From: Leptolyngbya sp. CCY15150
GTDB taxonomy: Bacteria > Cyanobacteriota > Cyanobacteriia > RECH01
Reading direction: 5' to 3'
NCBI RefSeq assembly: GCF_016888135.1
Contig: NZ_JACSWB010000164.1
Coordinates: 62,001-126,000 of the forward strand
Length of the DNA: 64,000 nt
Within the stretch, counting starts at the first letter, position 1; each line of letters opens with the position of its first letter. The notes below the pieces were generated by a model that was not told the DNA's origin, made no database searches, and was given only the letters and a program-made list of their open reading frames with translations. Positions 1 through 64,000 of the stretch are shown here, piece after piece. The position numbers were made by a program, and so were the translations under genes.

Positions 1-2
1 TG

Positions 3-251
3 GACAGCGATGCCGCGGTTGGTTACACCTACTATATTCCGCCGATCGCTCGCTATCAGCTTGAGCAGTTACCTGCCAAGTCGAAGGGATTAGTGCTGTG
101 GTTGTTGGAGGGGCATGTGCTTTCGCGTCAAGAGCTAGAGTTTTTGGCGAACTTGCCGACTCTAGAACCCAAGTTAAAGGTGGTGATTGAGATGGGAGGC
201 GATCGCACCTTCACCTGGCAACCTTTAAAAACAGTGGTGCAAGCCGCCTAG
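3..251 (+). CDS. C-terminal part of an unrecognised protein
   Basis: An open frame enters from before the window and ends at a TAG at 249-251, leaving 82 residues. The visible part begins DSDAAVGYTYYIPP and ends LKTVVQAA. Its even amino-acid mix and HIP1 site within a codon-like frame resemble the real genes here. I do not recognise a domain. The start lies outside the window, so length and function cannot be judged. Confidence 0.6.
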   Translation, partial: DSDAAVGYTYYIPPIARYQLEQLPAKSKGLVLWLLEGHVLSRQELEFLANLPTLEPKLKVVIEMGGDRTFTWQPLKTVVQAA

Positions 252-314
252 GTATGAAATTCGGGGTATCTCCTCCGGAGAGCGATCGCTGTTCTATCCA
301 TAGGTCAAGGAATC

Positions 315-824
315 ATGACCGCAAATCAACGTCCTGGTAGTGTTACAGCCATCGCGATTTGGCTGATTGTAGCGGGTGTGTTTTACGCCTTATTTGCACT
401 GATCTTCCTGTTGGTGCAAACCTTCTTTGCCTCCGAAGACGGTCGGCAAATGATGCTCCAAGAACCTGAGATGCAAGCCCTGCCGCCAGAGATCTTGGAT
501 TTGATGGGCCCCTTATTTCTGGGGCTGGGCTTAATCTCGTTGGTGTTTGCGGTCATCTGCGTCGTTATGAGCGTGGGGCTCTTTCGCCTCAAGGGCTGGG
601 GGCGTATGGGCACCATCATCTTTCACTGGGTTTGCATTGGGCTAAATGCCTTCCAGTTGCTCGGCTCGATCTTCAGCGCAGGGACAGCGGGTCTCACGGT
701 TCTCCCTACCCTGCTGTTGCTGGTGTTCAATCTTGCGATCGCCGGCAGCATTGTTTACATCTTGCAGCAGCCCGATGTCCGTCAAGCCTTTCGTCCTGTC
801 TCGATCAGCGATCAGTCGTTCTAG
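315..824 (+). CDS. Small four-helix integral membrane protein
   Basis: This 169-residue protein of unknown function has about four hydrophobic segments, at residues 11-37, 66-90, 98-122 and 127-150. The loop between helices 1 and 2 (about 38-62) is acidic and Met/Gln-rich. The short N-terminus and the polar C-terminal tail (QQPDVRQAFRPVS) probably both face the cytoplasm. It lies 64 bp after the truncated gene on the same strand and could be co-transcribed with it. No catalytic motif or known family is evident, so only the membrane topology is supported. Confidence 0.7.
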   Translation: MTANQRPGSVTAIAIWLIVAGVFYALFALIFLLVQTFFASEDGRQMMLQEPEMQALPPEILDLMGPLFLGLGLISLVFAVICVVMSVGLFRLKGWGRMGTIIFHWVCIGLNAFQLLGSIFSAGTAGLTVLPTLLLLVFNLAIAGSIVYILQQPDVRQAFRPVSISDQSF

Positions 825-927
825 ATGGTGTAGATTCAGTTGAGTTCTGGAATGGCCCAGCGCTCAACTGATCTGTGTTTCAGGCTGATTTGTACTGCAG
901 GCTGATAGAAGCTTCCTAGCGCTGGGA

Positions 928-2166
928 CTACTGCAGCATCGTTTTGGAGACCATGCGGGTTTTCTTGCGATCGCTCTCGCTGAGTTCTTCCCCAGACTGG
1001 AGGCGCGTGGCGTTGTCTTGCAAGACGGTGGCAGCGCCTTCATCGCCCATTTGTAGCGCGGTCTTAGCGGCCGACTGGAGCATGGTGGCCGCACCGGTGC
1101 GATCGCCATCCTTGAGCTTTTGTTCGGCAATCTGCGTCTGACGGTATTTGGCCAGGGCTAAGACATGCTGCTGGACTTGAGGATTCACTTGGGGCTGGAA
1201 GGCTTCCAGCACTTTGGCAACCACGGGAATGGCCTCGGAGAAGAGTCGTTCCTTGCCGCTGTTGGGGTCATCGTAGCGCACCTGCAGCCCGGCAATTTGC
1301 TGGGAGCCAGGAGGCAACTGTCCAGCATAGAGATTCACTAGCACTACCCGAGGTGCATCTACCATCAGGTCTCCCAGGCGCGCTAGGTATTGATCCCCTT
1401 CTTGGATGATCGCTAGTTCAACTGTGTCGGGTGACACTTGGGCAATGGGTTTTAGATCGGCGAGACGGATGTGGGAGCCCAGGGTGAGGGTGAGATAGGC
1501 ATTGGTGAGCCCCACGGACTGGGCGCGGCTGAAGAGCCGGTCAAACTCACTCACGGCCTGGTCGGGGGTTTGAATGTAGGACAGGGTGCCACCGGCTGCG
1601 TCGGCGATGCGTTCGAGGACATCTTGGTTCCAATGATCGCCAAACCCCAGGGTGCTGAGGGTCATGTTGTAGGTGGCGGCCAGCTCCGCTAGTTTGAGGC
1701 AGCGATCGTTATCGCCATGCTCATTTTCCCCGTCGGTGAGTAAGAAAGCCTGGGAAATGGTGTCCTGCTTGCCCTTGGCTAGCTCCTCAATGCCCAACTT
1801 CATGCCTTCATCAATGGCCGTGCCGCCACTGGCCCGCAGTTGACTGAGCTTCACCTTGACCTCGGCAGGATTCTCAATGTGTTGATTGGACAGTAAGACC
1901 TTAGCCTTATGATCAAACGCCACAATGGAGAGGCGATCGCCCGGTGAAAGCTGTTCCACAATGCGGTTGGCGGCTTGCTTGACGATGTCGAGCGGTTTCC
2001 CATTCATAGAGCCGCTGTGGTCTAAAATCAGGCAGAGATTTAAAGGAGCATGGCGGTTGAGCGACTCAGCGATCGCCGAAATTGAGACGGCCAGTTGCCG
2101 CTGGCTGCTGGGCTGATGAGCGTCAAGATTGACATCATTGAGAGCAGCTTGTAATCCCACTCGCAT
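928..2166 (-). CDS. VWA-domain protein with intact MIDAS motif
   Basis: This 412-residue cytoplasmic protein carries a von Willebrand factor A domain at about residues 43-220. The metal-ion-dependent adhesion site is complete: DHSGS at 49-53, a Thr in ASGGTAID, and an Asp in LLTDGEN. VWA proteins of this layout (VWA followed by a beta-rich part and a helical C-terminus) usually mediate metal-dependent protein contacts; the partner here is unknown. The C-terminal 100 residues are helical and Ala/Gln-rich. The start is well supported, with AAGGAG a few bases upstream of the ATG. It is transcribed away from clpR. No signal peptide is seen. Confidence 0.85.
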   Translation of the reverse strand: MRVGLQAALNDVNLDAHQPSSQRQLAVSISAIAESLNRHAPLNLCLILDHSGSMNGKPLDIVKQAANRIVEQLSPGDRLSIVAFDHKAKVLLSNQHIENPAEVKVKLSQLRASGGTAIDEGMKLGIEELAKGKQDTISQAFLLTDGENEHGDNDRCLKLAELAATYNMTLSTLGFGDHWNQDVLERIADAAGGTLSYIQTPDQAVSEFDRLFSRAQSVGLTNAYLTLTLGSHIRLADLKPIAQVSPDTVELAIIQEGDQYLARLGDLMVDAPRVVLVNLYAGQLPPGSQQIAGLQVRYDDPNSGKERLFSEAIPVVAKVLEAFQPQVNPQVQQHVLALAKYRQTQIAEQKLKDGDRTGAATMLQSAAKTALQMGDEGAATVLQDNATRLQSGEELSESDRKKTRMVSKTMLQ

Positions 2167-2471
2167 AGTTAAGCTCCTTAAATTCTGAGCGCAGTTGATC
2201 GAAAAATATGGAGATCGATCCTATTCAATCCCTTCACGGTGAGTAGTAAGGGTTTCGGATCATTGGGTGATTTGGGGCCCTGCAAGGGGCGATCGCTTCA
2301 AGGCCATTGGCCAAGGCGGCGGCTAGAGGTTCGGGAATCCCGTCAAGTATCCGCCATGAATCTGGGGGATCAGCCACCACCATTGCTAGCGAGGGCACGT
2401 TACTATGTTTACTATGTTAAAGGTGTAACACTGCACCCAATTGTTGAGGCAACTGATAGGCAAGACGTTAT
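2167..2471. other. Divergent intergenic region between the VWA gene and clpR
   Basis: These 305 bp must hold the promoters of two divergent genes. The only clear structure is an abutting 9-bp duplication, TTACTATGT at 2400-2408 and 2409-2417, about 55 bp before clpR. It creates two TATG/TATGTT -10-like hexamers. No convincing -35 element could be assigned, and I see no coding potential. Confidence 0.5.
2400..2417 (+). repeat. 9-bp abutting tandem duplication upstream of clpR
   Basis: TTACTATGT occurs twice without a spacer. It lies in the probable promoter region of clpR and duplicates a -10-like element. Confidence 0.6.
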
Positions 2472-3161
2472 ATGAATTCACCTATCCAGGCGGTTCAGTC
2501 TACATATGGTGGTGATGCTTACTATCGCACACCCCCCCCAGACCTACCGTCGCTCTTGTTAAAAGAGCGTATTGTGTACTTGGGGTTACCCCTGTATTCC
2601 TCTGATGAGGTGAAACAGCAGGTTGGTATTGACGTAACTGAGTTGATTATTGCTCAGTTGCTCTACCTGCAGTTTGATGATCCGGACAAACCGATTTATT
2701 TCTACATCAACTCGACCGGAACCTCTTGGTACGGCGGAGATGCAATTGGGTTTGAAACCGAAGCCTTTGCTATCTGTGACACGATTGACTACATTAAGCC
2801 AGCGGTTCATACCATCTGCATTGGGCAGGCTATGGGAACTGCGGCCATGATTTTGTCAGCGGGTACGAAGGGCTTCCGTGCTAGCTTACCCCATGCCACC
2901 ATTGTGCTGAACCAAACTCGCAGTGGTGCTCAAGGGCAGGCCACCGATATTCAGATTCGGGCCAAGGAAGTGCTGACCAACAAGCAAACGACCCTGGAAA
3001 TTATGGCAAAAAACACCGGTAAAACGGTGGAGCAAATTGCCAAAGATACGGATCGAATGTTCTATCTGACTCCCCAAGAAGCCTTGGAGTATGGCTTAAT
3101 CGATCGCGTGTTGGCGAGTTCTAAGGAATTACCCACTGCGCCCGTGGCGTCGCTCACCTAA
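2472..3161 (+). CDS. clpR: ClpR, non-catalytic paralogue of the ClpP protease subunit
   Basis: This is a 229-residue ClpP-fold protein. The Ser, His and Asp of the ClpP triad are all replaced. The Ser position in the GxAxS motif is Gly122 (GQAMGTAA), the His position is Asn147 (VLNQT in place of MIHQP), and the Asp position is Met196 (DTDRMF in place of DTDRDY). In cyanobacteria, ClpR is known to form mixed rings with ClpP3 and work with ClpC in essential protein turnover. The next gene, 84 bp downstream, is the catalytic clpP3-type subunit, so the two probably form an operon. An insertion-like stretch STGTSWYGGD replaces the usual SPGGSVTAG loop. Confidence 0.93.
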   Translation: MNSPIQAVQSTYGGDAYYRTPPPDLPSLLLKERIVYLGLPLYSSDEVKQQVGIDVTELIIAQLLYLQFDDPDKPIYFYINSTGTSWYGGDAIGFETEAFAICDTIDYIKPAVHTICIGQAMGTAAMILSAGTKGFRASLPHATIVLNQTRSGAQGQATDIQIRAKEVLTNKQTTLEIMAKNTGKTVEQIAKDTDRMFYLTPQEALEYGLIDRVLASSKELPTAPVASLT

Positions 3162-3245
3162 GGGCTTGCTAGAGCCCTGAAGCTGCCGGCATGGCGGCTG
3201 CTCCCCCGTTCTCCTATCGTTTTCAATCTGTAGAGAGTACTCACT

Positions 3246-3848
3246 ATGCCCATCGGCACACCTAAAGTTCCCTATCGGCTACCCGGTAGCCAATATACCC
3301 AGTGGATTGACATTTACACCCGCCTCAACCAAGAGCGGATCATTTTCCTGGGACAAGAAGTCACCGATGGCTTGGCCAACTCCATCGTTGCTGCCATGCT
3401 CTACCTGGATTCTGATGATCCCGGTAAGCCCATCTATTTGTATATCAACTCGCCCGGTGGTTCCGTGACGGCGGGCATGGCCATCTACGACACCATGCAG
3501 TACATCAAGTCTGAAGTGGTGACGATTTGTGTTGGTTTGGCTGCATCCATGGGAGCTTTTCTGTTGGCGGCGGGTAGCAAGGGCAAGCGCTTGGCCCTGC
3601 CCCATGCGCGGATCATGATCCACCAACCCTTGGGGGGTGTGGGTCGTCGGCAGGCCACGGATATCCAAATCGAGGCGAAGGAAATTTTACGCGTGCGCCA
3701 GCAGTTGAACGAAATGCTAGCGGCTCGTACCGGAAAAACAGTTGAGCAAATCGCCAAAGATACCGATCGCGACTACTTTATGTCGGCAGCGGAAGCGGTT
3801 GAGTATGGTTTGATTGATCGTGTTGTGGAAAGCCCACCCTCGACCTAA
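3246..3848 (+). CDS. clpP: ATP-dependent Clp protease proteolytic subunit (ClpP3 type)
   Basis: This 200-residue serine peptidase is the catalytic partner of the ClpR just upstream. The triad is intact: Ser101 in GLAASMGAF, His126 in MIHQPLGG, and Asp176 in DTDRDYF. The SPGGSVTAG oxyanion loop is at about 69-77. The pairing directly after clpR is the arrangement described for cyanobacterial clpR-clpP3, hence the ClpP3 assignment. The N-terminus is short and no long propeptide is visible. The operon probably ends at the hairpin at 3899-3935. Confidence 0.95.
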
Positions 3849-3898
3849 GGCAGTTCATCTGCACGGTGAGCATCCAATGAAGATGTCACGTTAGATTT

Positions 3899-3935
3899 AT
3901 GGCAGAATTGTTCAACATTCTGCCATTTTTGGTAT
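3899..3935 (+). terminator. Intrinsic terminator of the clpR-clpP operon
   Basis: ATGGCAGAAT and ATTCTGCCAT form a perfect 10-bp stem around an 8-base loop and are followed by a run of T (TTTTT). It lies 51 bp after the clpP stop. The hairpin contains an in-frame ATG that could be mistaken for the start of the next gene. Confidence 0.7.
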
Positions 3936-3937
3936 CT

Positions 3938-4591
3938 ATGAACCTACCGGACTGCTATCGACTATTGGGATTACGGACGGGCGCACCGGCAGACGATATT
4001 AAGGCGTCCTACCGGCGTTTGGCACGGTTATATCACCCCGATGTTAACCCTGGCGATCAAGCAGCGGAGGAGAAGTTCATTCAGATCACTGAAGCCTACA
4101 AGTACTTAATGGAGGTTGTGCCTGAGGGATTGGCTCAGTCTACATCTACGCCGAGTGCGACGCCCTCCCCTACGCCGTCGTCTCAGCCTCCTAAGGTGCG
4201 TATCCACGTGAAGCGGCCAGCGGAGCGATCGCCCTCTCCTAGTCCGTCAAAATCCCCTGCGCCCCAGATTCGCCTTGATCCCACCCTGTCGGAGACCGAT
4301 CGCAAACTAAAGCAGCATAGCTACAAGCAGCTTCAGCATCTGCTCAAAGAGCAGCGGTTTCCTAGGGCGATCGCGTTGGTGGAGGGTCTATCCCAGCGGT
4401 TGCCGAAGGATCGGGAGGTGAAGCAGTGGCAGGCGATTACCTATCAGCGCTTTGGCCAACATCTTGTGAAGCAACGGCAGCTTGATAAGGCCAGGATTTA
4501 CCTCAAAAAAGCGCTACAAACGGATCCCAATAATCGATCGCTTTGGCTAGAAGTGGAGCGGGTGTTCCGGCAGATTGAACAATTGCTCTAA
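3938..4591 (+). CDS. J-domain protein with C-terminal TPR-like helices
   Basis: The N-terminal 65 residues form a J domain (DCYRLLGLRTGAPADDIK, then YHPDVNPGD) with the HPD motif that stimulates DnaK ATPase. A Ser/Pro/Thr-rich linker follows, then a C-terminal tetratricopeptide-like helical part (QHLVKQRQLDKARIYLKKAL). No Gly/Phe or zinc region is present, so it is a type III J-protein, probably a DnaK co-chaperone for a specific client. I place the start at the ATG at 3938 (MNLPDCYRLLGL). The ATG 39 bp upstream lies in the stem of the preceding terminator and would add only MAELFNILPFLVS. The Clp neighbourhood fits protein quality control. Confidence 0.88.
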   Translation: MNLPDCYRLLGLRTGAPADDIKASYRRLARLYHPDVNPGDQAAEEKFIQITEAYKYLMEVVPEGLAQSTSTPSATPSPTPSSQPPKVRIHVKRPAERSPSPSPSKSPAPQIRLDPTLSETDRKLKQHSYKQLQHLLKEQRFPRAIALVEGLSQRLPKDREVKQWQAITYQRFGQHLVKQRQLDKARIYLKKALQTDPNNRSLWLEVERVFRQIEQLL

Positions 4592-4687
4592 TCGGGGAGG
4601 GAAAGCGGTCAAACCCTAATTCTCTTGTCTGGTGTGAGCTGTCATGACGAGCATTGGTCAGGATATCCCAACATCATCCAAGAGGGA

Positions 4688-4984
4688 TTACTTGGTCAGG
4701 ACGTCAGCGATCGCTTCTTCCAGAGCTGGTTTTTCCAACGTTGTAATCACAAATACTTCTTGAAATTGCTTGCCCTTGCGGGCGATCAGCTTAAAGCCAC
4801 CCAGGACAGGCACAGAGACACGCAGTGTCAGCTTAGGACTATGGGCCCGCGATCGCCCGATCACCGCTGGCGTGATCGTGGTAATCGTGGTTTGACGCTT
4901 GAGTAACGTCTCCAGGATGGGGATGAGCCCTGGAATGTGGGTGGAATGATTCCAAACTAAGCGTCCGCTGGGTGGTTGGGCCAT
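4688..4984 (-). CDS. DUF2103 family protein
   Basis: This 98-residue protein matches by eye the cyanobacterial DUF2103 family. It starts with a GRLVWNHSTHIPGL segment and has KLTLRVSVPVLGGFKLIARKG in the middle. The conserved His pair in NHSTHI and the basic KLIARKGK stretch suggest a metal- or nucleic-acid-binding role, but the function is not established. It lies 24 bp after clpS on the same strand and is probably co-transcribed with it. Confidence 0.8.
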   Translation of the reverse strand: MAQPPSGRLVWNHSTHIPGLIPILETLLKRQTTITTITPAVIGRSRAHSPKLTLRVSVPVLGGFKLIARKGKQFQEVFVITTLEKPALEEAIADVLTK

Positions 4985-5008
4985 GGTGGGGTATGAGGGT
5001 GGGCTGGA

Positions 5009-5347
5009 TTAGGCGGCTTCCAAGGGAGCCATGGTGAGCCCGGCGCGACTGAGTTGCTGATGGTACAGTTCCGCCTGTTCTTGCGGCCCTGTCCAAACAA
5101 TGGCCTGCCCCTCAAAATGTACCTGATTGGTGAGTTCCCAGGCGCGATCGCTGGTCATTTGGGGAATGTATTTCATCAAACAGGCGGCCACGTGCTGAAA
5201 GGTGTTGAAGTCGTCATTCAACACAATCACCTTAAAGTTGGGATAGGTTTTGCGCGTGGTTTGTTTAACTCGATCAGGGGTGATGGTGGGGGATGCAGTC
5301 ATGGTTAGGGGATAGGTGGCTGCATCAGCGGGGTGTACCGTCGTCAT
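5009..5347 (-). CDS. clpS: ClpS, N-end-rule adaptor of the Clp protease
   Basis: ClpS binds the N-terminal domain of ClpC/ClpA and delivers N-degron substrates. The core motif VIVLNDDFNTFQHVAACLMKYIP is complete, including the Asn-Asp pair of the substrate pocket and the Met/Lys-containing helix. The most likely start is the ATG at 5347 (MTTVHPAD, 112 residues). A TTG 21 bp further upstream would lengthen it slightly, and a third option is MTASPTI. With clpR, clpP3 and a J-protein within 3 kb it extends the protein-quality-control group. It probably shares a transcript with the DUF2103 gene. Confidence 0.93.
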   Translation of the reverse strand: MTTVHPADAATYPLTMTASPTITPDRVKQTTRKTYPNFKVIVLNDDFNTFQHVAACLMKYIPQMTSDRAWELTNQVHFEGQAIVWTGPQEQAELYHQQLSRAGLTMAPLEAA

Positions 5348-5467
5348 ACGCAGGGGTACCAAGTCCAAATGTGAACAGAATCTAAAGGATTGATGAGGGC
5401 CATTGTAGCTTAGTCGGTCGGGCAGCCGGAGAACCTGCTGGTGCTGGTTGGTTCTGGCGTGCTGGGC

Positions 5468-7234
5468 CTAGGGAGCGGAGCTGGGAGTGGGAACCGTGGC
5501 AATCCAGCGACTGGCGATGGGCATTCGCCAACCGGTACCAAAGGCGCGATCGGTGATCTTTAAGCCGGGAGGGGCCTGCTTGCGCTTAAATTCAGCGCGG
5601 GTGACCAGCTGCACGACGCGGTTGACGATGCCTGGGTCATGACCAGCGGTGACGATGTCGCTGGGCGACTGGTGGCGGGTGATCAGTCGACAGAGAATGT
5701 CATCCAGGGTGTCGTAGTCGGGCAGGGAGTCGGAATCTTTTTGGTCGGGCTTGAGTTCGGCGCTGGGGGGCTTGGTGAGAATGGCGTCGGGAATGATCTC
5801 TCCCGCTGCGCTCTGCGGCAGTCGCCAGGGCACCGCTGGATCGTCACTGGAATTGAGCCAGCGACAGAGGGAATAAACCCGCGTTTTGGGGACGTCGGCG
5901 ATCGCTGCTAGACCACCATTCATATCGCCGTAGAGGGTGCAGTAGCCCACCGCCAGCTCTGACTTGTTGCCGGTAGATAGCAGCAGGTAGCCAAACTTGT
6001 TGGCGATCGCCATCAGTAAATTGCCGCGAATCCGAGACTGGATATTTTCCTCGGCAATGCCAAAGCTGGTGCCGGCAAACAGATCTTCCAAGGTGTCATC
6101 ATAGGCGGACATTAAGCCGGCGATCGCTAAGGTTTCGGTGCGGATGCCCAAGTTTTTGGCCAGGGCATAGGCATCGGCCAGGGAATGGTCGGAGCTGTAG
6201 GGGGAGGGCATCAGCACACCCAGCACCTGATCGGCTCCTAGGGCCGCGGTGGCGATCGCCGCTACCAGAGCAGAGTCAATACCGCCGCTGAGACCGATGA
6301 CCGCTCGGGAAAAGCCGCATTTCCGGGCATAGTCCTGGACGCCCAGCACCAGTGCTGACCAGATTTCCCCATCATGGCTGGCGGGCTGGGGAGCGATCGC
6401 CTCTGGATCGGCGGTCACGTCACCGAGGGTAAGGTCGTAGTCTAGAAACTGTAGGTCAGGCTGGAAGGGCAAGGCTCGCACCACGGTCTGTCCCTGAGCA
6501 TTCATGGCTACGCTGCTGCCGTCGAAGATCAGATCATCATTGCCGCCGACTTGATTGACGTAGAGAATGGGTACCTGGTGACGCAGGGCCGCATGGCGTA
6601 GCATCGCCTCTCGAATTGCCTGTTTACCGACGCTGTAGGGAGATGCGGATAGATTTAGCACCAGATCGACGCCTTGGCTGGCTAAATCAGCGATGGGATT
6701 CACCTGATAGCTGCGCTTGCCCCAGAATTCCTCATCGTTCCACAGGTCTTCGCAAATGGTCACCCCCAGCGTTACGCGATGACCATCGGGTAAGGTCACG
6801 GCAAAGGTATTGATATCGTCCCCGGGTTGAAAGTAGCGATCTTCGTCAAAAACATCGTAGGTCGGCAGCAGACGCTTGTGGAAGATCTGCTGAATGGCAC
6901 CCTGTTCTAACAACGCCACGCTGTTGAACAGCGGTTTCTCTCCTAGGGGCGATCGCTGATTGGGATCAATGGTGCCCACCAGGACAGCGATCTGGGGCGG
7001 CAGGTCATGGGCTAACTGGTGCAGCGTATCTGCCATAGCCTGGATGAACCGAGGCTGTATCAGCAGGTCGCGGGGGGGATAGCCGCAGAGAGAAAGTTCT
7101 GGGGTGAGCAGTAACCGCACCCCCTGGGACGCAGCCGTTTGGGCGGCGGTCAAAATCTGCTGAGCATTGCCCGCAAGGTCACCAATGGTCGGATTCAGTT
7201 GAGCGATCGCCAGGGAGAGGGTGGGAGGGGTCAT
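5468..7234 (-). CDS. nadE: Glutamine-dependent NAD+ synthetase
   Basis: This 588-residue two-domain enzyme makes the last step of NAD+ synthesis, the amidation of deamido-NAD+ with glutamine nitrogen. Residues 1-280 are a nitrilase-type glutaminase with the catalytic set Glu46 (LLTPELSLCGYPPRD), Lys120 (FHKRLLPTYDVFDEDRYF) and Cys161 (GVTICEDLWND). The C-terminal synthetase domain has the ATP-pyrophosphatase loop GLSGGIDS at about 314-321 and LLSTGNKSELAVGYCT. Length is usual for the glutamine-dependent class. It is the last gene of the pncB-nadD-nrtR-nadE block, 147 bp after the regulator. Confidence 0.95.
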   Translation of the reverse strand: MTPPTLSLAIAQLNPTIGDLAGNAQQILTAAQTAASQGVRLLLTPELSLCGYPPRDLLIQPRFIQAMADTLHQLAHDLPPQIAVLVGTIDPNQRSPLGEKPLFNSVALLEQGAIQQIFHKRLLPTYDVFDEDRYFQPGDDINTFAVTLPDGHRVTLGVTICEDLWNDEEFWGKRSYQVNPIADLASQGVDLVLNLSASPYSVGKQAIREAMLRHAALRHQVPILYVNQVGGNDDLIFDGSSVAMNAQGQTVVRALPFQPDLQFLDYDLTLGDVTADPEAIAPQPASHDGEIWSALVLGVQDYARKCGFSRAVIGLSGGIDSALVAAIATAALGADQVLGVLMPSPYSSDHSLADAYALAKNLGIRTETLAIAGLMSAYDDTLEDLFAGTSFGIAEENIQSRIRGNLLMAIANKFGYLLLSTGNKSELAVGYCTLYGDMNGGLAAIADVPKTRVYSLCRWLNSSDDPAVPWRLPQSAAGEIIPDAILTKPPSAELKPDQKDSDSLPDYDTLDDILCRLITRHQSPSDIVTAGHDPGIVNRVVQLVTRAEFKRKQAPPGLKITDRAFGTGWRMPIASRWIATVPTPSSAP

Positions 7235-7381
7235 AGGGGTAGGAAGGAAAGGGAATGCAGGCTGACGGAGATCCTACTTGGGCTCATATCGGTAGGCATC
7301 TTGACTCGATGGGGCTGCGGGATCAGGTTGGAGACGGTAGAGGCTAGATAGGAAGGGTTAGACAGCAATGGCCAGGCAGGG

Positions 7382-8122
7382 CTAGGCAAAGACGAGGGGT
7401 TTATTCTTCAGCGGCGCAAAGGCTTCGGCATCAAATCGGTAGAGGCTGGCGGGACGACCGGCCCCACGGGAAGTTTTAATGCCCGTATCGCTGAGGATGC
7501 CTAGTTTGAGGATGCGGGTGCGGAAGTTGGAATAGTCAGCAAAATGGTCACCCAAGACGGTGGTATAGAGCTGATACAGATCATTGAGGGTAAACATCTC
7601 GGGCAAAACATCAAAGGCGATGGGGCTATATTCCAACTTATTGCGCAGGCGGCGATAGCCATAGTCGAGGATTTGCTGATGGTCAAACGCTAGGCTGGGA
7701 ACTTGCCCAAGGGGATACCAGGCAATGCCGTTGACGCCATCAGCAATCAATTCGGCTTCGGCAAACCGCACGAGGGCAAAGTAGCTCACCGATAGGTAGC
7801 GTACGCCGTAGCTGGTTTCGGCTTCCCTAGGATCGCGGTTGGGGCCGCCGAAGGTATAGAGCTGTTCGAGATAAAGGTTTTCGACGCGGATTTTTTCGGA
7901 GAGTACTCGATAGGCTGAGCCTTCTAAGGATTCTCCTTGACGGACTAAGGTGCCGGGTAGGCTCCATTCACCGGAAAAAGGCGCATCTTGGCGCATCACC
8001 AAGAGTACCAAGAGGCGATTTTGGTCACTGTCTACCGAAAAAATGACGCTATCGACTCCCACCTTAAACTCGGCAAGTGGGCTTACCAGGTCGGTAGGCT
8101 TTCGTTGGCTCCGTTCTGACAT
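7382..8122 (-). CDS. nrtR: NrtR-type regulator of NAD metabolism (Nudix domain plus winged helix)
   Basis: Residues 15-160 form a Nudix fold and residues 160-246 a winged-helix DNA-binding part (LYTTVLGDHFADYSNFRTRILKLGIL, then GAGRPASLYRF). This is the NrtR layout, in which the Nudix-like domain senses ADP-ribose or related NAD breakdown products. The Nudix box is degenerate: the expected REUxEE reads RVLSEK, so hydrolysis is unlikely. It sits between nadD and nadE, the targets expected for NrtR. Its first 40 bp overlap the end of nadD. No operator was identified with confidence. Confidence 0.85.
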   Translation of the reverse strand: MSERSQRKPTDLVSPLAEFKVGVDSVIFSVDSDQNRLLVLLVMRQDAPFSGEWSLPGTLVRQGESLEGSAYRVLSEKIRVENLYLEQLYTFGGPNRDPREAETSYGVRYLSVSYFALVRFAEAELIADGVNGIAWYPLGQVPSLAFDHQQILDYGYRRLRNKLEYSPIAFDVLPEMFTLNDLYQLYTTVLGDHFADYSNFRTRILKLGILSDTGIKTSRGAGRPASLYRFDAEAFAPLKNKPLVFA

Positions 8123-8682
8123 GCGTACAACTGCTCCCGATGGATATAGTCCTCAATGGGAGGCGTGAGAATAGCCGTATCTCCGGCTTTGCGGTAGGCT
8201 GTGGACGAGACTGCCAGACCGGTTAGGTCAGCGATCGCCACCGTAGCTCCCATCTGCCGCAGCTGATCTAAGTTCCCGTCTTCTAGAGGATACCCAGGCC
8301 GGGGCACCACGAGCAGATCAACCTGGTGCAGCAGCTCGTCTACTTGGTACCAGCGCGGCAGTTGATCCACTAAGTCGGAGCCAATAATCAGCGTGAAGTT
8401 GGCTTGGGGCCAGCGCTCTCTGGCCCGTTCAACGGTGATTAGCGCGCGGGGACTGCTGAGGTCGGGATGGTAGCCAATATTGTGCCGAGGGGGATAGATA
8501 TCGGCAATCAGCAATCTTAACATTGCCCCTCGATGTTGGAGCAGAGTTTGGTGGGACTTAAAGGGATTGTCGGAAGCCCAAACGGCTACCCAATCAAAAC
8601 GATGGGAGAGCCAGGTGAGAATTTGCTGGTGGGCAGTGGTGGGGGGATCGGCGCTGGTTCCAAACAAAGCAATGTTCAGCAT
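8083..8682 (-). CDS. nadD: Nicotinate-nucleotide adenylyltransferase
   Basis: NadD converts nicotinate mononucleotide and ATP to deamido-NAD+, between pncB and nadE in the salvage route encoded around it. The nucleotidyltransferase signature is present as ALFGTSADPPTTAH (the GxFDPxHxGH equivalent), and the second motif as VSSTAYR. The DLLVVPRPGYPL segment fits the family. I start it at 8682 (MLNIALFGTS), giving 199 residues. An ATG 81 bp upstream gives an unrelated-looking N-terminus. Its 3' end overlaps nrtR by 40 bp, which implies translational coupling. Confidence 0.9.
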   Translation of the reverse strand: MLNIALFGTSADPPTTAHQQILTWLSHRFDWVAVWASDNPFKSHQTLLQHRGAMLRLLIADIYPPRHNIGYHPDLSSPRALITVERARERWPQANFTLIIGSDLVDQLPRWYQVDELLHQVDLLVVPRPGYPLEDGNLDQLRQMGATVAIADLTGLAVSSTAYRKAGDTAILTPPIEDYIHREQLYACQNGANESLPTW

Positions 8683-8790
8683 AGGGCAGAGGGGATCAGG
8701 GGGATCGAGGTTGGCAAACGACGAATAATCTGACGTGGGTTGACACCATCTGGGGTGTCGCACTCCTTGGGAGTCGTGGGTTATCCATAA

Positions 8791-8838
8791 ACCCGTTTCA
8801 TCGGGCGGCTGTCTAGAAGGAACCTGAAGGAAACGGGT
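8791..8838 (-). terminator. Long-loop hairpin between pncB and nadD
   Basis: ACCCGTTTC (8791-8799) and GAAACGGGT (8830-8838) are perfect 9-base inverted arms around a 30-base loop. They lie 30 bp after the pncB stop. No strong T run follows on the minus strand, so it could be an mRNA processing or attenuation structure instead of a terminator. Confidence 0.35.
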
Positions 8839-8868
8839 GGGGCGGTTGTTCGTCTAGGAGGTATGGTT

Positions 8869-10257
8869 TCAATCGGCAACGCTGGAATTTTGATCAGTAT
8901 AGACCTGACGCGCTCGGTCTTGGGTGTCTTGGGTGAGCGTTTGTAGGGCGGTGGACAGGATGGGGGATGTCATGACGGGATGGTCGAGGTCGCGTAGGCT
9001 GGCTGGAAGTGCCTGAACGGCGGCGGCGGTGCGGGTGGCGATCGCTCCCAGAGGTTCTGCATCTAAGCGGCGATCGCCCTTGTCCATGACCAACTGCAGT
9101 AGGGGCACTTCTCCTGGTTGGGCTTCTTCGTCCATCAGGGCTAGGCGATCGTGAACCCAGCGGTCTTGCTCGTAGGTGCGGAAAATCTGCTTGCGACCGG
9201 GGTAGGTAGTCTTGCTCGTCGAGTTTTTCATGGTGGGAATGCCGTCGATGTCCACCAGTTTATAGACGCCATTGACCGGGGTGCCGGTCACCAGTTTGGT
9301 GCCCAAGCCGTAGGCATCGATCTGAGCGCCCTCGGCAAGCAGGCGGGCAATTTCGTATTCATCCAAGTCGCCGCTGGCTACGATGGTGGCATGGGGCAGC
9401 AGCGATCGCACCTCCTGAGACTGGGAAACTAGATCGCCGGAGTCGAGGCGCACCCCTTGCACCTGCAGGGTGCCGGCCGTGACGCGATCGCTCAACCGTT
9501 GGGCCGCAGCGATCGCATCGTAGGTATCGATCAACAGAGCCGTGTCGGGGAAATAGCGCAGCATGGTGTCAAAGGCCACGTCTTCATCCTGGGCGATCGC
9601 GGTTAACGCCATCACTAGGGCATGGGCCATGGTGCCTGCGGGGCGTTGCCCGAGCTGCAGCGCGGCAAGGACATTGGAGGTAGCGTTGAGACCGCCGGCG
9701 ATCGCGGCCCTGGCCGCCCAGAGCGACGCTTGGGGACTGAACGCCCGCCGGGTACCAAACTCCAGCAGGGTAGCATCGGGGCCCGCCACATCCCGCAATC
9801 GAGCGCTGCGGGTGGCCACCAGGGTTTGATAATTGAGGGTATTAAGAAGATAGGTTTCCACCACCTGAGCCTGCCAGAGGGGCGCTTCAATGCGCAACAG
9901 CGGCTCATTGGCAAACATCACGGTGCCTTCAGGAACCGCCCACACCGAGCCACTAAACCGGGCTGACTCTAGCACCTGCCAGAAGCGATCGGGGACATGG
10001 GCGAAGAGTCCGGTGCCCTGCAGCGCTGCAATCTGGTCGGGGCCAAAGGAAAACTGGGTGAGGTAGTCGAGAGCTTGCTCTAGCCCCATGGCGACTAGAT
10101 AGCTGAAGCCATCGGGCAAGCGACGCACAAAAAGTTCAAAACTAGCGGGGCGCTGATCCAGATCCTCGCCCACATAGCAGGCTGCCATGGTGAGCTGGTA
10201 GAGATCGGTCAGCAGTCCATAATCCTGAGGTTGGGGAATTAGAGAGACCATCGTCAT
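8869..10257 (-). CDS. pncB: Nicotinate phosphoribosyltransferase
   Basis: PncB makes nicotinate mononucleotide from nicotinate and PRPP, the first step of NAD salvage. Family hallmarks are the N-terminal YGLLTDLYQLTMAACY, the EFGTRRAFSPQASLWAARAA segment, GTMAHALVMAL, and the sugar-phosphate site VRLDSGDL followed by VASGDLDEYEIA. The frame is open to 10299, but the family N-terminus argues for a start at 10257 or 10251 (MVSLIPQPQDYGLL). It is followed on the same strand by nadD, the nrtR-type gene and nadE, so this is the first gene of a complete nicotinate-to-NAD+ salvage set. Confidence 0.94.
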   Translation of the reverse strand: MTMVSLIPQPQDYGLLTDLYQLTMAACYVGEDLDQRPASFELFVRRLPDGFSYLVAMGLEQALDYLTQFSFGPDQIAALQGTGLFAHVPDRFWQVLESARFSGSVWAVPEGTVMFANEPLLRIEAPLWQAQVVETYLLNTLNYQTLVATRSARLRDVAGPDATLLEFGTRRAFSPQASLWAARAAIAGGLNATSNVLAALQLGQRPAGTMAHALVMALTAIAQDEDVAFDTMLRYFPDTALLIDTYDAIAAAQRLSDRVTAGTLQVQGVRLDSGDLVSQSQEVRSLLPHATIVASGDLDEYEIARLLAEGAQIDAYGLGTKLVTGTPVNGVYKLVDIDGIPTMKNSTSKTTYPGRKQIFRTYEQDRWVHDRLALMDEEAQPGEVPLLQLVMDKGDRRLDAEPLGAIATRTAAAVQALPASLRDLDHPVMTSPILSTALQTLTQDTQDRARQVYTDQNSSVAD

Positions 10258-10609
10258 CTTCGACCATAGCTGTGATTTTATTATAGTGTTTCCTACCAAA
10301 ATTCAGGTAGAGGGTTCCGGTCATGATCCCATTAAGGTTTGAAGAAATTCCGGTGCTATCTTTGAAGATTCGTAGAAGATAGGGCGATCGCGACCCTCTC
10401 TTGTTCTGACTTATATTGAAACAGACTAAAATTGTTTGCTAATCTGATCCCTGCCTAGGACGCGATCGCCCCTCGTGTTTACGAATACGACAGCCTTGGG
10501 CAGAATGGGGCAAGATTAAGGTCTGTAGGCCCCAACTCTGCCTGCAGCCATCTCCCCAGCGCCTGTTTTCTACCCGCCTGTACTCCTAATCTCCTACCCC
10601 TTTTCTTCC
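10258..10609. other. Divergent intergenic region between pncB and the type II NADH dehydrogenase gene
   Basis: This 352-bp stretch separates two NAD-related genes transcribed apart and must contain both promoters. A TATAAT hexamer for the minus strand lies at 10280-10285, 23 bp before the pncB start, but has no recognisable -35 partner. I see no coding potential and no clear operator. Confidence 0.4.
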
Positions 10610-11983
10610 ATGTCACAACCTCAGCGATCGCCCCATAAAGTTGTCATCATCGGCGGTGGATTTGGTGGCCTGTATGCCGCTCAGGAACTCAACCATGCAG
10701 CCGTTGAGGTCACGTTGATCGACAAACGTAACTTCCACCTGTTTCAACCGTTGCTGTACCAAGTGGCGACCGGCGGCTTGTCGCCTGGTGATATTTCCTC
10801 GCCGCTGCGGGCTGTTCTCAGCCACCAACGCAATACCAAGGTGTTGATGGATGAAGTGACGGATATTGACCCGGTGGCCCAGACCGTCACTCTGCGCCAC
10901 GATACGCTGCCCTACGATAGTTTGATTGTGGCCACCGGCGTCAGCCATCACTATTTTGGCAATGAGCATTGGTCAGAGCAGGCTCCGGGGTTGAAGACGA
11001 TTGAAGATGCCCTAGAAATGCGGCGGCGGATTTTCCTGGCCTTTGAGGCGGCAGAACGGGAGCCTGATCCGGTGAAGCGACAGGCTTGGCTGACGTTTGT
11101 AGTCGTAGGCGGTGGGCCGACGGGAGTGGAACTAGCCGGTGCGTTGGCGGAACTGGCCTATGGCACTCTCAAGGCAGATTTCCGCTCGATCGATACCTCA
11201 GAAGCGAGAATTTTGATTGTGGAAGGTATGGATCGGCTGCTGCCGCCCTACCCGCCCGATTTGTCGATTCAGGCAGAGGAGGCGCTGGCGGAACTGGGCG
11301 TCACGATTTGCACCAGTACCTTTGTCACCAGCATTGACAAGGGCGTGGTCACGTTCAAACAGGGCGATCGCACGGAAGACCTTGCGGCCCGAACGGTGCT
11401 GTGGGCTGCGGGGGTGAAGGCCTCTGCCATGGGGCAGGTGCTTGCCGATCGCGCTGGTGCGACCCTCGATCGGGTGGGACGGGTGATGGTCGATGCAGAT
11501 TTTGCTGTACCTGGTCAGCCCAATATCTATGTGATTGGTGACTTGGCCCACTATATTTATGAGGGTAAGCCTGTTCCAGGAACGGGGGCAGTGGCGATGC
11601 AGCAGGGTAGCTATGTTGCTCGTGCCCTGCGGGCGAAGCTTAAGAATAAGGTGCCGAAACCCTTCAAGTATTTTGATGCGGGTAGCTTAGCGGTGATTGG
11701 TCGTAATGCGGCGGTTGCTAGGTTGGGGAACTTCCATTTTGCTGGATTTCCCGCCTGGTTGATTTGGGTGTTTATCCATATTTATTATCTGGTGGAATTC
11801 GATAATAAATTGGTGGTGATGATCCAGTGGGCTTGGAATTATTTTACCCGCAAGCAAGGATCGCGGTTGATTACCGGCTATGTGCTGCCGCCTGTGGATC
11901 CAGATAGTGTAGAGGGCGATCGCTCCCCAGAACATATCTCGGAAGACGCCGTGACCTCGGAAAAGTCAGTGGTCGAAGTCTAA
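10610..11983 (+). CDS. ndh: Type II NADH dehydrogenase (NDH-2)
   Basis: This single-subunit, non-proton-pumping flavoprotein oxidises NAD(P)H and reduces the quinone pool. Of its 457 residues, 11-26 hold the FAD site (VVIIGGGFGGLYAA) and 163-180 the NADH site (FVVVGGGPTGVELAGA). The LFQPLLYQVATGGLSPGDI stretch, diagnostic for the family, is at about 44-62. A C-terminal amphipathic region (GFPAWLIWVFIHIYYLVEF) probably anchors it to the membrane. The last 35 residues are acidic and variable. It is monocistronic and converges on cobU through a strong palindromic terminator. Confidence 0.93.
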   Translation: MSQPQRSPHKVVIIGGGFGGLYAAQELNHAAVEVTLIDKRNFHLFQPLLYQVATGGLSPGDISSPLRAVLSHQRNTKVLMDEVTDIDPVAQTVTLRHDTLPYDSLIVATGVSHHYFGNEHWSEQAPGLKTIEDALEMRRRIFLAFEAAEREPDPVKRQAWLTFVVVGGGPTGVELAGALAELAYGTLKADFRSIDTSEARILIVEGMDRLLPPYPPDLSIQAEEALAELGVTICTSTFVTSIDKGVVTFKQGDRTEDLAARTVLWAAGVKASAMGQVLADRAGATLDRVGRVMVDADFAVPGQPNIYVIGDLAHYIYEGKPVPGTGAVAMQQGSYVARALRAKLKNKVPKPFKYFDAGSLAVIGRNAAVARLGNFHFAGFPAWLIWVFIHIYYLVEFDNKLVVMIQWAWNYFTRKQGSRLITGYVLPPVDPDSVEGDRSPEHISEDAVTSEKSVVEV

Positions 11984-11994
11984 TCCTGCTTCTA

Positions 11995-12042
11995 GATCCC
12001 CGATGTTCCAGATCCCCGATGTTCCAGATCCCCGACGTTTTC
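11995..12042 (+). repeat. Three tandem copies of a 16-bp unit after the NDH-2 gene
   Basis: GATCCCCGATGTTCCA occurs at 11995-12010 and 12011-12026. A diverged third copy, GATCCCCGACGTTTTC, follows at 12027-12042 and forms the left arm of the terminator. The tandem copies look like local duplications of half of the terminator stem. Confidence 0.75.
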
Positions 12043-12058
12043 AAAACGTCGGGGATCT
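12026..12058. terminator. Palindromic bidirectional terminator between ndh and cobU
   Basis: Sixteen-base arms (AGATCCCCGACGTTTT and its exact complement) flank a single central C. The palindrome lies between two convergent stop codons. The T/A tracts inside the arms supply part of a U run in either direction. Confidence 0.75.
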
Positions 12059-12066
12059 TATTCTTG

Positions 12067-12615
12067 CTAGTTTTCTAGCCGATCGATATGCTGACCCAGA
12101 TGCTGTAAATCCAGCACATAGCCGGCGGTCACTAAATAGGCTGCGTCGGCGATCGCTCCTACCTGCCGTGTGAGACGTCCGAGGCGATCGCGAAAGGCAC
12201 GGCCCAGGGGATAGGCCGGCACAACGCCCCAGCCCACTTCTTCGGTCACCAGAATCACCTCAGCGGTTGTTTGCTGCAGGCTGTCTAGGAGAGCAGTGGC
12301 TTGGATCTGCCAGGCGTCATCGGTTTGGTCGATGGCATTGGCCAGCCAGGTGCCCAGGGAGTCGATCAGCAGGCAGTCTTTAGCGGCAGCCGTTTGCAGG
12401 GCGATCGCCAGCTCGTGGGGTACATGGCGCGATCGCCAATGGGCAGGACGGCGCTGCTGGTGCTTCAGGATCCGAGCTTGCCACTCAGCATCCGTGGGAT
12501 CCATCTGGGCGGTGGCAATGTAGAGGACATCTCGGGGCGATCGCTCTGCTAGGTGTTCGGCCCATTCGCTTTTGCCCGATCGAGATGGGCCGGTGATCAG
12601 GGTGAGGGGAGGCAT
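12067..12615 (-). CDS. cobU: Adenosylcobinamide kinase / guanylyltransferase
   Basis: CobU phosphorylates adenosylcobinamide and transfers GMP to it, in assembly of the cobalamin nucleotide loop. The 182-residue protein begins with the P-loop ITGPSRSGKSEWAE. The signature VTEEVGWGVVPAYPLGRAFRDRLGRL (about residues 122-147) includes the family's conserved VP/G-R-F-R-D pattern. LLIDSLGTWLAN is the Walker B-like segment. The guanylylated His is expected in the NH/HWRSRHVPHELA stretch. A second cobalamin gene, cobD, lies 48 kb away at 60580, so the pathway is dispersed here. Confidence 0.94.
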   Translation of the reverse strand: MPPLTLITGPSRSGKSEWAEHLAERSPRDVLYIATAQMDPTDAEWQARILKHQQRRPAHWRSRHVPHELAIALQTAAAKDCLLIDSLGTWLANAIDQTDDAWQIQATALLDSLQQTTAEVILVTEEVGWGVVPAYPLGRAFRDRLGRLTRQVGAIADAAYLVTAGYVLDLQHLGQHIDRLEN

Positions 12616-12793
12616 GGGGCGTTAGGCGGGATAGGAACGTTAAGGCGTATCAGGGTGGGGACGACCTCGACCAGTTTAGACGCTTTGGGGGGTAGGCTGG
12701 GAGATCTGGTGGCAATGGGGGGCGATCGCTTTTATGCTTAGGGGCACGACCTCGGATGTTCTGAGGGCTTCATCTACTGATGGCGGTGGGCCG

Positions 12794-13630
12794 ATGATTA
12801 GCTTCATTCAAGATTTAGCGGTACTGGTTCTCGATCGCGTATTGGGGGTTGATCCAGAGGATAACCTGGATGCCTTAGAACAATCTACCTCGCCTCAACT
12901 GCGGCGCTTGGGTGAAGTATTGTCGAATCTGGAGATGCCGGTGCAGGTGCCGCCTCCGCGGCCGGAGTTGGTGGAAAAGCCCCGTCCTGCCCTATCGGCG
13001 CGGGCGTTGTTGGGCCAATCTCATCCCAGTTTTGATCTTCATACGTCGATGCCTCCAGCCTTGTCGCCTGTGGAGCAACGATCGGTTGAGCAACGACCGG
13101 TTGAGCAACCATCGATGGGGAATCCGATCGCTTCGCCTAGCCCGTCGGCGACCGAATCTATGCCGGCTCCACCCAATCTGCAACGGCATCCACCGACATC
13201 GGAGCCCTCCAGCCCCCCTCCGCATCCCGCACCTCCGCACCTTGATGTACCCCTCCACGGCCCATCCGATTTAGTCTTGCCAGCCCTCACGGAACTGAAT
13301 ACGTTGCTGGTCACCTGGCAGGCGGAGGTGCAACGGCTCCAGCAGCAGCGCCAGGAGATTTGTGCGGAGGGGCCGGCCTTTGGCGGTTGGCTAGAGGCGG
13401 AGCAGGGGGCAGATGGAACGGCGCAATATCGGCTCTGCAGTATTCACGAGAGCGGTCGGCTGTTATCGGAGCCTTGCCCGTTGGTGCAGGTGGGAGAAAT
13501 CCGGAAAGCGATCGCTCGTTATCATCGTCAGCAGCATCTTCTCTCTCGTCAGCAACAGCTTCAAGGTCGCCTCGATATGCTGACGGCGATCCTCCAAGGT
13601 TTGGCTAACCAAATTCGCTCACAAAAATAG
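12794..13630 (+). CDS. Proline-rich protein of unknown function with C-terminal coiled coil
   Basis: This protein is not recognised. From the ATG at 12794 it has about 278 residues, beginning with a helix MISFIQDLAVLVLDRVLGVD. A long disordered Pro/Ser-rich part follows, including three VEQ(R/P)(S/P) repeats near 13075-13110. The C-terminal third is helical: a Gln-rich heptad-like stretch (LVTWQAEVQRLQQQRQEI), a small globular part (FGGWLEAEQ, then YRLCSIHESGRLLSEPCPLVQVGEIRKAIARYHRQ), and a final Gln/Leu helix. An in-frame ATG at 12734 would add 20 residues. It is flanked by cobU on the other strand. A scaffold or adaptor role is only a guess. Confidence 0.65.
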   Translation: MISFIQDLAVLVLDRVLGVDPEDNLDALEQSTSPQLRRLGEVLSNLEMPVQVPPPRPELVEKPRPALSARALLGQSHPSFDLHTSMPPALSPVEQRSVEQRPVEQPSMGNPIASPSPSATESMPAPPNLQRHPPTSEPSSPPPHPAPPHLDVPLHGPSDLVLPALTELNTLLVTWQAEVQRLQQQRQEICAEGPAFGGWLEAEQGADGTAQYRLCSIHESGRLLSEPCPLVQVGEIRKAIARYHRQQHLLSRQQQLQGRLDMLTAILQGLANQIRSQK

Positions 13631-13669
13631 CAGCCCCACGGTGATCCACTCGGGATCAGGGTAGGGCTG
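13631..13669. terminator. Imperfect hairpin between convergent hypothetical genes
   Basis: Nested arms CAGCCC/GGGCTG and TGATCC/GGATCA form a long imperfect hairpin. It begins one base after the stop of the 12794-13630 gene. No T run follows. Confidence 0.4.
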
Positions 13670-13873
13670 GAGACGCAGTTAGGAGGTATCTAATTCTGAA
13701 AATACCCTCGGAATTCGGATTTGCCTCTGGCTTTAACAAGTTCTTAATCCTGCGATCGCCTTTTGGTAACAAAAGCAACCGTTCGTCAAGTTTTGGGCTG
13801 CCATTTCCCCTGATGAAGACCGAGGGTTGAGGATCTGCTCCCACGGACTTAAGGGGGGAAGGCGCGGAATATC

Positions 13874-14254
13874 TCAGCCAAGGGTTTCATCAAGGGGCGC
13901 ACAAAATTGATCCACGCCAGTTTTCACTAAGTAGATGGCCAGGAGGGTGACGAGGGACACCGGTAGGTCAATCACTTGAGTTAAGAGGGTCACCTGCTCG
14001 GCAATGGTTTCCGCCTCCGTCAGCGTGGTGCGGGATGGCGTTTGGCAAATGCGCGATCGCCACCGTTTTGCCAACCCCATCAACCATTGGTCAGAACAAT
14101 CCGGCTCCTGCCCCGCTGAAATGGCCAGGGCGATCGCCGCATCTTCTAAATTGCCTTCGCAGTCTTCTAACATGTCTAGGGCTTGGAGCGCGTTCGCATT
14201 GCTGGCTAGCTCTGCCCGATACTCAATAATGTCAACAGCCGTTACGGTGATCAT
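13874..14254 (-). CDS. Conserved hypothetical protein, UBA-like N-terminus
   Basis: This is a 126-residue acidic protein of unknown function. The first half (residues 8-47: YRAELASNANALQALDMLEDCEGNLEDAAIALAISAG) resembles a small three-helix bundle of the UBA/CUE type, with the central D-C-E-G-N-L-E-D-A turn. The second half has a hydrophobic helix (LPVSLVTLLAIYLVKTGV, about 97-114) that might be membrane-associated. GGGAGA lies 7-8 bp before the ATG at 14254, supporting the start. No partner gene is evident; both neighbours face it or point away. Confidence 0.7.
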   Translation of the reverse strand: MITVTAVDIIEYRAELASNANALQALDMLEDCEGNLEDAAIALAISAGQEPDCSDQWLMGLAKRWRSRICQTPSRTTLTEAETIAEQVTLLTQVIDLPVSLVTLLAIYLVKTGVDQFCAPLDETLG

Positions 14255-14580
14255 GAAACGTTCTCCCTATCCCCCATGGCTGCGTTAGAGGCGCGTGACA
14301 GAGGCTCAGGGTGCTTCTAAGTCACCCCAATGCTTCACTCACTCCCCGAATCTATGACCTCTCAGGGAGTTGATCCATTGAGGCTGCAACGCTACGATGA
14401 GTAGTCTGCCAGAAATTTTAGTCTAGACCTGCCCCTTCTGTCTGGTAATGACATGAAACGTTGGCATTGGCGATCGCTTTCCCTGCCCCACCAAGCGCCT
14501 CAGAATCCAAAACTCTGTGAGATGATTTGGATGACGGGGGCTGCCCCTGCCAAGACCTACTCAGGACAACCCAACTGTTA
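14255..14580. other. Gene-free stretch upstream of the DUF3531 gene
   Basis: These 326 bp separate divergent genes. One frame (open from 14527) runs into the downstream gene but lacks codon-like character. A weak ACTCCC/GGGAGT inverted repeat around 14341-14371 has an 18-base loop. I find no convincing promoter, RNA gene or operator. Confidence 0.4.
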
Positions 14581-15039
14581 ATGAACGTTGAATTTCGTGA
14601 ATGTGACTTTTTTGATCTGTGGATTTGGCTGGAATTTGACACCGTTCCCTCCAACCTAGAACAGCAATACATTGAAGAAGTCCTCAATTCTTGGTTTTTT
14701 CTTGGAAAACTGGGCGGCTTTAATGCCGAAAATCTTCAGGTGCAAGATACAGGGCTGGATATCAGCTACATGTCCTACGATTCCAGCCAGATCGACAGCA
14801 GTCTGACCTCGCTCATGCACAACATGGCTGACCTGGAGTTTCAGGGAACCTGGGCCCGCTGCTGGTTTGACCTTGGCACCACCGACGCGATCGCCCTGGA
14901 TGTGTTGATTAATGCCCTGCATCAGTTCAGCACTGAATATGTCGCCATTGAAACCCTGTGGATTGGTGGCGAAAATGCCGACTGGCCCATTCCAGGGCAC
15001 CGCCGACCCAATTATCTTGAAACGAATACAGACTATTAA
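14581..15039 (+). CDS. DUF3531 family protein
   Basis: This 152-residue protein matches by eye the DUF3531 family of cyanobacteria and plastids. It begins MNVEFRECDFFDLWIWLEF, followed by EQQYIEEVLNSWFFLGKLGGFNAENLQVQ and ISYMSYD. It is soluble, acidic and rich in aromatic residues; its function is unknown. I place the start at the ATG at 14581, which opens directly into the conserved domain. An in-frame ATG at 14527 adds a Cys-rich, unconserved-looking 18 residues. No strong ribosome-binding site is seen for either. A dispersed repeat copy follows at 15102. Confidence 0.85.
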   Translation: MNVEFRECDFFDLWIWLEFDTVPSNLEQQYIEEVLNSWFFLGKLGGFNAENLQVQDTGLDISYMSYDSSQIDSSLTSLMHNMADLEFQGTWARCWFDLGTTDAIALDVLINALHQFSTEYVAIETLWIGGENADWPIPGHRRPNYLETNTDY

Positions 15040-15101
15040 GTCGGAGGACGTAACGCTTGGTAAGCATTTCGATGCCGCTCAAGGCTCCAATCCTGATGAG
15101 A

Positions 15102-15129
15102 AGAGGGTTGAGCGGAGCCGAAACCCGGC
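15102..15129 (+). repeat. Dispersed intergenic repeat, copy 1
   Basis: AGAGGGTTGAGCGGAG followed by CCGAAACCCGGC. Related copies lie at 41061-41093 and 41105-41137, with a weaker one at 61704-61726. GGGTT and AACCC form the base of a short hairpin. Confidence 0.7.
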
Positions 15130-15314
15130 AAGCTTCATTTACATGGGAGTTTACCTACATAAGGCGTCAGTCGGCGTAAACCTTAAGGCCATGGGGGCAA
15201 TCTCCAAGTCACCCGCATGGGCAGGGTAAAATAAACGGAACATTCCAGCGATCGCTCCAACATCCCTACCCGAGAGCGATCGCCCCGTTCACACCGCAAC
15301 TTCACCCAGGACCT

Positions 15315-16094
15315 GTGGCACATATCTCTCCTCTCCCCCAACATTTGACCCATCGCCTGCAGCAAGCCATGCCATCCCCGGTGCTGCCCAACCTCCGAGA
15401 TTGGCTGGACGCTGATCTGCTGCACATGGTGATCAAGGCCGGTCAGCGGCGGCGCTGGCTGGGGCTTTGCTTTGGCTTGGGGCTGCTCTTGGCCTGGAAC
15501 TGGCTCTTGGTATCCGCCGCGATCGCTGGTGCAGGGGTGAGTGTGGCCAGCTATCAGTTCCAGCAGGGGCGCTTGCAGGTGATGCAAACCCTTTGGCAAC
15601 GGCTGTGGAAACCCACCAATCGTTCCTTGACCTTGTCGGTGGGCGTGGGCGGTCTGACCCTTTTGGGCACCTACCTAACGCTCCACACTTGGCTGATTGC
15701 CGAGAATCCCACCCTAGCGATCGCGTTCTTGATTCAAGGTGGTGGCATGTTGGGTCTGGCGCTGCTGCTCAGCCGTCGTCCATCGGCAACTACGGAGCGA
15801 TCGCCCTCCTGGGATGCCCTCGCAGATGGGTTATCCGATGCCAATCCCCTCAAGCGCCTTTTGTCCATTCGCCGCGCTACGGAGTCTAGTTCCGCCGCGA
15901 GCTATCGGGCAGAGCTACTAGCCTGTTTCCATCTCATGCTCAAATATGAGACCGACGATATTTTGCGTCAGGCCCTGCTCGATGGTATCCAACGTCTCCA
16001 GACCCAGCATGGCTTAGGCACCGGAGCCCCTTCTCTGCATATGCCCCTGCCAACGGTTCAGCAGGCCGATCAGATTGCCCTAGAGCGCCATTGA
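15315..16094 (+). CDS. Membrane protein of unknown function
   Basis: This 259-residue protein has a GTG start preceded by AGGA. Two pairs of hydrophobic segments are seen: residues 49-75 (LGLCFGLGLLLAWNWLLVSAAIAGAGVSVA) and 103-150 (LTLSVGVGGLTLLGTYLTLHTWLI, then LAIAFLIQGGGMLGLALLL). A soluble C-terminal helical domain follows (RAELLACFHLMLKYETDDILRQALLDGIQRLQ). The C-terminal pattern recalls helical-repeat (armadillo-like) segments seen in cyanobacterial membrane proteins, but this is only a resemblance. It ends 2 bp from the convergent histidine-kinase gene, with no room for a separate terminator. Confidence 0.75.
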   Translation: MAHISPLPQHLTHRLQQAMPSPVLPNLRDWLDADLLHMVIKAGQRRRWLGLCFGLGLLLAWNWLLVSAAIAGAGVSVASYQFQQGRLQVMQTLWQRLWKPTNRSLTLSVGVGGLTLLGTYLTLHTWLIAENPTLAIAFLIQGGGMLGLALLLSRRPSATTERSPSWDALADGLSDANPLKRLLSIRRATESSSAASYRAELLACFHLMLKYETDDILRQALLDGIQRLQTQHGLGTGAPSLHMPLPTVQQADQIALERH

Positions 16095-16096
16095 TT

Positions 16097-17392
16097 CTAG
16101 GTATGAGCCTGGATAGGTACTGTAAACCAAAAGGTGGCTCCTTGCCCAACCGTGCTTTCGACGCCAATGGTGCCGCCGTGGGCTTCCACAATTTGCTGAC
16201 AGAGGTAAAGCCCTAGACCCAAGCCAGCACTATGGTTTTGCTGATTGCCGCGAAAGTAGAGATTAAACAAATGTTCTTGCTGGTGTGGATTAATGCCAAT
16301 GCCGTCATCCTCCACGGTGATATGCACCTGTTCCGAGCGCTCTATCTGCCGGTTGGCGGTGATGGTCAAGGTCAAACCGGGAGGATTATGCTTCACCGCA
16401 TTGGCAACTAGGTTTTGAATCACCCGCACGAGTTGCATTGGATCTGCGGTTAAGACCGGGAGGGTTTCATCAATGTGCAACTTCAACGTCGTCTGAAACT
16501 TATCTAAAAGGGGCTGGACATCAGCGATCGCTGCCTGGATCACCGTCGGTAGGGCGATCGCTTCTGGGTGCAGCACAATGCCCCATACTTCCGCTGCGTG
16601 GGTATCGATCAGAGAATTAATCAGCGCTAACTGGCGGTGATTGCTTTCGGCGATCCGTTCCATCACGTGGCGTGCTACCTGCACATCGCCCTCCGTCTCG
16701 GCCATTAAATGGTTCAGCACGATGGATGTGCCTAGAACCGGATTGCGCAAATCGTGGGAAACGGCATGGAGAAATACGTTGAGCTGCTGCCGTAGCTGAG
16801 CTTCGAGGGTACGCAGTTGTTCATTGGCATCCTGAAGGGCGGCGGTGCGTTCGTCTACCCGCTGTTCAAGCTTTTGGTTGAGGGCTTCTAGGGCCTGCTG
16901 CGCTGCCATGCGATCGCTCACCTCCTGCTGCAGGTGCCGATTTTGCTCTTCAAGCTGATGCTGGAGGCGACGCAGGTTGAGGTGTGTGTCAATCCGCGCT
17001 AAGACTTCCTGGAGCTGAAACGGCTTGGTGATATAGTCCACCCCCCCCATCTCAAACGCCATCACCTTATCCAGGACGTCGTCTAAGGCGCTGATGAAGA
17101 TAATCGGAATATCACGGGTGCGATCGCTTTCCTTAAGCTGGCGGCACACGTCATAGCCGCTCATGTCTGGCATATTGATATCCAGCAAAATCAGATCGGG
17201 AAGAATCGCCCGAATGGCCCTCAGGGCGCGATCGCCATTAATCGCCTTGCGCACCTTGTAGCCAGAATCCGTCAGCATGACCGATAATAGCCGCAGATTA
17301 TCCGGCATATCGTCCACGATAAGAATATCCGCCAGCGGCGGATCAGCCACAGGATGCATCGCCTCGTCTGGAACGTGAGCCATTCCCTTCAT
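16097..17392 (-). CDS. Response-regulator receiver domain fused to a histidine kinase
   Basis: This 431-residue cytoplasmic two-component protein has inverted domain order. The receiver domain is at 20-140 (Asp27-Asp28 acid pair, phospho-acceptor Asp71 in LLDINMPDMSGYD, Lys123 in ITKPF). A coiled coil follows at 143-205, then a HisKA dimerisation domain with His213 in HAVSHDLRNP. The HATPase domain has an N box (NLVANAVKHN), DDGIG at 362-366 and GLGLGLYL at 390-397. All catalytic residues appear intact, so it should autophosphorylate. REC-HK proteins of this shape often receive phosphate from another kinase or act as phosphorelay inputs; the signal is unknown. No membrane segment is seen. Confidence 0.92.
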   Translation of the reverse strand: MKGMAHVPDEAMHPVADPPLADILIVDDMPDNLRLLSVMLTDSGYKVRKAINGDRALRAIRAILPDLILLDINMPDMSGYDVCRQLKESDRTRDIPIIFISALDDVLDKVMAFEMGGVDYITKPFQLQEVLARIDTHLNLRRLQHQLEEQNRHLQQEVSDRMAAQQALEALNQKLEQRVDERTAALQDANEQLRTLEAQLRQQLNVFLHAVSHDLRNPVLGTSIVLNHLMAETEGDVQVARHVMERIAESNHRQLALINSLIDTHAAEVWGIVLHPEAIALPTVIQAAIADVQPLLDKFQTTLKLHIDETLPVLTADPMQLVRVIQNLVANAVKHNPPGLTLTITANRQIERSEQVHITVEDDGIGINPHQQEHLFNLYFRGNQQNHSAGLGLGLYLCQQIVEAHGGTIGVESTVGQGATFWFTVPIQAHT

Positions 17393-17573
17393 AGGATCAC
17401 CACAAGGATATTTCTTTATTGCCCATACCGCAGCGCTATCATGCGCTAAACGACCGCTTCTCTTGTCGATGGCTATCGGTTAAACCATCAAGACAGGCGG
17501 TCAGGACACATTGATCTCACGAACAGAGCTCACGAAAACCTAGAGTTGAGTGTTCAGCAGGACGATTCAGGTT

Positions 17574-17618
17574 CCAATGCCCATAAGAGGCCAGGTAACC
17601 TGACCTCTAGGGCATTGG
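17574..17618 (-). terminator. Long hairpin downstream of ndhJ
   Basis: CCAATGCCC (17574-17582) pairs perfectly with GGGCATTGG (17610-17618). An inner stem, AGAGGCCAGGT against ACCTGACCTCT, has one mismatch. It lies 64 bp past the ndhJ stop and lacks a T run. It is probably a terminator or a 3'-end stabiliser of the ndhC-K-J message. Confidence 0.5.
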
Positions 17619-17681
17619 GGCGACTTAGACTAGACCGGTGCCGATAGGATGCTTCCTAAGGGCAGGCGATCGCGAAACGAC

Positions 17682-18206
17682 TTAATAGGCGTCTTGCAGC
17701 TCGTAGAAGTCTGGAGAAATGTAGTCTTTCCGCAGGGGCCAGCCTACCCAGTCTTCAGGCATCAAGATCCGCTTCAGGTTGGGATGCCCTTCATAGACAA
17801 TCCCATACATATCGTAGGATTCGCGTTCTTGCCAGTCGGCAGCCTTCCAAATCCAGTACACCGACGGGATGCGTGGATCCTGCCGAGGCAGAAACACCTT
17901 CACCCGCACTTCCTCGGGGCGATCGGCATTGTCATACACCTTACACAGATGGTACATGCTCACCAAATCGCCACCGGGGCCCATGTCATAGGCACCTTGG
18001 CATTGCAGATAGTTGAAGCCATAGGCATAGAGGGCTGTGCAGAAAGGAATCAGCACGTCCCGATCGACCTTCAGCACTGGAATACCGGAGTGATCTGGCT
18101 CCAAGCTTTCATGCTGAAAGCCGTTCTCAGTGAGCCAGCGCGATACGGCACTGGCCTCGACTATCTTAGACTCCTGCTCCTCGGCAGGGGTAGCCTCATC
18201 AACCAT
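17682..18206 (-). CDS. ndhJ: NAD(P)H-quinone oxidoreductase subunit J
   Basis: NdhJ is a peripheral-arm subunit of the photosynthetic NDH-1 complex, equivalent to NuoC. The complex takes electrons from ferredoxin to plastoquinone. The signature [46 protein letters not shown] is complete at about 117-162. The ATG lies 8 bp inside the end of ndhK and has GGAGGAGG upstream that also encodes the ndhK Glu run. It is the last gene of ndhC-K-J, the usual cyanobacterial and chloroplast order. Confidence 0.97.
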
Positions 18207-18930
18207 TGCGCTCCTCCTCCTGGGTAACTTGCTGCTGTAGGGCTGGCACGGGCATTCCGGTCGCTGCGGCCAATTCTTGAGGTGGTGCTTGCCGAGAGGC
18301 GGAGCGAATATATTCCCCCGTCAAAATCTCGGGCACCACCTTCATCTTGTGCTTCACGGTGAAGTAGCGATGGGTTTGGTCGAAGCTACCCCTTTCTTGC
18401 AAGGCCTCGTTGGAGATCTTCTTGCGCAGTTTGATGATCGCATCAATGATGGCTTCGGGGCGGGGCGGACAGCCGGGAATGTAGACATCCACTGGAATCA
18501 GCTTATCGACTCCCCGCACTGCCGTCGGTGAATCAGAGCTGAACATGCCGCCGGTGATTGTGCAGGCTCCCATGGCGATCACATATTTGGGATCGGGCAT
18601 TTCTTCGTAGAGCCGTACCAGTGCCGGAGCCATTTTCATGGTGACCGTGCCGGCGGTGATCAACAAATCGGCTTGGCGAGGACTGGCCCGAGGCACTAAC
18701 CCAAAGCGATCGAAGTCGAAGCGAGAGCCAATCAGCGCCGCAAATTCGATAAAGCAGCAGGCCGTACCGTAGAGCATGGGCCAGAGGCTGGAAAGGCGCG
18801 CCCAGTTATGCAGATCATCCACGGTGGTGAGGATGACGTTTTCTGACAAATCCTTGGTGACTTGCGGAGCCCCAATGGGGTTCATAATCCGCTCATCGGA
18901 TGTCGTAATTGATGGGGTGCCGGAATTCAT
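18199..18930 (-). CDS. ndhK: NAD(P)H-quinone oxidoreductase subunit K
   Basis: NdhK (NuoB equivalent) carries the last [4Fe-4S] cluster, N2, before quinone in NDH-1. Cluster ligands are visible as the Cys pair in [13 protein letters not shown], the Cys in [12 protein letters not shown] and the Cys in [11 protein letters not shown]. The most likely start is the ATG at 18930 ([10 protein letters not shown]), which overlaps the ndhC stop as ATGA, a typical coupling junction. Upstream in-frame starts to 18957 would lie inside ndhC. The C-terminal 35 residues are variable and Gln-rich. Confidence 0.97.
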
Positions 18931-19289
18931 GACCATTCCAATGCTCCTTTTCTCCAAGCGTAGACAAGACCAATAACTAGAATTGCGATAAAAATTAACG
19001 CTTCTATGAATGCAAGCAGCCCAAGTTGGCTGAATGCTACCGCCCAGGGATAGAGAAACACGGTTTCTACATCAAAGATGACAAAGACCAGGGCAAACAT
19101 GTAGTAGCGAATATTGAACTGGATCCATGCACCCCCCACGGGTTCCATCCCAGATTCGTAGGTTGTTCGCCGTTCGACGCCCGTGCGCTTAGGGCGAACC
19201 AGTTTGGAGACGGACAGGGCAAGGACGGGCACCAGCCCACAAATAATGAGGAAGCCTAGAAGATACTCGTAGCCGCTGAGTACAAACAC
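18927..19289 (-). CDS. ndhC: NAD(P)H-quinone oxidoreductase subunit 3
   Basis: NdhC (NuoA equivalent) is a 120-residue membrane subunit with three transmembrane helices, at about 7-29, 62-84 and 90-112. The conserved loop between helices 1 and 2 ([44 protein letters not shown]) is intact, with the Glu and Asp residues of the proton/quinone linkage. It is the first gene of the cluster. A TATAAT hexamer lies about 50 bp upstream. Confidence 0.97.
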
Positions 19290-19340
19290 GATGTCGCTGT
19301 AGCTGTAGGGTTTCTAGTAGCCATGTTACTTGTTTTTTAC

Positions 19341-19346
19341 ATTATA
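19341..19346 (-). promoter_or_regulatory. Candidate -10 element of the ndhC operon
   Basis: A perfect TATAAT on the minus strand, 52 bp upstream of the ndhC ATG. The sequence 17 bp further upstream is a poor -35 match (TGCGAC), so activation by another factor would be needed if this is the real promoter. Confidence 0.4.
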
Positions 19347-19656
19347 AGGAATCAGGCTAATGGTCGCAGAGGCAAGAAGTGTTGATTTCCATGGCTGAAA
19401 TCGTATGCCCATGGCGAGGTTGCCCTAAAAATTGCTAGATTTGCGGATGCTCCAGACCTGTCTTAGGGATGAGTCTTTGCCGTCGATCGCCCTAGTTGCA
19501 TCGGTGAAGACGTTCATGGACTAGAGATGCCCCATGGACAACAGCCCAGATGCCCGATAGGGAGCGATCGCCCCTGAAGGATGAAAAATCTTGGTGCAGC
19601 AACCCGAGTCCAAGGTTCTAGAATTATCGTGACTCGGTATTTGATCCAAAGAACTC

Positions 19657-19684
19657 ATTCTAAAGCACTGATTCTAAAGCACCG
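19657..19684 (+). repeat. 14-bp abutting tandem duplication upstream of the mutase gene
   Basis: ATTCTAAAGCACTG at 19657-19670 is followed directly by ATTCTAAAGCACCG at 19671-19684, 27 bp before the start codon. Confidence 0.8.
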
Positions 19685-19711
19685 ATAGAGTACACCAAGG
19701 CAAACAGCACT

Positions 19712-21175
19712 ATGGCAGTTCATATTTCTCCAGCGTTGCTCGCAACGAAGCCCATTCAGTTTGGAACCGATGGGTGGCGAGGACTGATCGCGGCGGATTT
19801 TACGTTTGAGCGCGTCATGCAGGTTGCACCGCGAGCAGCCCAAGTTCTTAGCCAGCACTATGGTGAAGGGACGTGCCGCACCGTGGTGGTAGGCTACGAT
19901 CGCCGCTTCCTTTCTGAGGAATTTGCCCAGGTGGCTGGGGAGGCCATCCAGGCGGCGGGGTTTGATGTGCTGTTTGCTGAGGGCTATGCACCCACGCCGG
20001 CTTTTAGCTGGGCTGCCAAGCAGCACAATGCTCTAGGCGCGATTGTGATTACGGCTAGCCACAACCCAGGGGTCTATTCTGGCTTGAAGGTGAAGGGAGC
20101 CTTTGGTGGATCGGTGTCTCCTGAGGTGACCCAGCAGATTGAAGCTATCCTGGATCAACCCCTGCCGGCGGCAGCCCAACCGGGAACCTGGACAACCTTT
20201 GACCCCTGGGAAAGCTACTGTGCGGGTCTCCGGGCCATGGTGGATATTGCGGGCATTCAGAAGGCGATCGCTGATGGTACGCTCACCGTGTTTGCGGATG
20301 TGATGCATGGCGCGGCGGCGAGCGGTCTAGCGCGGCTGTTGGGCGATGGCATTCATGAACTAAATGGCGATCGCGATCCTCTCTTTGGCGGCGGTGCGCC
20401 TGAGCCTTTGCCGCGCTATATTCCTGACCTATTTAAGGCGATCAAAACCCAGCGCCAGGCCGATGCTAAGGGGTTAATTACCGGCCTGGTGTTTGACGGC
20501 GACAGCGATCGCGTGGCCGCTGTTGATGGTCAAGGAAATTTTCTGAGTTCCCAGGTGCTCATTCCTGTGTTAATTGAGCATTTGGCAACCCGACGCGGTT
20601 TCAGCGGCGAGATTGTCAAAACCATTAGCGGCTCGAACCTGATTCCTAAGGTGGCGGCGCTCTACGGGCTATCGGTCTACGAGACCCCCATCGGCTACAA
20701 GTACATTGCCGATCGCATGTTGTCGGCGGCGGTGCTGCTGGGGGGCGAAGAATCTGGCGGTATCGGCTATGGGCATCACATTCCTGAACGGGATGCTCTG
20801 CTCTCGGCTCTCTACGTTCTTGAAGCTGTCGTCCAGGCAGGACAAGACATCAGCGACCAGCACAAGCGCCTGCAGGAGGTCACCCAGTTTAGCTCCACCT
20901 ACGATCGCATTGACCTGCCCCTCGCCAGCATGGAGGTGCGATCGCGCCTCTTGCAGGCCCTAGAGGAGCAAACCCCGACGGAAATTGCTGGGCAAGCGGT
21001 CACCCGTTGCCTTGCCATTGATGGCTATAAATTTGACCTAGCTGATGAAAGCTGGCTGCTCATCCGCTTTAGCGGCACCGAGCCCGTCCTACGTCTCTAC
21101 TCAGAGGCCACTACCATGGATCGGGTCAAGGCAAACCTACACTGGGCCAAGGACTGGGCCAATGCGATCGCTTAG
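19712..21175 (+). CDS. Phosphoglucomutase/phosphomannomutase family protein
   Basis: This 487-residue alpha-D-phosphohexomutase interconverts hexose 1- and 6-phosphates, feeding glycogen, nucleotide-sugar or polysaccharide synthesis. All four family loops are seen: the phosphoserine loop TASHNP with Ser116, the Mg2+ loop DGDSD at 262-266, the sugar-binding loop GGEESGG, and the phosphate-binding loop RFSGTEP near the C-terminus. The N-terminus IQFGTDGWRG is typical of the archaeal/bacterial PMM-PGM subgroup. Substrate preference cannot be read from sequence alone. It is flanked by its own hairpin and is probably monocistronic. Confidence 0.93.
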   Translation: MAVHISPALLATKPIQFGTDGWRGLIAADFTFERVMQVAPRAAQVLSQHYGEGTCRTVVVGYDRRFLSEEFAQVAGEAIQAAGFDVLFAEGYAPTPAFSWAAKQHNALGAIVITASHNPGVYSGLKVKGAFGGSVSPEVTQQIEAILDQPLPAAAQPGTWTTFDPWESYCAGLRAMVDIAGIQKAIADGTLTVFADVMHGAAASGLARLLGDGIHELNGDRDPLFGGGAPEPLPRYIPDLFKAIKTQRQADAKGLITGLVFDGDSDRVAAVDGQGNFLSSQVLIPVLIEHLATRRGFSGEIVKTISGSNLIPKVAALYGLSVYETPIGYKYIADRMLSAAVLLGGEESGGIGYGHHIPERDALLSALYVLEAVVQAGQDISDQHKRLQEVTQFSSTYDRIDLPLASMEVRSRLLQALEEQTPTEIAGQAVTRCLAIDGYKFDLADESWLLIRFSGTEPVLRLYSEATTMDRVKANLHWAKDWANAIA

Positions 21176-21219
21176 CACTCTGCGACGGAAGGTTGCTCTG
21201 TAGTAGGGCATCAGCGTTC

Positions 21220-21263
21220 CCCACCATTGTCCCCTGAGCGAAATCGAAGGGAGCAATGGTGGG
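21220..21263 (+). terminator. Hairpin downstream of the mutase gene
   Basis: CCCACCATTG (21220-21229) pairs with CAATGGTGGG (21254-21263), followed by CTTTTGG. The loop holds CCTGAGCGAAATCGAAGGG, a copy of the common CCTGAGCGAAGTCGAAGGG-type dispersed repeat. It is a probable terminator formed by a repeat insertion. Confidence 0.6.
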
Positions 21264-21460
21264 CTTTTGGCTTTCTCCCTTTGGGAGACGTTACACGTTG
21301 GCGTAGCCTGTCCTCAGGACAAACGACTCCGCTCAGCCAGCCCATACCCAATGAATCAATAGCACTAGAAATTAACTTCCTAGACCTTTTATGACCGCTC
21401 ACGACATCTGGTCAGGGCAGCAGGGTGTGACCTCTTGTTCCAAGAGTGAAACGAGAGGGA

Positions 21461-22003
21461 TTACTTGAACTTTTGGCGAATGAAGGTCAAGATTTGCACC
21501 ATTTGCTTCTTGAGCATGTCGATTTCGGCCTGCATCTTGGCAATCTTATCGTTCAGCGCCTGGATTTCTTCTGCATTACCAGCCACCACCTGCTCCGTAC
21601 CCATGGATGGGGTAGAAGGAGCTGGCCAGTTGCGGAATTTGCTCATGGCTGACTTGATAGCTTCTACTAGCTCTCGCTGCTCGAAGGGTTTTTCGATAAA
21701 CTCAAAATACTCAAAGGGCTCTTGGAGTTTCTCTGTCACCTCTTCCTTGCGCCCCGACATGAGTACCAGGGGAGCCCGCAGCTCCGGCTGGGCATGCAGT
21801 TGCTCAAAGACTTCCCAGCCACTGACACGCGGTAGCAAGAAATCGAGCATGATCAGGTTAGGGTGCTCTTGACGAATGAGGTTGATGCCCTCAGAACCGT
21901 CTTTCGCTTCTAGCACCTGGAAATTACCCTTAGGCAACATATCCTTGACCATGTTGCGAATAACTCGGCTATCGTCGATGACTAGAATTTTGTGACTTGC
22001 CAC
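21461..22003 (-). CDS. Response regulator: receiver domain with C-terminal coiled coil
   Basis: Residues 1-122 form a CheY-like receiver domain with the acid pair at Asp10-Asp11, the phospho-acceptor Asp54 (LIMLDFLLPRVSGWE), and Lys105 in IEKPF. A flexible linker follows, then a coiled coil at about 143-176 (EEIQALNDKIAKMQAEIDMLKKQMVQIL), with no DNA-binding domain. Output is therefore probably by protein contact or oligomerisation. The start is a GTG at 22003 preceded by AGAGGAGT. No cognate kinase is adjacent; the REC-HK protein at 16097 is the nearest. It is monocistronic. Confidence 0.9.
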   Translation of the reverse strand: MASHKILVIDDSRVIRNMVKDMLPKGNFQVLEAKDGSEGINLIRQEHPNLIMLDFLLPRVSGWEVFEQLHAQPELRAPLVLMSGRKEEVTEKLQEPFEYFEFIEKPFEQRELVEAIKSAMSKFRNWPAPSTPSMGTEQVVAGNAEEIQALNDKIAKMQAEIDMLKKQMVQILTFIRQKFK

Positions 22004-22571
22004 AATAGACTCCTCTAGTGAGTAAAGGAAACACGCTTGTAGAACCTAGCAATATCATGTTTTGCACTGTAAGGCTCTAATCGTACTACCGTTCATTCGC
22101 TTCCGGGGAAAACCGGTATCAGAACGCAACCAATGAAAAATTTTGAATATTGGAGGGCTTTAATAAAAAACGGGCTGCACGGTAGGCAGAACCGATGGTG
22201 TAGGTATGAGTAATGTGGAGCGTAGGAGGGTGATGCATCATAACGATGCAACATCTTCATCTCTGCACTCAAGATATGGATGAACAGAGTAAACCTTGGG
22301 CGATCGCCGGATTGCTCGTCCATTTTTGCTCCACTCTAGTTTAGCCTCTGCAATTGGGAATGCCTCATTCTTTTCACGGAGGTTGTGGAGATCTCACCGG
22401 TCTAAGCAACAACCTTGATCGTAGGATGGGAGGAGGCATGGGATGGAGTCGCCGCCGTTAGGGGCGATCGCTCTTGGTTCGGAATGGCACAGACGGTGCT
22501 TTCAGACCAGGGTGGACATACTGTTGAAGATTTGAAGTTGAAGATTTGAAGTTGAAGACTTAGGAGGAGAC
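22004..22571. other. Intergenic region upstream of hisIE
   Basis: These 568 bp hold the promoters of the response regulator (minus) and hisIE (plus). A 76-codon open frame on the minus strand (22093-22323) lacks a ribosome-binding site and credible composition. The only structured element is a 14-bp tandem repeat at 22523-22561. Confidence 0.45.
22523..22561 (+). repeat. 14-bp tandem repeat directly upstream of hisIE
   Basis: GTTGAAGATTTGAA occurs at 22523-22536 and 22537-22550 and is followed by a partial copy GTTGAAGACTT. It ends about 10 bp before the hisIE ATG and abuts its ribosome-binding site. Confidence 0.8.
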
Positions 22572-23231
22572 ATGAGCGATAGGTTGTCGATGAATAATGT
22601 CCTAGGGGAAGCGGCGATTCCGGTGGAGCAGATTTGCTACAACGATCAGGGGTTGGTGCCCGCCATTGTTCAAGATGTCCTGGATGGCACGGTGTTGATG
22701 ATGGCTTGGATGAATGCTGAGTCGTTGACCAAAACTCTGGAGACGGGAGAAACCTGGTTTTGGAGCCGATCGCGCTCTGAACTTTGGCATAAGGGCGCGA
22801 CGTCGGGGCATCTGCAAAAGGTGCAGTCTTTGCGCTATGACTGCGATAGTGATGCGCTGTTGATTACTGTGGAGCAGTTGGGAGATATCGCCTGTCACAC
22901 AGGGGAGCGCAGTTGCTTTCACCAAGTCAGCGGCGGCATTACGCCACCGCCCGCCGACATGCTCTCTCAGGTGTTTGCGGTGATCTGCGATCGCCGCGAC
23001 CATCCCACTCCCAGTTCCTACACCAGTCGCTTGCTAGAGGGCGGTGATAACCAAATCCTCAAGAAAATTGGCGAGGAGTCTGCAGAGGTGGTCATGGCCT
23101 GCAAAGACGACGATCCGGAGGCGATCGCTGGGGAAGTGGCGGATTTGTTCTACCACACCATGGTGGCGATCGCCCATCACAACGTTAGCTTGCGAGATGT
23201 GTACCGTAAGCTGCAAGAGCGACGGCGCTAA
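22572..23231 (+). CDS. hisIE: Bifunctional phosphoribosyl-AMP cyclohydrolase / phosphoribosyl-ATP pyrophosphatase
   Basis: This 219-residue fusion catalyses steps two and three of histidine synthesis. The HisI part (about 15-120) has [10 protein letters not shown], the [19 protein letters not shown] signature, the metal-binding YDCDSDALL, and the Cys-containing [10 protein letters not shown]. The HisE part (about 130-219) has [23 protein letters not shown] with its acidic helix, then [24 protein letters not shown] lies just before the ATG, a strong start. No other his gene is nearby, the usual scattered cyanobacterial pattern. Confidence 0.96.
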
Positions 23232-23244
23232 TCTCTGCTGATCT

Positions 23245-25725
23245 TTACTGTGCCTGGAGATTGCGAATATCAACCCAGGTACCGTCGCTTAACTCTGCCC
23301 AAGTGCGGTTGAGGGCAAAGGTACGGTTGCCCGTTAGTTCAACCTCCTCTCCAGAACCAACGCTGCCAATCACCAATCCGTACGGATCGTCCCGGCGCTC
23401 GATGGTGGCAGAGGCGGAAAATGAACCGCTCGGCCCTCGAAAGACGTAGGAATCTTGCAAGACCAGTTCTTGGGCACCGTCATCTTCTGCTTCAGCAACC
23501 GTTGGCTCGGGCTCAGGCTCGGGCTCGGGGGCTTGGCTGGTAACTGGACTATCGCCTTCGCCAGCGATCGCCGCATCAATTTGCCGCGCATTCACCCAAC
23601 TGCCGTCTTCAAGTTGTGCCCAAACGACACCACCCACCAAGGTTCGGCGAGAGGTCACATCAAACGATGATTCTGAATCAATGATGCCCACCATGGTTCC
23701 ACCGGGTTGATCGTAGCGATCGACCGAAGCCTCGGTGGTAAAGGTGCCGCTGGGCCCTTGGAAGTCAGATTCTGAAGAACCAATGATGGCATCTGTGGGC
23801 CCGTCTGCCGCTTCTGGATCGACGGCTTCCGGATCAACTGCTACTTCATCCGAGGGCTCTTCCGTTTCTGCAATGGGTTCAGGATCAGGTTCATCCGACG
23901 GTTCTGCTGCTGACTGACTGCCGTCCAAGTCAACAGCCATCGCATCCACCCAGGTGCCATCGGTAGCTTCTGCCCACACGGTGCCATTGGCGAGCGATCG
24001 CCGTTGGGTGAGTTGAATACTCTCTCCGGGCATCAGGGTGGTCACCGGCGCTCCTCCCGGACTGCTGCGTAGATCCGTTGGAGCCTTCACGGAGAAAGTG
24101 CCGCTTGGCCCTTGAAACTCAGGCTCGGAGCTGGGTGGCTCTGTTGTCACATCAAGATCGTCCGCTGGCTCTTCGCCCTCGGCCACGGTGTCAGGTTCCT
24201 CTTCGGGTTCCTCTGTCACCGCCTCATCCGGCTCAACGTCATCTGGTTCAGGCTGGGTGGGAATCACAAGTCCATCACCCACTGCCCCCCCGACGATCTC
24301 AACGTCAGGATCAACAGCCGTCTCTTCCTCCGGTTCGACCGGCTGTTCTGCTGTGGGAGTTTCCTCATCCGGCTCTTCTGCTACTGGAGTGTCTGGAGCT
24401 TCAACCTCAGCTTCCGCTGTCGTCTCGTCATCGGTTTCGACCGGCGCTTCCGCTGCTGGAGTTTCCTCATCCGGTTCTTCTTCGGCTACCGGAGTATCTG
24501 GAGTTTCAACCTCGGCTTCTGCTGCCGTTTCTTCCTCCGTTTCGGCAGGCACTTCTGCAACCGTCTCTTCTTGAGTCTCGGATTCTCCATTATCGGGGAA
24601 GGCTAGAGCATCCTCGACGGGGTCAGAGTCGGTAGGCGGATCTGTATCCGCAGCAGTATCTTCGGGCTCTGCCGTCTCCGGCTGCTCGGTAAAGACGTCT
24701 GACTCTTCTTGAACCTCGGGCGCGGGAGCTGGGGATGCAGGCGTAAAGGATGCAGCCGGAGTAGGAGCAGGAGCAGGGGCTGGAGCAGGGGCTGGTGGTG
24801 GTGCAGGGGCTGGAGCCGGAGCCGGAGCCGGCGGAGCCGTTGCAACGGTTCTGGTGCCCGCTGATTCTGCCAAAAAGTCTGTTGCTACCCAGGCTCCGTC
24901 TGTGGTCTCAGCCCAGAAATAGGAGCCGGCAGGCACTTGCGCGCCCGTCAAGAACACGACGGCACCATCCGCCAAGCTGCCAACGACCTCGCCATTGGGC
25001 GTGCGGCGTAAGTTTACACCACCGCCTGCCTGGGTCGTGATCACCGCAGTTCTTGCTGAACTGTCTACCACACCCGACTGGCTGGAGACCAAGGTAGCTT
25101 GCCCGGAGGTAGAGGAGGCTGAATATTGCAAAAAGTCTGTGGCCACCCATTGACCATCACTGAGCTCTGCCCAGCTATAGCCGCCTGCTGAGACTTCGCG
25201 TCCTGTCAACGACACAGACGCGCCCTCCGGCAATCCACCTGAAATGGCTCCGTTGGGCGTGCCCCGGAGATTAACGCCCACGCCACTACGGGTGACGATC
25301 AGCGCTTGCCCAGTGGCGATGCCTCCACCTGAACTAGCTGGAGCGACTCCTACGGTGTCTGTCAAATCCCCAAGACCTAGGGAACTCAGGGTCTCTGGGC
25401 CAGCTTTACCATCTGCCAGAAGCCCCATGGCCGCTTGGTAGCGCAGAACGGCCGCTTCGGTTCTAGCGCCGTAGATGCCATCAGCCGTCACCCCTAGCGA
25501 TCGCTGAATATCGGCTACAGCTCCCCCGGTACTACCCTTGCGGTAGATCATGGCTTCGGCGGGTGTGGCTGCACTGAGCAGGGTGAAGAGGGCGATCGCT
25601 CCAACTAATCCCATCCAGGCCGAACTGGGAATGCGCCAGTCAGCCAATCCAAACTCACGCATGGGTGGTTGGGGGGAGGGATCAGAATAGGCAACCGAGT
25701 GGTGGATAAAGGCAAGTGATTCCAT
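23245..25725 (-). CDS. Peptidoglycan-binding protein with five SH3-like repeats and an acidic linker
   Basis: This 826-residue envelope protein starts with MESLAF, a beginning shared by several cyanobacterial peptidoglycan-binding proteins. One membrane segment follows (about 36-56). A peptidoglycan_binding_1 domain is at about 63-118 (GAVADIQRSLGVTADGIYGARTEAAVLRYQAAMGL). Two bacterial SH3 domains follow (about 141-200 and 225-290), then a roughly 250-residue linker, first Pro-Ala and then Glu/Thr/Val-rich. Three more SH3-like units lie in the C-terminal 280 residues, each starting SG(T/S)F and ending WAxxxDG(T/S)WV. It probably tethers the cell wall to the inner membrane. The linker is low-complexity and may vary in length. 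Confidence 0.88.
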   Translation of the reverse strand: MESLAFIHHSVAYSDPSPQPPMREFGLADWRIPSSAWMGLVGAIALFTLLSAATPAEAMIYRKGSTGGAVADIQRSLGVTADGIYGARTEAAVLRYQAAMGLLADGKAGPETLSSLGLGDLTDTVGVAPASSGGGIATGQALIVTRSGVGVNLRGTPNGAISGGLPEGASVSLTGREVSAGGYSWAELSDGQWVATDFLQYSASSTSGQATLVSSQSGVVDSSARTAVITTQAGGGVNLRRTPNGEVVGSLADGAVVFLTGAQVPAGSYFWAETTDGAWVATDFLAESAGTRTVATAPPAPAPAPAPAPPPAPAPAPAPAPTPAASFTPASPAPAPEVQEESDVFTEQPETAEPEDTAADTDPPTDSDPVEDALAFPDNGESETQEETVAEVPAETEEETAAEAEVETPDTPVAEEEPDEETPAAEAPVETDDETTAEAEVEAPDTPVAEEPDEETPTAEQPVEPEEETAVDPDVEIVGGAVGDGLVIPTQPEPDDVEPDEAVTEEPEEEPDTVAEGEEPADDLDVTTEPPSSEPEFQGPSGTFSVKAPTDLRSSPGGAPVTTLMPGESIQLTQRRSLANGTVWAEATDGTWVDAMAVDLDGSQSAAEPSDEPDPEPIAETEEPSDEVAVDPEAVDPEAADGPTDAIIGSSESDFQGPSGTFTTEASVDRYDQPGGTMVGIIDSESSFDVTSRRTLVGGVVWAQLEDGSWVNARQIDAAIAGEGDSPVTSQAPEPEPEPEPTVAEAEDDGAQELVLQDSYVFRGPSGSFSASATIERRDDPYGLVIGSVGSGEEVELTGNRTFALNRTWAELSDGTWVDIRNLQAQ

Positions 25726-26107
25726 AATGCCCCTGTCGTGGCGTAATGGTGGCTAGACAACAGGCGATCGCCCTAGCGTGGCTGAGCCGCATCTAGTACT
25801 CTTAACTCTTCCTAGTGTAGGTGAGTCCTGAGCATAACCAAGGCGCACCCTATAGGGGCCTTCAGTGCGATCGCTAACATCACAACTATATAAAGACTTC
25901 CCTAAAACAGCCACCCTTTTGCCAAGCAGTTTACAATCCCTACCCTGGGTACCTAATCTATTAAGACTTCATTAGCCACTTCATCAGCCACTTCATCAAC
26001 CTAGGATGTCCGCTGGGCCGCCTTGGGCGGTTTTACCGGGTTGATATCGGTCGATGAACTCAACCCGGCTGCCCCAGAGAGTACCGTGTTTTGGCTGATC
26101 TGCCACT
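25726..26107. other. Gene-free region upstream of the SH3 protein gene
   Basis: These 382 bp contain no credible gene. A 12-bp unit is repeated three times at 25966-26001, and a small CCGCC/GGCGG hairpin lies at 26018-26030. The promoter of the SH3 gene must lie near 25730-25850 but no elements stand out. Confidence 0.45.
25966..26001 (+). repeat. 12-bp unit repeated three times
   Basis: ACTTCATTAGCC, ACTTCATCAGCC and ACTTCATCAACC follow one another without spacers. Successive copies differ by one base, as in a decaying tandem duplication. Confidence 0.8.
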
Positions 26108-26302
26108 CTAGGGGCGATCGCTCTGAGTTCTGGGGGTGGATCGTTCAGAACGCTTGCGTAGGCAATCGAGCATTTGCTGTCTGACGGCTTGAGACCAGCG
26201 GTCAAAGTCTCCCGGCGTGACGACTGTCAATGTCGAATGCTGCTCACGACGGGCATTGGAATTTGCTTGGAAATCCATGACAGTTATTACATTGGGGTTC
26301 AT
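26108..26302 (-). CDS. Possible small protein of unknown function
   Basis: This is a 64-codon frame, or 56 residues from the ATG at 26278 (MDFQANSNARRE). The middle part TPGDFDRWSQAVRQQMLDCLRKRS looks like a genuine amphipathic helix. It resembles short cyanobacterial proteins with a W-x-x-A-V-R-x-Q-M pattern that I recall but cannot verify here. No good ribosome-binding site is seen, and the region is otherwise gene-poor. Treat it as tentative. Confidence 0.4.
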   Translation of the reverse strand: MNPNVITVMDFQANSNARREQHSTLTVVTPGDFDRWSQAVRQQMLDCLRKRSERSTPRTQSDRP

Positions 26303-26637
26303 CCCTAGGCTGACATAGATCGCTAGGGATCAACCTCCGAGTCTATGCACTTATTGCATTCTGTAGATGCACGATTCGCAAATCAGGGATTTTCTGGAGG
26401 GCAACCTATGCTGCAGATGCAGTAGCTGTGGTACTTTGCCTGCTCTGCTCTTGATGCCCTCCGGTTTTCCCTGGAGCGGGCTTGTCAGGATTTGTCTATG
26501 TCCCACGGGATAATCTAGGCATCAATCTTTACATCTAAACGTGAGAGCTGCTTGGCTGACGAAACGCGGGAGCCTGATGCTCGAACGTCCTCACCCTAGT
26601 CTTCTGGGAGAGGGACTAGGGTGAGGACTGCTGTTAG
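26303..26637. other. Gene-free region before the GNAT gene
   Basis: These 335 bp show no coding potential. They end in the strong hairpin at 26587-26628 that belongs to the 3' end of the GNAT transcript on the minus strand. Confidence 0.45.
26587..26628 (-). terminator. Perfect 15-bp hairpin downstream of the GNAT gene
   Basis: GTCCTCACCCTAGTC (26587-26601) and its exact complement (26614-26628) flank a 12-base loop. It starts 10 bp after the GNAT stop. No T run follows on the minus strand. The sequence resembles the widespread CCTCACCC...GGGTGAGG intergenic repeats, and it probably serves as the transcript end. Confidence 0.6.
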
Positions 26638-27138
26638 TCAACCAGATGCCTGGGCTAGGGTCGTCAAGGCATCGCCGGTGACGCGACAGGTGCGCCAATC
26701 GGGTAAGACGGTGGCTCCCATGGTTTTATAAAAGCGGATGGCGGGTTCGTTCCAATCCAACACACTCCACTCCAGCCGTCCGAGGTCGCGATCGACAGCA
26801 AGCTGGGCCAGGGTTTGCAAAAAGGCTTGACCAATCCCCCGTCGCCGATAGTCGGGCAACACAAACAGATCTTCTAGGTAAATGCCTGGCTTGGTGAGAA
26901 AGGTTGAGTAGTTGTAGAAAAATAGCGCGAAGCCGACAATCCGCTGATCTACTTCCGCAACCAAGGCTTCCACATAGGGGCGATCGCAAAATAGATGATT
27001 GTGCAAACTCTCGGCATTGCCCACTACGTGGTGGGACAATTCTTCGTAATCCGCCAAGGCCTGCACCAACTCAAACAAGACGGGGGTATCGGGAGGATGA
27101 GCTGGGCGAATCGAAAGACCTGGGGAATAGGAAACCAT
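26638..27138 (-). CDS. GNAT acetyltransferase of the diamine (SSAT-like) type
   Basis: This 166-residue acetyl-CoA-dependent N-acetyltransferase belongs to the spermidine/diamine acetyltransferase-like branch. IYLEDLFVLPDYRRRGIGQAFLQTLAQLA carries the acetyl-CoA loop RRRGIG. FFYNYSTFLTKPG and LEWSVLDWNEPAIRFYKTMGA are hallmarks of that branch. The substrate is likely a small amine or amino acid, though this cannot be fixed from sequence. It starts 6 bp after the stop of the glutamine-synthetase-like gene with no ribosome-binding site of its own, so it is almost certainly translated from the same message. This links it to amine or nitrogen metabolism. Confidence 0.88.
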   Translation of the reverse strand: MVSYSPGLSIRPAHPPDTPVLFELVQALADYEELSHHVVGNAESLHNHLFCDRPYVEALVAEVDQRIVGFALFFYNYSTFLTKPGIYLEDLFVLPDYRRRGIGQAFLQTLAQLAVDRDLGRLEWSVLDWNEPAIRFYKTMGATVLPDWRTCRVTGDALTTLAQASG

Positions 27139-27144
27139 TGTGCG

Positions 27145-28470
27145 TTAACAATTAATGTATTGATCTAGCTCCCACGCCGTTACTTCAGCGTTATGAGCAT
27201 TCCATTCATGATACTTGAAGCCTAGGAACGTCTTGGCAGCCTGTTCTCCCATCATGGTCATGAGTAGGGGGTCTTTCTCAAAACACTGGAGTGCTTCCAG
27301 CAAGCTGGTGGGCAACATGTCTAGATTGGAGAACTCCGAGCCTCGGACAAACATGTTTTCATCCAAGCGATCGCCTGGACTAGCGTGCTGAGCGACCCCA
27401 TCCAATCCAGCAGCCAACAGGGCGGCCTGGGCTAGGTACAGAGTGGTGGCTCCATCCAGCAAGCGGCATTCAAACCGTCCGGCATCGGGGATGCGGATCA
27501 TGTGGGTGCGGTTGTTGCCGCCATAGGACAGGTAGCGAGGGCTCCAGGTGCTGCCGGATTCGGTGGTGGTGGCTCCGAGGCGGCGGTAGGAGTTAATGGT
27601 GGGATTACAGAGCGCCGTCATACTTCGGGCATGGCCGAGCACCCCAGCCAGGAATTCGTAGCCCAGGGTGGAGAGCCCTAGTTCATCGTTCAGGTCGGCG
27701 AAGACATTGGTGTCTCCTTGCCAGAGGCTCATGTGGATATGGGCCCCATTGCCGGTGAGGTGGCTGAAGGGCTTGGGCATGAAGGTGGCGGTCAGCCCCT
27801 GCTGTTCTGCCAAGCTCTTCACCATGTATTTGTAAAACACGTGGCGATCGGCGGTGGTCAGGGCATCGTCGTAAGTCCAGTTGATTTCAAACTGCCCATT
27901 GGCATCTTCGTGGTCGCACTGGTAGGGCTCCCAGCCCAGTTGCTCCATGTAGGTTACCAGGGTGGAAATGAAGCCAAACTGCCGCATCAGGTTCATTTGG
28001 TCGTAGCAGGGGCGGGTTGCGGTATCTAGGTCATCGGCAATTTTGTAGCCCTGCTCGGTTTTCTTCAGCAGCAGAAACTCGGCTTCCACACCCGTTTTGT
28101 AGGTATAGCCGAGGTTTTGACATTGTTCCAGCACCCGCTTAAAAATTACCCGAGGTGCGGCTTCAAAGGGTTTGCCATTCATATACACATCGCTAGCGAC
28201 CCAGCCCACGGTGGGTTCCCAGGGCAGCACAATCAGCGAGTTGGGATCGGGAATGGCGGCAATATCAGGTACTTCGGGCCCTAGACCCAGGTTGGAGGCA
28301 AAGGGCGCAAAACAGGCCCCATTTTTCTCGACGTCAGCAATTTGTCGAGCGGGCACCAGCTTGGCGCGGGTTCCGCCCAGCAGGTCTGTGTAGGAAACCA
28401 GGAAGAATTCTAGTCCTAAATCCTTGGCCTGCTCAACCAGGCTTTTCTCCGACGGCAACGTTCCAACCAT
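27145..28470 (-). CDS. glnT: Type III glutamine synthetase-like ligase (GlnT family)
   Basis: This 441-residue protein has the glutamine-synthetase fold but the GlnT-type sequence. YKTGVEAEFLLLKK supplies the metal-binding Glu pair, and HEDANGQFEINWTYDDALTTADRH a further acidic metal site. FMPKPFSHLTGNGAHIHMSL is the ATP/metal His segment, and NPTINSYRRLGATTTESG and GRFECRLLDGATTLYLAQAALLAAGLDG complete the site. The family includes glutamine synthetases and gamma-glutamylmethylamide synthetases; I cannot tell which from sequence. CGGAGAG precedes the ATG. It is divergent from an Amt-family transporter and followed by a GNAT gene. Two NtcA-type boxes lie upstream, pointing to nitrogen control. 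Confidence 0.87.
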   Translation of the reverse strand: MVGTLPSEKSLVEQAKDLGLEFFLVSYTDLLGGTRAKLVPARQIADVEKNGACFAPFASNLGLGPEVPDIAAIPDPNSLIVLPWEPTVGWVASDVYMNGKPFEAAPRVIFKRVLEQCQNLGYTYKTGVEAEFLLLKKTEQGYKIADDLDTATRPCYDQMNLMRQFGFISTLVTYMEQLGWEPYQCDHEDANGQFEINWTYDDALTTADRHVFYKYMVKSLAEQQGLTATFMPKPFSHLTGNGAHIHMSLWQGDTNVFADLNDELGLSTLGYEFLAGVLGHARSMTALCNPTINSYRRLGATTTESGSTWSPRYLSYGGNNRTHMIRIPDAGRFECRLLDGATTLYLAQAALLAAGLDGVAQHASPGDRLDENMFVRGSEFSNLDMLPTSLLEALQCFEKDPLLMTMMGEQAAKTFLGFKYHEWNAHNAEVTAWELDQYINC

Positions 28471-28524
28471 AGCGGCTCTCCGAATGTCGCTTCTCAGTAA
28501 ATCAACCTTTTTGATCCAGTATTT

Positions 28525-28538
28525 GTATAGTTAGATAC
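28525..28538. promoter_or_regulatory. Candidate NtcA binding site 1 (near glnT)
   Basis: GTATAGTTAGATAC matches the palindromic NtcA consensus GTA-N8-TAC exactly. It lies 55 bp upstream of the glnT-like start. No canonical TAN3T at 22-24 bp spacing was found toward glnT, so it may act as a class I or repressor site. Confidence 0.55.
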
Positions 28539-28624
28539 GTTTCATGGTTTCCGTGGCGGGCGATCGCTTTTTTCCTCGCTCATGCACCCTTCATGACCAA
28601 TCTAGGCAGACCAAATCACAGTCC

Positions 28625-28638
28625 GTAGCCATCGTTAC
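28625..28638. promoter_or_regulatory. Candidate NtcA binding site 2
   Basis: GTAGCCATCGTTAC matches GTA-N8-TAC exactly. On the minus strand a TAGATT (28599-28604) follows after 20 bp, near the usual 22-bp spacing of NtcA-activated promoters, which would drive glnT. Confidence 0.55.
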
Positions 28639-28755
28639 AAACTTGTTTGGAGAGCGATCGCACACTTGACATAACAATTTTCTTATCGTTCCGTCCGACT
28701 CAGTTCTTCGGTACTTGGCAGCTCCCAAGCACAAGTGTCCAGAGCTTTTCATGCT

Positions 28756-28790
28756 TACCTGTCTAGGATAAATCCATCCTAAGACAGGTA
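28756..28790 (+). promoter_or_regulatory. Hairpin overlapping a TATAAA box upstream of the Amt gene
   Basis: TACCTGTCTAGGAT pairs with ATCCTAAGACAGGTA, with one bulged base, around a 6-base loop. The right arm ends in TATAAA (28789-28794), a plausible -10 element 62 bp before the Amt start. It could be an operator palindrome or a 5' leader structure. Confidence 0.4.
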
Positions 28791-28855
28791 TAAAAAAGAG
28801 CGATCGCCCTTTTACTCACGAATTCCATTGAGTGTTATCCACCTGAGAGTTACTC

Positions 28856-30235
28856 ATGTCGCCTGAAGCAACAGAATTTCTCGGAACCTTTGTCACAGAG
28901 ACTTACTATTACTGGGCCTCTGTGTTCATGCTCGCCATTCACGCAGGCTTCCTTGCCTACGAAGGCGGTGCAGCCCGGACTAAAAACGTGTTGGCCACCA
29001 TGGTCAAGAACCTGCTGACCCTATCCGTCGTCGGTCTATCCTTCTACTTCTTTGGCTGGTGGGTCTATGCAGGGTTCTCCATCTTTCCGCGCTTTGGACC
29101 AATTCTTGGCCCTTGGACCAGCGAACTCCCCGCCAACCTTGGCACCTTAGATGGCGATGGCCTGTTGGACTTTGTTGCCAGCACCTATCCATGGTCAACG
29201 GCGATGGCACCCAACCTTTCGGATAATCTAACTGGGGTCTTTTGGTTTGCCTTTAGCTTGTTTGCCATGACCACTGCCTCGATTATGTCTGGAGCCGTGA
29301 TTGAGCGAATTCGCCTCGGTGCCTACCTAATCTTGGCCGTCGTTCTCGGTGGATTTACCTGGGTGGTGGCAGGATCATGGGGCTGGAACTACTGGGGCTG
29401 GTTCAACACCATGGGCTACCACGACTTCGGTTGTTCAGCCGTTGTCCATGGCGTGTCAGGATTCTTCGCCCTAGGTGTGTTGATTAACCTTGGCCCTCGG
29501 ATTGGTAAATACGACGCCAACGGCACACCCCGCGATATTCGCCCCCACAATCTGCCCCTGACCATGGTGGGCCTGATGCTGATTTTTGTCGGCTTCTACG
29601 CCTTCCTAGCAGGCTGCGTGATTTTTGGCCCTGGCGCAACGGTGGAAAGTACGATTTACGGGTCTCCCATGACCCTCGCCTCCATCGGCGTGAATACGAC
29701 CCTAGCGCTCTGTGCGGGGATTGTGGGTGCTTACCTGGGCTCCAAGGGCGATCCATTCTTCACCATTTCCGGTGGATTAGCGGGCATCATCTCCGTGGGC
29801 GCTGGGTTAGATTTGTACTCTCCACCGTTGGTGATTCTGATTGCCTTCATCGGCGCAGTCACCATGCCTTGGGTTGGCAAGTGGATTGAGAAAATTGGCA
29901 TTGATGATGCCGTGGGTGCCTTTGCGGTACATGGCTATTGCGGCATGTTGGGCGCGATGACCGTGGGCATCATGGCCAGCGGCTACCAAGTGCTGGGCTA
30001 CCCTCCCATTAACTTTGGTGGGCAGTTGCTGGGGACGTTCCTTTGCACCATCGTACTAGGGCTGATTCCTGGGTATGGGGTGAGCTGGGTGCTTAAGAAA
30101 ATGAACCTGCTGCGCGTACCGCCTGAGGAAGAAATTGAAGGGTTGGATATCGGTGACTTCGGCGTTACTGGCTACCCAGAATATACGATTGTGCCCGAAG
30201 CTGCTGAACGTACCGAAGCCCCTATCAGTCACTAG
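28856..30235 (+). CDS. amt: Divergent ammonium transporter family protein (Amt)
   Basis: This 459-residue polytopic membrane protein of the Amt/Mep/Rh family has about 11 hydrophobic segments. By eye alignment to E. coli AmtB, the pore twin histidines are kept (VVHGVSG and AVHGYCGMLG), as is Asp160 in HDFGCSAVVH. The two gate phenylalanines are also kept (SLFAMTT and GFYAFLAGC). At the outer recruitment site, however, Ser219 appears to be Cys and Asn216 to be Leu. SGAVIERIR is typical. There is no signal peptide, unlike many cyanobacterial Amt1 proteins. The substrate may be ammonium or a small amine. It is followed by a small membrane protein and a strong terminator. Confidence 0.88.
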   Translation: MSPEATEFLGTFVTETYYYWASVFMLAIHAGFLAYEGGAARTKNVLATMVKNLLTLSVVGLSFYFFGWWVYAGFSIFPRFGPILGPWTSELPANLGTLDGDGLLDFVASTYPWSTAMAPNLSDNLTGVFWFAFSLFAMTTASIMSGAVIERIRLGAYLILAVVLGGFTWVVAGSWGWNYWGWFNTMGYHDFGCSAVVHGVSGFFALGVLINLGPRIGKYDANGTPRDIRPHNLPLTMVGLMLIFVGFYAFLAGCVIFGPGATVESTIYGSPMTLASIGVNTTLALCAGIVGAYLGSKGDPFFTISGGLAGIISVGAGLDLYSPPLVILIAFIGAVTMPWVGKWIEKIGIDDAVGAFAVHGYCGMLGAMTVGIMASGYQVLGYPPINFGGQLLGTFLCTIVLGLIPGYGVSWVLKKMNLLRVPPEEEIEGLDIGDFGVTGYPEYTIVPEAAERTEAPISH

Positions 30236-30258
30236 TTCTTGGATCAGAGGAGACTGTT

Positions 30259-30723
30259 ATGTTGATGATTGAAGGCTTGGCTGTAGCCAGCCCGTTCCAA
30301 ACCTGGGCCGAGTTTGAAGGAGCCATCGATGGCCCCACCGGCGGCGCGATCTATACCTTTGCCGATCGCCCTGGAATTACTGCCATCTTGCTGATTGTCT
30401 CGGCGCTGATGTTCATCTATTTTCTCTATGCGTCGTTCCACACCAAGATCAACGACGAGCCAGCCAAGAGCCCTACAGCCTTAGGAGTACTGTTCCTAGC
30501 TGGAGCCGTCTCTCTGGCCTCAGCGGCCTACGATGCCTATGCCAACCGCCAACCCCAAGAGGCCTTCCAGCGGCGCTCTACGCCGGAGGCGATCGCCCGT
30601 CAACGATCAGGGTCGCCGATGTTGTTGGGGCTGATGGGCATGACCGCTAGTCTACCAAAAGCATTTCAGACGCGATCGAAGCGCCGCCGTAAACCTGGGC
30701 GCGATCGCTATTCTCGGTTCTAA
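30259..30723 (+). CDS. Small membrane protein co-transcribed with the Amt gene
   Basis: This 154-residue protein of unknown function has two likely membrane helices (about 36-55, ITAILLIVSALMFIYFLYAS, and 72-90). A strongly basic C-terminal tail follows (RSKRRRKPGRDRYSRF). AGAGGAGA lies 5-6 bp before the ATG at 30259, only 23 bp after the Amt stop, and both genes end at the terminator at 30777. It is a candidate partner subunit or regulator of the Amt protein. It does not resemble GlnK/PII. Confidence 0.8.
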   Translation: MLMIEGLAVASPFQTWAEFEGAIDGPTGGAIYTFADRPGITAILLIVSALMFIYFLYASFHTKINDEPAKSPTALGVLFLAGAVSLASAAYDAYANRQPQEAFQRRSTPEAIARQRSGSPMLLGLMGMTASLPKAFQTRSKRRRKPGRDRYSRF

Positions 30724-30776
30724 GACCGAATGTCTGTTCAATCTTCCGCTGTTGCGGTTGCAATGTGTTGAAGGGT

Positions 30777-30799
30777 GGGGCCATCGTGCCCCTTTTTTT
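30777..30799 (+). terminator. Intrinsic terminator of the Amt operon
   Basis: GGGGC and GCCCC form a 5-bp GC stem around CATCGT and are followed directly by seven T, 54 bp after the stop of the small membrane protein. Confidence 0.88.
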
Positions 30800-30956
30800 A
30801 TGGAAATTTAGGCTGACGCGGGAATCATTCCTGCGCATCTATTGGCAGCGATCGCCTTTTGGATAACAGTTGGGCAACTGATGGATGAATCCGAGAGCGA
30901 TCGCTGATCTAGAGATTACACTGGGCAAAAGACTAGAGCTTTCTGGTGGTGTACCT

Positions 30957-32354
30957 ATGTCTCTCCCCAACGGCCCCAAAACCCCGCCACTGTTGCTCTT
31001 GCTACGGTGGATTGCTGATCCCCTCTCCATCTTGCAAGCCGGTGCCCAGCAGTATGGCGATTGCTTCATGCTCGATTTCGGACGCTACGCCCCTTTCGTC
31101 TTTTTCAGCCACCCGGAGGCCATCGAGCAGGTTTTTGCTCTGGGCTATGAAGAGGTGCAGGTGGGCTCGTCCAATAGCATCCTGCGTCCTACCCTGGGCG
31201 ATCATTCCTTGCTGTTACTCGACGGCGATCGCCACCAGCGGCAGCGACAGTTATTGATGCCATCCTTCCACGGGGAACGAATGCGCGCCTATGGAGCGTT
31301 GATTCAGCAGGTCACCGAGCAGGAGATCCAAACCTGGACAGCGGATCAGGTTTTCACCCTTCGTCCTGCCATGCAGCGTATTTCCCTGCAGGTGATCATC
31401 GAGGCTATTTTTGGCGTTCAGGACAGCGATCGCGCCCAGGCGCTCCAGCAGCGCACAGCGGATTTACTACATCTGACGACGTCACCTCTAGGCTTTGCCT
31501 CCGCCTTCTTTCCCATCCTGCAGCGTGACCTTGGGCGGTGGAGTCCGGGGGGAAAATTTCTCTACCTGAAGCAGCAGGTGGATGAGTTGATCTATGCCGA
31601 AATCCGCGATGGGCGATCGCACCTGGATCCCAATCGTAGCGATGTGTTGAGCCTGATGATGGCGGCGGTGGATGAGCAGGGCCAGGGCATGACCGATGTG
31701 GAACTGCGGGATGAACTGATGACCCTCTTGCTGGCGGGGCATGAAACCACGGCAACGGCCCTGAGCTGGGCTTTGTACTGGATCTATCAAAATCCTGCCT
31801 TGGTGCAGCAACTGCGTGATGAGTTGGCCCAACCCAGCGAGGGCGATCGCCTTTCCCTGATGCGGCTACCCTTGCTGAATGCCGTTTGTATGGAAACCCT
31901 GCGCATTTATCCCGTCGCCTTCATTGCCGGGCCCCGCTTTTCCCAGCAGCCCACTTCAATTATGGGCAGGACATTTCCAGCGAACACCCTGCTCACCCCC
32001 TGCATTTATCTAGCCCACCGGCGTCCTGAGCTCTATCCCGACCCAGAAACCTTCCGCCCCGAGCGCTTTCTCGATCGCCAGTTTTCGGCCTTTGAATTTT
32101 TGCCCTTTGGCGGCGGCAATCGGCGCTGCATTGGCTCTGCCTTTGCCCTGTTTGAGATGAAGCAGGTGTTGGCTACCATCCTCAGCCACTGTGACTTGGC
32201 GATCGCTGAACCCCAGCCTGTCCGCCCCGTGCGGCGAGGGGTGACCATTGCTCCCAAAACGGGGATTCGTGCCCGGCTTATGACCTCTCAAAACAAGGGC
32301 ACGTACATATCGACGCCGATGCCGAACACCGTGCCATCAAAGTTGACAGAATGA
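30957..32354 (+). CDS. Cytochrome P450 (CYP110-like)
   Basis: This is a soluble bacterial-type P450 of about 465 residues from the ATG at 30957 (MSLPNGPKTPPLL, the usual Pro-rich start). Counting from an upstream ATG at 30885, the key motifs are the oxygen-binding I-helix AGHETT at 284-289, ETLR at 337-340, the PERF segment, and the haem loop FLPFGGGNRRCIG with Cys415. The Pro-rich start and LPFGGGNRRCIG resemble CYP110-type cyanobacterial P450s that oxidise fatty acids or terpenoids; the substrate is unknown. No redox partner is adjacent. The 3' end overlaps the convergent barrel gene by 67 bp, giving an unusual 20-residue tail. Confidence 0.92.
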   Translation: MSLPNGPKTPPLLLLLRWIADPLSILQAGAQQYGDCFMLDFGRYAPFVFFSHPEAIEQVFALGYEEVQVGSSNSILRPTLGDHSLLLLDGDRHQRQRQLLMPSFHGERMRAYGALIQQVTEQEIQTWTADQVFTLRPAMQRISLQVIIEAIFGVQDSDRAQALQQRTADLLHLTTSPLGFASAFFPILQRDLGRWSPGGKFLYLKQQVDELIYAEIRDGRSHLDPNRSDVLSLMMAAVDEQGQGMTDVELRDELMTLLLAGHETTATALSWALYWIYQNPALVQQLRDELAQPSEGDRLSLMRLPLLNAVCMETLRIYPVAFIAGPRFSQQPTSIMGRTFPANTLLTPCIYLAHRRPELYPDPETFRPERFLDRQFSAFEFLPFGGGNRRCIGSAFALFEMKQVLATILSHCDLAIAEPQPVRPVRRGVTIAPKTGIRARLMTSQNKGTYISTPMPNTVPSKLTE

Positions 32355-33379
32355 TCGGTAGAGTTGCCTAGGCTATAGCCGCCGTAGAGCAGGACGCGGG
32401 TGCGGCGGTTGAGATCGTAGGTCAACTCTGCCACCAGTTGGTGGTAGGCATCTAGGCGATCGCGCTGGGTAAAGTCCACATAGGTAAACCGGTAGTCTAG
32501 ACCTACCGCCAGATCGGGCTGTAAGGCATGACTGAGACGTGCGCCTAGGGACTGAATCACCCGACTGCGATCGCTCGGATCCGCAATGCTCCAACGGGCT
32601 TGATAGGTACTGCTGACGACCAGATCATCAGCTAGATCGTGCTGCCAAGACACCAGTACCCGAGGTGAATGATCGTTCAAAAAGCGATCGCCGCTGTCGG
32701 AGTCAAAAAGCTGGCGGTTGGCCCAGTCCGCCGTAATCGATACCTGATTGGACAGATCATGGCGCACCCCAGCCTGAAGCCGCAGATCGTGGTAGTTGAG
32801 GTCGGTCAAGGTGCCGTAGCGGGAGATGCCACCTTCCACGGCCGCAATCAGACTTGTATTGGCACTCAGCGGCTGTTGGGCATAAAGCCCTAGGCTAGGG
32901 CGCAGGATCCCGTCATCGCTGGGATCGCGATCCTCCAGCAAAATGTTGTCGCTGCGAAAGTAATGCACGTCCATGACCAAGAACAGGCTGGGACGCGTGG
33001 AGCGAGGCGGGGTGGTGTCGCGTAACCGCAAGGTGCCTAGTTCTGGATCCTCAACGGTGGGGGAAGGGGCGATCGCCTCGTTGTCATGTTCGGGTTCATC
33101 CATGCTTTCGGTCACCGGAGCCTCTATGGGCTCGGCGATCGGCTCCACTTCTTGAAGACGCAGGATGCCCAGTTCTGGATCGGCGAGGGATGGCACGTCA
33201 GCGATCTGATCGGCCTCTGCGGCAGGTTGTTCTGGAGGGTGAACCGCTTCTGTACCGTGAGCGGTGGCACCCAGAGTTAGCCATAGCCCGAGTACAAGGC
33301 TCAGGCATCGGAATCGGTGGACAACAGGATGATGACGGCCGTCATGCAGGGGAGACTGACGGGTTGCTGCACTATTCAA
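32288..33379 (-). CDS. Putative outer-membrane beta-barrel protein
   Basis: A signal peptide (LSLVLGLWLTLGATAHG) is followed by an acidic low-complexity part with two copies of DPELG(I/T)LRL. About 230 residues of alternating amphipathic strands (SLFLVMDVHYF, SLIAAVEGGI, VLLYGGYSLG) follow, ending in VFGIGVDMYVPLF with the C-terminal Phe used for outer-membrane assembly. The likely start is a TTG at 33379, because AAGGAG lies 8 bp upstream of it; a GTG at 33427 is the alternative. About ten to twelve strands seem possible. It lies downstream of the FecR-domain gene on the same strand, and the two may act together in the envelope. Confidence 0.75.
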   Translation of the reverse strand: MNSAATRQSPLHDGRHHPVVHRFRCLSLVLGLWLTLGATAHGTEAVHPPEQPAAEADQIADVPSLADPELGILRLQEVEPIAEPIEAPVTESMDEPEHDNEAIAPSPTVEDPELGTLRLRDTTPPRSTRPSLFLVMDVHYFRSDNILLEDRDPSDDGILRPSLGLYAQQPLSANTSLIAAVEGGISRYGTLTDLNYHDLRLQAGVRHDLSNQVSITADWANRQLFDSDSGDRFLNDHSPRVLVSWQHDLADDLVVSSTYQARWSIADPSDRSRVIQSLGARLSHALQPDLAVGLDYRFTYVDFTQRDRLDAYHQLVAELTYDLNRRTRVLLYGGYSLGNSTDHSVNFDGTVFGIGVDMYVPLF

Positions 33380-33528
33380 AGCCTCTACTCCTTGCCCTAG
33401 GGGGATATGCGTCCGCCCCGTATCCACCGACAGGGCTCAGTCCTCACACAAGATGGAGGATCGCAAAACCGTCATCCTAGATTGTCAAAAACCAGGAGGA
33501 ATTGCGATCCCGCTCAATCTTAGCTGAT

Positions 33529-34824
33529 TTAGTTTCGACCGCCTCTTCCACCAGGAAAGCCATCGTCCACACCACCTCCCTGACCAGGAAAACCATCGTC
33601 TACGCCTTGTCCTTGACCAGGGAAGTCTCGGTCTGGAAGTTCACCCAGACCTGAATCGGGGTCGGTAGGGCGATCGGGGCGATCGGGACGGTCAGGTCGG
33701 TCGGGACGGTCAGGGCGATCGGGACGATCGGGACGGTCAGGTCGATCGGGACGATCGCTAGGACGTTCTCCTAAACCAGGAGTTCCATCTGGATTACCAC
33801 CGCGAACATCTCGGTCATCGCGATTCATTGGGTCAGAGCGATCGGGTCGATTGGGGCGATTGCCTTGGTTAGAGCGAGCGGGTTGGTTGGGAGTATTAGC
33901 ATTGGGATCATCCGCAGGCCGATCGCGCTGGTCTTGATTCACCTCCCCAGACTCCCGCAAGGTCTCGCGGTTGGTGCGCGTGCTGCGATCGCTGGTTCTA
34001 CGGTTCGATGAAGGCACAACAAAGGGTTGCCGCGCAAAGTCGGGCATGTCTAAATCTGTGGGCATCTCGTCGCCATTACTGGGCGGCAGCAGCACAAACG
34101 TTGGGGTATCGATCGCCCCCTCGGCATCCACGGGCTCGTAGGCATCCAACGCCTCTTGCATTTCCTGTTGAACAAGGGCGATCGCTTCATCGTTGCTGAC
34201 CGGCTCATCCGTCGGCGAAAATCCCTGCATCAGGGCGCTAGTTTCATGGAATAGATCGAGGTCAAAGGTGTAGACCGCATCGAGGCGATCGCCCACCGCC
34301 ACCGCCATCTGCCCCGCCTCCAGCTCCCACACCTGGGATCCATCGGTGCTGTAGGCCCGAATGCCACTATTGGTCAGCGCGCCAATGAGGGTGGTGTCAC
34401 TCTCTTCGATGTAGCGCACAAAGAGAGCCGAGCCCTGGATGCCAGCGGCGGCGTTGGGTGTACGAATATAGGTACTGCCCTGTCCGGGGGGAACCAACAG
34501 GAGTACCGTGCCATTGGATAGGGAAAAGTTGCGGGTGCCGGGGGTAAACCAGAAAATTACCTGTTCACCCATGCGGCCTAGGGAGCCGTCATTGAAGCGC
34601 AGTTCGGCCAAGGAGGATTGCCCCGTGGTAAGACCATCGCCAGGGGCCATCGTGTCAGAAATCCGAGCCGCCCGAGAGTTGCCGTCTTGCAAAATAAGCT
34701 GCACTCGGTTTTGTATCGACTCAACCGTAGCGCGGGTGAGAGCCGTTTGAGCAGCCGCAGGACTGGGTATGGCGAGTAGGCTGCAACCTACTGCGACGAG
34801 GAGTGAAATTGGGCGACGAAGCAT
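33529..34824 (-). CDS. Secreted FecR-domain protein with a long Arg-Pro-Asp repeat tail
   Basis: From the ATG at 34824 (MLRRPISLLVAVGCSLLAIPSPAAAQ), with AGGAG 9 bp upstream, this gives a 431-residue exported protein. The FecR domain (about 45-190) shows the TTGQSSLAELRFNDGSLGRMGEQVIFWF and GSTYIRTPNAAAGIQGSALFVRY pattern. In cyanobacteria such proteins occur without a neighbouring anti-sigma system, as here. The second half is disordered: Asn/Arg/Asp-rich, then about ten Asp-Arg-Pro units, and finally a duplicated VDDGFPGQG motif. The repeat tract (33665-33770 in DNA) is prone to expansion. The role is probably in envelope or polysaccharide binding, by inference. Confidence 0.85.
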   Translation of the reverse strand: MLRRPISLLVAVGCSLLAIPSPAAAQTALTRATVESIQNRVQLILQDGNSRAARISDTMAPGDGLTTGQSSLAELRFNDGSLGRMGEQVIFWFTPGTRNFSLSNGTVLLLVPPGQGSTYIRTPNAAAGIQGSALFVRYIEESDTTLIGALTNSGIRAYSTDGSQVWELEAGQMAVAVGDRLDAVYTFDLDLFHETSALMQGFSPTDEPVSNDEAIALVQQEMQEALDAYEPVDAEGAIDTPTFVLLPPSNGDEMPTDLDMPDFARQPFVVPSSNRRTSDRSTRTNRETLRESGEVNQDQRDRPADDPNANTPNQPARSNQGNRPNRPDRSDPMNRDDRDVRGGNPDGTPGLGERPSDRPDRPDRPDRPDRPDRPDRPDRPDRPDRPTDPDSGLGELPDRDFPGQGQGVDDGFPGQGGGVDDGFPGGRGGRN

Positions 34825-35200
34825 AGCTAATCTCCTAGGCACTGAGTATAGGTGAAATCGCGATCGCACCAATGATTCAAGCGGAACATCACTGCATAGG
34901 TAGACATCTTCGGCACCGACTTGAAGTTGTTAAGGATCTAGTGATTGGAGGGACAACACACCGAGAACGATTCCGTTGATGATGGCATCGATCAACATCT
35001 ACATCAGTAAATATCTATGTATGGCCGTTGAGACCACTAGCTTTTATGATGCAAGATTAGCCCTAGTTGTTCCATGGGGTTGTACTCCCAAACACTAGGG
35101 GCGATCGCCCCATACCCCTTCATACAAGTCTTCCTACTCGATTCTAGACATTCCAGACTATGAGCTATCCATTCTGAAATTTTGCTTCTCTAGTTGTAGG

Positions 35201-35230
35201 GCGCTGTTAGGCGCAGCCGTAACGCACCGC
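35201..35230 (+). repeat. Dispersed 30-bp repeat, copy A
   Basis: GCGCTGTTAGGCGCAGCC followed by GTAACGCACCGC. Copy B (35263-35292) differs at two bases. The GGTGCGTTA...TAACGCACC family is common in cyanobacterial intergenic DNA and can fold as a hairpin. Confidence 0.75.
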
Positions 35231-35262
35231 CCCAGTCCAAACCGTCACATTCCCGGATTAAG

Positions 35263-35292
35263 GTGCTGTTAGGCGTAGCCGTAACGCACCGC
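35263..35292 (+). repeat. Dispersed 30-bp repeat, copy B
   Basis: GTGCTGTTAGGCGTAGCC followed by GTAACGCACCGC, in the same orientation as copy A and 62 bp from it. Confidence 0.75.
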
Positions 35293-35374
35293 TTCGTAAG
35301 GTGTTGACGCATGATACTGTGCCCATGTATCGCCCCATCCAGTTTTTCTACTCATCATCAAGCCCATGCCAAAA

Positions 35375-35419
35375 CAAACAAACCTTCGGCGGTCAGAGAA
35401 TAACTCTAACCGCCGAAGG
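35375..35419 (-). terminator. Intrinsic terminator of ilvD
   Basis: CCTTCGGCGGT (35383-35393) pairs with ACCGCCGAAGG (35409-35419). An inner AGAG/CTCT extends the stem past one mismatch. Read on the minus strand it is followed by TTTGTTTGTTTTGG, a U-rich tail. It lies 37 bp after the ilvD stop. Confidence 0.82.
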
Positions 35420-35455
35420 ATCAGTCTATGGCTATGGCTACTACCTTGAGTCTGT

Positions 35456-37141
35456 TTAGAACAGGTTCAAATCGGTGACGGCACCTAGGCTGCTGGACGA
35501 CACCAGCTTGGCATATTTGGCCAACACGCCACGGGTGTAGCGTGGTGCAGGAGGCTGCCACTGGGCTCGACGCTGGGCCAGTTCCTCGTCAGAAACATGC
35601 ACCTGTAGCAGACGCGCATCAGCATCAATAGTAATCGTGTCACCTTCTTGAACCAGAGCAATGGTGCCTCCTACATAGGCTTCCGGAGCCACGTGCCCCA
35701 CCACCATGCCGTAGGTACCGCCGGAGAAGCGTCCGTCGGTAATTAGGCCCACGGAGTCTCCCAAGCCCGCGCCGATGATGGCGGAGGTTGGGGCCAACAT
35801 TTCCCGCATCCCCGGACCACCCCGCGGCCCTTCGTAACGGACGACGATCACATTCCCCGCCTGGATCTTGCCAGCAAGGATGGCGGCTAGACAGTCTTCT
35901 TCAGATTCAAAGACGCGGGCGGGCCCGGTGATTTTGCGTTTTTTAATGCCGGTGAGTTTGGCGACAGCTCCCTCGGTTGCCAAGTTGCCCTTGAGGATGC
36001 CTAGGTGCCCAGCGGTATACATGGGCTTGTCCCAAGGACGGATCACGTCTTGATCGGCGGCGGGTTCGTCGGGTATGTCTTGGAGCAGCTCGGCTATGGT
36101 CTGTCCGGTGATCGTCAGGGCATCGCCATGCAGGAGCCCTTTCACCAACAGCATTTTCATGACTTGGGGAATGCCGCCGGCCCGGTGTAGATCGGTGGCG
36201 ACGTAGCGCCCAGAGGGTTTTAGATCACAGAGGACGGGTACCCGCGCCCGGATGGTTTCAAAGTCATCGAGGGTGAGAGGCACGCCCATGGTGGAAGCGA
36301 TCGCCAATAGGTGTAGCACAGAGTTGGTGGAACCACCCACGGCCATAATTACGGAAATGGCGTTTTCAAAGGCTTGGCGGGTGAGGACTTGGCTGGGTAA
36401 GATCTGCTGCCGAATGGCGTTGACCAAGGCATGGGCCGATTTTTCGGCGCTCTCCGCCTTCTCCGCATCTTCCGCCGCCATGGTGGAAGAATACATCAGG
36501 CTCATGCCCATGGCTTCAAAGGCTGAGGACATGGTGTTGGCGGTATACATGCCGCCGCAGGAGCCAGCACCGGGGCAGGCATGTTTCTCCACCGCCATCA
36601 GTTGCTCGTCGCCAATTTTGCCAGCGCTATATTCACCCACGGCTTCAAAGGCGCTGACCACCGTTAGGTCTTTGCCGTCTAGATGACCGGGTTTGATGGT
36701 ACCGCCGTAGACGAAGATGGCGGGAATGTTCAGGCGCGCCATGGCAATCATGGCACCGGGCATGTTTTTATCACAGCCACCAATGGCCAAGACTCCATCT
36801 AAACTTTGTCCGTTGCACACGGTTTCGATAGAATCGGCAATCACATCCCGCGATACTAGGGAATATTTCATCCCTTCGGTGCCCATGGAAATGCCGTCAC
36901 TGATGGTGATGGTGCCAAAGAGCTGAGGCATCCCGCCGGCTGCCCGCGCCCCTGCTTCGGCCCGCAGCGCTAGGTCATTGATACCCATGTTGCAGGGGGT
37001 GATGGTGCTATAGCCATTGGCGATGCCGATGATCGGCTTGATGAAATCTGAATCTTGGAAGCCAACCGCTCGCAGCATGGCGCGGTTTGGGGTGCGCTGC
37101 ACGCCCTGGGTCACAACTTGGCTTCTACGATTTTCTGGCAT
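35456..37141 (-). CDS. ilvD: Dihydroxy-acid dehydratase
   Basis: IlvD dehydrates 2,3-dihydroxy-acids to 2-keto acids in valine, leucine and isoleucine synthesis and also serves pantothenate. The 561-residue enzyme has the Fe-S cysteines in [22 protein letters not shown] and [15 protein letters not shown]. The C-terminal phosphate-like loop [28 protein letters not shown] is also intact. Three cysteines spaced this way fit the [2Fe-2S] plant/cyanobacterial class. The gene is alone, divergent from the radical-SAM gene, and closed by a strong terminator. Confidence 0.96.
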
Positions 37142-37351
37142 GGCGTTTTTCCTTCAAAAATGAATGTGTGCCGACGTTCTCCCAGGGGTGGCGGGAAGAG
37201 CGAGATGCGGCTCTCCAACCAGCAAGGTGCCAACCATGGGCAGCTTCGGCGATCGCAAATAAACTGTGGCTGACTGTGGCGAATACTGGGATGATCGGCC
37301 GCGATCGCCCCTGGATTTCTTCCTTTAGTGTAAAGCGACTCGGTCTCTCAC

Positions 37352-37380
37352 TTGCCAGAGTTTCGGGCACAATAAATAAT
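37352..37380 (+). promoter_or_regulatory. Candidate promoter of the radical-SAM/DUF512 gene
   Basis: TTGCCA (37352-37357) and AATAAT (37375-37380) are spaced by 17 bp, a sigma-70-like layout. Transcription would begin near 37387, just at the foot of the hairpin at 37388-37405. Confidence 0.45.
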
Positions 37381-37387
37381 GAAGGGT

Positions 37388-37405
37388 CTTGCGCGGTTGC
37401 GCAAG
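37388..37405 (+). promoter_or_regulatory. 5'-leader hairpin before the radical-SAM/DUF512 gene
   Basis: CTTGCGC-GGTT-GCGCAAG is a perfect 7-bp stem with a tetraloop, 25 bp before the ATG. It would sit at the very 5' end of the predicted transcript and may stabilise it. Confidence 0.45.
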
Positions 37406-37430
37406 GGCCGATGTTGTCTAGGGAAGTCCT

Positions 37431-38810
37431 ATGAGTTCGTCTACGATTCGCCCTGCTCGGATTAGCCATGTGTTGCCCGACTCCATCGCTGCTGAGATTG
37501 GGTTTGCACCGGGGGATGCGATCGTATCCATTAACGGTCAAGCGCCGCGAGATTTGATCGATTATCAGTTTCTCTGTGCCGATGAGGTGCTGGAATTGGA
37601 GGTATTGGATGGGAAAGGGCGATCGCACCGGATTGAAATCGAGAAAGACTACGATGATGACCTAGGTCTGGCCTTTGAAACGGCGCTGTTTGATGGATTG
37701 ATCCAGTGCAACAACCGCTGTCCCTTTTGCTTTATTGACCAACAGCCGCCGGGCCTGCGGGATACGCTGTATCTCAAAGATGATGACTACCGCCTCAGCT
37801 TTCTCTACGGCAGCTATCTCACCCTCACGAATCTGGGACAGCGGGAGTGGGATCGGATTGCCCAGATGCGTCTGTCGCCGCTCTATGTCTCGGTTCATGC
37901 CACGGAGCCGGATGTCCGCAGTCGGCTGCTGAAAAATCCCCGTGCTGGTCAGTTGATGGATCAACTACGCTGGTTCCAAGAGCAGCGGCTGCAAATCCAT
38001 GCCCAGGTGGTGGTTTGTCCGGGGATCAATGATGGCGACCATCTGACCCGCACCTTGACCGATCTAGCCTCGTTCCACCAGGGTGACCTGCCCACCGTGA
38101 TTTCCGCAGCCGTGGTGCCCGTAGGCATGACTCGCTTCCGCCCCGATGAGGATGAACTAACGCCGGTGACGCCGGATATCGCTCGCCAGGTGATCGCCCA
38201 AGTGCAGGATCTACAGGCTCAGTTTCAGGATCGCTTGGACTCCACCTTTGCCTGGCTGGCAGACGAATGGTTTTTGATTGGGCAAGCGCCTCTGCCGCCG
38301 GAGTCGCACTATGAAGACTACCCGCAAATTGGCAACGGTGTCGGGTCTATCCGTCTGTTTCTCAAGGAGTTTGACGAGGTGGCGGTTGACCTCCCCGATC
38401 GCCTCCCCAGTCCGCGCACCTTCACCTGGGTGGTGGGTAATGCGGTGGAGACGGCTTTTCAGCCCTTGGTGCAGCGGCTGAACCAGGTTGATGGTCTTAC
38501 GGTCAATCTTGTGGCGATCGCCAGCCGCTATTGGGGACAGGAGATTAGCGTTACGGGGTTAATTACCGGCCAGGATATTCAAGCGGTGTTGCGATCGCAG
38601 CCCCTGGGGGATGGCATTCTTTTGCCCACTCTGATGCTCAAGCATGGCGAAACGCGCTTTCTCGATGACAGTACGGTAGAGGAGCTGGCCCAAGCGCTGA
38701 AGACGCCCATTTGGCTGATTGACGATCTGGATGCCCTGATCGATTGCTGTAGTGGCGCAGAGGGCGATCGCGTCACCTGCATTCGTCCAGAAGCGATCGC
38801 TGTATCCTAA
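37431..38810 (+). CDS. PDZ / radical-SAM-like / DUF512 protein
   Basis: This 459-residue protein belongs to the family named cyanobacterial FeS-containing conserved hypothetical. It has an N-terminal PDZ-like domain (about 8-65, ISHVLPDSIAAEIGFAPGDAIVSING). A Cys cluster follows, CNNRCPFC with Cys93, Cys97 and Cys100, which is the CxxxCxxC spacing of radical-SAM enzymes, then a TIM-barrel-like part. The DUF512 C-terminus follows (WVVGNAVETAFQPLVQRLN). Substrate and reaction are unknown. It is widely conserved in cyanobacteria and in some clostridia. It has its own candidate promoter. Confidence 0.9.
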   Translation: MSSSTIRPARISHVLPDSIAAEIGFAPGDAIVSINGQAPRDLIDYQFLCADEVLELEVLDGKGRSHRIEIEKDYDDDLGLAFETALFDGLIQCNNRCPFCFIDQQPPGLRDTLYLKDDDYRLSFLYGSYLTLTNLGQREWDRIAQMRLSPLYVSVHATEPDVRSRLLKNPRAGQLMDQLRWFQEQRLQIHAQVVVCPGINDGDHLTRTLTDLASFHQGDLPTVISAAVVPVGMTRFRPDEDELTPVTPDIARQVIAQVQDLQAQFQDRLDSTFAWLADEWFLIGQAPLPPESHYEDYPQIGNGVGSIRLFLKEFDEVAVDLPDRLPSPRTFTWVVGNAVETAFQPLVQRLNQVDGLTVNLVAIASRYWGQEISVTGLITGQDIQAVLRSQPLGDGILLPTLMLKHGETRFLDDSTVEELAQALKTPIWLIDDLDALIDCCSGAEGDRVTCIRPEAIAVS

Positions 38811-39103
38811 GGTTCGCTGGGGATGTCTGCTGGGGGCGTTCGTTGCTGTCCCCTAGAAATTTGTGCCAAGGCTGGGTGTTTCTTCAAGAGGTAAGTTATG
38901 GTGTCCATAGAAGGGGGCCTTGAGTCGTTTTAGAGAGATAGGAGAGACTTCATCACTACTCCTTGACATGGATTTGAAACTGAGGTTGATCCCGTCCTGA
39001 TCTGGATGACTGCCTTGGAACTAATGAACGATAGGCATGTAGTTGGATGAAGACAATCGTCTGATTGTCTAGTTGCACCACTCCGCCAGCTCTGGAGATT
39101 TGA

Positions 39104-40966
39104 ATGTTAATTGGTGGGCGATACGACATTATTCGATCGCTGGGTCGAGGCAGTTTTGGTAAAACATTCCTGGCTACCGACACGTTTCGACGCGGTAGCC
39201 CCAAGTGTGTTGTTAAGAAATTTCAGCCCCAATCGACCTTGCCCTCGCTGCTCGGCCATGTGCGTGAGCTGTTTGAACAAGAGGCCCAGCGCCTCTATGA
39301 ACTCAGTACCCACGACCAAATTCCTAGCCTGCTCGATCACTTAGAGCAGAGCGGTGAGTTTTACATTGTTCAAACCCTGATTGATGGCAATGATCTCCGG
39401 CAGTCCTTTGCTCTCGGTAGCCGCTGGGATGAAAAAAGTGTTGTATCCCTGATGCACGAGATTCTGGAGATTCTCGCGGTCGTTCACAGCCACCACATGA
39501 TCCACCAAGACGTGGCTCCCCAGAATCTGATTCGTCGCTGGACGGATAAGCGGCTGGTGCTGATTGGGTTTGGCAGTATGAAGGCGATCCGCAATATGAT
39601 GCTGACGCCCGAGGGAACGCCCTACTTCACTCGTCCTGTGGGCACGTCGGGCTATATGCCCAAGGAGCAAGTTGAAGGACAGCCCCAGGAGGCTAGCGAC
39701 CTCTACGCGGTGGGGATGCTGGGCATTCAAGCTATGACCGGGTATTTGCCCAATCAACTGCCGCGCCATTCTGCCACCCTAGATATTGACTGGTATGACC
39801 AAGCGCCGTTGGTGAGCCCCATGCTGCGGCGGGTGTTGGATAAACTGGTGCGCTACGAGGTGGGCGATCGCTATCAGTCTGTAGCAGAGGTGGTTGCCGA
39901 CCTACCCGATCCGCCGACCCGCCCAGCGCCGCCCATCCAGCCCATTGCGGTGAGTATTGACTTAGACAGTTTGGTGGAAAAGCCGGTGCCGCCACCACCG
40001 CCCAAACGCCGCACGTGGAGTCTGGCGATCGCCCCGCAGTTTGCCTTTGTCCACGATTTTTCGGAAGGGCTAGCGGCGGTGGTCAAAGAAGGGCAACTGG
40101 GCTATGTCGATCCAGCGGGGGCGATCGTCATTCCCCCGCAGTTTGAGTTCAACTGGATCAATAGCCTGCGGGAAGGCGCGTACCAGTTTTCGGAAGGGCT
40201 GGCCCGGGTGGCGGTTGGCCATGCCTGGGGCTATATCAACAAGCTTGGAAAGGTTGTGATTGCGGCCCAGTTTGACGGAGCCGAGAATTTCCATGATGGC
40301 CTAGCGCGGGTGGAACAGAACCACCACTATGGCTATATCAATCCCCAAGGTGAGCCGGTGATTCCGGTGCAGTATGCCAGCGCCGCCCAACGGTTCAGCG
40401 AGTCCTTGGCCCATGTGGAATCGGATCAGCGCCACGGCTACATTAACGCCGCTGGACATTTTGTGATTGCGCCCCAGTTTGACAGTGCCGATCATTTCAA
40501 CGAAGGGCTAGCCCGCATTACCCTCAATCATAAATATGGCTTCATCGACAAGACAGGAGCGATCGTCATCCCCGCCGAGTTTGACGTGGCCCACACCTTC
40601 CGCCAAGGTCTAGCTCGGGTGCGCATTGACGAGCGCTATGGCTATATCAAACCCAATGGCGACCTAGCAATCCCTGCCCAGTTTGACGACACCTTTAGCT
40701 TCACGGAAGGTCTGGCCCTCGTGCGCAACCACGATCGCTACGGGTTTATCGATCCCTCAGGGGCGATCGCTATTCCGCTGCAGTATGAAGACGCCTACCC
40801 CTTTTCTGAAGGCTTAGCTGCGGTCAAGCTAGATCAAAAATGGGGCTATATCAATGCCCAGGGCAAAGTCTTAGTTGAGCCCATCTACGAGGATGCGCGT
40901 TCCTTCCAAGACGGCCTAGCCGCTGTGCAGCAGGATGGTCTATGGGGCTATCTGCGAGAAGACTAG
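39104..40966 (+). CDS. Degenerate protein kinase domain fused to about eight WG repeats
   Basis: Residues 1-270 have a Ser/Thr kinase fold: glycine loop GRGSFGKT at 14-21, a Lys in VVKKF, and the catalytic loop HQDVAPQN at 134-141. The metal-binding DFG is replaced by GFG at 155-157, and HRD reads HQD. Loss of the DFG Asp usually abolishes normal Mg-ATP catalysis, so a pseudokinase is likely. A Pro-rich linker (about 275-310) follows. The rest is about eight WG (KWG) repeats of 34 residues, each with (W/Y)GYI...G...IPxQF...FxEGLAxV. The repeats probably bind a partner or scaffold. No transmembrane segment is visible. Confidence 0.9.
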   Translation: MLIGGRYDIIRSLGRGSFGKTFLATDTFRRGSPKCVVKKFQPQSTLPSLLGHVRELFEQEAQRLYELSTHDQIPSLLDHLEQSGEFYIVQTLIDGNDLRQSFALGSRWDEKSVVSLMHEILEILAVVHSHHMIHQDVAPQNLIRRWTDKRLVLIGFGSMKAIRNMMLTPEGTPYFTRPVGTSGYMPKEQVEGQPQEASDLYAVGMLGIQAMTGYLPNQLPRHSATLDIDWYDQAPLVSPMLRRVLDKLVRYEVGDRYQSVAEVVADLPDPPTRPAPPIQPIAVSIDLDSLVEKPVPPPPPKRRTWSLAIAPQFAFVHDFSEGLAAVVKEGQLGYVDPAGAIVIPPQFEFNWINSLREGAYQFSEGLARVAVGHAWGYINKLGKVVIAAQFDGAENFHDGLARVEQNHHYGYINPQGEPVIPVQYASAAQRFSESLAHVESDQRHGYINAAGHFVIAPQFDSADHFNEGLARITLNHKYGFIDKTGAIVIPAEFDVAHTFRQGLARVRIDERYGYIKPNGDLAIPAQFDDTFSFTEGLALVRNHDRYGFIDPSGAIAIPLQYEDAYPFSEGLAAVKLDQKWGYINAQGKVLVEPIYEDARSFQDGLAAVQQDGLWGYLRED

Positions 40967-41060
40967 AGCCCCATGGGCCATGAGAGGCATGAGGCTGAGC
41001 GCATCAGTGGGAAGACGTAACGATGGGCAGGCGTTGAGTGACGTCAAGCTCCAATTCTCA

Positions 41061-41137
41061 TGAGCAGAGGGCTGGGCGGAGTCACAACTCGGCAGCGTTC
41101 CTTCTGAGCAGAGGGTTGAGCGGAGTCGAAACCCGGC
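41061..41137 (+). repeat. Dispersed intergenic repeat, copies 2 and 3 in tandem
   Basis: TGAGCAGAGGG-led 33-bp units at 41061-41093 and 41105-41137 are arranged 44 bp apart. The second contains GGGTTGAGCGGAGTCGAAAC and matches copy 1 (15102-15129) almost completely. They lie between convergent genes. Confidence 0.75.
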
Positions 41138-41185
41138 CGCTTTCATGCAATAGAGTCCACGACCTAGCATCTCTGGGGATGACGG

Positions 41186-42355
41186 CTACTTGGGCCGAAT
41201 CAGCACCACCGGCGTTTGTTCATCGGCGTTGCCAGCGGGATTGGTAATCAACGCCTGTTCCAACAAGCCTGGTGCAATGCCCGAGGATGCCGCCAAGACC
41301 TTCACCGCCCGCAGATCATTCACATCCACGATCGCTGCTGCCAAACCCGTCTCCGCCTGGATTTGATTGACCACCCGTTGGGGATCTTCAGGGCCTAGGA
41401 CGATGAACTGATCGTAGGGAGGCAGGGTGCCGGTGACGTCATCAATCAGGCGGGCCTGCTCTCCCGCCAGTTGGTAAAACATGCCCGGTCGTTTGAAGAT
41501 TTTTTTGGCGATCGCCCCCACCAAGAACGCAAACACCACCCGCCACGGCCCGGAAATATCCACCAGGGTTTGCATACCGCAGGCGGTGGCTAGGCTGGAG
41601 GTGGGCATGAAGTAGTAGCACAGACGGCGGGCTACCCAGCCAGGCTGCACGGTGGTGGGATGGCGGAAGCGATCTTGCATGATGGCGATCGGGGTTTCAC
41701 CGATGGTGACAATATCGCCAGGCTGGGCATGGGGCATGACGTAGCGCTGCACCACTTCCACTGGATCATCCAAGTGGGTGAGCAAATGGGTTTTCACCGG
41801 CAAAATATCAGCGCGATCGCCCGATCGCCACTGAATAGGCGCATCGGGGCTGGGAAACCGGAGGGGCACAATCACATGGCGGGTCTTCGGCACCCGCCCC
41901 TGGGGGCCATAGGTGACATAGCGCACCTTAATCCAGGCGGCCTGCAGCGCTTCTAGCTGCTCGCCCACCACATCCAGCACCACTTCCATGCGGGTGGTCT
42001 TGCCAATTTTGACAATATAGCCAAACCAATAGCCATCCTCGCGGGCATCGGCATCGGGGTGGCAGGGGGTGATCCGCAGCGTATGCTGAACCGTGTCGAG
42101 ACTGTCCTTCGACAGCAGCGTTGCCGTTGCCGAGACCTCCGGCACCATCAGCTCTAGGCGCTGGGTTTGGTTGACAAACTCCATATCGCCCACAATGCGG
42201 TAATGCTGAGGCTCGTAGACATCTAGATTCCAGGTGCCTGCCCGCAACTGCAGCCGATTGCCCGGTCGCCGTCGATACTGCACCTCAATGGCGATCCATC
42301 CTAAAACCAACAGCAGGGCGATCGCCCCGATCAAAATCCCCAAACTCCCCATCAC
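41186..42355 (-). CDS. CofE-like (F420-0:gamma-glutamyl ligase family) membrane-anchored protein
   Basis: This 389-residue protein begins with a transmembrane helix (GILIGAIALLLVLGWIAIEV). A cyanobacteria-specific domain follows to about 180. The last 190 residues resemble the F420-0:gamma-glutamyl ligase fold (AQPGDIVTIGETPIAIMQDRF, GTLPPYDQFIVLGPEDPQ and AAAIVDVNDL). True F420 chemistry is not expected to need this membrane anchor. The activity in cyanobacteria is unknown, so the annotation is by family only. It is transcribed toward the WG-repeat gene; the cruF promoter lies on its other side. Confidence 0.82.
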   Translation of the reverse strand: MMGSLGILIGAIALLLVLGWIAIEVQYRRRPGNRLQLRAGTWNLDVYEPQHYRIVGDMEFVNQTQRLELMVPEVSATATLLSKDSLDTVQHTLRITPCHPDADAREDGYWFGYIVKIGKTTRMEVVLDVVGEQLEALQAAWIKVRYVTYGPQGRVPKTRHVIVPLRFPSPDAPIQWRSGDRADILPVKTHLLTHLDDPVEVVQRYVMPHAQPGDIVTIGETPIAIMQDRFRHPTTVQPGWVARRLCYYFMPTSSLATACGMQTLVDISGPWRVVFAFLVGAIAKKIFKRPGMFYQLAGEQARLIDDVTGTLPPYDQFIVLGPEDPQRVVNQIQAETGLAAAIVDVNDLRAVKVLAASSGIAPGLLEQALITNPAGNADEQTPVVLIRPK

Positions 42356-42739
42356 AGCCTTCTCAGTGGTATTGCTTCACTCTATAGCACAAGCATTCTC
42401 TCAGAGTCTGGCACACATTGCACTGCAGCGTTTCTCGATTGCTCCCATAATCTTCACGAGGGTCAAGCTCCACCCGGATGGATTCGACCATGGCGGTAGG
42501 TGCCTACTTGATGATCTAGAGGCGATCGCCCACGACAGCCCAGAGCATCCTGTACCGTAGGGGCAGTTCCTCGCTGTGGGGATACCCAATGGTCTGGGAA
42601 GAACTAGGGAATTCCCCTAAATTGCCGGGAGAAATTTGAATATTTGTAAACAAATATTTGTAAACTATTAGGAAATCCTTAGCAAATCACGAGTCCACCC
42701 GTTCCGCCTATCTGCTGTCTATATCGTCTAGGGAGTTTT
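42356..42739. other. Divergent intergenic region upstream of cruF
   Basis: These 384 bp separate the CofE-like gene and cruF. The cruF-proximal part is AT-rich and holds a 13-bp direct repeat at 42639-42665. No other structure or coding potential is seen. Confidence 0.5.
42639..42665 (+). repeat. 13-bp direct repeat with internal symmetry upstream of cruF
   Basis: AATATTTGTAAAC at 42639-42651 is repeated at 42653-42665 after one base. AATATTTG and CAAATATT also form an inverted repeat across the junction. It lies 75 bp before cruF and is a candidate operator. Confidence 0.6.
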
Positions 42740-43696
42740 TTGATGAAGCAATTAATGCTTGCAGAACGCATTTGTTTAATTGGGCATTTGGTGTCCATGG
42801 CCTTCGGCTTAGCCGGTTTGTTGCTGGTGATGCCCCATCCAGAATTTCTCAGCCATGTGCCCGCTGGTCAAACCATGTTCCGCTGGAGCATGGCTGGGGG
42901 TGGCGTGGTTTACATTGTCTTAGGAGCGATCGCCGTCGCGCTCTATGCCTACCGTACCCTAGGGCTACGGAACTGGCTCACCTTTATGCTTCCAGCGGTG
43001 TTCCTCTCCCTAGGCAGCGAACTGCTGGGTACCAGTACTGGTTTTCCCTTCGGCAACTATAGTTACCTCAGCGGTCTGGGCTACAAAATATCCGGCTTGG
43101 TGCCGTTTACCATTCCCCTGTCTTGGTTTTACCTGGGTCTCGCCTCCTACCTCTTGGCTCGCACCGGCTTAGATTCCGTTGAACGTCTTCAGTCCACCGA
43201 TGTGCTGCGCCCGATGACCTGGTGGCGGCAAATTGCAGCGGTGCTTCTCGGGGCTGTGTTGCTTACCTCTTGGGACTTTGTGCTCGATCCGGCCATGAGC
43301 CAAACCGCTATGCCGTTTTGGTATTGGCATGAGCCCGGTGCCTTTTTTGGGATGCCCTACCAAAACTTTGCTGGCTGGACAGCAACAGGCTGCCTATTCA
43401 TGGGCATTGCTGCCGTCATCTGGTTCCGCCAACCGATTCGTCTAACTGCGGCGCAGCTCAATCTGCCCTTCACGGTCTACGTTGGTAACTTTACCTTTGC
43501 CATGGTGATGAGCTTGGCGGCTGGTTTTTGGCAGCCGGTGCTCTTGGGCATTGTTGTGGGTCTTGGGCCAGCGGCGTTGTGTTGGAACCGGGCTAAGTCC
43601 ATCGAAGCTCAGGGGGCGATCGCTCCTAAGACCAGCATGATGGACGATCCCATCTCTGACTTGCCTTCCACCCCCGTTGGAGTCAGCAGTAAGTGA
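42740..43696 (+). CDS. cruF: Carotenoid 1',2'-hydratase (gamma-carotene 1'-hydroxylase)
   Basis: CruF hydrates the psi end of gamma-carotene-type precursors, the first step toward myxol glycosides. The 318-residue protein has about eight membrane segments. It shows the family motifs GSELLGTSTGFPFGNYSY, SWDFVLDPAMSQ and FWYWHEPGAFFGMPYQNFAGW, with conserved Asp and Glu residues. It overlaps cruG by four bases (GTGA), so the two are translationally coupled. The C-terminal 30 residues are variable. Confidence 0.92.
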   Translation: MMKQLMLAERICLIGHLVSMAFGLAGLLLVMPHPEFLSHVPAGQTMFRWSMAGGGVVYIVLGAIAVALYAYRTLGLRNWLTFMLPAVFLSLGSELLGTSTGFPFGNYSYLSGLGYKISGLVPFTIPLSWFYLGLASYLLARTGLDSVERLQSTDVLRPMTWWRQIAAVLLGAVLLTSWDFVLDPAMSQTAMPFWYWHEPGAFFGMPYQNFAGWTATGCLFMGIAAVIWFRQPIRLTAAQLNLPFTVYVGNFTFAMVMSLAAGFWQPVLLGIVVGLGPAALCWNRAKSIEAQGAIAPKTSMMDDPISDLPSTPVGVSSK

Positions 43697-44931
43697 TCGA
43701 CGTGGGCATATCTCAGGCATCTACATGGATCAATCTCCCTGGATGGATCGCCGTAGCGCTCTTTGTGCTGCTGGCGATTCAGCTTCCTGCGTTGGCCATT
43801 TTGCTCTCGCGCCTGCTGCAGGGCCCCACTCGGCAACCACCCCTACCGCCGCAGCAGGCGAATCTCTCCCAGTTTGGTAAGGTGAGCGTGGTGGTGCCAA
43901 CCCTCAACGAAGCCGAGCGGATTCAGCCCTGCCTGGACGGTCTCAGCCGCCAGAGCTTTGGGGTGCGGGAAATTATCATCGTTGATAGCCGCTCTCAGGA
44001 TGGCACGGTTGATCGGGTGAAAACCATGCAGCAAATCGATCCGCGCTTTCGGGTGATCTACGATGATCCTCTACCTGCAGGCTGGGTGGGTCGCCCTTGG
44101 GCATTACACACCGGCTTCCTCAACAGTTCCGACCAGAGTACCTGGTTTCTGGGGGTGGATGCCGATACCCAACCCCAGCCGGGTCTGGTGGCGGGTCTGG
44201 TGGCGGCGGCAGAAGCCGGTAACTTTGACCTCGTGTCCCTTTCCCCCCAGTTCATCCTCAAACAGCCGGGGGAATTTTGGCTACAGCCGGCTCTGCTGAT
44301 GACGCTGATCTATCGCTTTGGCCCGTCCGGCAGTGCGATCGCTGGCTCTGACCTAGGATCGGAACGGGTGATGGCCAATGGTCAATGCTTCCTCTGTCGG
44401 CGATCGCTGTTGACGATGCTGGACGGCTATAGCAGCGCCCGCAATTCTTTTTGTGACGACGTTACCCTAGCTCGCTATGCTGCCGCCCAGGGTGCCAAGG
44501 TAGGATTTTTGGACGGTGCCAAGCTGCTGAAGGTGCGCATGTATGAAGGCATGGCTGAAACCTGGAAGGAATGGGGGCGATCGCTCGATTTGAAAGATGC
44601 TGCCACGCCGATCCAAACCTGGGGTGATGTCGCGTTCTTGGCGCTGGTGCAGGGATTGCCGCTGATGCTTTTGCCGGTGTTGATGGCCCTAGTGTTCTTA
44701 GGCTATGCAGCTCCAGTTCTGTGGATTTGTTTGGGCATGAATGCATTGCTGGTGACCATGCGGTTTGCGCTGCTGTGGGCGATCGCCTCCTCCTATGATG
44801 CCTCCCAAGGGAAGGGAGCCTGGGCCTTTTGGCTCTCACCGTTTGCCGACCCCTTAGCGGTGGTGCGCATTGCCCTCTCCGCCAGCCGCACCCCCACCCA
44901 ATGGCGCGGCCGTCAGTACGACGCGGTCTAG
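43693..44931 (+). CDS. cruG: Carotenoid 2'-O-glycosyltransferase
   Basis: CruG adds the sugar to the 2'-hydroxyl of myxol-type carotenoids. The 412-residue family 2 glycosyltransferase starts with a GTG inside the cruF stop. After an N-terminal helix (WIAVALFVLLAIQLPALAILL) it shows the GT-A fold: VSVVVPTLNEAERI, IIIVDSRSQDGT, the metal-binding GVDADTQP and, later, NSFCDDVTLARYAAAQG. Two or three C-terminal membrane helices follow. The pairing with cruF supports the assignment. The sugar donor cannot be read from sequence. Confidence 0.92.
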   Translation: MIDVGISQASTWINLPGWIAVALFVLLAIQLPALAILLSRLLQGPTRQPPLPPQQANLSQFGKVSVVVPTLNEAERIQPCLDGLSRQSFGVREIIIVDSRSQDGTVDRVKTMQQIDPRFRVIYDDPLPAGWVGRPWALHTGFLNSSDQSTWFLGVDADTQPQPGLVAGLVAAAEAGNFDLVSLSPQFILKQPGEFWLQPALLMTLIYRFGPSGSAIAGSDLGSERVMANGQCFLCRRSLLTMLDGYSSARNSFCDDVTLARYAAAQGAKVGFLDGAKLLKVRMYEGMAETWKEWGRSLDLKDAATPIQTWGDVAFLALVQGLPLMLLPVLMALVFLGYAAPVLWICLGMNALLVTMRFALLWAIASSYDASQGKGAWAFWLSPFADPLAVVRIALSASRTPTQWRGRQYDAV

Positions 44932-45214
44932 TACTCTGAGGCAGAAAATCTGGTGTGTTCTGGAACCCCTTTTCGTTTTTCTGTCTTCGTTCTTCTGTTT
45001 TGCGGTACTAGGCTATGCCGCTCGGTCGCGAATCGGCTACGAAGGGGCTAGGGCTGACCGTCGGCAACTAGGGACAGAATGTTGCAGGAATGTTGCAGAA
45101 GCGTTTTTTGCGCAGCAGCCTACGGTACTGTAATAAACAGTGCAATTTTTCAATTGCCAGCCATGGTTCACGACACTTAACCGTTATAGATACGTCTTTA
45201 CATCTGGGTTTCAC

Positions 45215-46177
45215 ATGATTGCAAGTCCTCCCCGCACAGTTCGCATTGGTTCCCGCAAAAGCCAGCTTGCTCTGGTTCAGACCCATTGGGTGCGTGATCA
45301 GCTTCAACATCACTATCCCGATCGCCACTTTGATATCTCTACGATGAGCACCCAGGGCGACAAGATTCTAGACGTAGCCCTAGCCAAAATTGGCGATAAG
45401 GGGCTGTTCACCAAAGAGCTAGAAGTGGGGATGCTCAATGGGGATATTGATTTTGCTGTCCATTCCCTCAAGGACTTGCCCACCAACCTGCCGGGCGGTT
45501 TGATTCTCGGCTGTGTCACTGAGCGAGAAAACCCGGCGGATGCTTTGGTGGTGCATGAAAGCCACAACGATAAGCAACTTGATACCCTGCCCGAAGGGGC
45601 GGTGGTGGGTACGTCATCGCTACGACGCTTGGCCCAGTTGCGCTATCACTATCCGCACTTGGTTTTCAAAGATATTCGCGGCAATCTCAACACCCGTCTG
45701 CAAAAGCTGGATGACGGTGGCTATGATGCCATCATCCTAGCGGTGGCTGGCCTCGAACGCCTTGGCATGGGCGATCGCGTTCATCAGATCATCCCGGCGG
45801 AGATTTCCCTCCATGCGGTGGGTCAAGGAGCCTTGGGAATTGAATGCCGCAGCAGTGACCCAGATATTTTGGCGCTGCTGACGGCGATCGAACATCGTCC
45901 TACGGCGCTGCGCTGCTATGCCGAGCGGGCATTCCTGCGGGAGCTGGAAGGCGGCTGTCAGGTGCCCATTGGCGTGAATACTGCCTTCGATGGCGATACC
46001 CTCACTTTGACGGGCTTGGTGGCTAGCTTGGATGGTAAACGGCTGGTGAAAGATACCCTGTCTGCACCTTCAGCGGAGGCCGAATCTCTGGGCGTTCAGC
46101 TTGCTCAGAGCCTGAGAAATCAAGGTGCTCAGGAAATCCTGGATGAGATCTTGGCGGAGATTCAGCGAGACGGTTAA
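45215..46177 (+). CDS. hemC: Porphobilinogen deaminase (hydroxymethylbilane synthase)
   Basis: HemC polymerises four porphobilinogens to hydroxymethylbilane in the haem, chlorophyll and bilin pathway. From the ATG at 45215 ([20 protein letters not shown]) the protein has 320 residues. Family motifs are [23 protein letters not shown] and [10 protein letters not shown]. The cofactor-binding Cys is in [12 protein letters not shown]. An upstream ATG at 45140 would add an unconserved 25 residues. It converges on the MscS gene across a hairpin. Confidence 0.96.
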
Positions 46178-46196
46178 GCAACGATGGGGGCGATCG

Positions 46197-46233
46197 CTTG
46201 AGGGGTGGGTCATGCCTTGATCCACTCCTCAAG
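46197..46233. terminator. Hairpin between convergent hemC and mscS-type genes
   Basis: CTTGAGGGGTGGGTCA pairs with TGATCCACTCCTCAAG through 16 pairs, two of them G-U, around TGCCT. It fills the gap between the two stop codons and lacks a long T run. Confidence 0.6.
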
Positions 46234-46234
46234 G

Positions 46235-47941
46235 TTAGGTTAGGGAGTCGCCAGAGCGATCGCTCTCCGAATGATGGGCATGACCATTGGACGATGTTGT
46301 CGTCATCAGTTGCTGAATCCACTGCTCCATCTGGGGTGTGAGGGTAATCGGCAGTTGCCCAGAGCGAACATGTAGATCTCGCTGTGGGAAAGGAATTTCC
46401 ACCTGATGCTCTCGCAGCAGGGCTTCAATGGCGAAATAGAGATCGCTTTTGAGGCGAATTTGTTGACTCGGTTCTGCTGTCCATACCATCACCTCAAAGT
46501 CTAAGGAACTATCGCCAAACCCCTTGAAAAATACCTGGGGTGGCGGTGTGCTGAGTACAACTGGGTGACTGCGGGCTGCCTGGAGGAAGACGTCTCTGAC
46601 GACCTCAATATCAGATCCGTAGGCAATCCCAACGGGGACGCGAATCCGTGAGACGGGGTTGCCCAAACTCCAGTTAATCACCTCATTTTCGAGGAACCGA
46701 GAGTTCGGCACAATAATAGAAACCTGGTCGAGGGTGCGAATTAGGGTGCTGCGGGCCCCAATATGCTCGACGGTACCTTGAAATTCACCCACTTCCACAA
46801 AGTCACCGACTTGGATAGGACGTTCAAACACCAGCACGAGTCCACTACCAAAGTTTTTGGCAATATCCTGCAGACCAAAGCCAATCCCAATCCCCAGGGA
46901 ACCGGCCAGGATGGCTAGGGAACTGATGTCAATCCCCCAAATTTGCATCAGGGCAAGGCTGCCAAAAAAGACTAGGCTGTAGCGCACAATAATCGCGATC
47001 GTGGCTTGGGCTCCGCGATTGACCCCGGTGACCGCCAACACCTTTGCCCGAAAAAGATCGGTGACGATTTTAGACAGAATAAACAGCACGACCACCGACG
47101 TTAACAGCAGCAGCATGTCGGAGATCGAGTAGTCGTTGCGTCCTAGGTCAATTGCCGGGGAGGTAAATACCGACAGGAGGCTCTGACTGACGACATAGCC
47201 CCACTGTCTGCTCCAAGGAAATAACCGAGTGATGCTGAGCAGGCTGGCAGTCCATAGCCCCAGTCGCGCCATCAGGGGCGGTAGACTCAACAGGGCATCT
47301 AAGAGGCGGTTGGGCGGTGGGTCACCGATATCGGTTGGCTGATCATCAGTTGTGTCATCGTCTTCACCGTTCGGGTCGGACACAAACTGAGACATTAGGA
47401 CTGGCTGGACGTAGTGACGCCAGCAGTGCTGCAGACCCCATTGAATGAGGGCTGTGATCACCAGGATGATGCCGGATAATAGGGCTGCCCAGCGCAAATA
47501 GGAGAGCGATCGCTCTGTGCGCGCTTGTTCTAAAGCCGCTTCCAATGTTGCTTGCCAATCTAGGGCCTGATTATAGGCTGTACTTCCGGGCGGCACATCG
47601 GCCTCAGTTACCGTAATCAGATGTTGTTCGTTGAGGGTAATGGTGGGTAGTTTGGTGCGCTCGCCAACCTCAATCTTGGGAGGATTTTCCAACTCGATCG
47701 CCATTTCTAGCTTTTCATTGACCGTCTGAGCACGCTCCTCGGCCCCAAACGTTCCTGAAGAATTAACTTGAAACAGAATTTGGCCATCTAGGACAACCGG
47801 CTTGGATTCGGGCGGTGGATCGAGTTGGGCGATCGCCCCAGAGTTAATTCCAAGCATCAGACTCACCCCTAGGCTCACCAAACCCAACATGAAGTACCTG
47901 GACATCCAGCGGATGCTCCAAGGGAAGGCATGACGATTCAT
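46235..47941 (-). CDS. Mechanosensitive ion channel of the MscS family
   Basis: From the ATG at 47941 (MNRHAFPWSIRWMSRYFMLGL) this gives 568 residues. A signal sequence leads to a periplasmic domain (about 40-140). Several transmembrane helices and the MscS core follow. The pore helix LAILAGSLGIGIGFGLQDIAKNFGSGLVLVFERPIQVGDFVEVG is intact, as are the downstream beta domain (GTVEHIGARSTLIRTLDQVSIIVPNSRFLENEVINWS) and the C-terminal cage (IPFPQRDLHV). It protects against osmotic downshock. A longer start at 48061 is possible but has no family support. Confidence 0.93.
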   Translation of the reverse strand: MNRHAFPWSIRWMSRYFMLGLVSLGVSLMLGINSGAIAQLDPPPESKPVVLDGQILFQVNSSGTFGAEERAQTVNEKLEMAIELENPPKIEVGERTKLPTITLNEQHLITVTEADVPPGSTAYNQALDWQATLEAALEQARTERSLSYLRWAALLSGIILVITALIQWGLQHCWRHYVQPVLMSQFVSDPNGEDDDTTDDQPTDIGDPPPNRLLDALLSLPPLMARLGLWTASLLSITRLFPWSRQWGYVVSQSLLSVFTSPAIDLGRNDYSISDMLLLLTSVVVLFILSKIVTDLFRAKVLAVTGVNRGAQATIAIIVRYSLVFFGSLALMQIWGIDISSLAILAGSLGIGIGFGLQDIAKNFGSGLVLVFERPIQVGDFVEVGEFQGTVEHIGARSTLIRTLDQVSIIVPNSRFLENEVINWSLGNPVSRIRVPVGIAYGSDIEVVRDVFLQAARSHPVVLSTPPPQVFFKGFGDSSLDFEVMVWTAEPSQQIRLKSDLYFAIEALLREHQVEIPFPQRDLHVRSGQLPITLTPQMEQWIQQLMTTTSSNGHAHHSESDRSGDSLT

Positions 47942-48133
47942 AAACGTTCCTAGTAGGGGCTGAAGCAACACGGCGTTATCTCTCCTCACGGGGATGACCC
48001 CGGTACCCGGAGGATAGCGCAAAATGGGGCGATCGCTCGTTTGGCATTCGTCTGGAGACAAGCGCCCACGGGATAGGACATGGGGCGACGTCTGCAGCCC
48101 AAGCTTATACCGGAGATTGACGTGGGAAGACTA

Positions 48134-49432
48134 TCACGAGCAGTCTACAGTCCTTTTCAGGCCCGGCTGGGCCAAATCCGGCAATCGCCCGCTCAATCCA
48201 GTCATCAGGCGCAGGGAAAGATGGCGCACGAGCCAGATCCGGTTCATGCCCCATAATCCTAGCCGCCGCAGCCGCCGCAGCCACCACCAATTGTTGGAAA
48301 AGAGGCGATCGAGCACATCGGTAAACATCAGAATCGCCAGGGTTTCGAGCCGCCGCCAGCGTTCATACCGCCGCAGGATCCTCAGCGAGCCAATATCTTG
48401 CCCCCGCTGCTGGGCCTGGGTGAGCACTTGGGCTAGGGCCGCTGCATCGCGAATGCCTAGGTTCATGCCCTGGCCGCCTACGGGATGGCAGCAGTGGGCA
48501 GCATCCCCCACCAGGGCGAGGCGAGACTGCACGTAGCGATCGCTATACATGAGCTGCACGGGAAACAGTTGGCGATCGCTCACCATGGCCAGCTCACCCA
48601 GTTGTCCTTGATAGCGCCGCTGGAGTTCAGCGATAAACTCGGCTTCGGGAGCCTCTAGCCAATGCTGGGCCTGGCGATGGGGAGCCGTGAGCACAATCTG
48701 GCAGCGATTGCCGGGCAGGGGTAGGGTGGCAAAGGGGCCGCTGGCCCAAAAATGTTCGCGGGCAATATTTTGATGGGATTGTTCAGGACGCAGCACCACG
48801 GTAATGCAGGACTGCCAATATTTCCAGCCATGGGTTTGAATGCCTGCCTGCTGGCGAATGGGCGATCGCGCTCCGTCGGCGGCAATGACCAGACGACTGG
48901 TGACCTGGCGGACGGTATCGTCAAGGGCCACCGTGAGGGTCGCCTGCTGAGATTCGTAGCGCACCGACTGCACCGTCGCGGGACAGAGCCAGTCTACCGT
49001 TGAACATTGCTCTAGGCGACGGTGTAGCGCCCGCAGCAGCACGCCATGTTCTGCCACATAGCCAAGTTCTGGAGTACCCAAGTCATCGGGCTGCAGGTTT
49101 ACCACCTCGGGATGCAGTTCTTCCGCTAGGCGAATCTGCTGAAACGTGGTGATCTGGGGTAACACCTCATCCCAGATGCCTAGACGCTGAAAAATTCTGC
49201 CGGAGAGCAGGGTAATGGCATAGGCGCGACGGTTGGCAAATCCGGCTTCCTTGGGGCGCGCTTCCATGAGGGCGATGCGGAGCCCCGAGTCTTTCAAGCT
49301 GCAGGCTAGGGTTAGCCCGACAAGACCACCGCCCACAATGGTCACGTCATAGTCTACAGAACGGGAGGCGATCGCCTGAGGTGATTGGGCTGCCTGTGTT
49401 AACACCATGCCTGCATTACGTTGCAACAACAA
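48134..49432 (-). CDS. FAD-dependent hydroxylase of the UbiH/Coq6 family
   Basis: This 432-residue flavoprotein monooxygenase has a dinucleotide-binding VTIVGGGLVGLTLACSL. It also has the DG-type motif VIAADGARSPIR and the second FAD motif LALVGDAAHCCHPVGGQGMNLGIRDA, which includes the GD of the family. In proteobacteria this family hydroxylates ubiquinone precursors; cyanobacteria lack ubiquinone, so a role in another quinone or terpenoid-quinone pathway is an inference. The C-terminal helical part (NNWWWLRRLRRLGLWGMNRI) is membrane-prone. A later ATG at 49408 is an alternative start. Confidence 0.88.
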   Translation of the reverse strand: MLLQRNAGMVLTQAAQSPQAIASRSVDYDVTIVGGGLVGLTLACSLKDSGLRIALMEARPKEAGFANRRAYAITLLSGRIFQRLGIWDEVLPQITTFQQIRLAEELHPEVVNLQPDDLGTPELGYVAEHGVLLRALHRRLEQCSTVDWLCPATVQSVRYESQQATLTVALDDTVRQVTSRLVIAADGARSPIRQQAGIQTHGWKYWQSCITVVLRPEQSHQNIAREHFWASGPFATLPLPGNRCQIVLTAPHRQAQHWLEAPEAEFIAELQRRYQGQLGELAMVSDRQLFPVQLMYSDRYVQSRLALVGDAAHCCHPVGGQGMNLGIRDAAALAQVLTQAQQRGQDIGSLRILRRYERWRRLETLAILMFTDVLDRLFSNNWWWLRRLRRLGLWGMNRIWLVRHLSLRLMTGLSGRLPDLAQPGLKRTVDCS

Positions 49433-49580
49433 TTTGCAGCTAGAGCCTTGGATCTAGGCGTCGATTAAGGGGCATCAGGGGTGATGCTAGCTTGACGCTA
49501 CGCCACGGAACCATTGCTATATCTCTAGCTCCATCTATCTATTGTGACGCGATCGCTCTCTCCCATCAAGCAGAGACCTA

Positions 49581-50345
49581 TCAACCCATACTCAGGGCCA
49601 TCAAATCCTCGGCCATATCAAAATTGGCCGTCACGGTTTGCACGTCATCCAAGTCTTCCAGGGCATCCATCAGCTTCAGGAGCGATCGCGCCTGATCCGG
49701 ATCCGCTACCTCTAGGGTATTTTCGGGAATCCAGCGCAGTTCTGCATCGCTGATGTCATAGCCCCGCTCTTGTAACGCTTGGTTTAGGGTCTCCAGACCG
49801 GCTGCATCGGTCAACACCTCTGCCCCCGGCGTTTCGTCCACCTCCATGAGTTCATAGGACTCGGCCCCACCCTCTAACGACGCCTCCAACAGAGCATCTT
49901 CATCGGTGATGTTGCGTAACGACACCACGCCCTTCTGGGCAAACATCCAGCTCACACAGCCCGTTTCCCCCAGGTTGCCGCCATTTTTGCTGAACGCCGA
50001 TCGCAGATCCGCCGCTGTGCGGTTGCGGTTGTCGGTCAGCGCCTCAATCAGCACCGCAACGCCGCCTGGCCCATAGCCTTCGTAGCGAATGTCTTCCAGC
50101 TCGTTGGCCGAGCCTAGGGTGCCAGCTCCCTTAGCGATCGCCCGTTCAATATTGTCATTGGGAATGCCCGCCGCCTTGGCCTTTTCAATCGCGGTGCGTA
50201 GTTGAAAATTGCCCTCCGGATCGGGGATGCCGTTGCGGGCTGCCACAATAATGGCTCGGGATATTCGGGCAAAGGTCTTGCCCTTGACTGCATCCACCCG
50301 TGCTTTTTGGCGCTTGATATTCGCCCACTTACTATGTCCTGCCAT
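49581..50345 (-). CDS. YebC/PmpR family protein
   Basis: The 254-residue protein starts [23 protein letters not shown], the standard N-terminus of the family, so I place the start at 50345 and not at the longer 50399. The rest ([13 protein letters not shown]-like [51 protein letters not shown]) is typical. Members act as DNA-binding regulators or, as found for TACO1-like proteins, help translation through polyproline stretches. The window contains many Pro-rich proteins, but this link is only suggestive. Confidence 0.93.
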
Positions 50346-50752
50346 CGGTTCTTCTATGATTCGATTGTGACCATGCAACCAGGCGCACAACCTGTCCACT
50401 CCTCAGCATAGCGAAAGACGTTTCCCGGTAACCCGCGAATGTAACCGGCGATCGCCCCTAGATTCCAACGGCGTGGAACTTTAGCTTCCGGACAAAGTCA
50501 AAGGTAATGAGACTGCGGTGGCGGCTGATCTCTATCGATACGGAGTTTGTCTCTAGGAACCCGACACGATGGTGATCTAGAGCAAAGCCACGATGAGCCT
50601 TGCCCTCCATTCTCGTGAAGCCTACTCGTGAAGCCTAAAGGATATCGACCCTGACTTTGGCGAAAGCGATCAAGTTTGAACGCCCCTAGCAGATGAAAGC
50701 CAACGGTGGTTTGCAGTGTATCTATGTTCTTGCATTTAATCGGAGACTCATT
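50346..50752. other. Divergent intergenic region upstream of the secreted protein gene
   Basis: These 407 bp lie between the YebC gene and the exported-protein gene. A frame open from 50693 runs into the latter but lacks a ribosome-binding site, whereas GGAG precedes 50753. CGTGAAGCCTA is repeated at 50613-50634. No other element is evident. Confidence 0.4.
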
Positions 50753-51421
50753 ATGTTGTCAAAACAGTTCAGATCTAAAACAGCGGCACTGATAGCTTTG
50801 GGCATGGCATCCGCAGCGATCGCCCCCTTCTCCATGGCTCAGCGGGTCTTGGCATCGGAAGCGCATGTGCAGCCGTTCCAAACCGCTCAGTTGTTTGGGC
50901 AACCCGCTGCCGTGGTGGTGCCTGCCGGTACGATTATTCCCGTGGCTTATACCGAAGCAGAGCGGATTGTCATCGCCCCGGATGAAACCTATCCTGTAAC
51001 CTTGGTGACCACGGTGGATGTGTTCTCCTCGGCTGGCACCTTGGTGATTCCTGCCGGTAGCCAGATTGAAGGTGAGCTATTGCCGGTTGAAGAAGGTACC
51101 CAGTTTGTCGCTAGTGAAGTGGTGTTTGCCAACGGCACTCGCCGCGATATCGTGGCATCCTCGGATCCAATTACCGAAACCGAAATCATCTCAGAGCGCA
51201 GCGACCCAGATATTCTACGGGGAGCCGCCATTGGTGCTGCTGCTGCCGGTGTCATTTCTGAGGTCTTTGGTTCTATTGACTTCCTAGAAGTGCTAGGTGG
51301 GGCTGGCTTGGGCGCACTAGCCGCTATTTTAATCGGCGGTAGCGATCGCGAAGTAGAAGTAGTGGTGATTGAACCTGAGGAAGACCTTGACGTGGTGCTG
51401 GATGCAGATTTCGCTCTGTAG
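50753..51421 (+). CDS. Conserved exported protein of unknown function
   Basis: A 222-residue protein begins MLSKQFRSKTAALIALGMASAAIAPFSMAQ, a clear signal peptide, with GGAG 7 bp before the ATG. The mature part is beta-rich (VVVPAGTIIPVAYTEAERIVIAPDETYPVTLVTTVDVFSSAGTLVIPAGSQIEGELLPVEEGTQFVASEVVF). This PAGSQIxGxL pattern also occurs in TraB/VirB10-like and other envelope domains. A Gly/Ala-rich helix pair (about 165-200) and an acidic tail follow. Localisation in the periplasm or at the outer membrane is likely; the role is unknown. Confidence 0.82.
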   Translation: MLSKQFRSKTAALIALGMASAAIAPFSMAQRVLASEAHVQPFQTAQLFGQPAAVVVPAGTIIPVAYTEAERIVIAPDETYPVTLVTTVDVFSSAGTLVIPAGSQIEGELLPVEEGTQFVASEVVFANGTRRDIVASSDPITETEIISERSDPDILRGAAIGAAAAGVISEVFGSIDFLEVLGGAGLGALAAILIGGSDREVEVVVIEPEEDLDVVLDADFAL

Positions 51422-51473
51422 TCTCCCAGTCTCCCAGGCTCACGATTGATCTATCGGTAACTAAGAGGTAGCT

Positions 51474-51505
51474 AGAAAGGGGCGAACATTGTTCGCCCCT
51501 TTTCT
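51474..51505. terminator. Bidirectional intrinsic terminator between the exported-protein gene and bioD
   Basis: AGAAAGGGGCGAA pairs with TTCGCCCCTTTTCT around CATTG. T and A runs flank the GC core, so it works in both directions. It lies 52 bp and 10 bp from the two stop codons. Confidence 0.85.
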
Positions 51506-51515
51506 ATGGGAATTC

Positions 51516-52208
51516 TTATGCCCCGAGAGGTAGGGGCATGGATCCAAAGACTTTTTCAAGTTCAAGGCCTGCTGCTGCCTGTAGGAGAGCGGAGCGATCG
51601 CTGGGATCGGGCAGATAGGGTAAGCAGCCTAGAACTGGCATTTGGGTGAGCGATCGCAGCCAGGTTGGTGAGAGCCAGTCGTCTAGATGGTCGGCAGAAT
51701 CTGGCTGGCAACAGTTGAGCACCAGGCCTTTAAGATGCACCTTTGCCTGCCGGGCTAGGGCCACATGGGCCACCGCTTGGGCGATCGCACCGGGACGCAC
51801 CGGCACTACTAAAATGGTCGGCAAGCGCCAGTCCCAAGCTAAATCTGCCAGGGTGGTATCTGGAGCGATCGGATAGCCCAAGCTACCCATGGCTTCCAGC
51901 AAAACCCAGGTATGGGTCTGCATCAGGGTTTGTAATTCTTGCCAGATAGCCGTTAATTCAGCGTTCATCGAGCCAGCGGATCGATGGGGCTCCCAGCGGC
52001 AGGGGGTGATACTGTCGAGCGACTGGTGAGGGACGAGGTCTTGGTAGAGAAGGCGATCGCGATCGTCTTGATCGATCGGTTTCATAATCGCGATGGACTG
52101 GGCAGCGCGATAGGTTTGCCAATAAATCGCCAGCGATCGCAGCAGGAGGGTTTTGCCAACCCCTGCCTCTGTTCCTGCAATGAACGTTGTTTTTGCCGTA
52201 CTGCTCAC
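51516..52208 (-). CDS. bioD: Dethiobiotin synthetase
   Basis: BioD closes the ureido ring of dethiobiotin using ATP and CO2. The 230-residue protein has the P-loop FIAGTEAGVGKTLL at 9-22 and the substrate Lys region IMKPIDQD. LLEAMGSLGYPI stands where many BioD proteins have EGAGG; a similar variant is common among cyanobacterial homologues as far as I recall. LKGLVLNCC and LPYLPDP fit the nucleotide-specificity part. It is 88 bp downstream of the kinase gene on the same strand, probably by chance. Confidence 0.85.
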   Translation of the reverse strand: MSSTAKTTFIAGTEAGVGKTLLLRSLAIYWQTYRAAQSIAIMKPIDQDDRDRLLYQDLVPHQSLDSITPCRWEPHRSAGSMNAELTAIWQELQTLMQTHTWVLLEAMGSLGYPIAPDTTLADLAWDWRLPTILVVPVRPGAIAQAVAHVALARQAKVHLKGLVLNCCQPDSADHLDDWLSPTWLRSLTQMPVLGCLPYLPDPSDRSALLQAAAGLELEKVFGSMPLPLGA

Positions 52209-52296
52209 GACTTGCTCCTCACTTGTCCTGATAGATCATGCACCTTTGGATCATGCACATGTCAACCCTGTGGCTATAGCGTTAGCCATAGCGTGA

Positions 52297-54243
52297 TTAC
52301 TCGGGATTTACAACGCGTACATCAACACTGTAGCCAGTGTCACTCCCTGCGACCACATCAATCTGAAATAATCCACTGCGGTCGAGCTGTCCTTCCCAAA
52401 ACAGCAGTTCGGCGGCATCTGCGATCAACCGTCCATTGGGGAGGCGAATATCTAACCTCACATCGCCACTGGCTACTTCTGCTTGCAGAATCTGACCAGC
52501 CTCCGCGCGGACTAAATAGCGACGAATCTCGCTAGGGTCGCTACGCCCTTGAATTAAGGTGCCATCAGAACCTGGTTCAAACTGTAGGGGCACGGAAATA
52601 ATCTCGGGCCCGGGTTCCGGCTCCGGCTCGGGTTCTGGCTCGGGTTCCGGTTCTGGCTCGGGTTCTGGCTCGGGTTCTGGCTCGGGCGCTGCCTCCAGAT
52701 CGACCGTGAGGGTATAGTCGCTTTCGACCACACCCCGCACAGGACTCAACTGCACGGTGTAATCCCCTGTGAAGTCCAGTTCTCCCTGCCAGCTCAATAC
52801 GCGCTCTGCCTGATCATCAGCCGGTTGGCGATTGGGCCCGAGAACAGATAGCAACATCCCTTCCTCTGCTACATCAACCGTGAGGGTTTGCCCTTGTTCC
52901 ACTGAAATGATGTAGTTGACGGTTTCATTTTGCTGGAGACTGCCTTCGATGGTTTCGGTTCGACCAGGCCGCAGCGCTAGGCGTTGGCTAAACTCGATCG
53001 GCTCAGTGGGAATGGGCTCGGGCTCGGGCTCCGGCTCGGGTTCCGGCTCTTCTTGGGCAGGAGGTTCGTTGACGACCGGATGCTCCACCGGCGTCAGCAA
53101 GGCTCCGACGATCGCCCAGGATAATGCTCCGATCACGATCGCCGCCGCGACAAAAATCATAAACACCGCAAAGGGATTGTCCCACACCGAGCTTTGTTCT
53201 TCGACCTGAGGGACAATGGGCGGACGGTAGGCGCGATCGGGGGTGCGGGATGGTACGGCCTGGGTGGGCTCGTAGGGACGGCCCACGGCCATGGTCGGCA
53301 TCTGGGATAGATCGGGCGGTGCGGGCGGTGCGGGTGGTGCGGGTGCCGGTGCGGGGGGCGCAGGGCTCGGGTTGGGGCTGGGGGCTGGCTTGGCTCCAGC
53401 TTGGGGAACGTTCGCCTGGAGCGCTTGCACCACATCCCGGACAGACTGGTAGCGATCGCCTGGCCGATAGCTAAGCATGGTGTTGATCACCTGGGCAAAC
53501 CCCGGACTCACATTCACCCAACGCTGCCAAAACCAGGTGAGGGTGCGATCGTCGTAGAGTTCCTGGGGCTCTTTGCCTGTCAGCAGCACCACCACGGTCA
53601 CAGCCAAGGCGTAGAGATCGCTGTTGGGATAGGCTTGACCGCTCTGCATTTGTTCCCCCGGCGCATAGCCTAGCTTGCCCACGGTGGTATATTGCGGCGT
53701 AGTTTCCGGCGACTGGACTCGGGTGGCCAGTTCTTTGACGACCCCAAAATCAATCAACACCGGCAGGGAGTCGCCTTGGCGATGAATGATGTTATCTGGC
53801 GCGATGTCGCGGTGGATGATGCCCTTGCTGTGGATATGGGCGAGCACCGGCAGTAGTTGCCGCATCAGTTGCGTGACTTCTGCTTCGGAGAAGGCCAGCC
53901 CTTGGGTTTGGCGATCGGTGAGCAAGGCCCGATAGGTTTTCCCTTCTACATAGTCCTGCACCAGAAATAGGCGTTGATCTTCCTCAAAGGTCGCCCGAAA
54001 CTGGGGAATTTGGGGATGCTGGATTTGGTACAAGATCGACGCTTCCCGCTGGAAGAGCTCGCGGGATTTGTCCATCATGCCGATGGCACCTTGGAGGGGA
54101 ATAAATTCTTTTAAGGCACAGCGTTCGTTAAACCGCCCCTGATCTTCCGCCAGGTAGGTGCGCCCAAAGCCCCCTTGCCCAAGGATGCTCAACATGCGGT
54201 AGCGATTTTGCAGGATGGTTCCAGGTTGAATAGGTGGTTGCAT
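52297..54243 (-). CDS. Transmembrane Ser/Thr protein kinase with two extracytoplasmic beta domains
   Basis: From the ATG at 54243 (MQPPIQPGTILQNRYRMLSILGQGGFGRTY) this is a 648-residue kinase. The catalytic set is intact: GQGGFG loop, Lys in CALKEF, HRDIAPDNI and IDFGVVKE, with activation segment TTVGKLGYAPGEQ. A Pro/Ala linker leads to one membrane helix (AVFMIFVAAAIVIGALSWAIVGALL). Two beta-sandwich domains of the pre-peptidase C-terminal type follow outside, separated by Glu-Pro repeats. It probably senses an envelope signal. The Pro-Glu tract at 52600-52690 is low-complexity. It contrasts with the degenerate kinase at 39104. Confidence 0.92.
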   Translation of the reverse strand: MQPPIQPGTILQNRYRMLSILGQGGFGRTYLAEDQGRFNERCALKEFIPLQGAIGMMDKSRELFQREASILYQIQHPQIPQFRATFEEDQRLFLVQDYVEGKTYRALLTDRQTQGLAFSEAEVTQLMRQLLPVLAHIHSKGIIHRDIAPDNIIHRQGDSLPVLIDFGVVKELATRVQSPETTPQYTTVGKLGYAPGEQMQSGQAYPNSDLYALAVTVVVLLTGKEPQELYDDRTLTWFWQRWVNVSPGFAQVINTMLSYRPGDRYQSVRDVVQALQANVPQAGAKPAPSPNPSPAPPAPAPAPPAPPAPPDLSQMPTMAVGRPYEPTQAVPSRTPDRAYRPPIVPQVEEQSSVWDNPFAVFMIFVAAAIVIGALSWAIVGALLTPVEHPVVNEPPAQEEPEPEPEPEPEPIPTEPIEFSQRLALRPGRTETIEGSLQQNETVNYIISVEQGQTLTVDVAEEGMLLSVLGPNRQPADDQAERVLSWQGELDFTGDYTVQLSPVRGVVESDYTLTVDLEAAPEPEPEPEPEPEPEPEPEPEPEPEPGPEIISVPLQFEPGSDGTLIQGRSDPSEIRRYLVRAEAGQILQAEVASGDVRLDIRLPNGRLIADAAELLFWEGQLDRSGLFQIDVVAGSDTGYSVDVRVVNPE

Positions 54244-54541
54244 CAGACTTGTGCGCCCTTTGGATTGCCGATGGTGAACAGCCAGGGCGATCGCCCCAGA
54301 CGAGTCATATAACATGTGGATGCTCCCCGATGCTTGCCTAGGAGATAGGTGGCTATTGGTAGGTCTAGCTTAATAGTTGCTTAACCAATAGATGCCTAGA
54401 GTAGGTGCCTAGGGCTGGGCTGCAGGTTGACCCAGCCGATGCTTGGGGGATCCAGATGTTAGACGTTAGTTTAGACGGTGAGATCAGGTGATGATGGAGC
54501 CAGCGAATGGGAAACGATCTGCGATCGCAGGTCAACTTCGA

Positions 54542-54931
54542 TTATGCCCCATAGAGTTCTAAGGGAAGACCATCGGGGTCTTGAAAGAAGGTAAACCGTC
54601 GCTGGGTGAGGCTATCAAGGCGGATGGGTTCGACGGCAATGCCCTGGGCCGTGAGGTGAGCGATCGCCCCCTCCAAGTCCGCCACAGCAAAGGATAGATG
54701 CCGCAGTCCACAGGCTTCCGGACGGCTAGGTCGCGGTGGTGGATCGGGGAAGGAAAAGAGTTCGATCTGATCGCGATCGCCCACGCGTAGGTCTAGCTTA
54801 TAGGAGTCTCGCTCCGCTCGGTAGGTTTCTTGAATCACCTGAAAGCCCAGCACCTCAACGTAAAATCGCTTAGAGGTTGGGTAGTCGGAACAAATGATGG
54901 CAATGTGATGGAAGCCGTGGGTGTTCAGCAT
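54542..54931 (-). CDS. VOC family protein (glyoxalase-like, YaeR/GloA2 type)
   Basis: This 129-residue single vicinal-oxygen-chelate domain has the metal-ligand positions in HHIAI, QIELF, LRHLSFAV and PLELYG. The FYVEVLGFQVIQETYRAERDSYKLDL segment and the pattern HFQDPDGLPLELY (here FFQDPDGLP) match the YaeR-like branch. It may act on methylglyoxal-type or other small substrates. Its exact reaction is not known. It stands alone and divergent from the clpB region. Confidence 0.88.
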   Translation of the reverse strand: MLNTHGFHHIAIICSDYPTSKRFYVEVLGFQVIQETYRAERDSYKLDLRVGDRDQIELFSFPDPPPRPSRPEACGLRHLSFAVADLEGAIAHLTAQGIAVEPIRLDSLTQRRFTFFQDPDGLPLELYGA

Positions 54932-55195
54932 AACGCCGTTGGGAATCTACAATCGTGCCAGGTCGGCTATCTTAGGCCATCTTCAACATCAAGATGCCTT
55001 GATCAGACGAATTTGGCGTTTTTGCCACCTGAGGACGGCAATACCTATTCTAAGAGGCGTGAACACCGATCCTAGCGATCGCCGTTGCTTTTCTACAATT
55101 GCCATAGTACATGTCTCATTGGGTGAGTTAGCCATCGGCCGTCGTTCAGCACGGATGCAACCCAAGGAGGACAGCAGACGCTACGGAGGTCTACG

Positions 55196-57823
55196 ATGCA
55201 ACCCAATAATCCCAACCAGTTTACGGAAAAAGCCTGGGCAGCGATCGCCCGCACCCCTGACATTGTCAAACAGGCTCGCCATCAGCAACTGGAGCCAGAA
55301 CACCTGTTCTTATCCCTGCTGGAGGATGAAGGTCTTGTTGCCAGCATTTTTAGTAAGCTAGGCGCAAGTCCTCAGCGGCTGCGGGACTATACCCAGCAGT
55401 TTATTGACCGACAGCCGAAGGTGAGTGGCGATAACAGCTCCGTTTATGTGGGGCGATCGCTGGATAGCCTGCTGGATCGGGCAGATGAGTTGCGAAAGCA
55501 GTATGATGACGACTACATTTCCACTGAGCATCTGCTGCTGCCCTACGCCCGTGACGGCCGTTTTGGCAAGGCGCTCTTTCAAGAATTTGGTCTCACTGAA
55601 GCCAAACTTAAGGACACGATTGATCAAATCCGAGGAAATCAAAAAGTGACGGATCAAAACCCCGAAGGCAAATACCAATCCCTGGAAAAATATGGCCGCG
55701 ATCTGACGGAAGCTGCCCGCAGCGGCAAGCTGGATCCGGTCATTGGTCGTGATGGCGAAATTCGGCGCACGATCCAAATTTTGTCGCGGCGCACCAAAAA
55801 TAATCCGGTGCTGATTGGGGAGCCGGGAGTGGGTAAAACAGCGATCGCCGAGGGCCTGGCCCAGCGTATCGTCAGCGGTGATGTACCTCAGTCCCTCAAA
55901 GATCGGCAGTTGATTTCGTTGGATATGGGGGCACTGATTGCCGGCGCTAAGTATCGCGGGGAATTTGAAGAACGTCTGAAGGCGGTGCTGAAGGAAGTTA
56001 CCGATTCTGAAGGGCAAGTTGTCCTGTTCATCGACGAGATCCACACCGTGGTGGGGGCTGGAGCCACCCAAGGAGCCATGGATGCAGGTAACTTACTCAA
56101 GCCGATGCTGGCTCGGGGTGAACTGCGCTGTATTGGCGCGACTACCCTAGATGAGTATCGTAAATACATTGAAAAAGATGCGGCCCTAGAGCGTCGCTTC
56201 CAGCAGGTCTACGTCGATCAGCCCACTATTGAAGATACGGTCTCCATTCTCCGGGGGCTCAAGGAACGCTATGAAGTCCACCATGGGGTGAAGATTTCTG
56301 ACAGCGCCTTGGTGGCGGCCGCTAGCTTATCCACGCGCTACATCAGCGATCGCTTCCTTCCCGACAAGGCCATTGACCTCGTCGATGAGGCTGCTGCTAA
56401 GCTAAAAATGGAAATCACCTCCAAGCCTGAGGAACTGGATCGGGTTGATCGGGAAATTATCCAGGCAGAAATGGAGCGTTTATCGCTTCAGAAGGAAAGC
56501 AATCCTGCCTCGCAAGAACGCTTAGCGCGACTGGAGAAAGATCTAGCTGATCTTAAAGAACAGCAGCGGGGCTTAAATGCTCAGTGGCAGTCGGAAAAAG
56601 GTGTGATCGACTCGATTCAAAAGCTTAAGGAAGAAATCGATCGGGTCAACGTAGAAATTCAGCAGGCTGAGCGAGACTATGACCTGAATAAGGCAGCGGA
56701 GCTGAAGTATGGCAAATTGATTGAACTGCAGCGTCAGGTGCAGGAAGCGGAAACCCAGCTTGCGGAAACCCAAACGGACGGCAAATCCCTGCTGCGAGAG
56801 GAGGTAACTGAATCGGATATTGCGGAAATTATCTCGAAATGGACGGGCATTCCCATCAGTCGCTTGGTGGAATCGGAAATGCAAAAGCTGCTTCACCTCG
56901 ACGATGAACTGCACCGGCGAGTCATTGGGCAAGAAGAAGCGGTTACCGCTGTGGCAGACTCCATTCAGCGATCGCGGGCTGGACTTTCTGACCCCAACCG
57001 TCCCATAGCCAGCTTTATCTTTCTCGGCCCCACCGGGGTCGGTAAAACAGAGCTGGGCAAAGCCCTCGCTGCTTACCTATTCGACACCGAAGATGCTATG
57101 GTGCGCATCGACATGTCGGAATATATGGAGAAACATGCCGTTTCGCGGCTGATTGGCGCACCGCCAGGATATGTGGGCTATGAGGAAGGCGGGCAGTTGA
57201 CCGAAGCCGTGCGCCGTCGTCCTTACTCAGTGATTCTATTTGACGAGATCGAAAAAGCTCACCCGGATGCCTTTAACGTTCTCCTGCAAATTCTGGATGA
57301 TGGACGAGTGACTGACTCCCAAGGGCGGACGGTGGACTTCAAAAATTCCATCATCATCATGACCAGCAACATCGGCTCTCAGTACATCCTGGATGTGTCG
57401 GGTGATGACGAACAGTATGACGTGATGCGATCGCGGGTGATGGACGCTATGCGCAGCCAATTCCGCCCTGAATTCCTGAACCGTATTGATGAAATCATTA
57501 TCTTCCATGCGCTCAAGCAAAACCAACTGCGGGAGATTGTGAAAATTCAGGTGCAGCGTTTGGCCCAACGGTTGAGCGATCGCAAGATTGCTCTGAAGTT
57601 ATCTGAAGCGGCTCTCGATTTCCTGGCTGCTGTAGGTTACGATCCTGTCTATGGAGCACGACCTCTGAAGCGGGCCATTCAGCGAGAACTGGAAACTCAG
57701 ATTGCTAAGTCCATTCTGCGGGGTGATTTCAGCGAAAACGACACCATCTTTGTGGATGTGGAAAACGAACGCCTGGCCTTCAAGCGTCTGCCATCCGATT
57801 TGCTCAATGTGGGTAACACATGA
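55196..57823 (+). CDS. clpB: ClpB disaggregase chaperone
   Basis: This 875-residue AAA+ chaperone solubilises aggregated proteins with DnaK. It has the N-terminal double Clp domain (1-150) and NBD1 with GEPGVGKT at 208-215 and VLFIDEIHT. The coiled-coil middle domain (about 405-530) is full length, and NBD2 has GPTGVGKT and [13 protein letters not shown]. The C-terminal [12 protein letters not shown] is typical. CGGAGG lies 6-7 bp before the ATG at 55196. The 20 residues after NBD2 end in a VGNT tail typical of cyanobacterial ClpB1. A heat-shock element was not found. Confidence 0.97.
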
Positions 57824-57846
57824 TGGATTAAGTAGGTTATCGTGAG

Positions 57847-57902
57847 GCGATCGCGGCGTTGCTGTACCAGGGATCAACGATTTGTTGAGCAACGCCGATC
57901 GC
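57847..57902. terminator. Hairpin between convergent clpB and puuE
   Basis: GCGATCGCGGCGTTGCT pairs with AGCAACGCCGATCGC, with a two-base bulge, over a 24-base loop. It is built on HIP1 sequences and lies between two stop codons. Confidence 0.5.
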
Positions 57903-57911
57903 TACCCTATC

Positions 57912-58820
57912 TTAGTCCACTAGCGGCTGATGATACTCGTGCCAGTGGCGGGCGATATCTATCCGGCGACATATCCAGACGCGATCGCGGCTTTGAATAT
58001 AGTCTAGAAAACGAGCTAAGGCAGCGGTACGTCCTGGACGTCCTGACAGACGGCAGTGGAGACCAATATTCAGCATCTTGGGAGCTGTTTCGCCCTCCGC
58101 ATAGAGGACATCAAAGGCGTCTTTGAGATAGGTAAAAAACTGATCGCCGCTGTTAAACCCTTGGGCTGTGGCGAAGCGCATGTCATTGGTATCTAGGGTG
58201 TAGGGAATCACCAGATGGGGCTTGCCGTAGTCCATCACCCAATAGGGTAAGTCATCGGCATAACTATCAGAATCGTAAAGAAATCCACCTTCCTCTACGG
58301 CAATGCGGCGACTGTTGGGACTGGTGCGGCCGGTATACCAACCTAGGGGACGACTGCCAATGACGTCCGTGTGGATCGCGATCGCTTTCCTGAGATGCTC
58401 CCGCTCGGCCTCTTCGCCCATATACTGATAGTCAATCCAGCGATAGCCGTGGCTGGCCACTTCCCAACCCGCTTCCACCATGGCTTTCCCTGCATCCGGA
58501 TTGTAGTGTAGCGCTAGGGCAACGGCGTAGACAGTAACCGGTAGGTTTCGAGAGGTAAACAACCGATGCAGTCGCCAAAAACCAGCCCGACTGCCGTATT
58601 CATAGATGGATTCCATATTCATGTGGCGTACACCGGTGAGCGGTGCTGCGCCGACGATTTCAGATAAGAATGCTTCTGAAGCAACATCGCCATTCAAAAT
58701 GCAGTTCTCGCCACCCTCTTCATAGTTGATCACAAACTGTACGGCAAGTCTTGCACCGTTGGGCCATTGAGGATCAGGGGTATGGCGACCATAGCCAATG
58801 AAATCACGCGGAGTAGACAT
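57912..58820 (-). CDS. puuE: Allantoinase of the polysaccharide-deacetylase fold (PuuE)
   Basis: PuuE opens the hydantoin ring of allantoin in purine breakdown. The 302-residue protein (from MSTPRDFIGYGRHTPDPQWPNGARLA) belongs to the NodB/polysaccharide-deacetylase superfamily. It shows VQFVINYEEGGE in place of the usual Asp-Asp start, HMNMESIYEYGSRAGFWRL, EVASHGYRWIDYQ with the metal His, and WYTGRTSPNSRR. These match the PuuE branch. No other purine-degradation gene is close by. Released ureide nitrogen fits the nitrogen-scavenging theme at 26.6-30.8 kb, though unlinked. Confidence 0.9.
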   Translation of the reverse strand: MSTPRDFIGYGRHTPDPQWPNGARLAVQFVINYEEGGENCILNGDVASEAFLSEIVGAAPLTGVRHMNMESIYEYGSRAGFWRLHRLFTSRNLPVTVYAVALALHYNPDAGKAMVEAGWEVASHGYRWIDYQYMGEEAEREHLRKAIAIHTDVIGSRPLGWYTGRTSPNSRRIAVEEGGFLYDSDSYADDLPYWVMDYGKPHLVIPYTLDTNDMRFATAQGFNSGDQFFTYLKDAFDVLYAEGETAPKMLNIGLHCRLSGRPGRTAALARFLDYIQSRDRVWICRRIDIARHWHEYHQPLVD

Positions 58821-58977
58821 ACTTGTTCTCACACAACAGGTCTAAACCAGAGGCGATCGCCCCTAGGTTTGCCCCATCATACCGGAATCGTATGCCCTCA
58901 AGCGTGGGTGATTGAACAGTACGAACAGATATCAACAGACAGATGTCAACAGATAACTATATCTCCGCCCCAAAGTC

Positions 58978-59514
58978 TCATTCTGGAGCGATCGCCTCCG
59001 TGATAGCCTGATCAATCACTTGGCGCTGTTCGTCATCATAGCCCCAGCGATCGAGGAAATTGCTATACACACCGTCGCCGTTGATGCTGTCCTGAAGCTG
59101 CTGGGCTTTTTCGGTAATTAACGGCAGATCGAGCTGCTGGATCAGATGATGGGTACGCGATCGCACGCGATCCGATCCTTGGGCTAAGTCATCATGATGG
59201 TTGCGACGGTGGGCCACCGCCATGGCGGACGACATGGCTAGATTTTTCACCAACAGTTCTGCCACGATATCTGGGGAAGTCTGGAGGGCTTGGATGACGC
59301 TCTGGGAAGCCTGGTCGGCCAGGGGACGATCATCCGTGAGATAGGTGACGAAAAAGCCTCGGGCACCGTTTTGGGTCGCCACCAACTGAGCGATCGCCTC
59401 TTGAATGTGCTCCTCGGAGATCTGATGGTTTTCCATGGCCGCCATCAGGTTTTGGGTGAGGGCGATCGCCGCTTCAAAGCTCACGGTATCGGGGATTTTT
59501 AAGGGCTGAGTCAT
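58978..59514 (-). CDS. Conserved hypothetical cytoplasmic protein
   Basis: A 178-residue, all-helical, acidic protein of unknown function begins MTQPLKIPDTVSFEAAIALTQNLMAAMEN. An in-frame ATG at 59568 would add 18 residues. Conserved-looking patches are the central ATQNGARGFFVTYLTDDR and MAVAHRRNHHDDLAQGSDRVRSRTHHLIQQL, which has several His residues. The C-terminus is GVYSNFLDRWGYDDEQRQVI. No membrane segment, signal or known fold is recognised. It is flanked by its own promoter region and is probably monocistronic. Confidence 0.72.
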   Translation of the reverse strand: MTQPLKIPDTVSFEAAIALTQNLMAAMENHQISEEHIQEAIAQLVATQNGARGFFVTYLTDDRPLADQASQSVIQALQTSPDIVAELLVKNLAMSSAMAVAHRRNHHDDLAQGSDRVRSRTHHLIQQLDLPLITEKAQQLQDSINGDGVYSNFLDRWGYDDEQRQVIDQAITEAIAPE

Positions 59515-59776
59515 AGTGGTTGGGTCGAAGGCTGATGGGGCTAGTCTAGAGGTGGGCGGCTTAGCCATAGTTTAGCAGGGCGGTTTTGCTACGTATATCC
59601 AGGAGGGCGATCGCTCCCTAATTATCCAGCAAGATAGTCCTGGTTCCCAAAACAGCCATGTACTCCATCGCAGACTTTATGGCACAATCATGAATTCCCT
59701 CAAGGGCGATCGCTCTCTCGACGATTTGTGCTGTTCTTGACTCAATCCTCTCCACCTCTGTCTGAGATAAAGATTC

Positions 59777-60520
59777 ATGGTAGTTGACTTTTGGCTAAAA
59801 ACGAGCGGCACTTGGATTAATGTATTTACTATTCTCATCGGCACTGCCCTCGGTCTGCTGCTGGGCAGTCGTCTTCCCAAACGGATGCAGCAAATCATTA
59901 CCCAAGCTCTAGGACTCATGACGTTGTGGATTGGTATTTCCATGGCCGGTCGCCTAGCCGATGCCCAAGGGGGAGCGATCGACGGGGCGGTTTTGGGACT
60001 GTTGTCTATGGTGGGCGGTGGCTTCCTGGGCGAGTGGTGGCAATTGGAAGATCGTCTGGCAGGATTGGGAGATTGGCTCAAGAAACACCTGCGAGGACAA
60101 GGTAAGTTTACTGAAGGCTTTGTCGCCACCAGTTTACTGTTCTGCATTGGCCCCATGGCGCTGATCGGCAGTCTCAATAACGGATTGTCGAATGACAATA
60201 CCCTGTTAGTCATCAAAGCCATGATGGATGGACTGGCCTCTATTCCCTTTGCTAGCACCTATGGTCTGGGTGTCGGTTTTTCTACCTTACCTTTGCTGAT
60301 CTACCAAGGTAGCTTATCGCTGCTAGCAGCCGTTTTTTCTAATTTATTGCCCAATCCTGAAGCCGATCCACGGATATTTTTGCTGACCGGCATTGGTGGA
60401 CTCATGATTATGGGCATCAGCTTTAACTTACTTGAGTTGCTGCGTGTCCGGGTTGGCTCGTTCCTGCCGGCGCTGATCATCGCCCCACTGCTCTTTGAGC
60501 TAGCCCAATGGCTCACCTAG
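59777..60520 (+). CDS. DUF554 family membrane protein
   Basis: This 247-residue polytopic protein has about seven membrane segments and matches DUF554 by eye. The N-terminal GTWINVFTILIGTALGLLLGSRLPKRMQ, the central FVATSLLFCIGPMALIGSLNNGLSNDNTLLVIKAMMDGLASIPFASTYG, and the last helix ending PLLFELAQWLT are characteristic. It is thought to be a transporter but no substrate is known. It ends 60 bp before cobD on the same strand and may share its message. Confidence 0.88.
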   Translation: MVVDFWLKTSGTWINVFTILIGTALGLLLGSRLPKRMQQIITQALGLMTLWIGISMAGRLADAQGGAIDGAVLGLLSMVGGGFLGEWWQLEDRLAGLGDWLKKHLRGQGKFTEGFVATSLLFCIGPMALIGSLNNGLSNDNTLLVIKAMMDGLASIPFASTYGLGVGFSTLPLLIYQGSLSLLAAVFSNLLPNPEADPRIFLLTGIGGLMIMGISFNLLELLRVRVGSFLPALIIAPLLFELAQWLT

Positions 60521-60579
60521 CTCCCAAAGTCCAAGACCACTGGTACAGTACAAACAGTAGCCAGTACCGTTGATCCACC

Positions 60580-61698
60580 ATGGTTCACTCTCCACCGCAG
60601 CGCCCTGCCCACGGCGGCAATCTTGCCTGGGCCGCCGCGATCGCCCTCTGCCACCCTCAAGACATCCTCGACTTTTCCGCTAGCATCAATCCCCTCGGGC
60701 CACCTGCATCGGCGATCGCTGCCCTGCAATCGGGCATGGCCACCCTGCGGGACTACCCCGACCCTAGCTACAGCCAGCTTCGCGCCGCTCTGGGACAAGC
60801 CCACCAGCTTTCCCCGGACTGGATTCTGCCGGGAAATGGCGCGGCGGAAGTGTTGACCTGGGCGGGCTATGAGCTGACGTCCTGCAAAGCTGTGGTGCTG
60901 CCAACGCCGGCTTTTGGCGACTATGGGCGATCGCTGCATACCTTTGGCGTTTTGGTCTTGCCCCAGTCGCTGGATCTAGAGGCGATCGCCCTCGGTCAGT
61001 CGCCATCCTTAGTGGATCTATCGACCTTGCCCTATGCACCGGAAGACTGCGGTTTGCTGATCAACAATCCCCACAATCCCACCGGGCATCTATGGACAGC
61101 AGAGGCGCTCTTGCCCTACCTGCAGGCGTTCAAGCAGGTGGTGATTGACGAAGCCTTCATGGACTTTTTGCCCGAGGACGAGCAGCAAAGTCTGGTGCCC
61201 TGGATAGCGGATTATCCTAACCTGGTGATCCTGCGATCGCTCACCAAGTTCTACAGCTTGCCGGGGCTGCGGCTGGGCTATGCGATCACCCATCCCGATC
61301 GCGTTCAGCGCTGGCAGTCGTGGCGCGATCCTTGGACGGTGAATGCTCTGGCTGATCTGGCTGGACAGGCCGTGGTGGGCGATCGCCTCTTTCAGCAGCA
61401 AACCCGGCAATGGCTGCCGCCCGCGCGCCAATCCTTGATGGCAGGTCTGGCCGCCTTGCCCGGCCTTCGCCCCTACCCCGGCGCGGCGAACTATTTACTG
61501 GTTCAAACCGAAGCCTCCAGCACGGCTCTGCAACAGCGGTTGCTCACCCGCCATCGCATTCTGGTGCGAGACTGTATCAGTTTTCCAGACCTGGGCGATC
61601 GCTTTTTTCGCATTGCCGTACGCCGCCCTGAGGAAAATCAGCGTCTGCTGGAGGGTCTCGCTGATTGCACGTCGGTGGACTCCATTCAATGCAGCTAG
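60580..61698 (+). CDS. cobD: L-threonine-O-3-phosphate decarboxylase
   Basis: CobD makes (R)-1-amino-2-propanol phosphate, the linker of the cobalamin nucleotide loop. The 372-residue PLP enzyme of aminotransferase fold I begins HGGNLAWAA and has DFSASINPLGPP at 31-42, GNGAAEVL, NNPHNPTGHLW, VIDEAFMDF, and the PLP lysine in RSLTKFYSLPGLRLGY. RVRDCxSF (here LVRDCISFPDLGDRFFRIAV) is the family C-terminal signature. CobU at 12067 acts later in the same assembly. HisC-type aminotransferases are similar, but the INPLGPP and RDC segments favour CobD. Confidence 0.88.
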   Translation: MVHSPPQRPAHGGNLAWAAAIALCHPQDILDFSASINPLGPPASAIAALQSGMATLRDYPDPSYSQLRAALGQAHQLSPDWILPGNGAAEVLTWAGYELTSCKAVVLPTPAFGDYGRSLHTFGVLVLPQSLDLEAIALGQSPSLVDLSTLPYAPEDCGLLINNPHNPTGHLWTAEALLPYLQAFKQVVIDEAFMDFLPEDEQQSLVPWIADYPNLVILRSLTKFYSLPGLRLGYAITHPDRVQRWQSWRDPWTVNALADLAGQAVVGDRLFQQQTRQWLPPARQSLMAGLAALPGLRPYPGAANYLLVQTEASSTALQQRLLTRHRILVRDCISFPDLGDRFFRIAVRRPEENQRLLEGLADCTSVDSIQCS

Positions 61699-61703
61699 GT
61701 TAC

Positions 61704-61726
61704 CGGATTGAGCGATGTCGAAACCC
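61704..61726 (+). repeat. Weak copy of the dispersed intergenic repeat
   Basis: CGGATTGAGCGATGTCGAAACCC shares TTGAGCG...GTCGAAACCC with the copies at 15102 and 41105. It lies between the convergent cobD and DUF255 genes. Confidence 0.5.
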
Positions 61727-61761
61727 TTGTCTCCTAAGGGCTCTGTTCACCTACCTCAGAG

Positions 61762-63828
61762 CTAGGGCGATCGCCGTTCGATCTGCTGGAGCTGGTCGAG
61801 TAACATCTGAACATCGCTGGCTGGGGCTTTGCAGCTCAGACCTTGGCAGACCATGCCCACGGCTCCCTCAGGGAGATGAGGGGCGACTTGATAGATGGTG
61901 GTGGGATGGTAGGCGGCGGCGAGGGCGGGAATTAACTCTGGCTGGGTGCGCACTAGGGTGGGGTTGCGGAACCAGTCGAGAGCGGCAAATAGGGTGGGGC
62001 AAGCGCGCGGAGCCTGCACCATGGCGGGGGCGAAGGCGGTGAGTCCCTGTTCTGCCCGGTCGAGGTAATCGAGGTTTTCCGTTAGCAGGAACAGGCGCAT
62101 CAGGTTGGCGATCGCAATCCCGTTGGCTGAGGGCGTAGCATTGTCTTCAAAGCTGCGTTCTCGCACCACGAGGTCATTCCGGGCGTCGGTATTGTAGTAC
62201 CCTCCGAGTTCAATGCTCCACAGAAATTCGTCAAATTCTGCCTGCACAGCGATCGCCCGCTCTAGCCAGGATGGTGCCGCTGTTGGATCTAGGGCGATCG
62301 CCCCTTGGTGAACATCAATCAGCGCTTTAATGAACAGTGCATAGTCTTCCGACTGAGCCAGCACCGCTGCTTGTCCCTCGTAGTTGAGACGATGGAAGCG
62401 ATCGCCCACCCATTGATGATCCAGGATGAACTGAGCCGTTTGGCTGGCCAGGGTGAGGTAGTCTGGCTGCTGGAACACCGCTGCCGCTCGGGCCAGACCG
62501 GAGATCATCAGACTATTCCAGGCGGCGATCATCTTGGTATCGGTCACTGGGGGAATGCGTCCGGGCCAAGCCGTTTGGGTGGCGTCTTGGCGATCGCGGG
62601 CTGGGGCAAAGCGGGAAACCTGCTCCGGCGGCGCACCATAGCGCACGGTGAACAGTTTACCCAGAGCGGTTTTGGCTGCGGGCAAGAGCGCCCCTGGCGT
62701 GAGGCGCTGCAAAACATTCTGCCCTTCAAAGTTGCCGGGTGGAGAAATGGTAAACGGCTGGGATTCGAGGGCGTCTAAGTCGTCGGGTGCCAGAAACTGG
62801 GCTAGCTCCTCGTAGCTCCACACGTAAAAAGCCCCTTCCTCCGGCTCAACTTGCTCCGGGGTGACAAAGCTATCGGCATCCTGAGCCGCATAGAAAAAGC
62901 CTGGCTCGGCAAGCATCTCCCGTTTCAGCCAGTCCACGGTGCCAGCGATCGCCTGTTCAAAGGCTGGCTCTTGTAAACCCGCCGCCCAGAGATCGGCCAG
63001 ATATTCCACAATCTGCCCATTGTCGTAGAGCATTTTTTCAAAGTGGGGCACTGTCCAGGTGGCATCGACGGTGTAGCGATGGAAACCACCGGCGACGTGG
63101 TCATAAATGCCGCCCAGGGCCAGGCTCAAACCCCGCTGATAGCACAGTTCCCGCGCATCATACTCCGTGTCATCTCCGGAGAGGCGATCGCCCCGGAGTG
63201 CCGCTAAGGCGTAGGGAATCATGGGAAAGCTGGGCCCCGTATCGCGACTGCTGAGGATGCCCGCACTGTAGTCGAGACCCTGACGAAGCTGACTATCTTC
63301 TAAACTGCCGGAAGCCTGCAAACGAGATACCTGCTGCAGTTGAGCCAGGATCTTTTCCTTCACCGTGCTCAGCTTTTCAGTTTCCGTATCAAAAAAGTTG
63401 CGAATCGCCTGCAGCACCTGAAAGAAACCCGGCCGGCCGTAGCGCGGCTCTAGGGGAAAATAGGTGCCGCCATAGAAGGGCAGCAGATCGTCGGGGGAGA
63501 GAAATACATTCAGCGGCCAGCCTCCCTGCCCGGTCATCATTTGCAGGGTTTGCATATAAATGCTGTCAATATCTGGGCGCTCTTCCCGATCAACCTTAAT
63601 CGGCAGGAAGTGCTCGTTCATATAATCAGCGATCGCCCCATCGGAGAAGGCTTCCCCCTCCATGACCGTACACCAGTGGCAGCTTGAATAGCCAATGGAT
63701 AGAAAAATGGGGCGATGGGTGGCGCGGGCGGTGGCGATCGCCTCATCACACCAAGGCCACCAATCGATGGGATTCTCTGCGTGTTTCCGCAGATAGAGGC
63801 TTTGGGACTGGGCAAGTCGATTCGTCAT
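61762..63828 (-). CDS. DUF255 thioredoxin-like / six-hairpin glycosidase-like protein (YyaL family)
   Basis: This large cytoplasmic protein of 688 residues starts from the ATG at 63828 (MTNRLAQSQSLYLRKHAENPIDWWPW). The N-terminal thioredoxin-like domain (about 1-160) has the CxxC motif in GYSSCHWCTVMEGEAF, then DREERPDIDSIYM and GQGGWPLNVFLSPD. The rest is an alpha/alpha six-hairpin barrel (GGIYDHVAGGFHRYTVDATWTVPHFEKMLYDN). The family (YyaL in bacteria, spermatogenesis-associated 20 in animals) has no settled function. The 12 codons upstream of this start (VVRIVVRIV) are translated from a tandem repeat and are not believable. Confidence 0.92.
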   Translation of the reverse strand: MTNRLAQSQSLYLRKHAENPIDWWPWCDEAIATARATHRPIFLSIGYSSCHWCTVMEGEAFSDGAIADYMNEHFLPIKVDREERPDIDSIYMQTLQMMTGQGGWPLNVFLSPDDLLPFYGGTYFPLEPRYGRPGFFQVLQAIRNFFDTETEKLSTVKEKILAQLQQVSRLQASGSLEDSQLRQGLDYSAGILSSRDTGPSFPMIPYALAALRGDRLSGDDTEYDARELCYQRGLSLALGGIYDHVAGGFHRYTVDATWTVPHFEKMLYDNGQIVEYLADLWAAGLQEPAFEQAIAGTVDWLKREMLAEPGFFYAAQDADSFVTPEQVEPEEGAFYVWSYEELAQFLAPDDLDALESQPFTISPPGNFEGQNVLQRLTPGALLPAAKTALGKLFTVRYGAPPEQVSRFAPARDRQDATQTAWPGRIPPVTDTKMIAAWNSLMISGLARAAAVFQQPDYLTLASQTAQFILDHQWVGDRFHRLNYEGQAAVLAQSEDYALFIKALIDVHQGAIALDPTAAPSWLERAIAVQAEFDEFLWSIELGGYYNTDARNDLVVRERSFEDNATPSANGIAIANLMRLFLLTENLDYLDRAEQGLTAFAPAMVQAPRACPTLFAALDWFRNPTLVRTQPELIPALAAAYHPTTIYQVAPHLPEGAVGMVCQGLSCKAPASDVQMLLDQLQQIERRSP

Positions 63829-63829
63829 A

Positions 63830-63863
63830 ACTATCCTGACAACTATCCTGACAACTCCTGACA
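63830..63863 (+). repeat. 12-bp tandem repeat upstream of the DUF255 gene
   Basis: ACTATCCTGACA at 63830-63841 and 63842-63853, followed by ACTCCTGACA at 63854-63863. It abuts the start codon of the minus-strand gene and replaces the expected ribosome-binding site region. Confidence 0.8.
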
Positions 63864-63933
63864 ACTACAGCATGTCTATGATCACGGCTAGCCCCACAGA
63901 CCACCGTAATGACCCGTAGCCAAGAGTCTTGAC

Positions 63934-64000
63934 CTATTCAAACAAGCGAAAATAGGGATAGAGTACCGGCGCGCCGGGCTCTTTCTCTAGGGAAAAATTG
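63934..64000 (-). CDS. C-terminal end of an unrecognised protein
   Basis: On the minus strand a frame enters from beyond the window and ends at a TAG (63934-63936), giving 21 codons ending LEKEPGAPVLYPYFRLFE. The tyrosine-rich ending looks like a genuine protein C-terminus, but this is too short to identify. The 105 bp between it and the DUF255 start show nothing else. Confidence 0.4.
   Translation of the reverse strand, partial: NFSLEKEPGAPVLYPYFRLFE

Follow-up and report, generated by a model that had tools for sequence, protein, structure and literature searches.

The kinase domain of a protein that joins a Hanks-type kinase to WG repeats has lost the Asp of the DFG motif, and this is a true loss, confined to one genus and under selection, in a rare kinase-WG family. 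The gene is located at 39104-40966 on the forward strand of the window, i.e., the whole stretch of 64,000 nucleotides analyzed here, which belongs to a cyanobacterial genome of 5.75 Mb in 304 contigs. Judged from its sequence, the likeliest explanation, and a somewhat probable one, is a catalytically impaired, conserved kinase-like adaptor that would have kept its nucleotide pocket; an atypical active kinase is a serious rival.

The reading frame starts with ATG and encodes 620 aa followed by a stop codon. Its kinase domain (residues 1-268; 39104-39907), delimited by the Pfam Pkinase model and the alignment of orthologues, has both the profile match and the conserved subdomains of the Hanks-type fold, with Pkinase (PF00069) matching residues 7-224 (E = 8e-24; 84.9 bits vs. 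a cut-off of 31.7). It is followed by a proline-rich linker (residues 269-302; 39908-40009), of which residues 272-300 have pLDDT values below 50 in the structure model, and by the WG part in the C-terminal half (residues 303-620; 40010-40963), where WG_beta_rep (PF14903) reaches 325.6 bits (E = 2e-99) with tandem matches above the cut-off. Pfam finds no further domains besides the kinase and WG models in the 620-aa protein, and no membrane segment is apparent in the domain layout. In the full-length model, confidence is low in parts of the kinase lobes.

Alignment with the orthologues indicates that the kinase retains the glycine loop (G14-x-G16-x-x-G19; 39143-39160), the beta-3 Lys38 (39215-39217), the alpha-C Glu60 (39281-39283), His134 and Asp136, the catalytic-loop Asn141 (39524-39526), Glu188 at the APE position, Asp199, and Arg256, all named according to textbook kinase numbering. 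Two residues are changed: Gly155, encoded by GGG (39566-39568), replaces the DFG Asp to give GFG (39566-39574), and Ala138 (39515-39517) replaces the catalytic-loop Lys. In these respects, the preliminary description, which had reported GFG with a GGG codon and an intact glycine loop, Lys, and catalytic-loop Asp, proved accurate, as did its contrast with a second kinase in the window (ORF 52297-54315), which carries HRD and DFG. Residue 138, which the preliminary description did not mention, is Lys in 7/9 full-length orthologues outside the genus; however, Ala138 alone means little, because the canonical second kinase likewise has Ala at this site. HQD (His134-Gln135-Asp136; 39503-39511), which had been counted as part of the lesion, is instead a trait of the whole family, since it is common to 12/13 orthologues, the exception being HLD in L036, and the Arg of HRD is variable in cyanobacterial kinases: in the available part of a survey of 286 such kinases, this Arg, which can be Gln, is 73.8% conserved, compared with 97.2% for the DFG Asp (PMC2176072). 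The protein therefore lacks the DFG Asp of a canonical active Hanks kinase. It falls within the sequence definition of a pseudokinase, which is given in the accessible text as the lack of the beta-3 Lys, the HRD Asp, or the DFG Asp (PMC12599244), at least one of which must be lost; here, only the DFG Asp is.

A full-length orthologue (E up to 1e-100) is present in 12/388 genomes of the class, including the window's own, and a thirteenth, in G272, is truncated by a contig end. The full-length form occurs in 7/36 genomes within one other family; no extra orthologues were found from the window genome's order, the order of G011, or the family of G008. A 95% copy in Leptolyngbya sp. DLM2.Bin15, with length and place as in L032, and a 56% copy in Kaiparowitsia implicata, whose protein is identical to L094, were not counted beside L032 and L094. 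The first codon of the motif is GGG in 3/3 genomes of the window's genus and GAC or GAT in 9/9 full-length orthologues outside it, and the G272 copy reads DFC; thus, the Asp is kept in 10/10 orthologues outside the genus, and GFG is conserved inside the genus only. The rest of the motif is looser, being DFS in two, DVG in one, and DLG in one of the nine full-length outsiders. The preliminary description had proposed asking whether homologues conserve GFG and HQD, and had regarded DFG in all close homologues as a sign of a strain-specific mutation or sequence error. Conservation is found for HQD but, for GFG, only inside the genus (0/10 outside); every orthologue outside the genus does have the Asp, but the change is shared by three genomes and is not a strain-specific error.

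A decaying or mis-sequenced, functionless kinase gene might be suspected from the rarity of the orthologue and from the Asp retained by all 10 relatives outside the genus. On the contrary, the frame is open in three assemblies (with a contig end truncating the G002 copy), and the same GGG, two base changes away from GAC/GAT, recurs in all three, on which grounds sequencing error was rejected. Gene decay was rejected on the basis of dN/dS, calculated by the Nei-Gojobori method for the kinase (residues 1-268) and the WG part (residues 307-597). In the three genus pairs, the kinase domain gives dS values of 0.29, 0.59, and 0.57 and dN/dS values of 0.056, 0.058, and 0.052, which are similar to those of the WG part in the same pairs (0.078, 0.084, and 0.052) and lower than that of the DFG pair L033/L090 (0.099). 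The kinase domain is under strong purifying selection within the genus, which points to a kept protein, and a gene without function is thus very improbable. In a tree of the 12 full-length rows, midpoint-rooted for drawing only, the three GFG rows are set apart from the others by a branch with support of 100/100 and a stem of 0.55 changes per column. Several kinase-lobe sites that are invariant in the nine other orthologues are altered in the genus, as would be expected if the domain first shifted and was strongly constrained thereafter. Consequently, the claim of a pseudokinase stands as regards the sequence definition, with the Asp loss fixed in 3/3 genomes under purifying selection, but not as regards a lesion in HQD or a dead enzyme.

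The kinases of the window's genome comprise 28 rows (from 30 loci out of 31 matches, L012/L017 being one protein counted twice), of which 25 have the DFG Asp and three have Gly, namely the window kinase, L007, and L026. At least one non-canonical residue is present in 8/23 other rows that are complete at five catalytic sites (7/22 without the double; 4 incomplete rows of the 27 were excluded, and misalignment may account for some of the Lys38 changes). Losses of this kind are thus commonplace in the genome, and the view of GFG as exceptional there holds only partly. Altered kinases of this kind are fairly common, and the window kinase may not be fully inactive. L007 (L104:5193-7181, contig C175) is a 662-aa kinase-TPR protein with GFG and HRC for HRD, in which the alpha-C Glu is also changed to Lys and the Asn to His, and is far more degraded than the window kinase; it adjoins grpE, dnaK, and dnaJ (named by eye from translations) and has likely orthologues in G001 and G002. 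L026 (contig C92) is a frame of 1563 aa in which a degraded kinase-like stretch (HRN and GFD) precedes another with HQD and DFN.

The WG part contains nine units, rather than the "about eight" of the preliminary description, a number that applies only to the WG_beta_rep stretches that pass on their own in Pfam. Nine units were found in this gene by the search of the genome with the WG model (G000:C164:102025-102945), and nine WG anchors lie in residues 332-614 at a spacing of 34-35 aa, once 43 aa. Because only kinases were among the best 50 Foldseek matches listed for the full-length model, the WG array was modeled alone (12 rows), with a mean pLDDT of 96.1, a pTM of 0.88, and nearly all beta structure. 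Among the Foldseek matches listed for this model, eIF2A structures score highest when the TM-score is normalized by query length (0.60-0.65); a second fold comparison places at the top a Tetrahymena centriole chain (Z = 17.4), the designed Cake10 (16.1), and eIF2A (15.9 and 15.8), followed by four chains of translation initiation complexes (Z = 15.4-14.9) and then by a drop to 11.8. These four chains are presumably eIF3b propellers, nine-bladed too, as the title of one matched chain partly indicates. eIF2A is reported to be a nine-bladed propeller (PMC4125824) and a designed Cake can be nine-bladed (PMC8458387), Cake10 itself being undescribed in the available part of the latter source. No PDB sequence matched the WG array at E up to 0.1 or at E up to 10. 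The nine units agree with the nine-bladed structural neighbors, and the array is predicted with high confidence to be a nine-bladed beta-propeller; in this prediction it has nine blades, and the eIF2A chains among its closest solved folds are nine-bladed. In the accessible part of a 2021 study, PF14903 was listed as a repeat family that had no known structure, and the model built at that time resembled no solved chain (PMC8078820). In G000:C110, in G000:C174, and in relatives such as G003, G007, and G009, WG arrays are contained in frames of ~320-400 aa without a kinase match among those listed; thus, the array seems to occur alone too. Literature searches that paired WG repeats with cyanobacterial kinases or with pseudokinases, or that looked for bacterial KWG repeat proteins, found nothing, and the matches listed for "WG repeat" alone were nearly all on unrelated subjects.

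Upstream of the kinase-WG gene, on the same strand and at a distance of 293 bases, the profile matches identify a TIGR03279 radical-SAM protein (PDZ, radical SAM, and DUF512; 37431-38810). A TIGR03279 gene is directly upstream on the same strand in 8/13 genomes (the window's, G001, G002, G040, G137, G165, G232, and G272); it is elsewhere and non-adjacent in G026, G219, G179, and G008, and was not found in the short stretch of G011. TIGR03279 is near-universal in the class (334/388 genomes), and its adjacency is thus suggestive, though no proof, of a pathway in common with the kinase-WG protein. Downstream, on the opposite strand, there is a gene with a below-cut-off F420 ligase match, followed by CruF and CruG. 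A promoter and terminator scan of 38500-41300 returned nothing, which has no bearing on co-transcription. Elsewhere in the window, a 447-aa ORF on the reverse strand (33529-34872) contains long RPD tandem repeats near its C-terminus.

A feasible model for the adaptor is that an HQD-type cyanobacterial kinase was fused to a nine-bladed WG propeller in an ancestor, that the DFG Asp and the catalytic-loop Lys would have been lost once, in the ancestor of the genus, and that the altered kinase domain would since have been held by purifying selection. The pocket probably still binds nucleotide, since the glycine loop, Lys38, Glu60, Asp136, and Asn141 are kept, and Mg-dependent phosphotransfer would be strongly reduced. 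The protein would act by binding: the propeller would dock a partner, and the kinase lobe would have a conformational or regulatory role. The radical-SAM protein encoded by the adjacent upstream gene is at most a candidate member of the same pathway, and this link fails in 5/13 genomes. The observed residues, the grouping of the GFG rows, the selection, and the nine units speak for the adaptor, as do the degraded active sites of L092, L093, and L094, in which the alpha-C Glu is replaced by Gly, Gln, and His, respectively, L094 additionally having His for the catalytic-loop Asn; these three orthologues cluster with support of 93/93, below the program's star level. Against it, the kept residues are like those found in atypical kinases that are active, e.g., CASK, and the WG array has no sequence match among solved chains. 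The earlier conclusion that the enzyme is "catalytically dead" is not supported, because the core residues are kept and the GFG kinases CASK and ILK1 are active (PMC2639636, PMC4718504, PMC9403797). By analogy with these two enzymes, GFG would end canonical Mg binding, and transfer would either need no metal (the CASK mode) or use Mn (the ILK1 mode). This alternative is possible, though we consider it clearly less likely than the adaptor. In its favor, the protein retains the glycine loop, beta-3 Lys, alpha-C Glu, HxD Asp, and Asn, which are strongly conserved in the genus; an intact glycine loop and beta-3 Lys are linked to retained activity in the accessible text on CASK, where phosphotransfer proceeds without Mg (PMC2639636, PMC4718504), and ILK1, which pairs GFG with a non-RD HCD, is described as mostly Mn-dependent, with Mn supporting phosphorylation of the majority of its peptide targets (PMC9403797). 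However, Lys138 is missing as well, the losses of other catalytic residues in another clade of the family suggest a weak need for catalysis, and VRK3, which also has GFG, is reported as inactive, although its glycine loop is degraded and it lacks more (PMC2639636).

It is also conceivable, though again rather doubtful, that the function resides in the WG propeller and that the kinase has a regulatory or structural role family-wide, the DFG relatives included, a reading that overlaps with the adaptor and widens it to the whole family. This fits the finding that one or more of Lys38, Glu60, Asp136, Asn141, and Asp155 are missing in 6/12 orthologues, vs. 0/27 non-family kinase matches from other genomes, a control composed of the best hits and hence biased toward canonical kinases. 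On the other hand, Lys38 and Asp136 are invariant in 12/12 orthologues, L033, L090, L034, and L035 look canonical at the five sites, 8/23 other kinase rows of the window's genome likewise have a changed site, and the alpha-C Glu is just 86% conserved in cyanobacterial kinases according to the available part of the survey (PMC2176072). It is tempting to speculate further that the kinase is a nucleotide-sensing or structural lobe for the nine-bladed propeller, with phosphotransfer dispensable, that two lineages have each lost active-site residues on their own (the genus Asp155 and Lys138; the L092-L094 clade Glu60, plus Asn141 in a single member), the remainder being conserved, and that WG repeats are generally propeller blades; we hold this combined proposal as tentative and rather unlikely in full. 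The same architecture with DFG (L033 and L034) and with GFG (the genus) provides a clean natural comparison, by which the role of the DFG Asp is testable inside one family, and the poorly known WG repeat gains a testable fold.

At the readable motifs, the window kinase resembles CASK and ILK1. Like human CASK, it combines GFG with an unaltered glycine loop, beta-3 Lys, and HxD Asp (PMC2639636), which on sequence makes it a putative CASK-like kinase, and its kinase is joined to protein-binding modules (PMC4718504, PMC4042850); by contrast, CASK has HRD and MAGUK modules, whereas the window protein is bacterial and has HQD and a WG array. The plant ILK1-type pseudokinases share GFG, a non-RD loop (HCD), and a clade-fixed change (PMC9403797), but they are of the Raf-like family with HCD instead of HQD, and Mn activity has been measured for ILK1. 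Among cyanobacteria, the Hanks-type cbSTKII (Zhang, 2007) similarly join a kinase to repeats such as WD40 and TPR, although WG is absent from the 14 added domains tabulated in the available part of that survey (PMC2176072). The CP1 bacterial pseudokinases are likewise cyanobacterial, with no transmembrane region and variable losses of catalytic motifs, but in the accessible text all are linked to a COG3899 domain (PMC12599244); membership in this family was rejected, as Pfam finds just the kinase and WG models. Finally, the WG model has the fold of the nine-bladed eIF2A and Cake, to which 292-309 residues align with Z = 15.8-16.1, but their sequence identity to the array, whose unit is 34 residues, is 6-18%, and this common fold shows no function.
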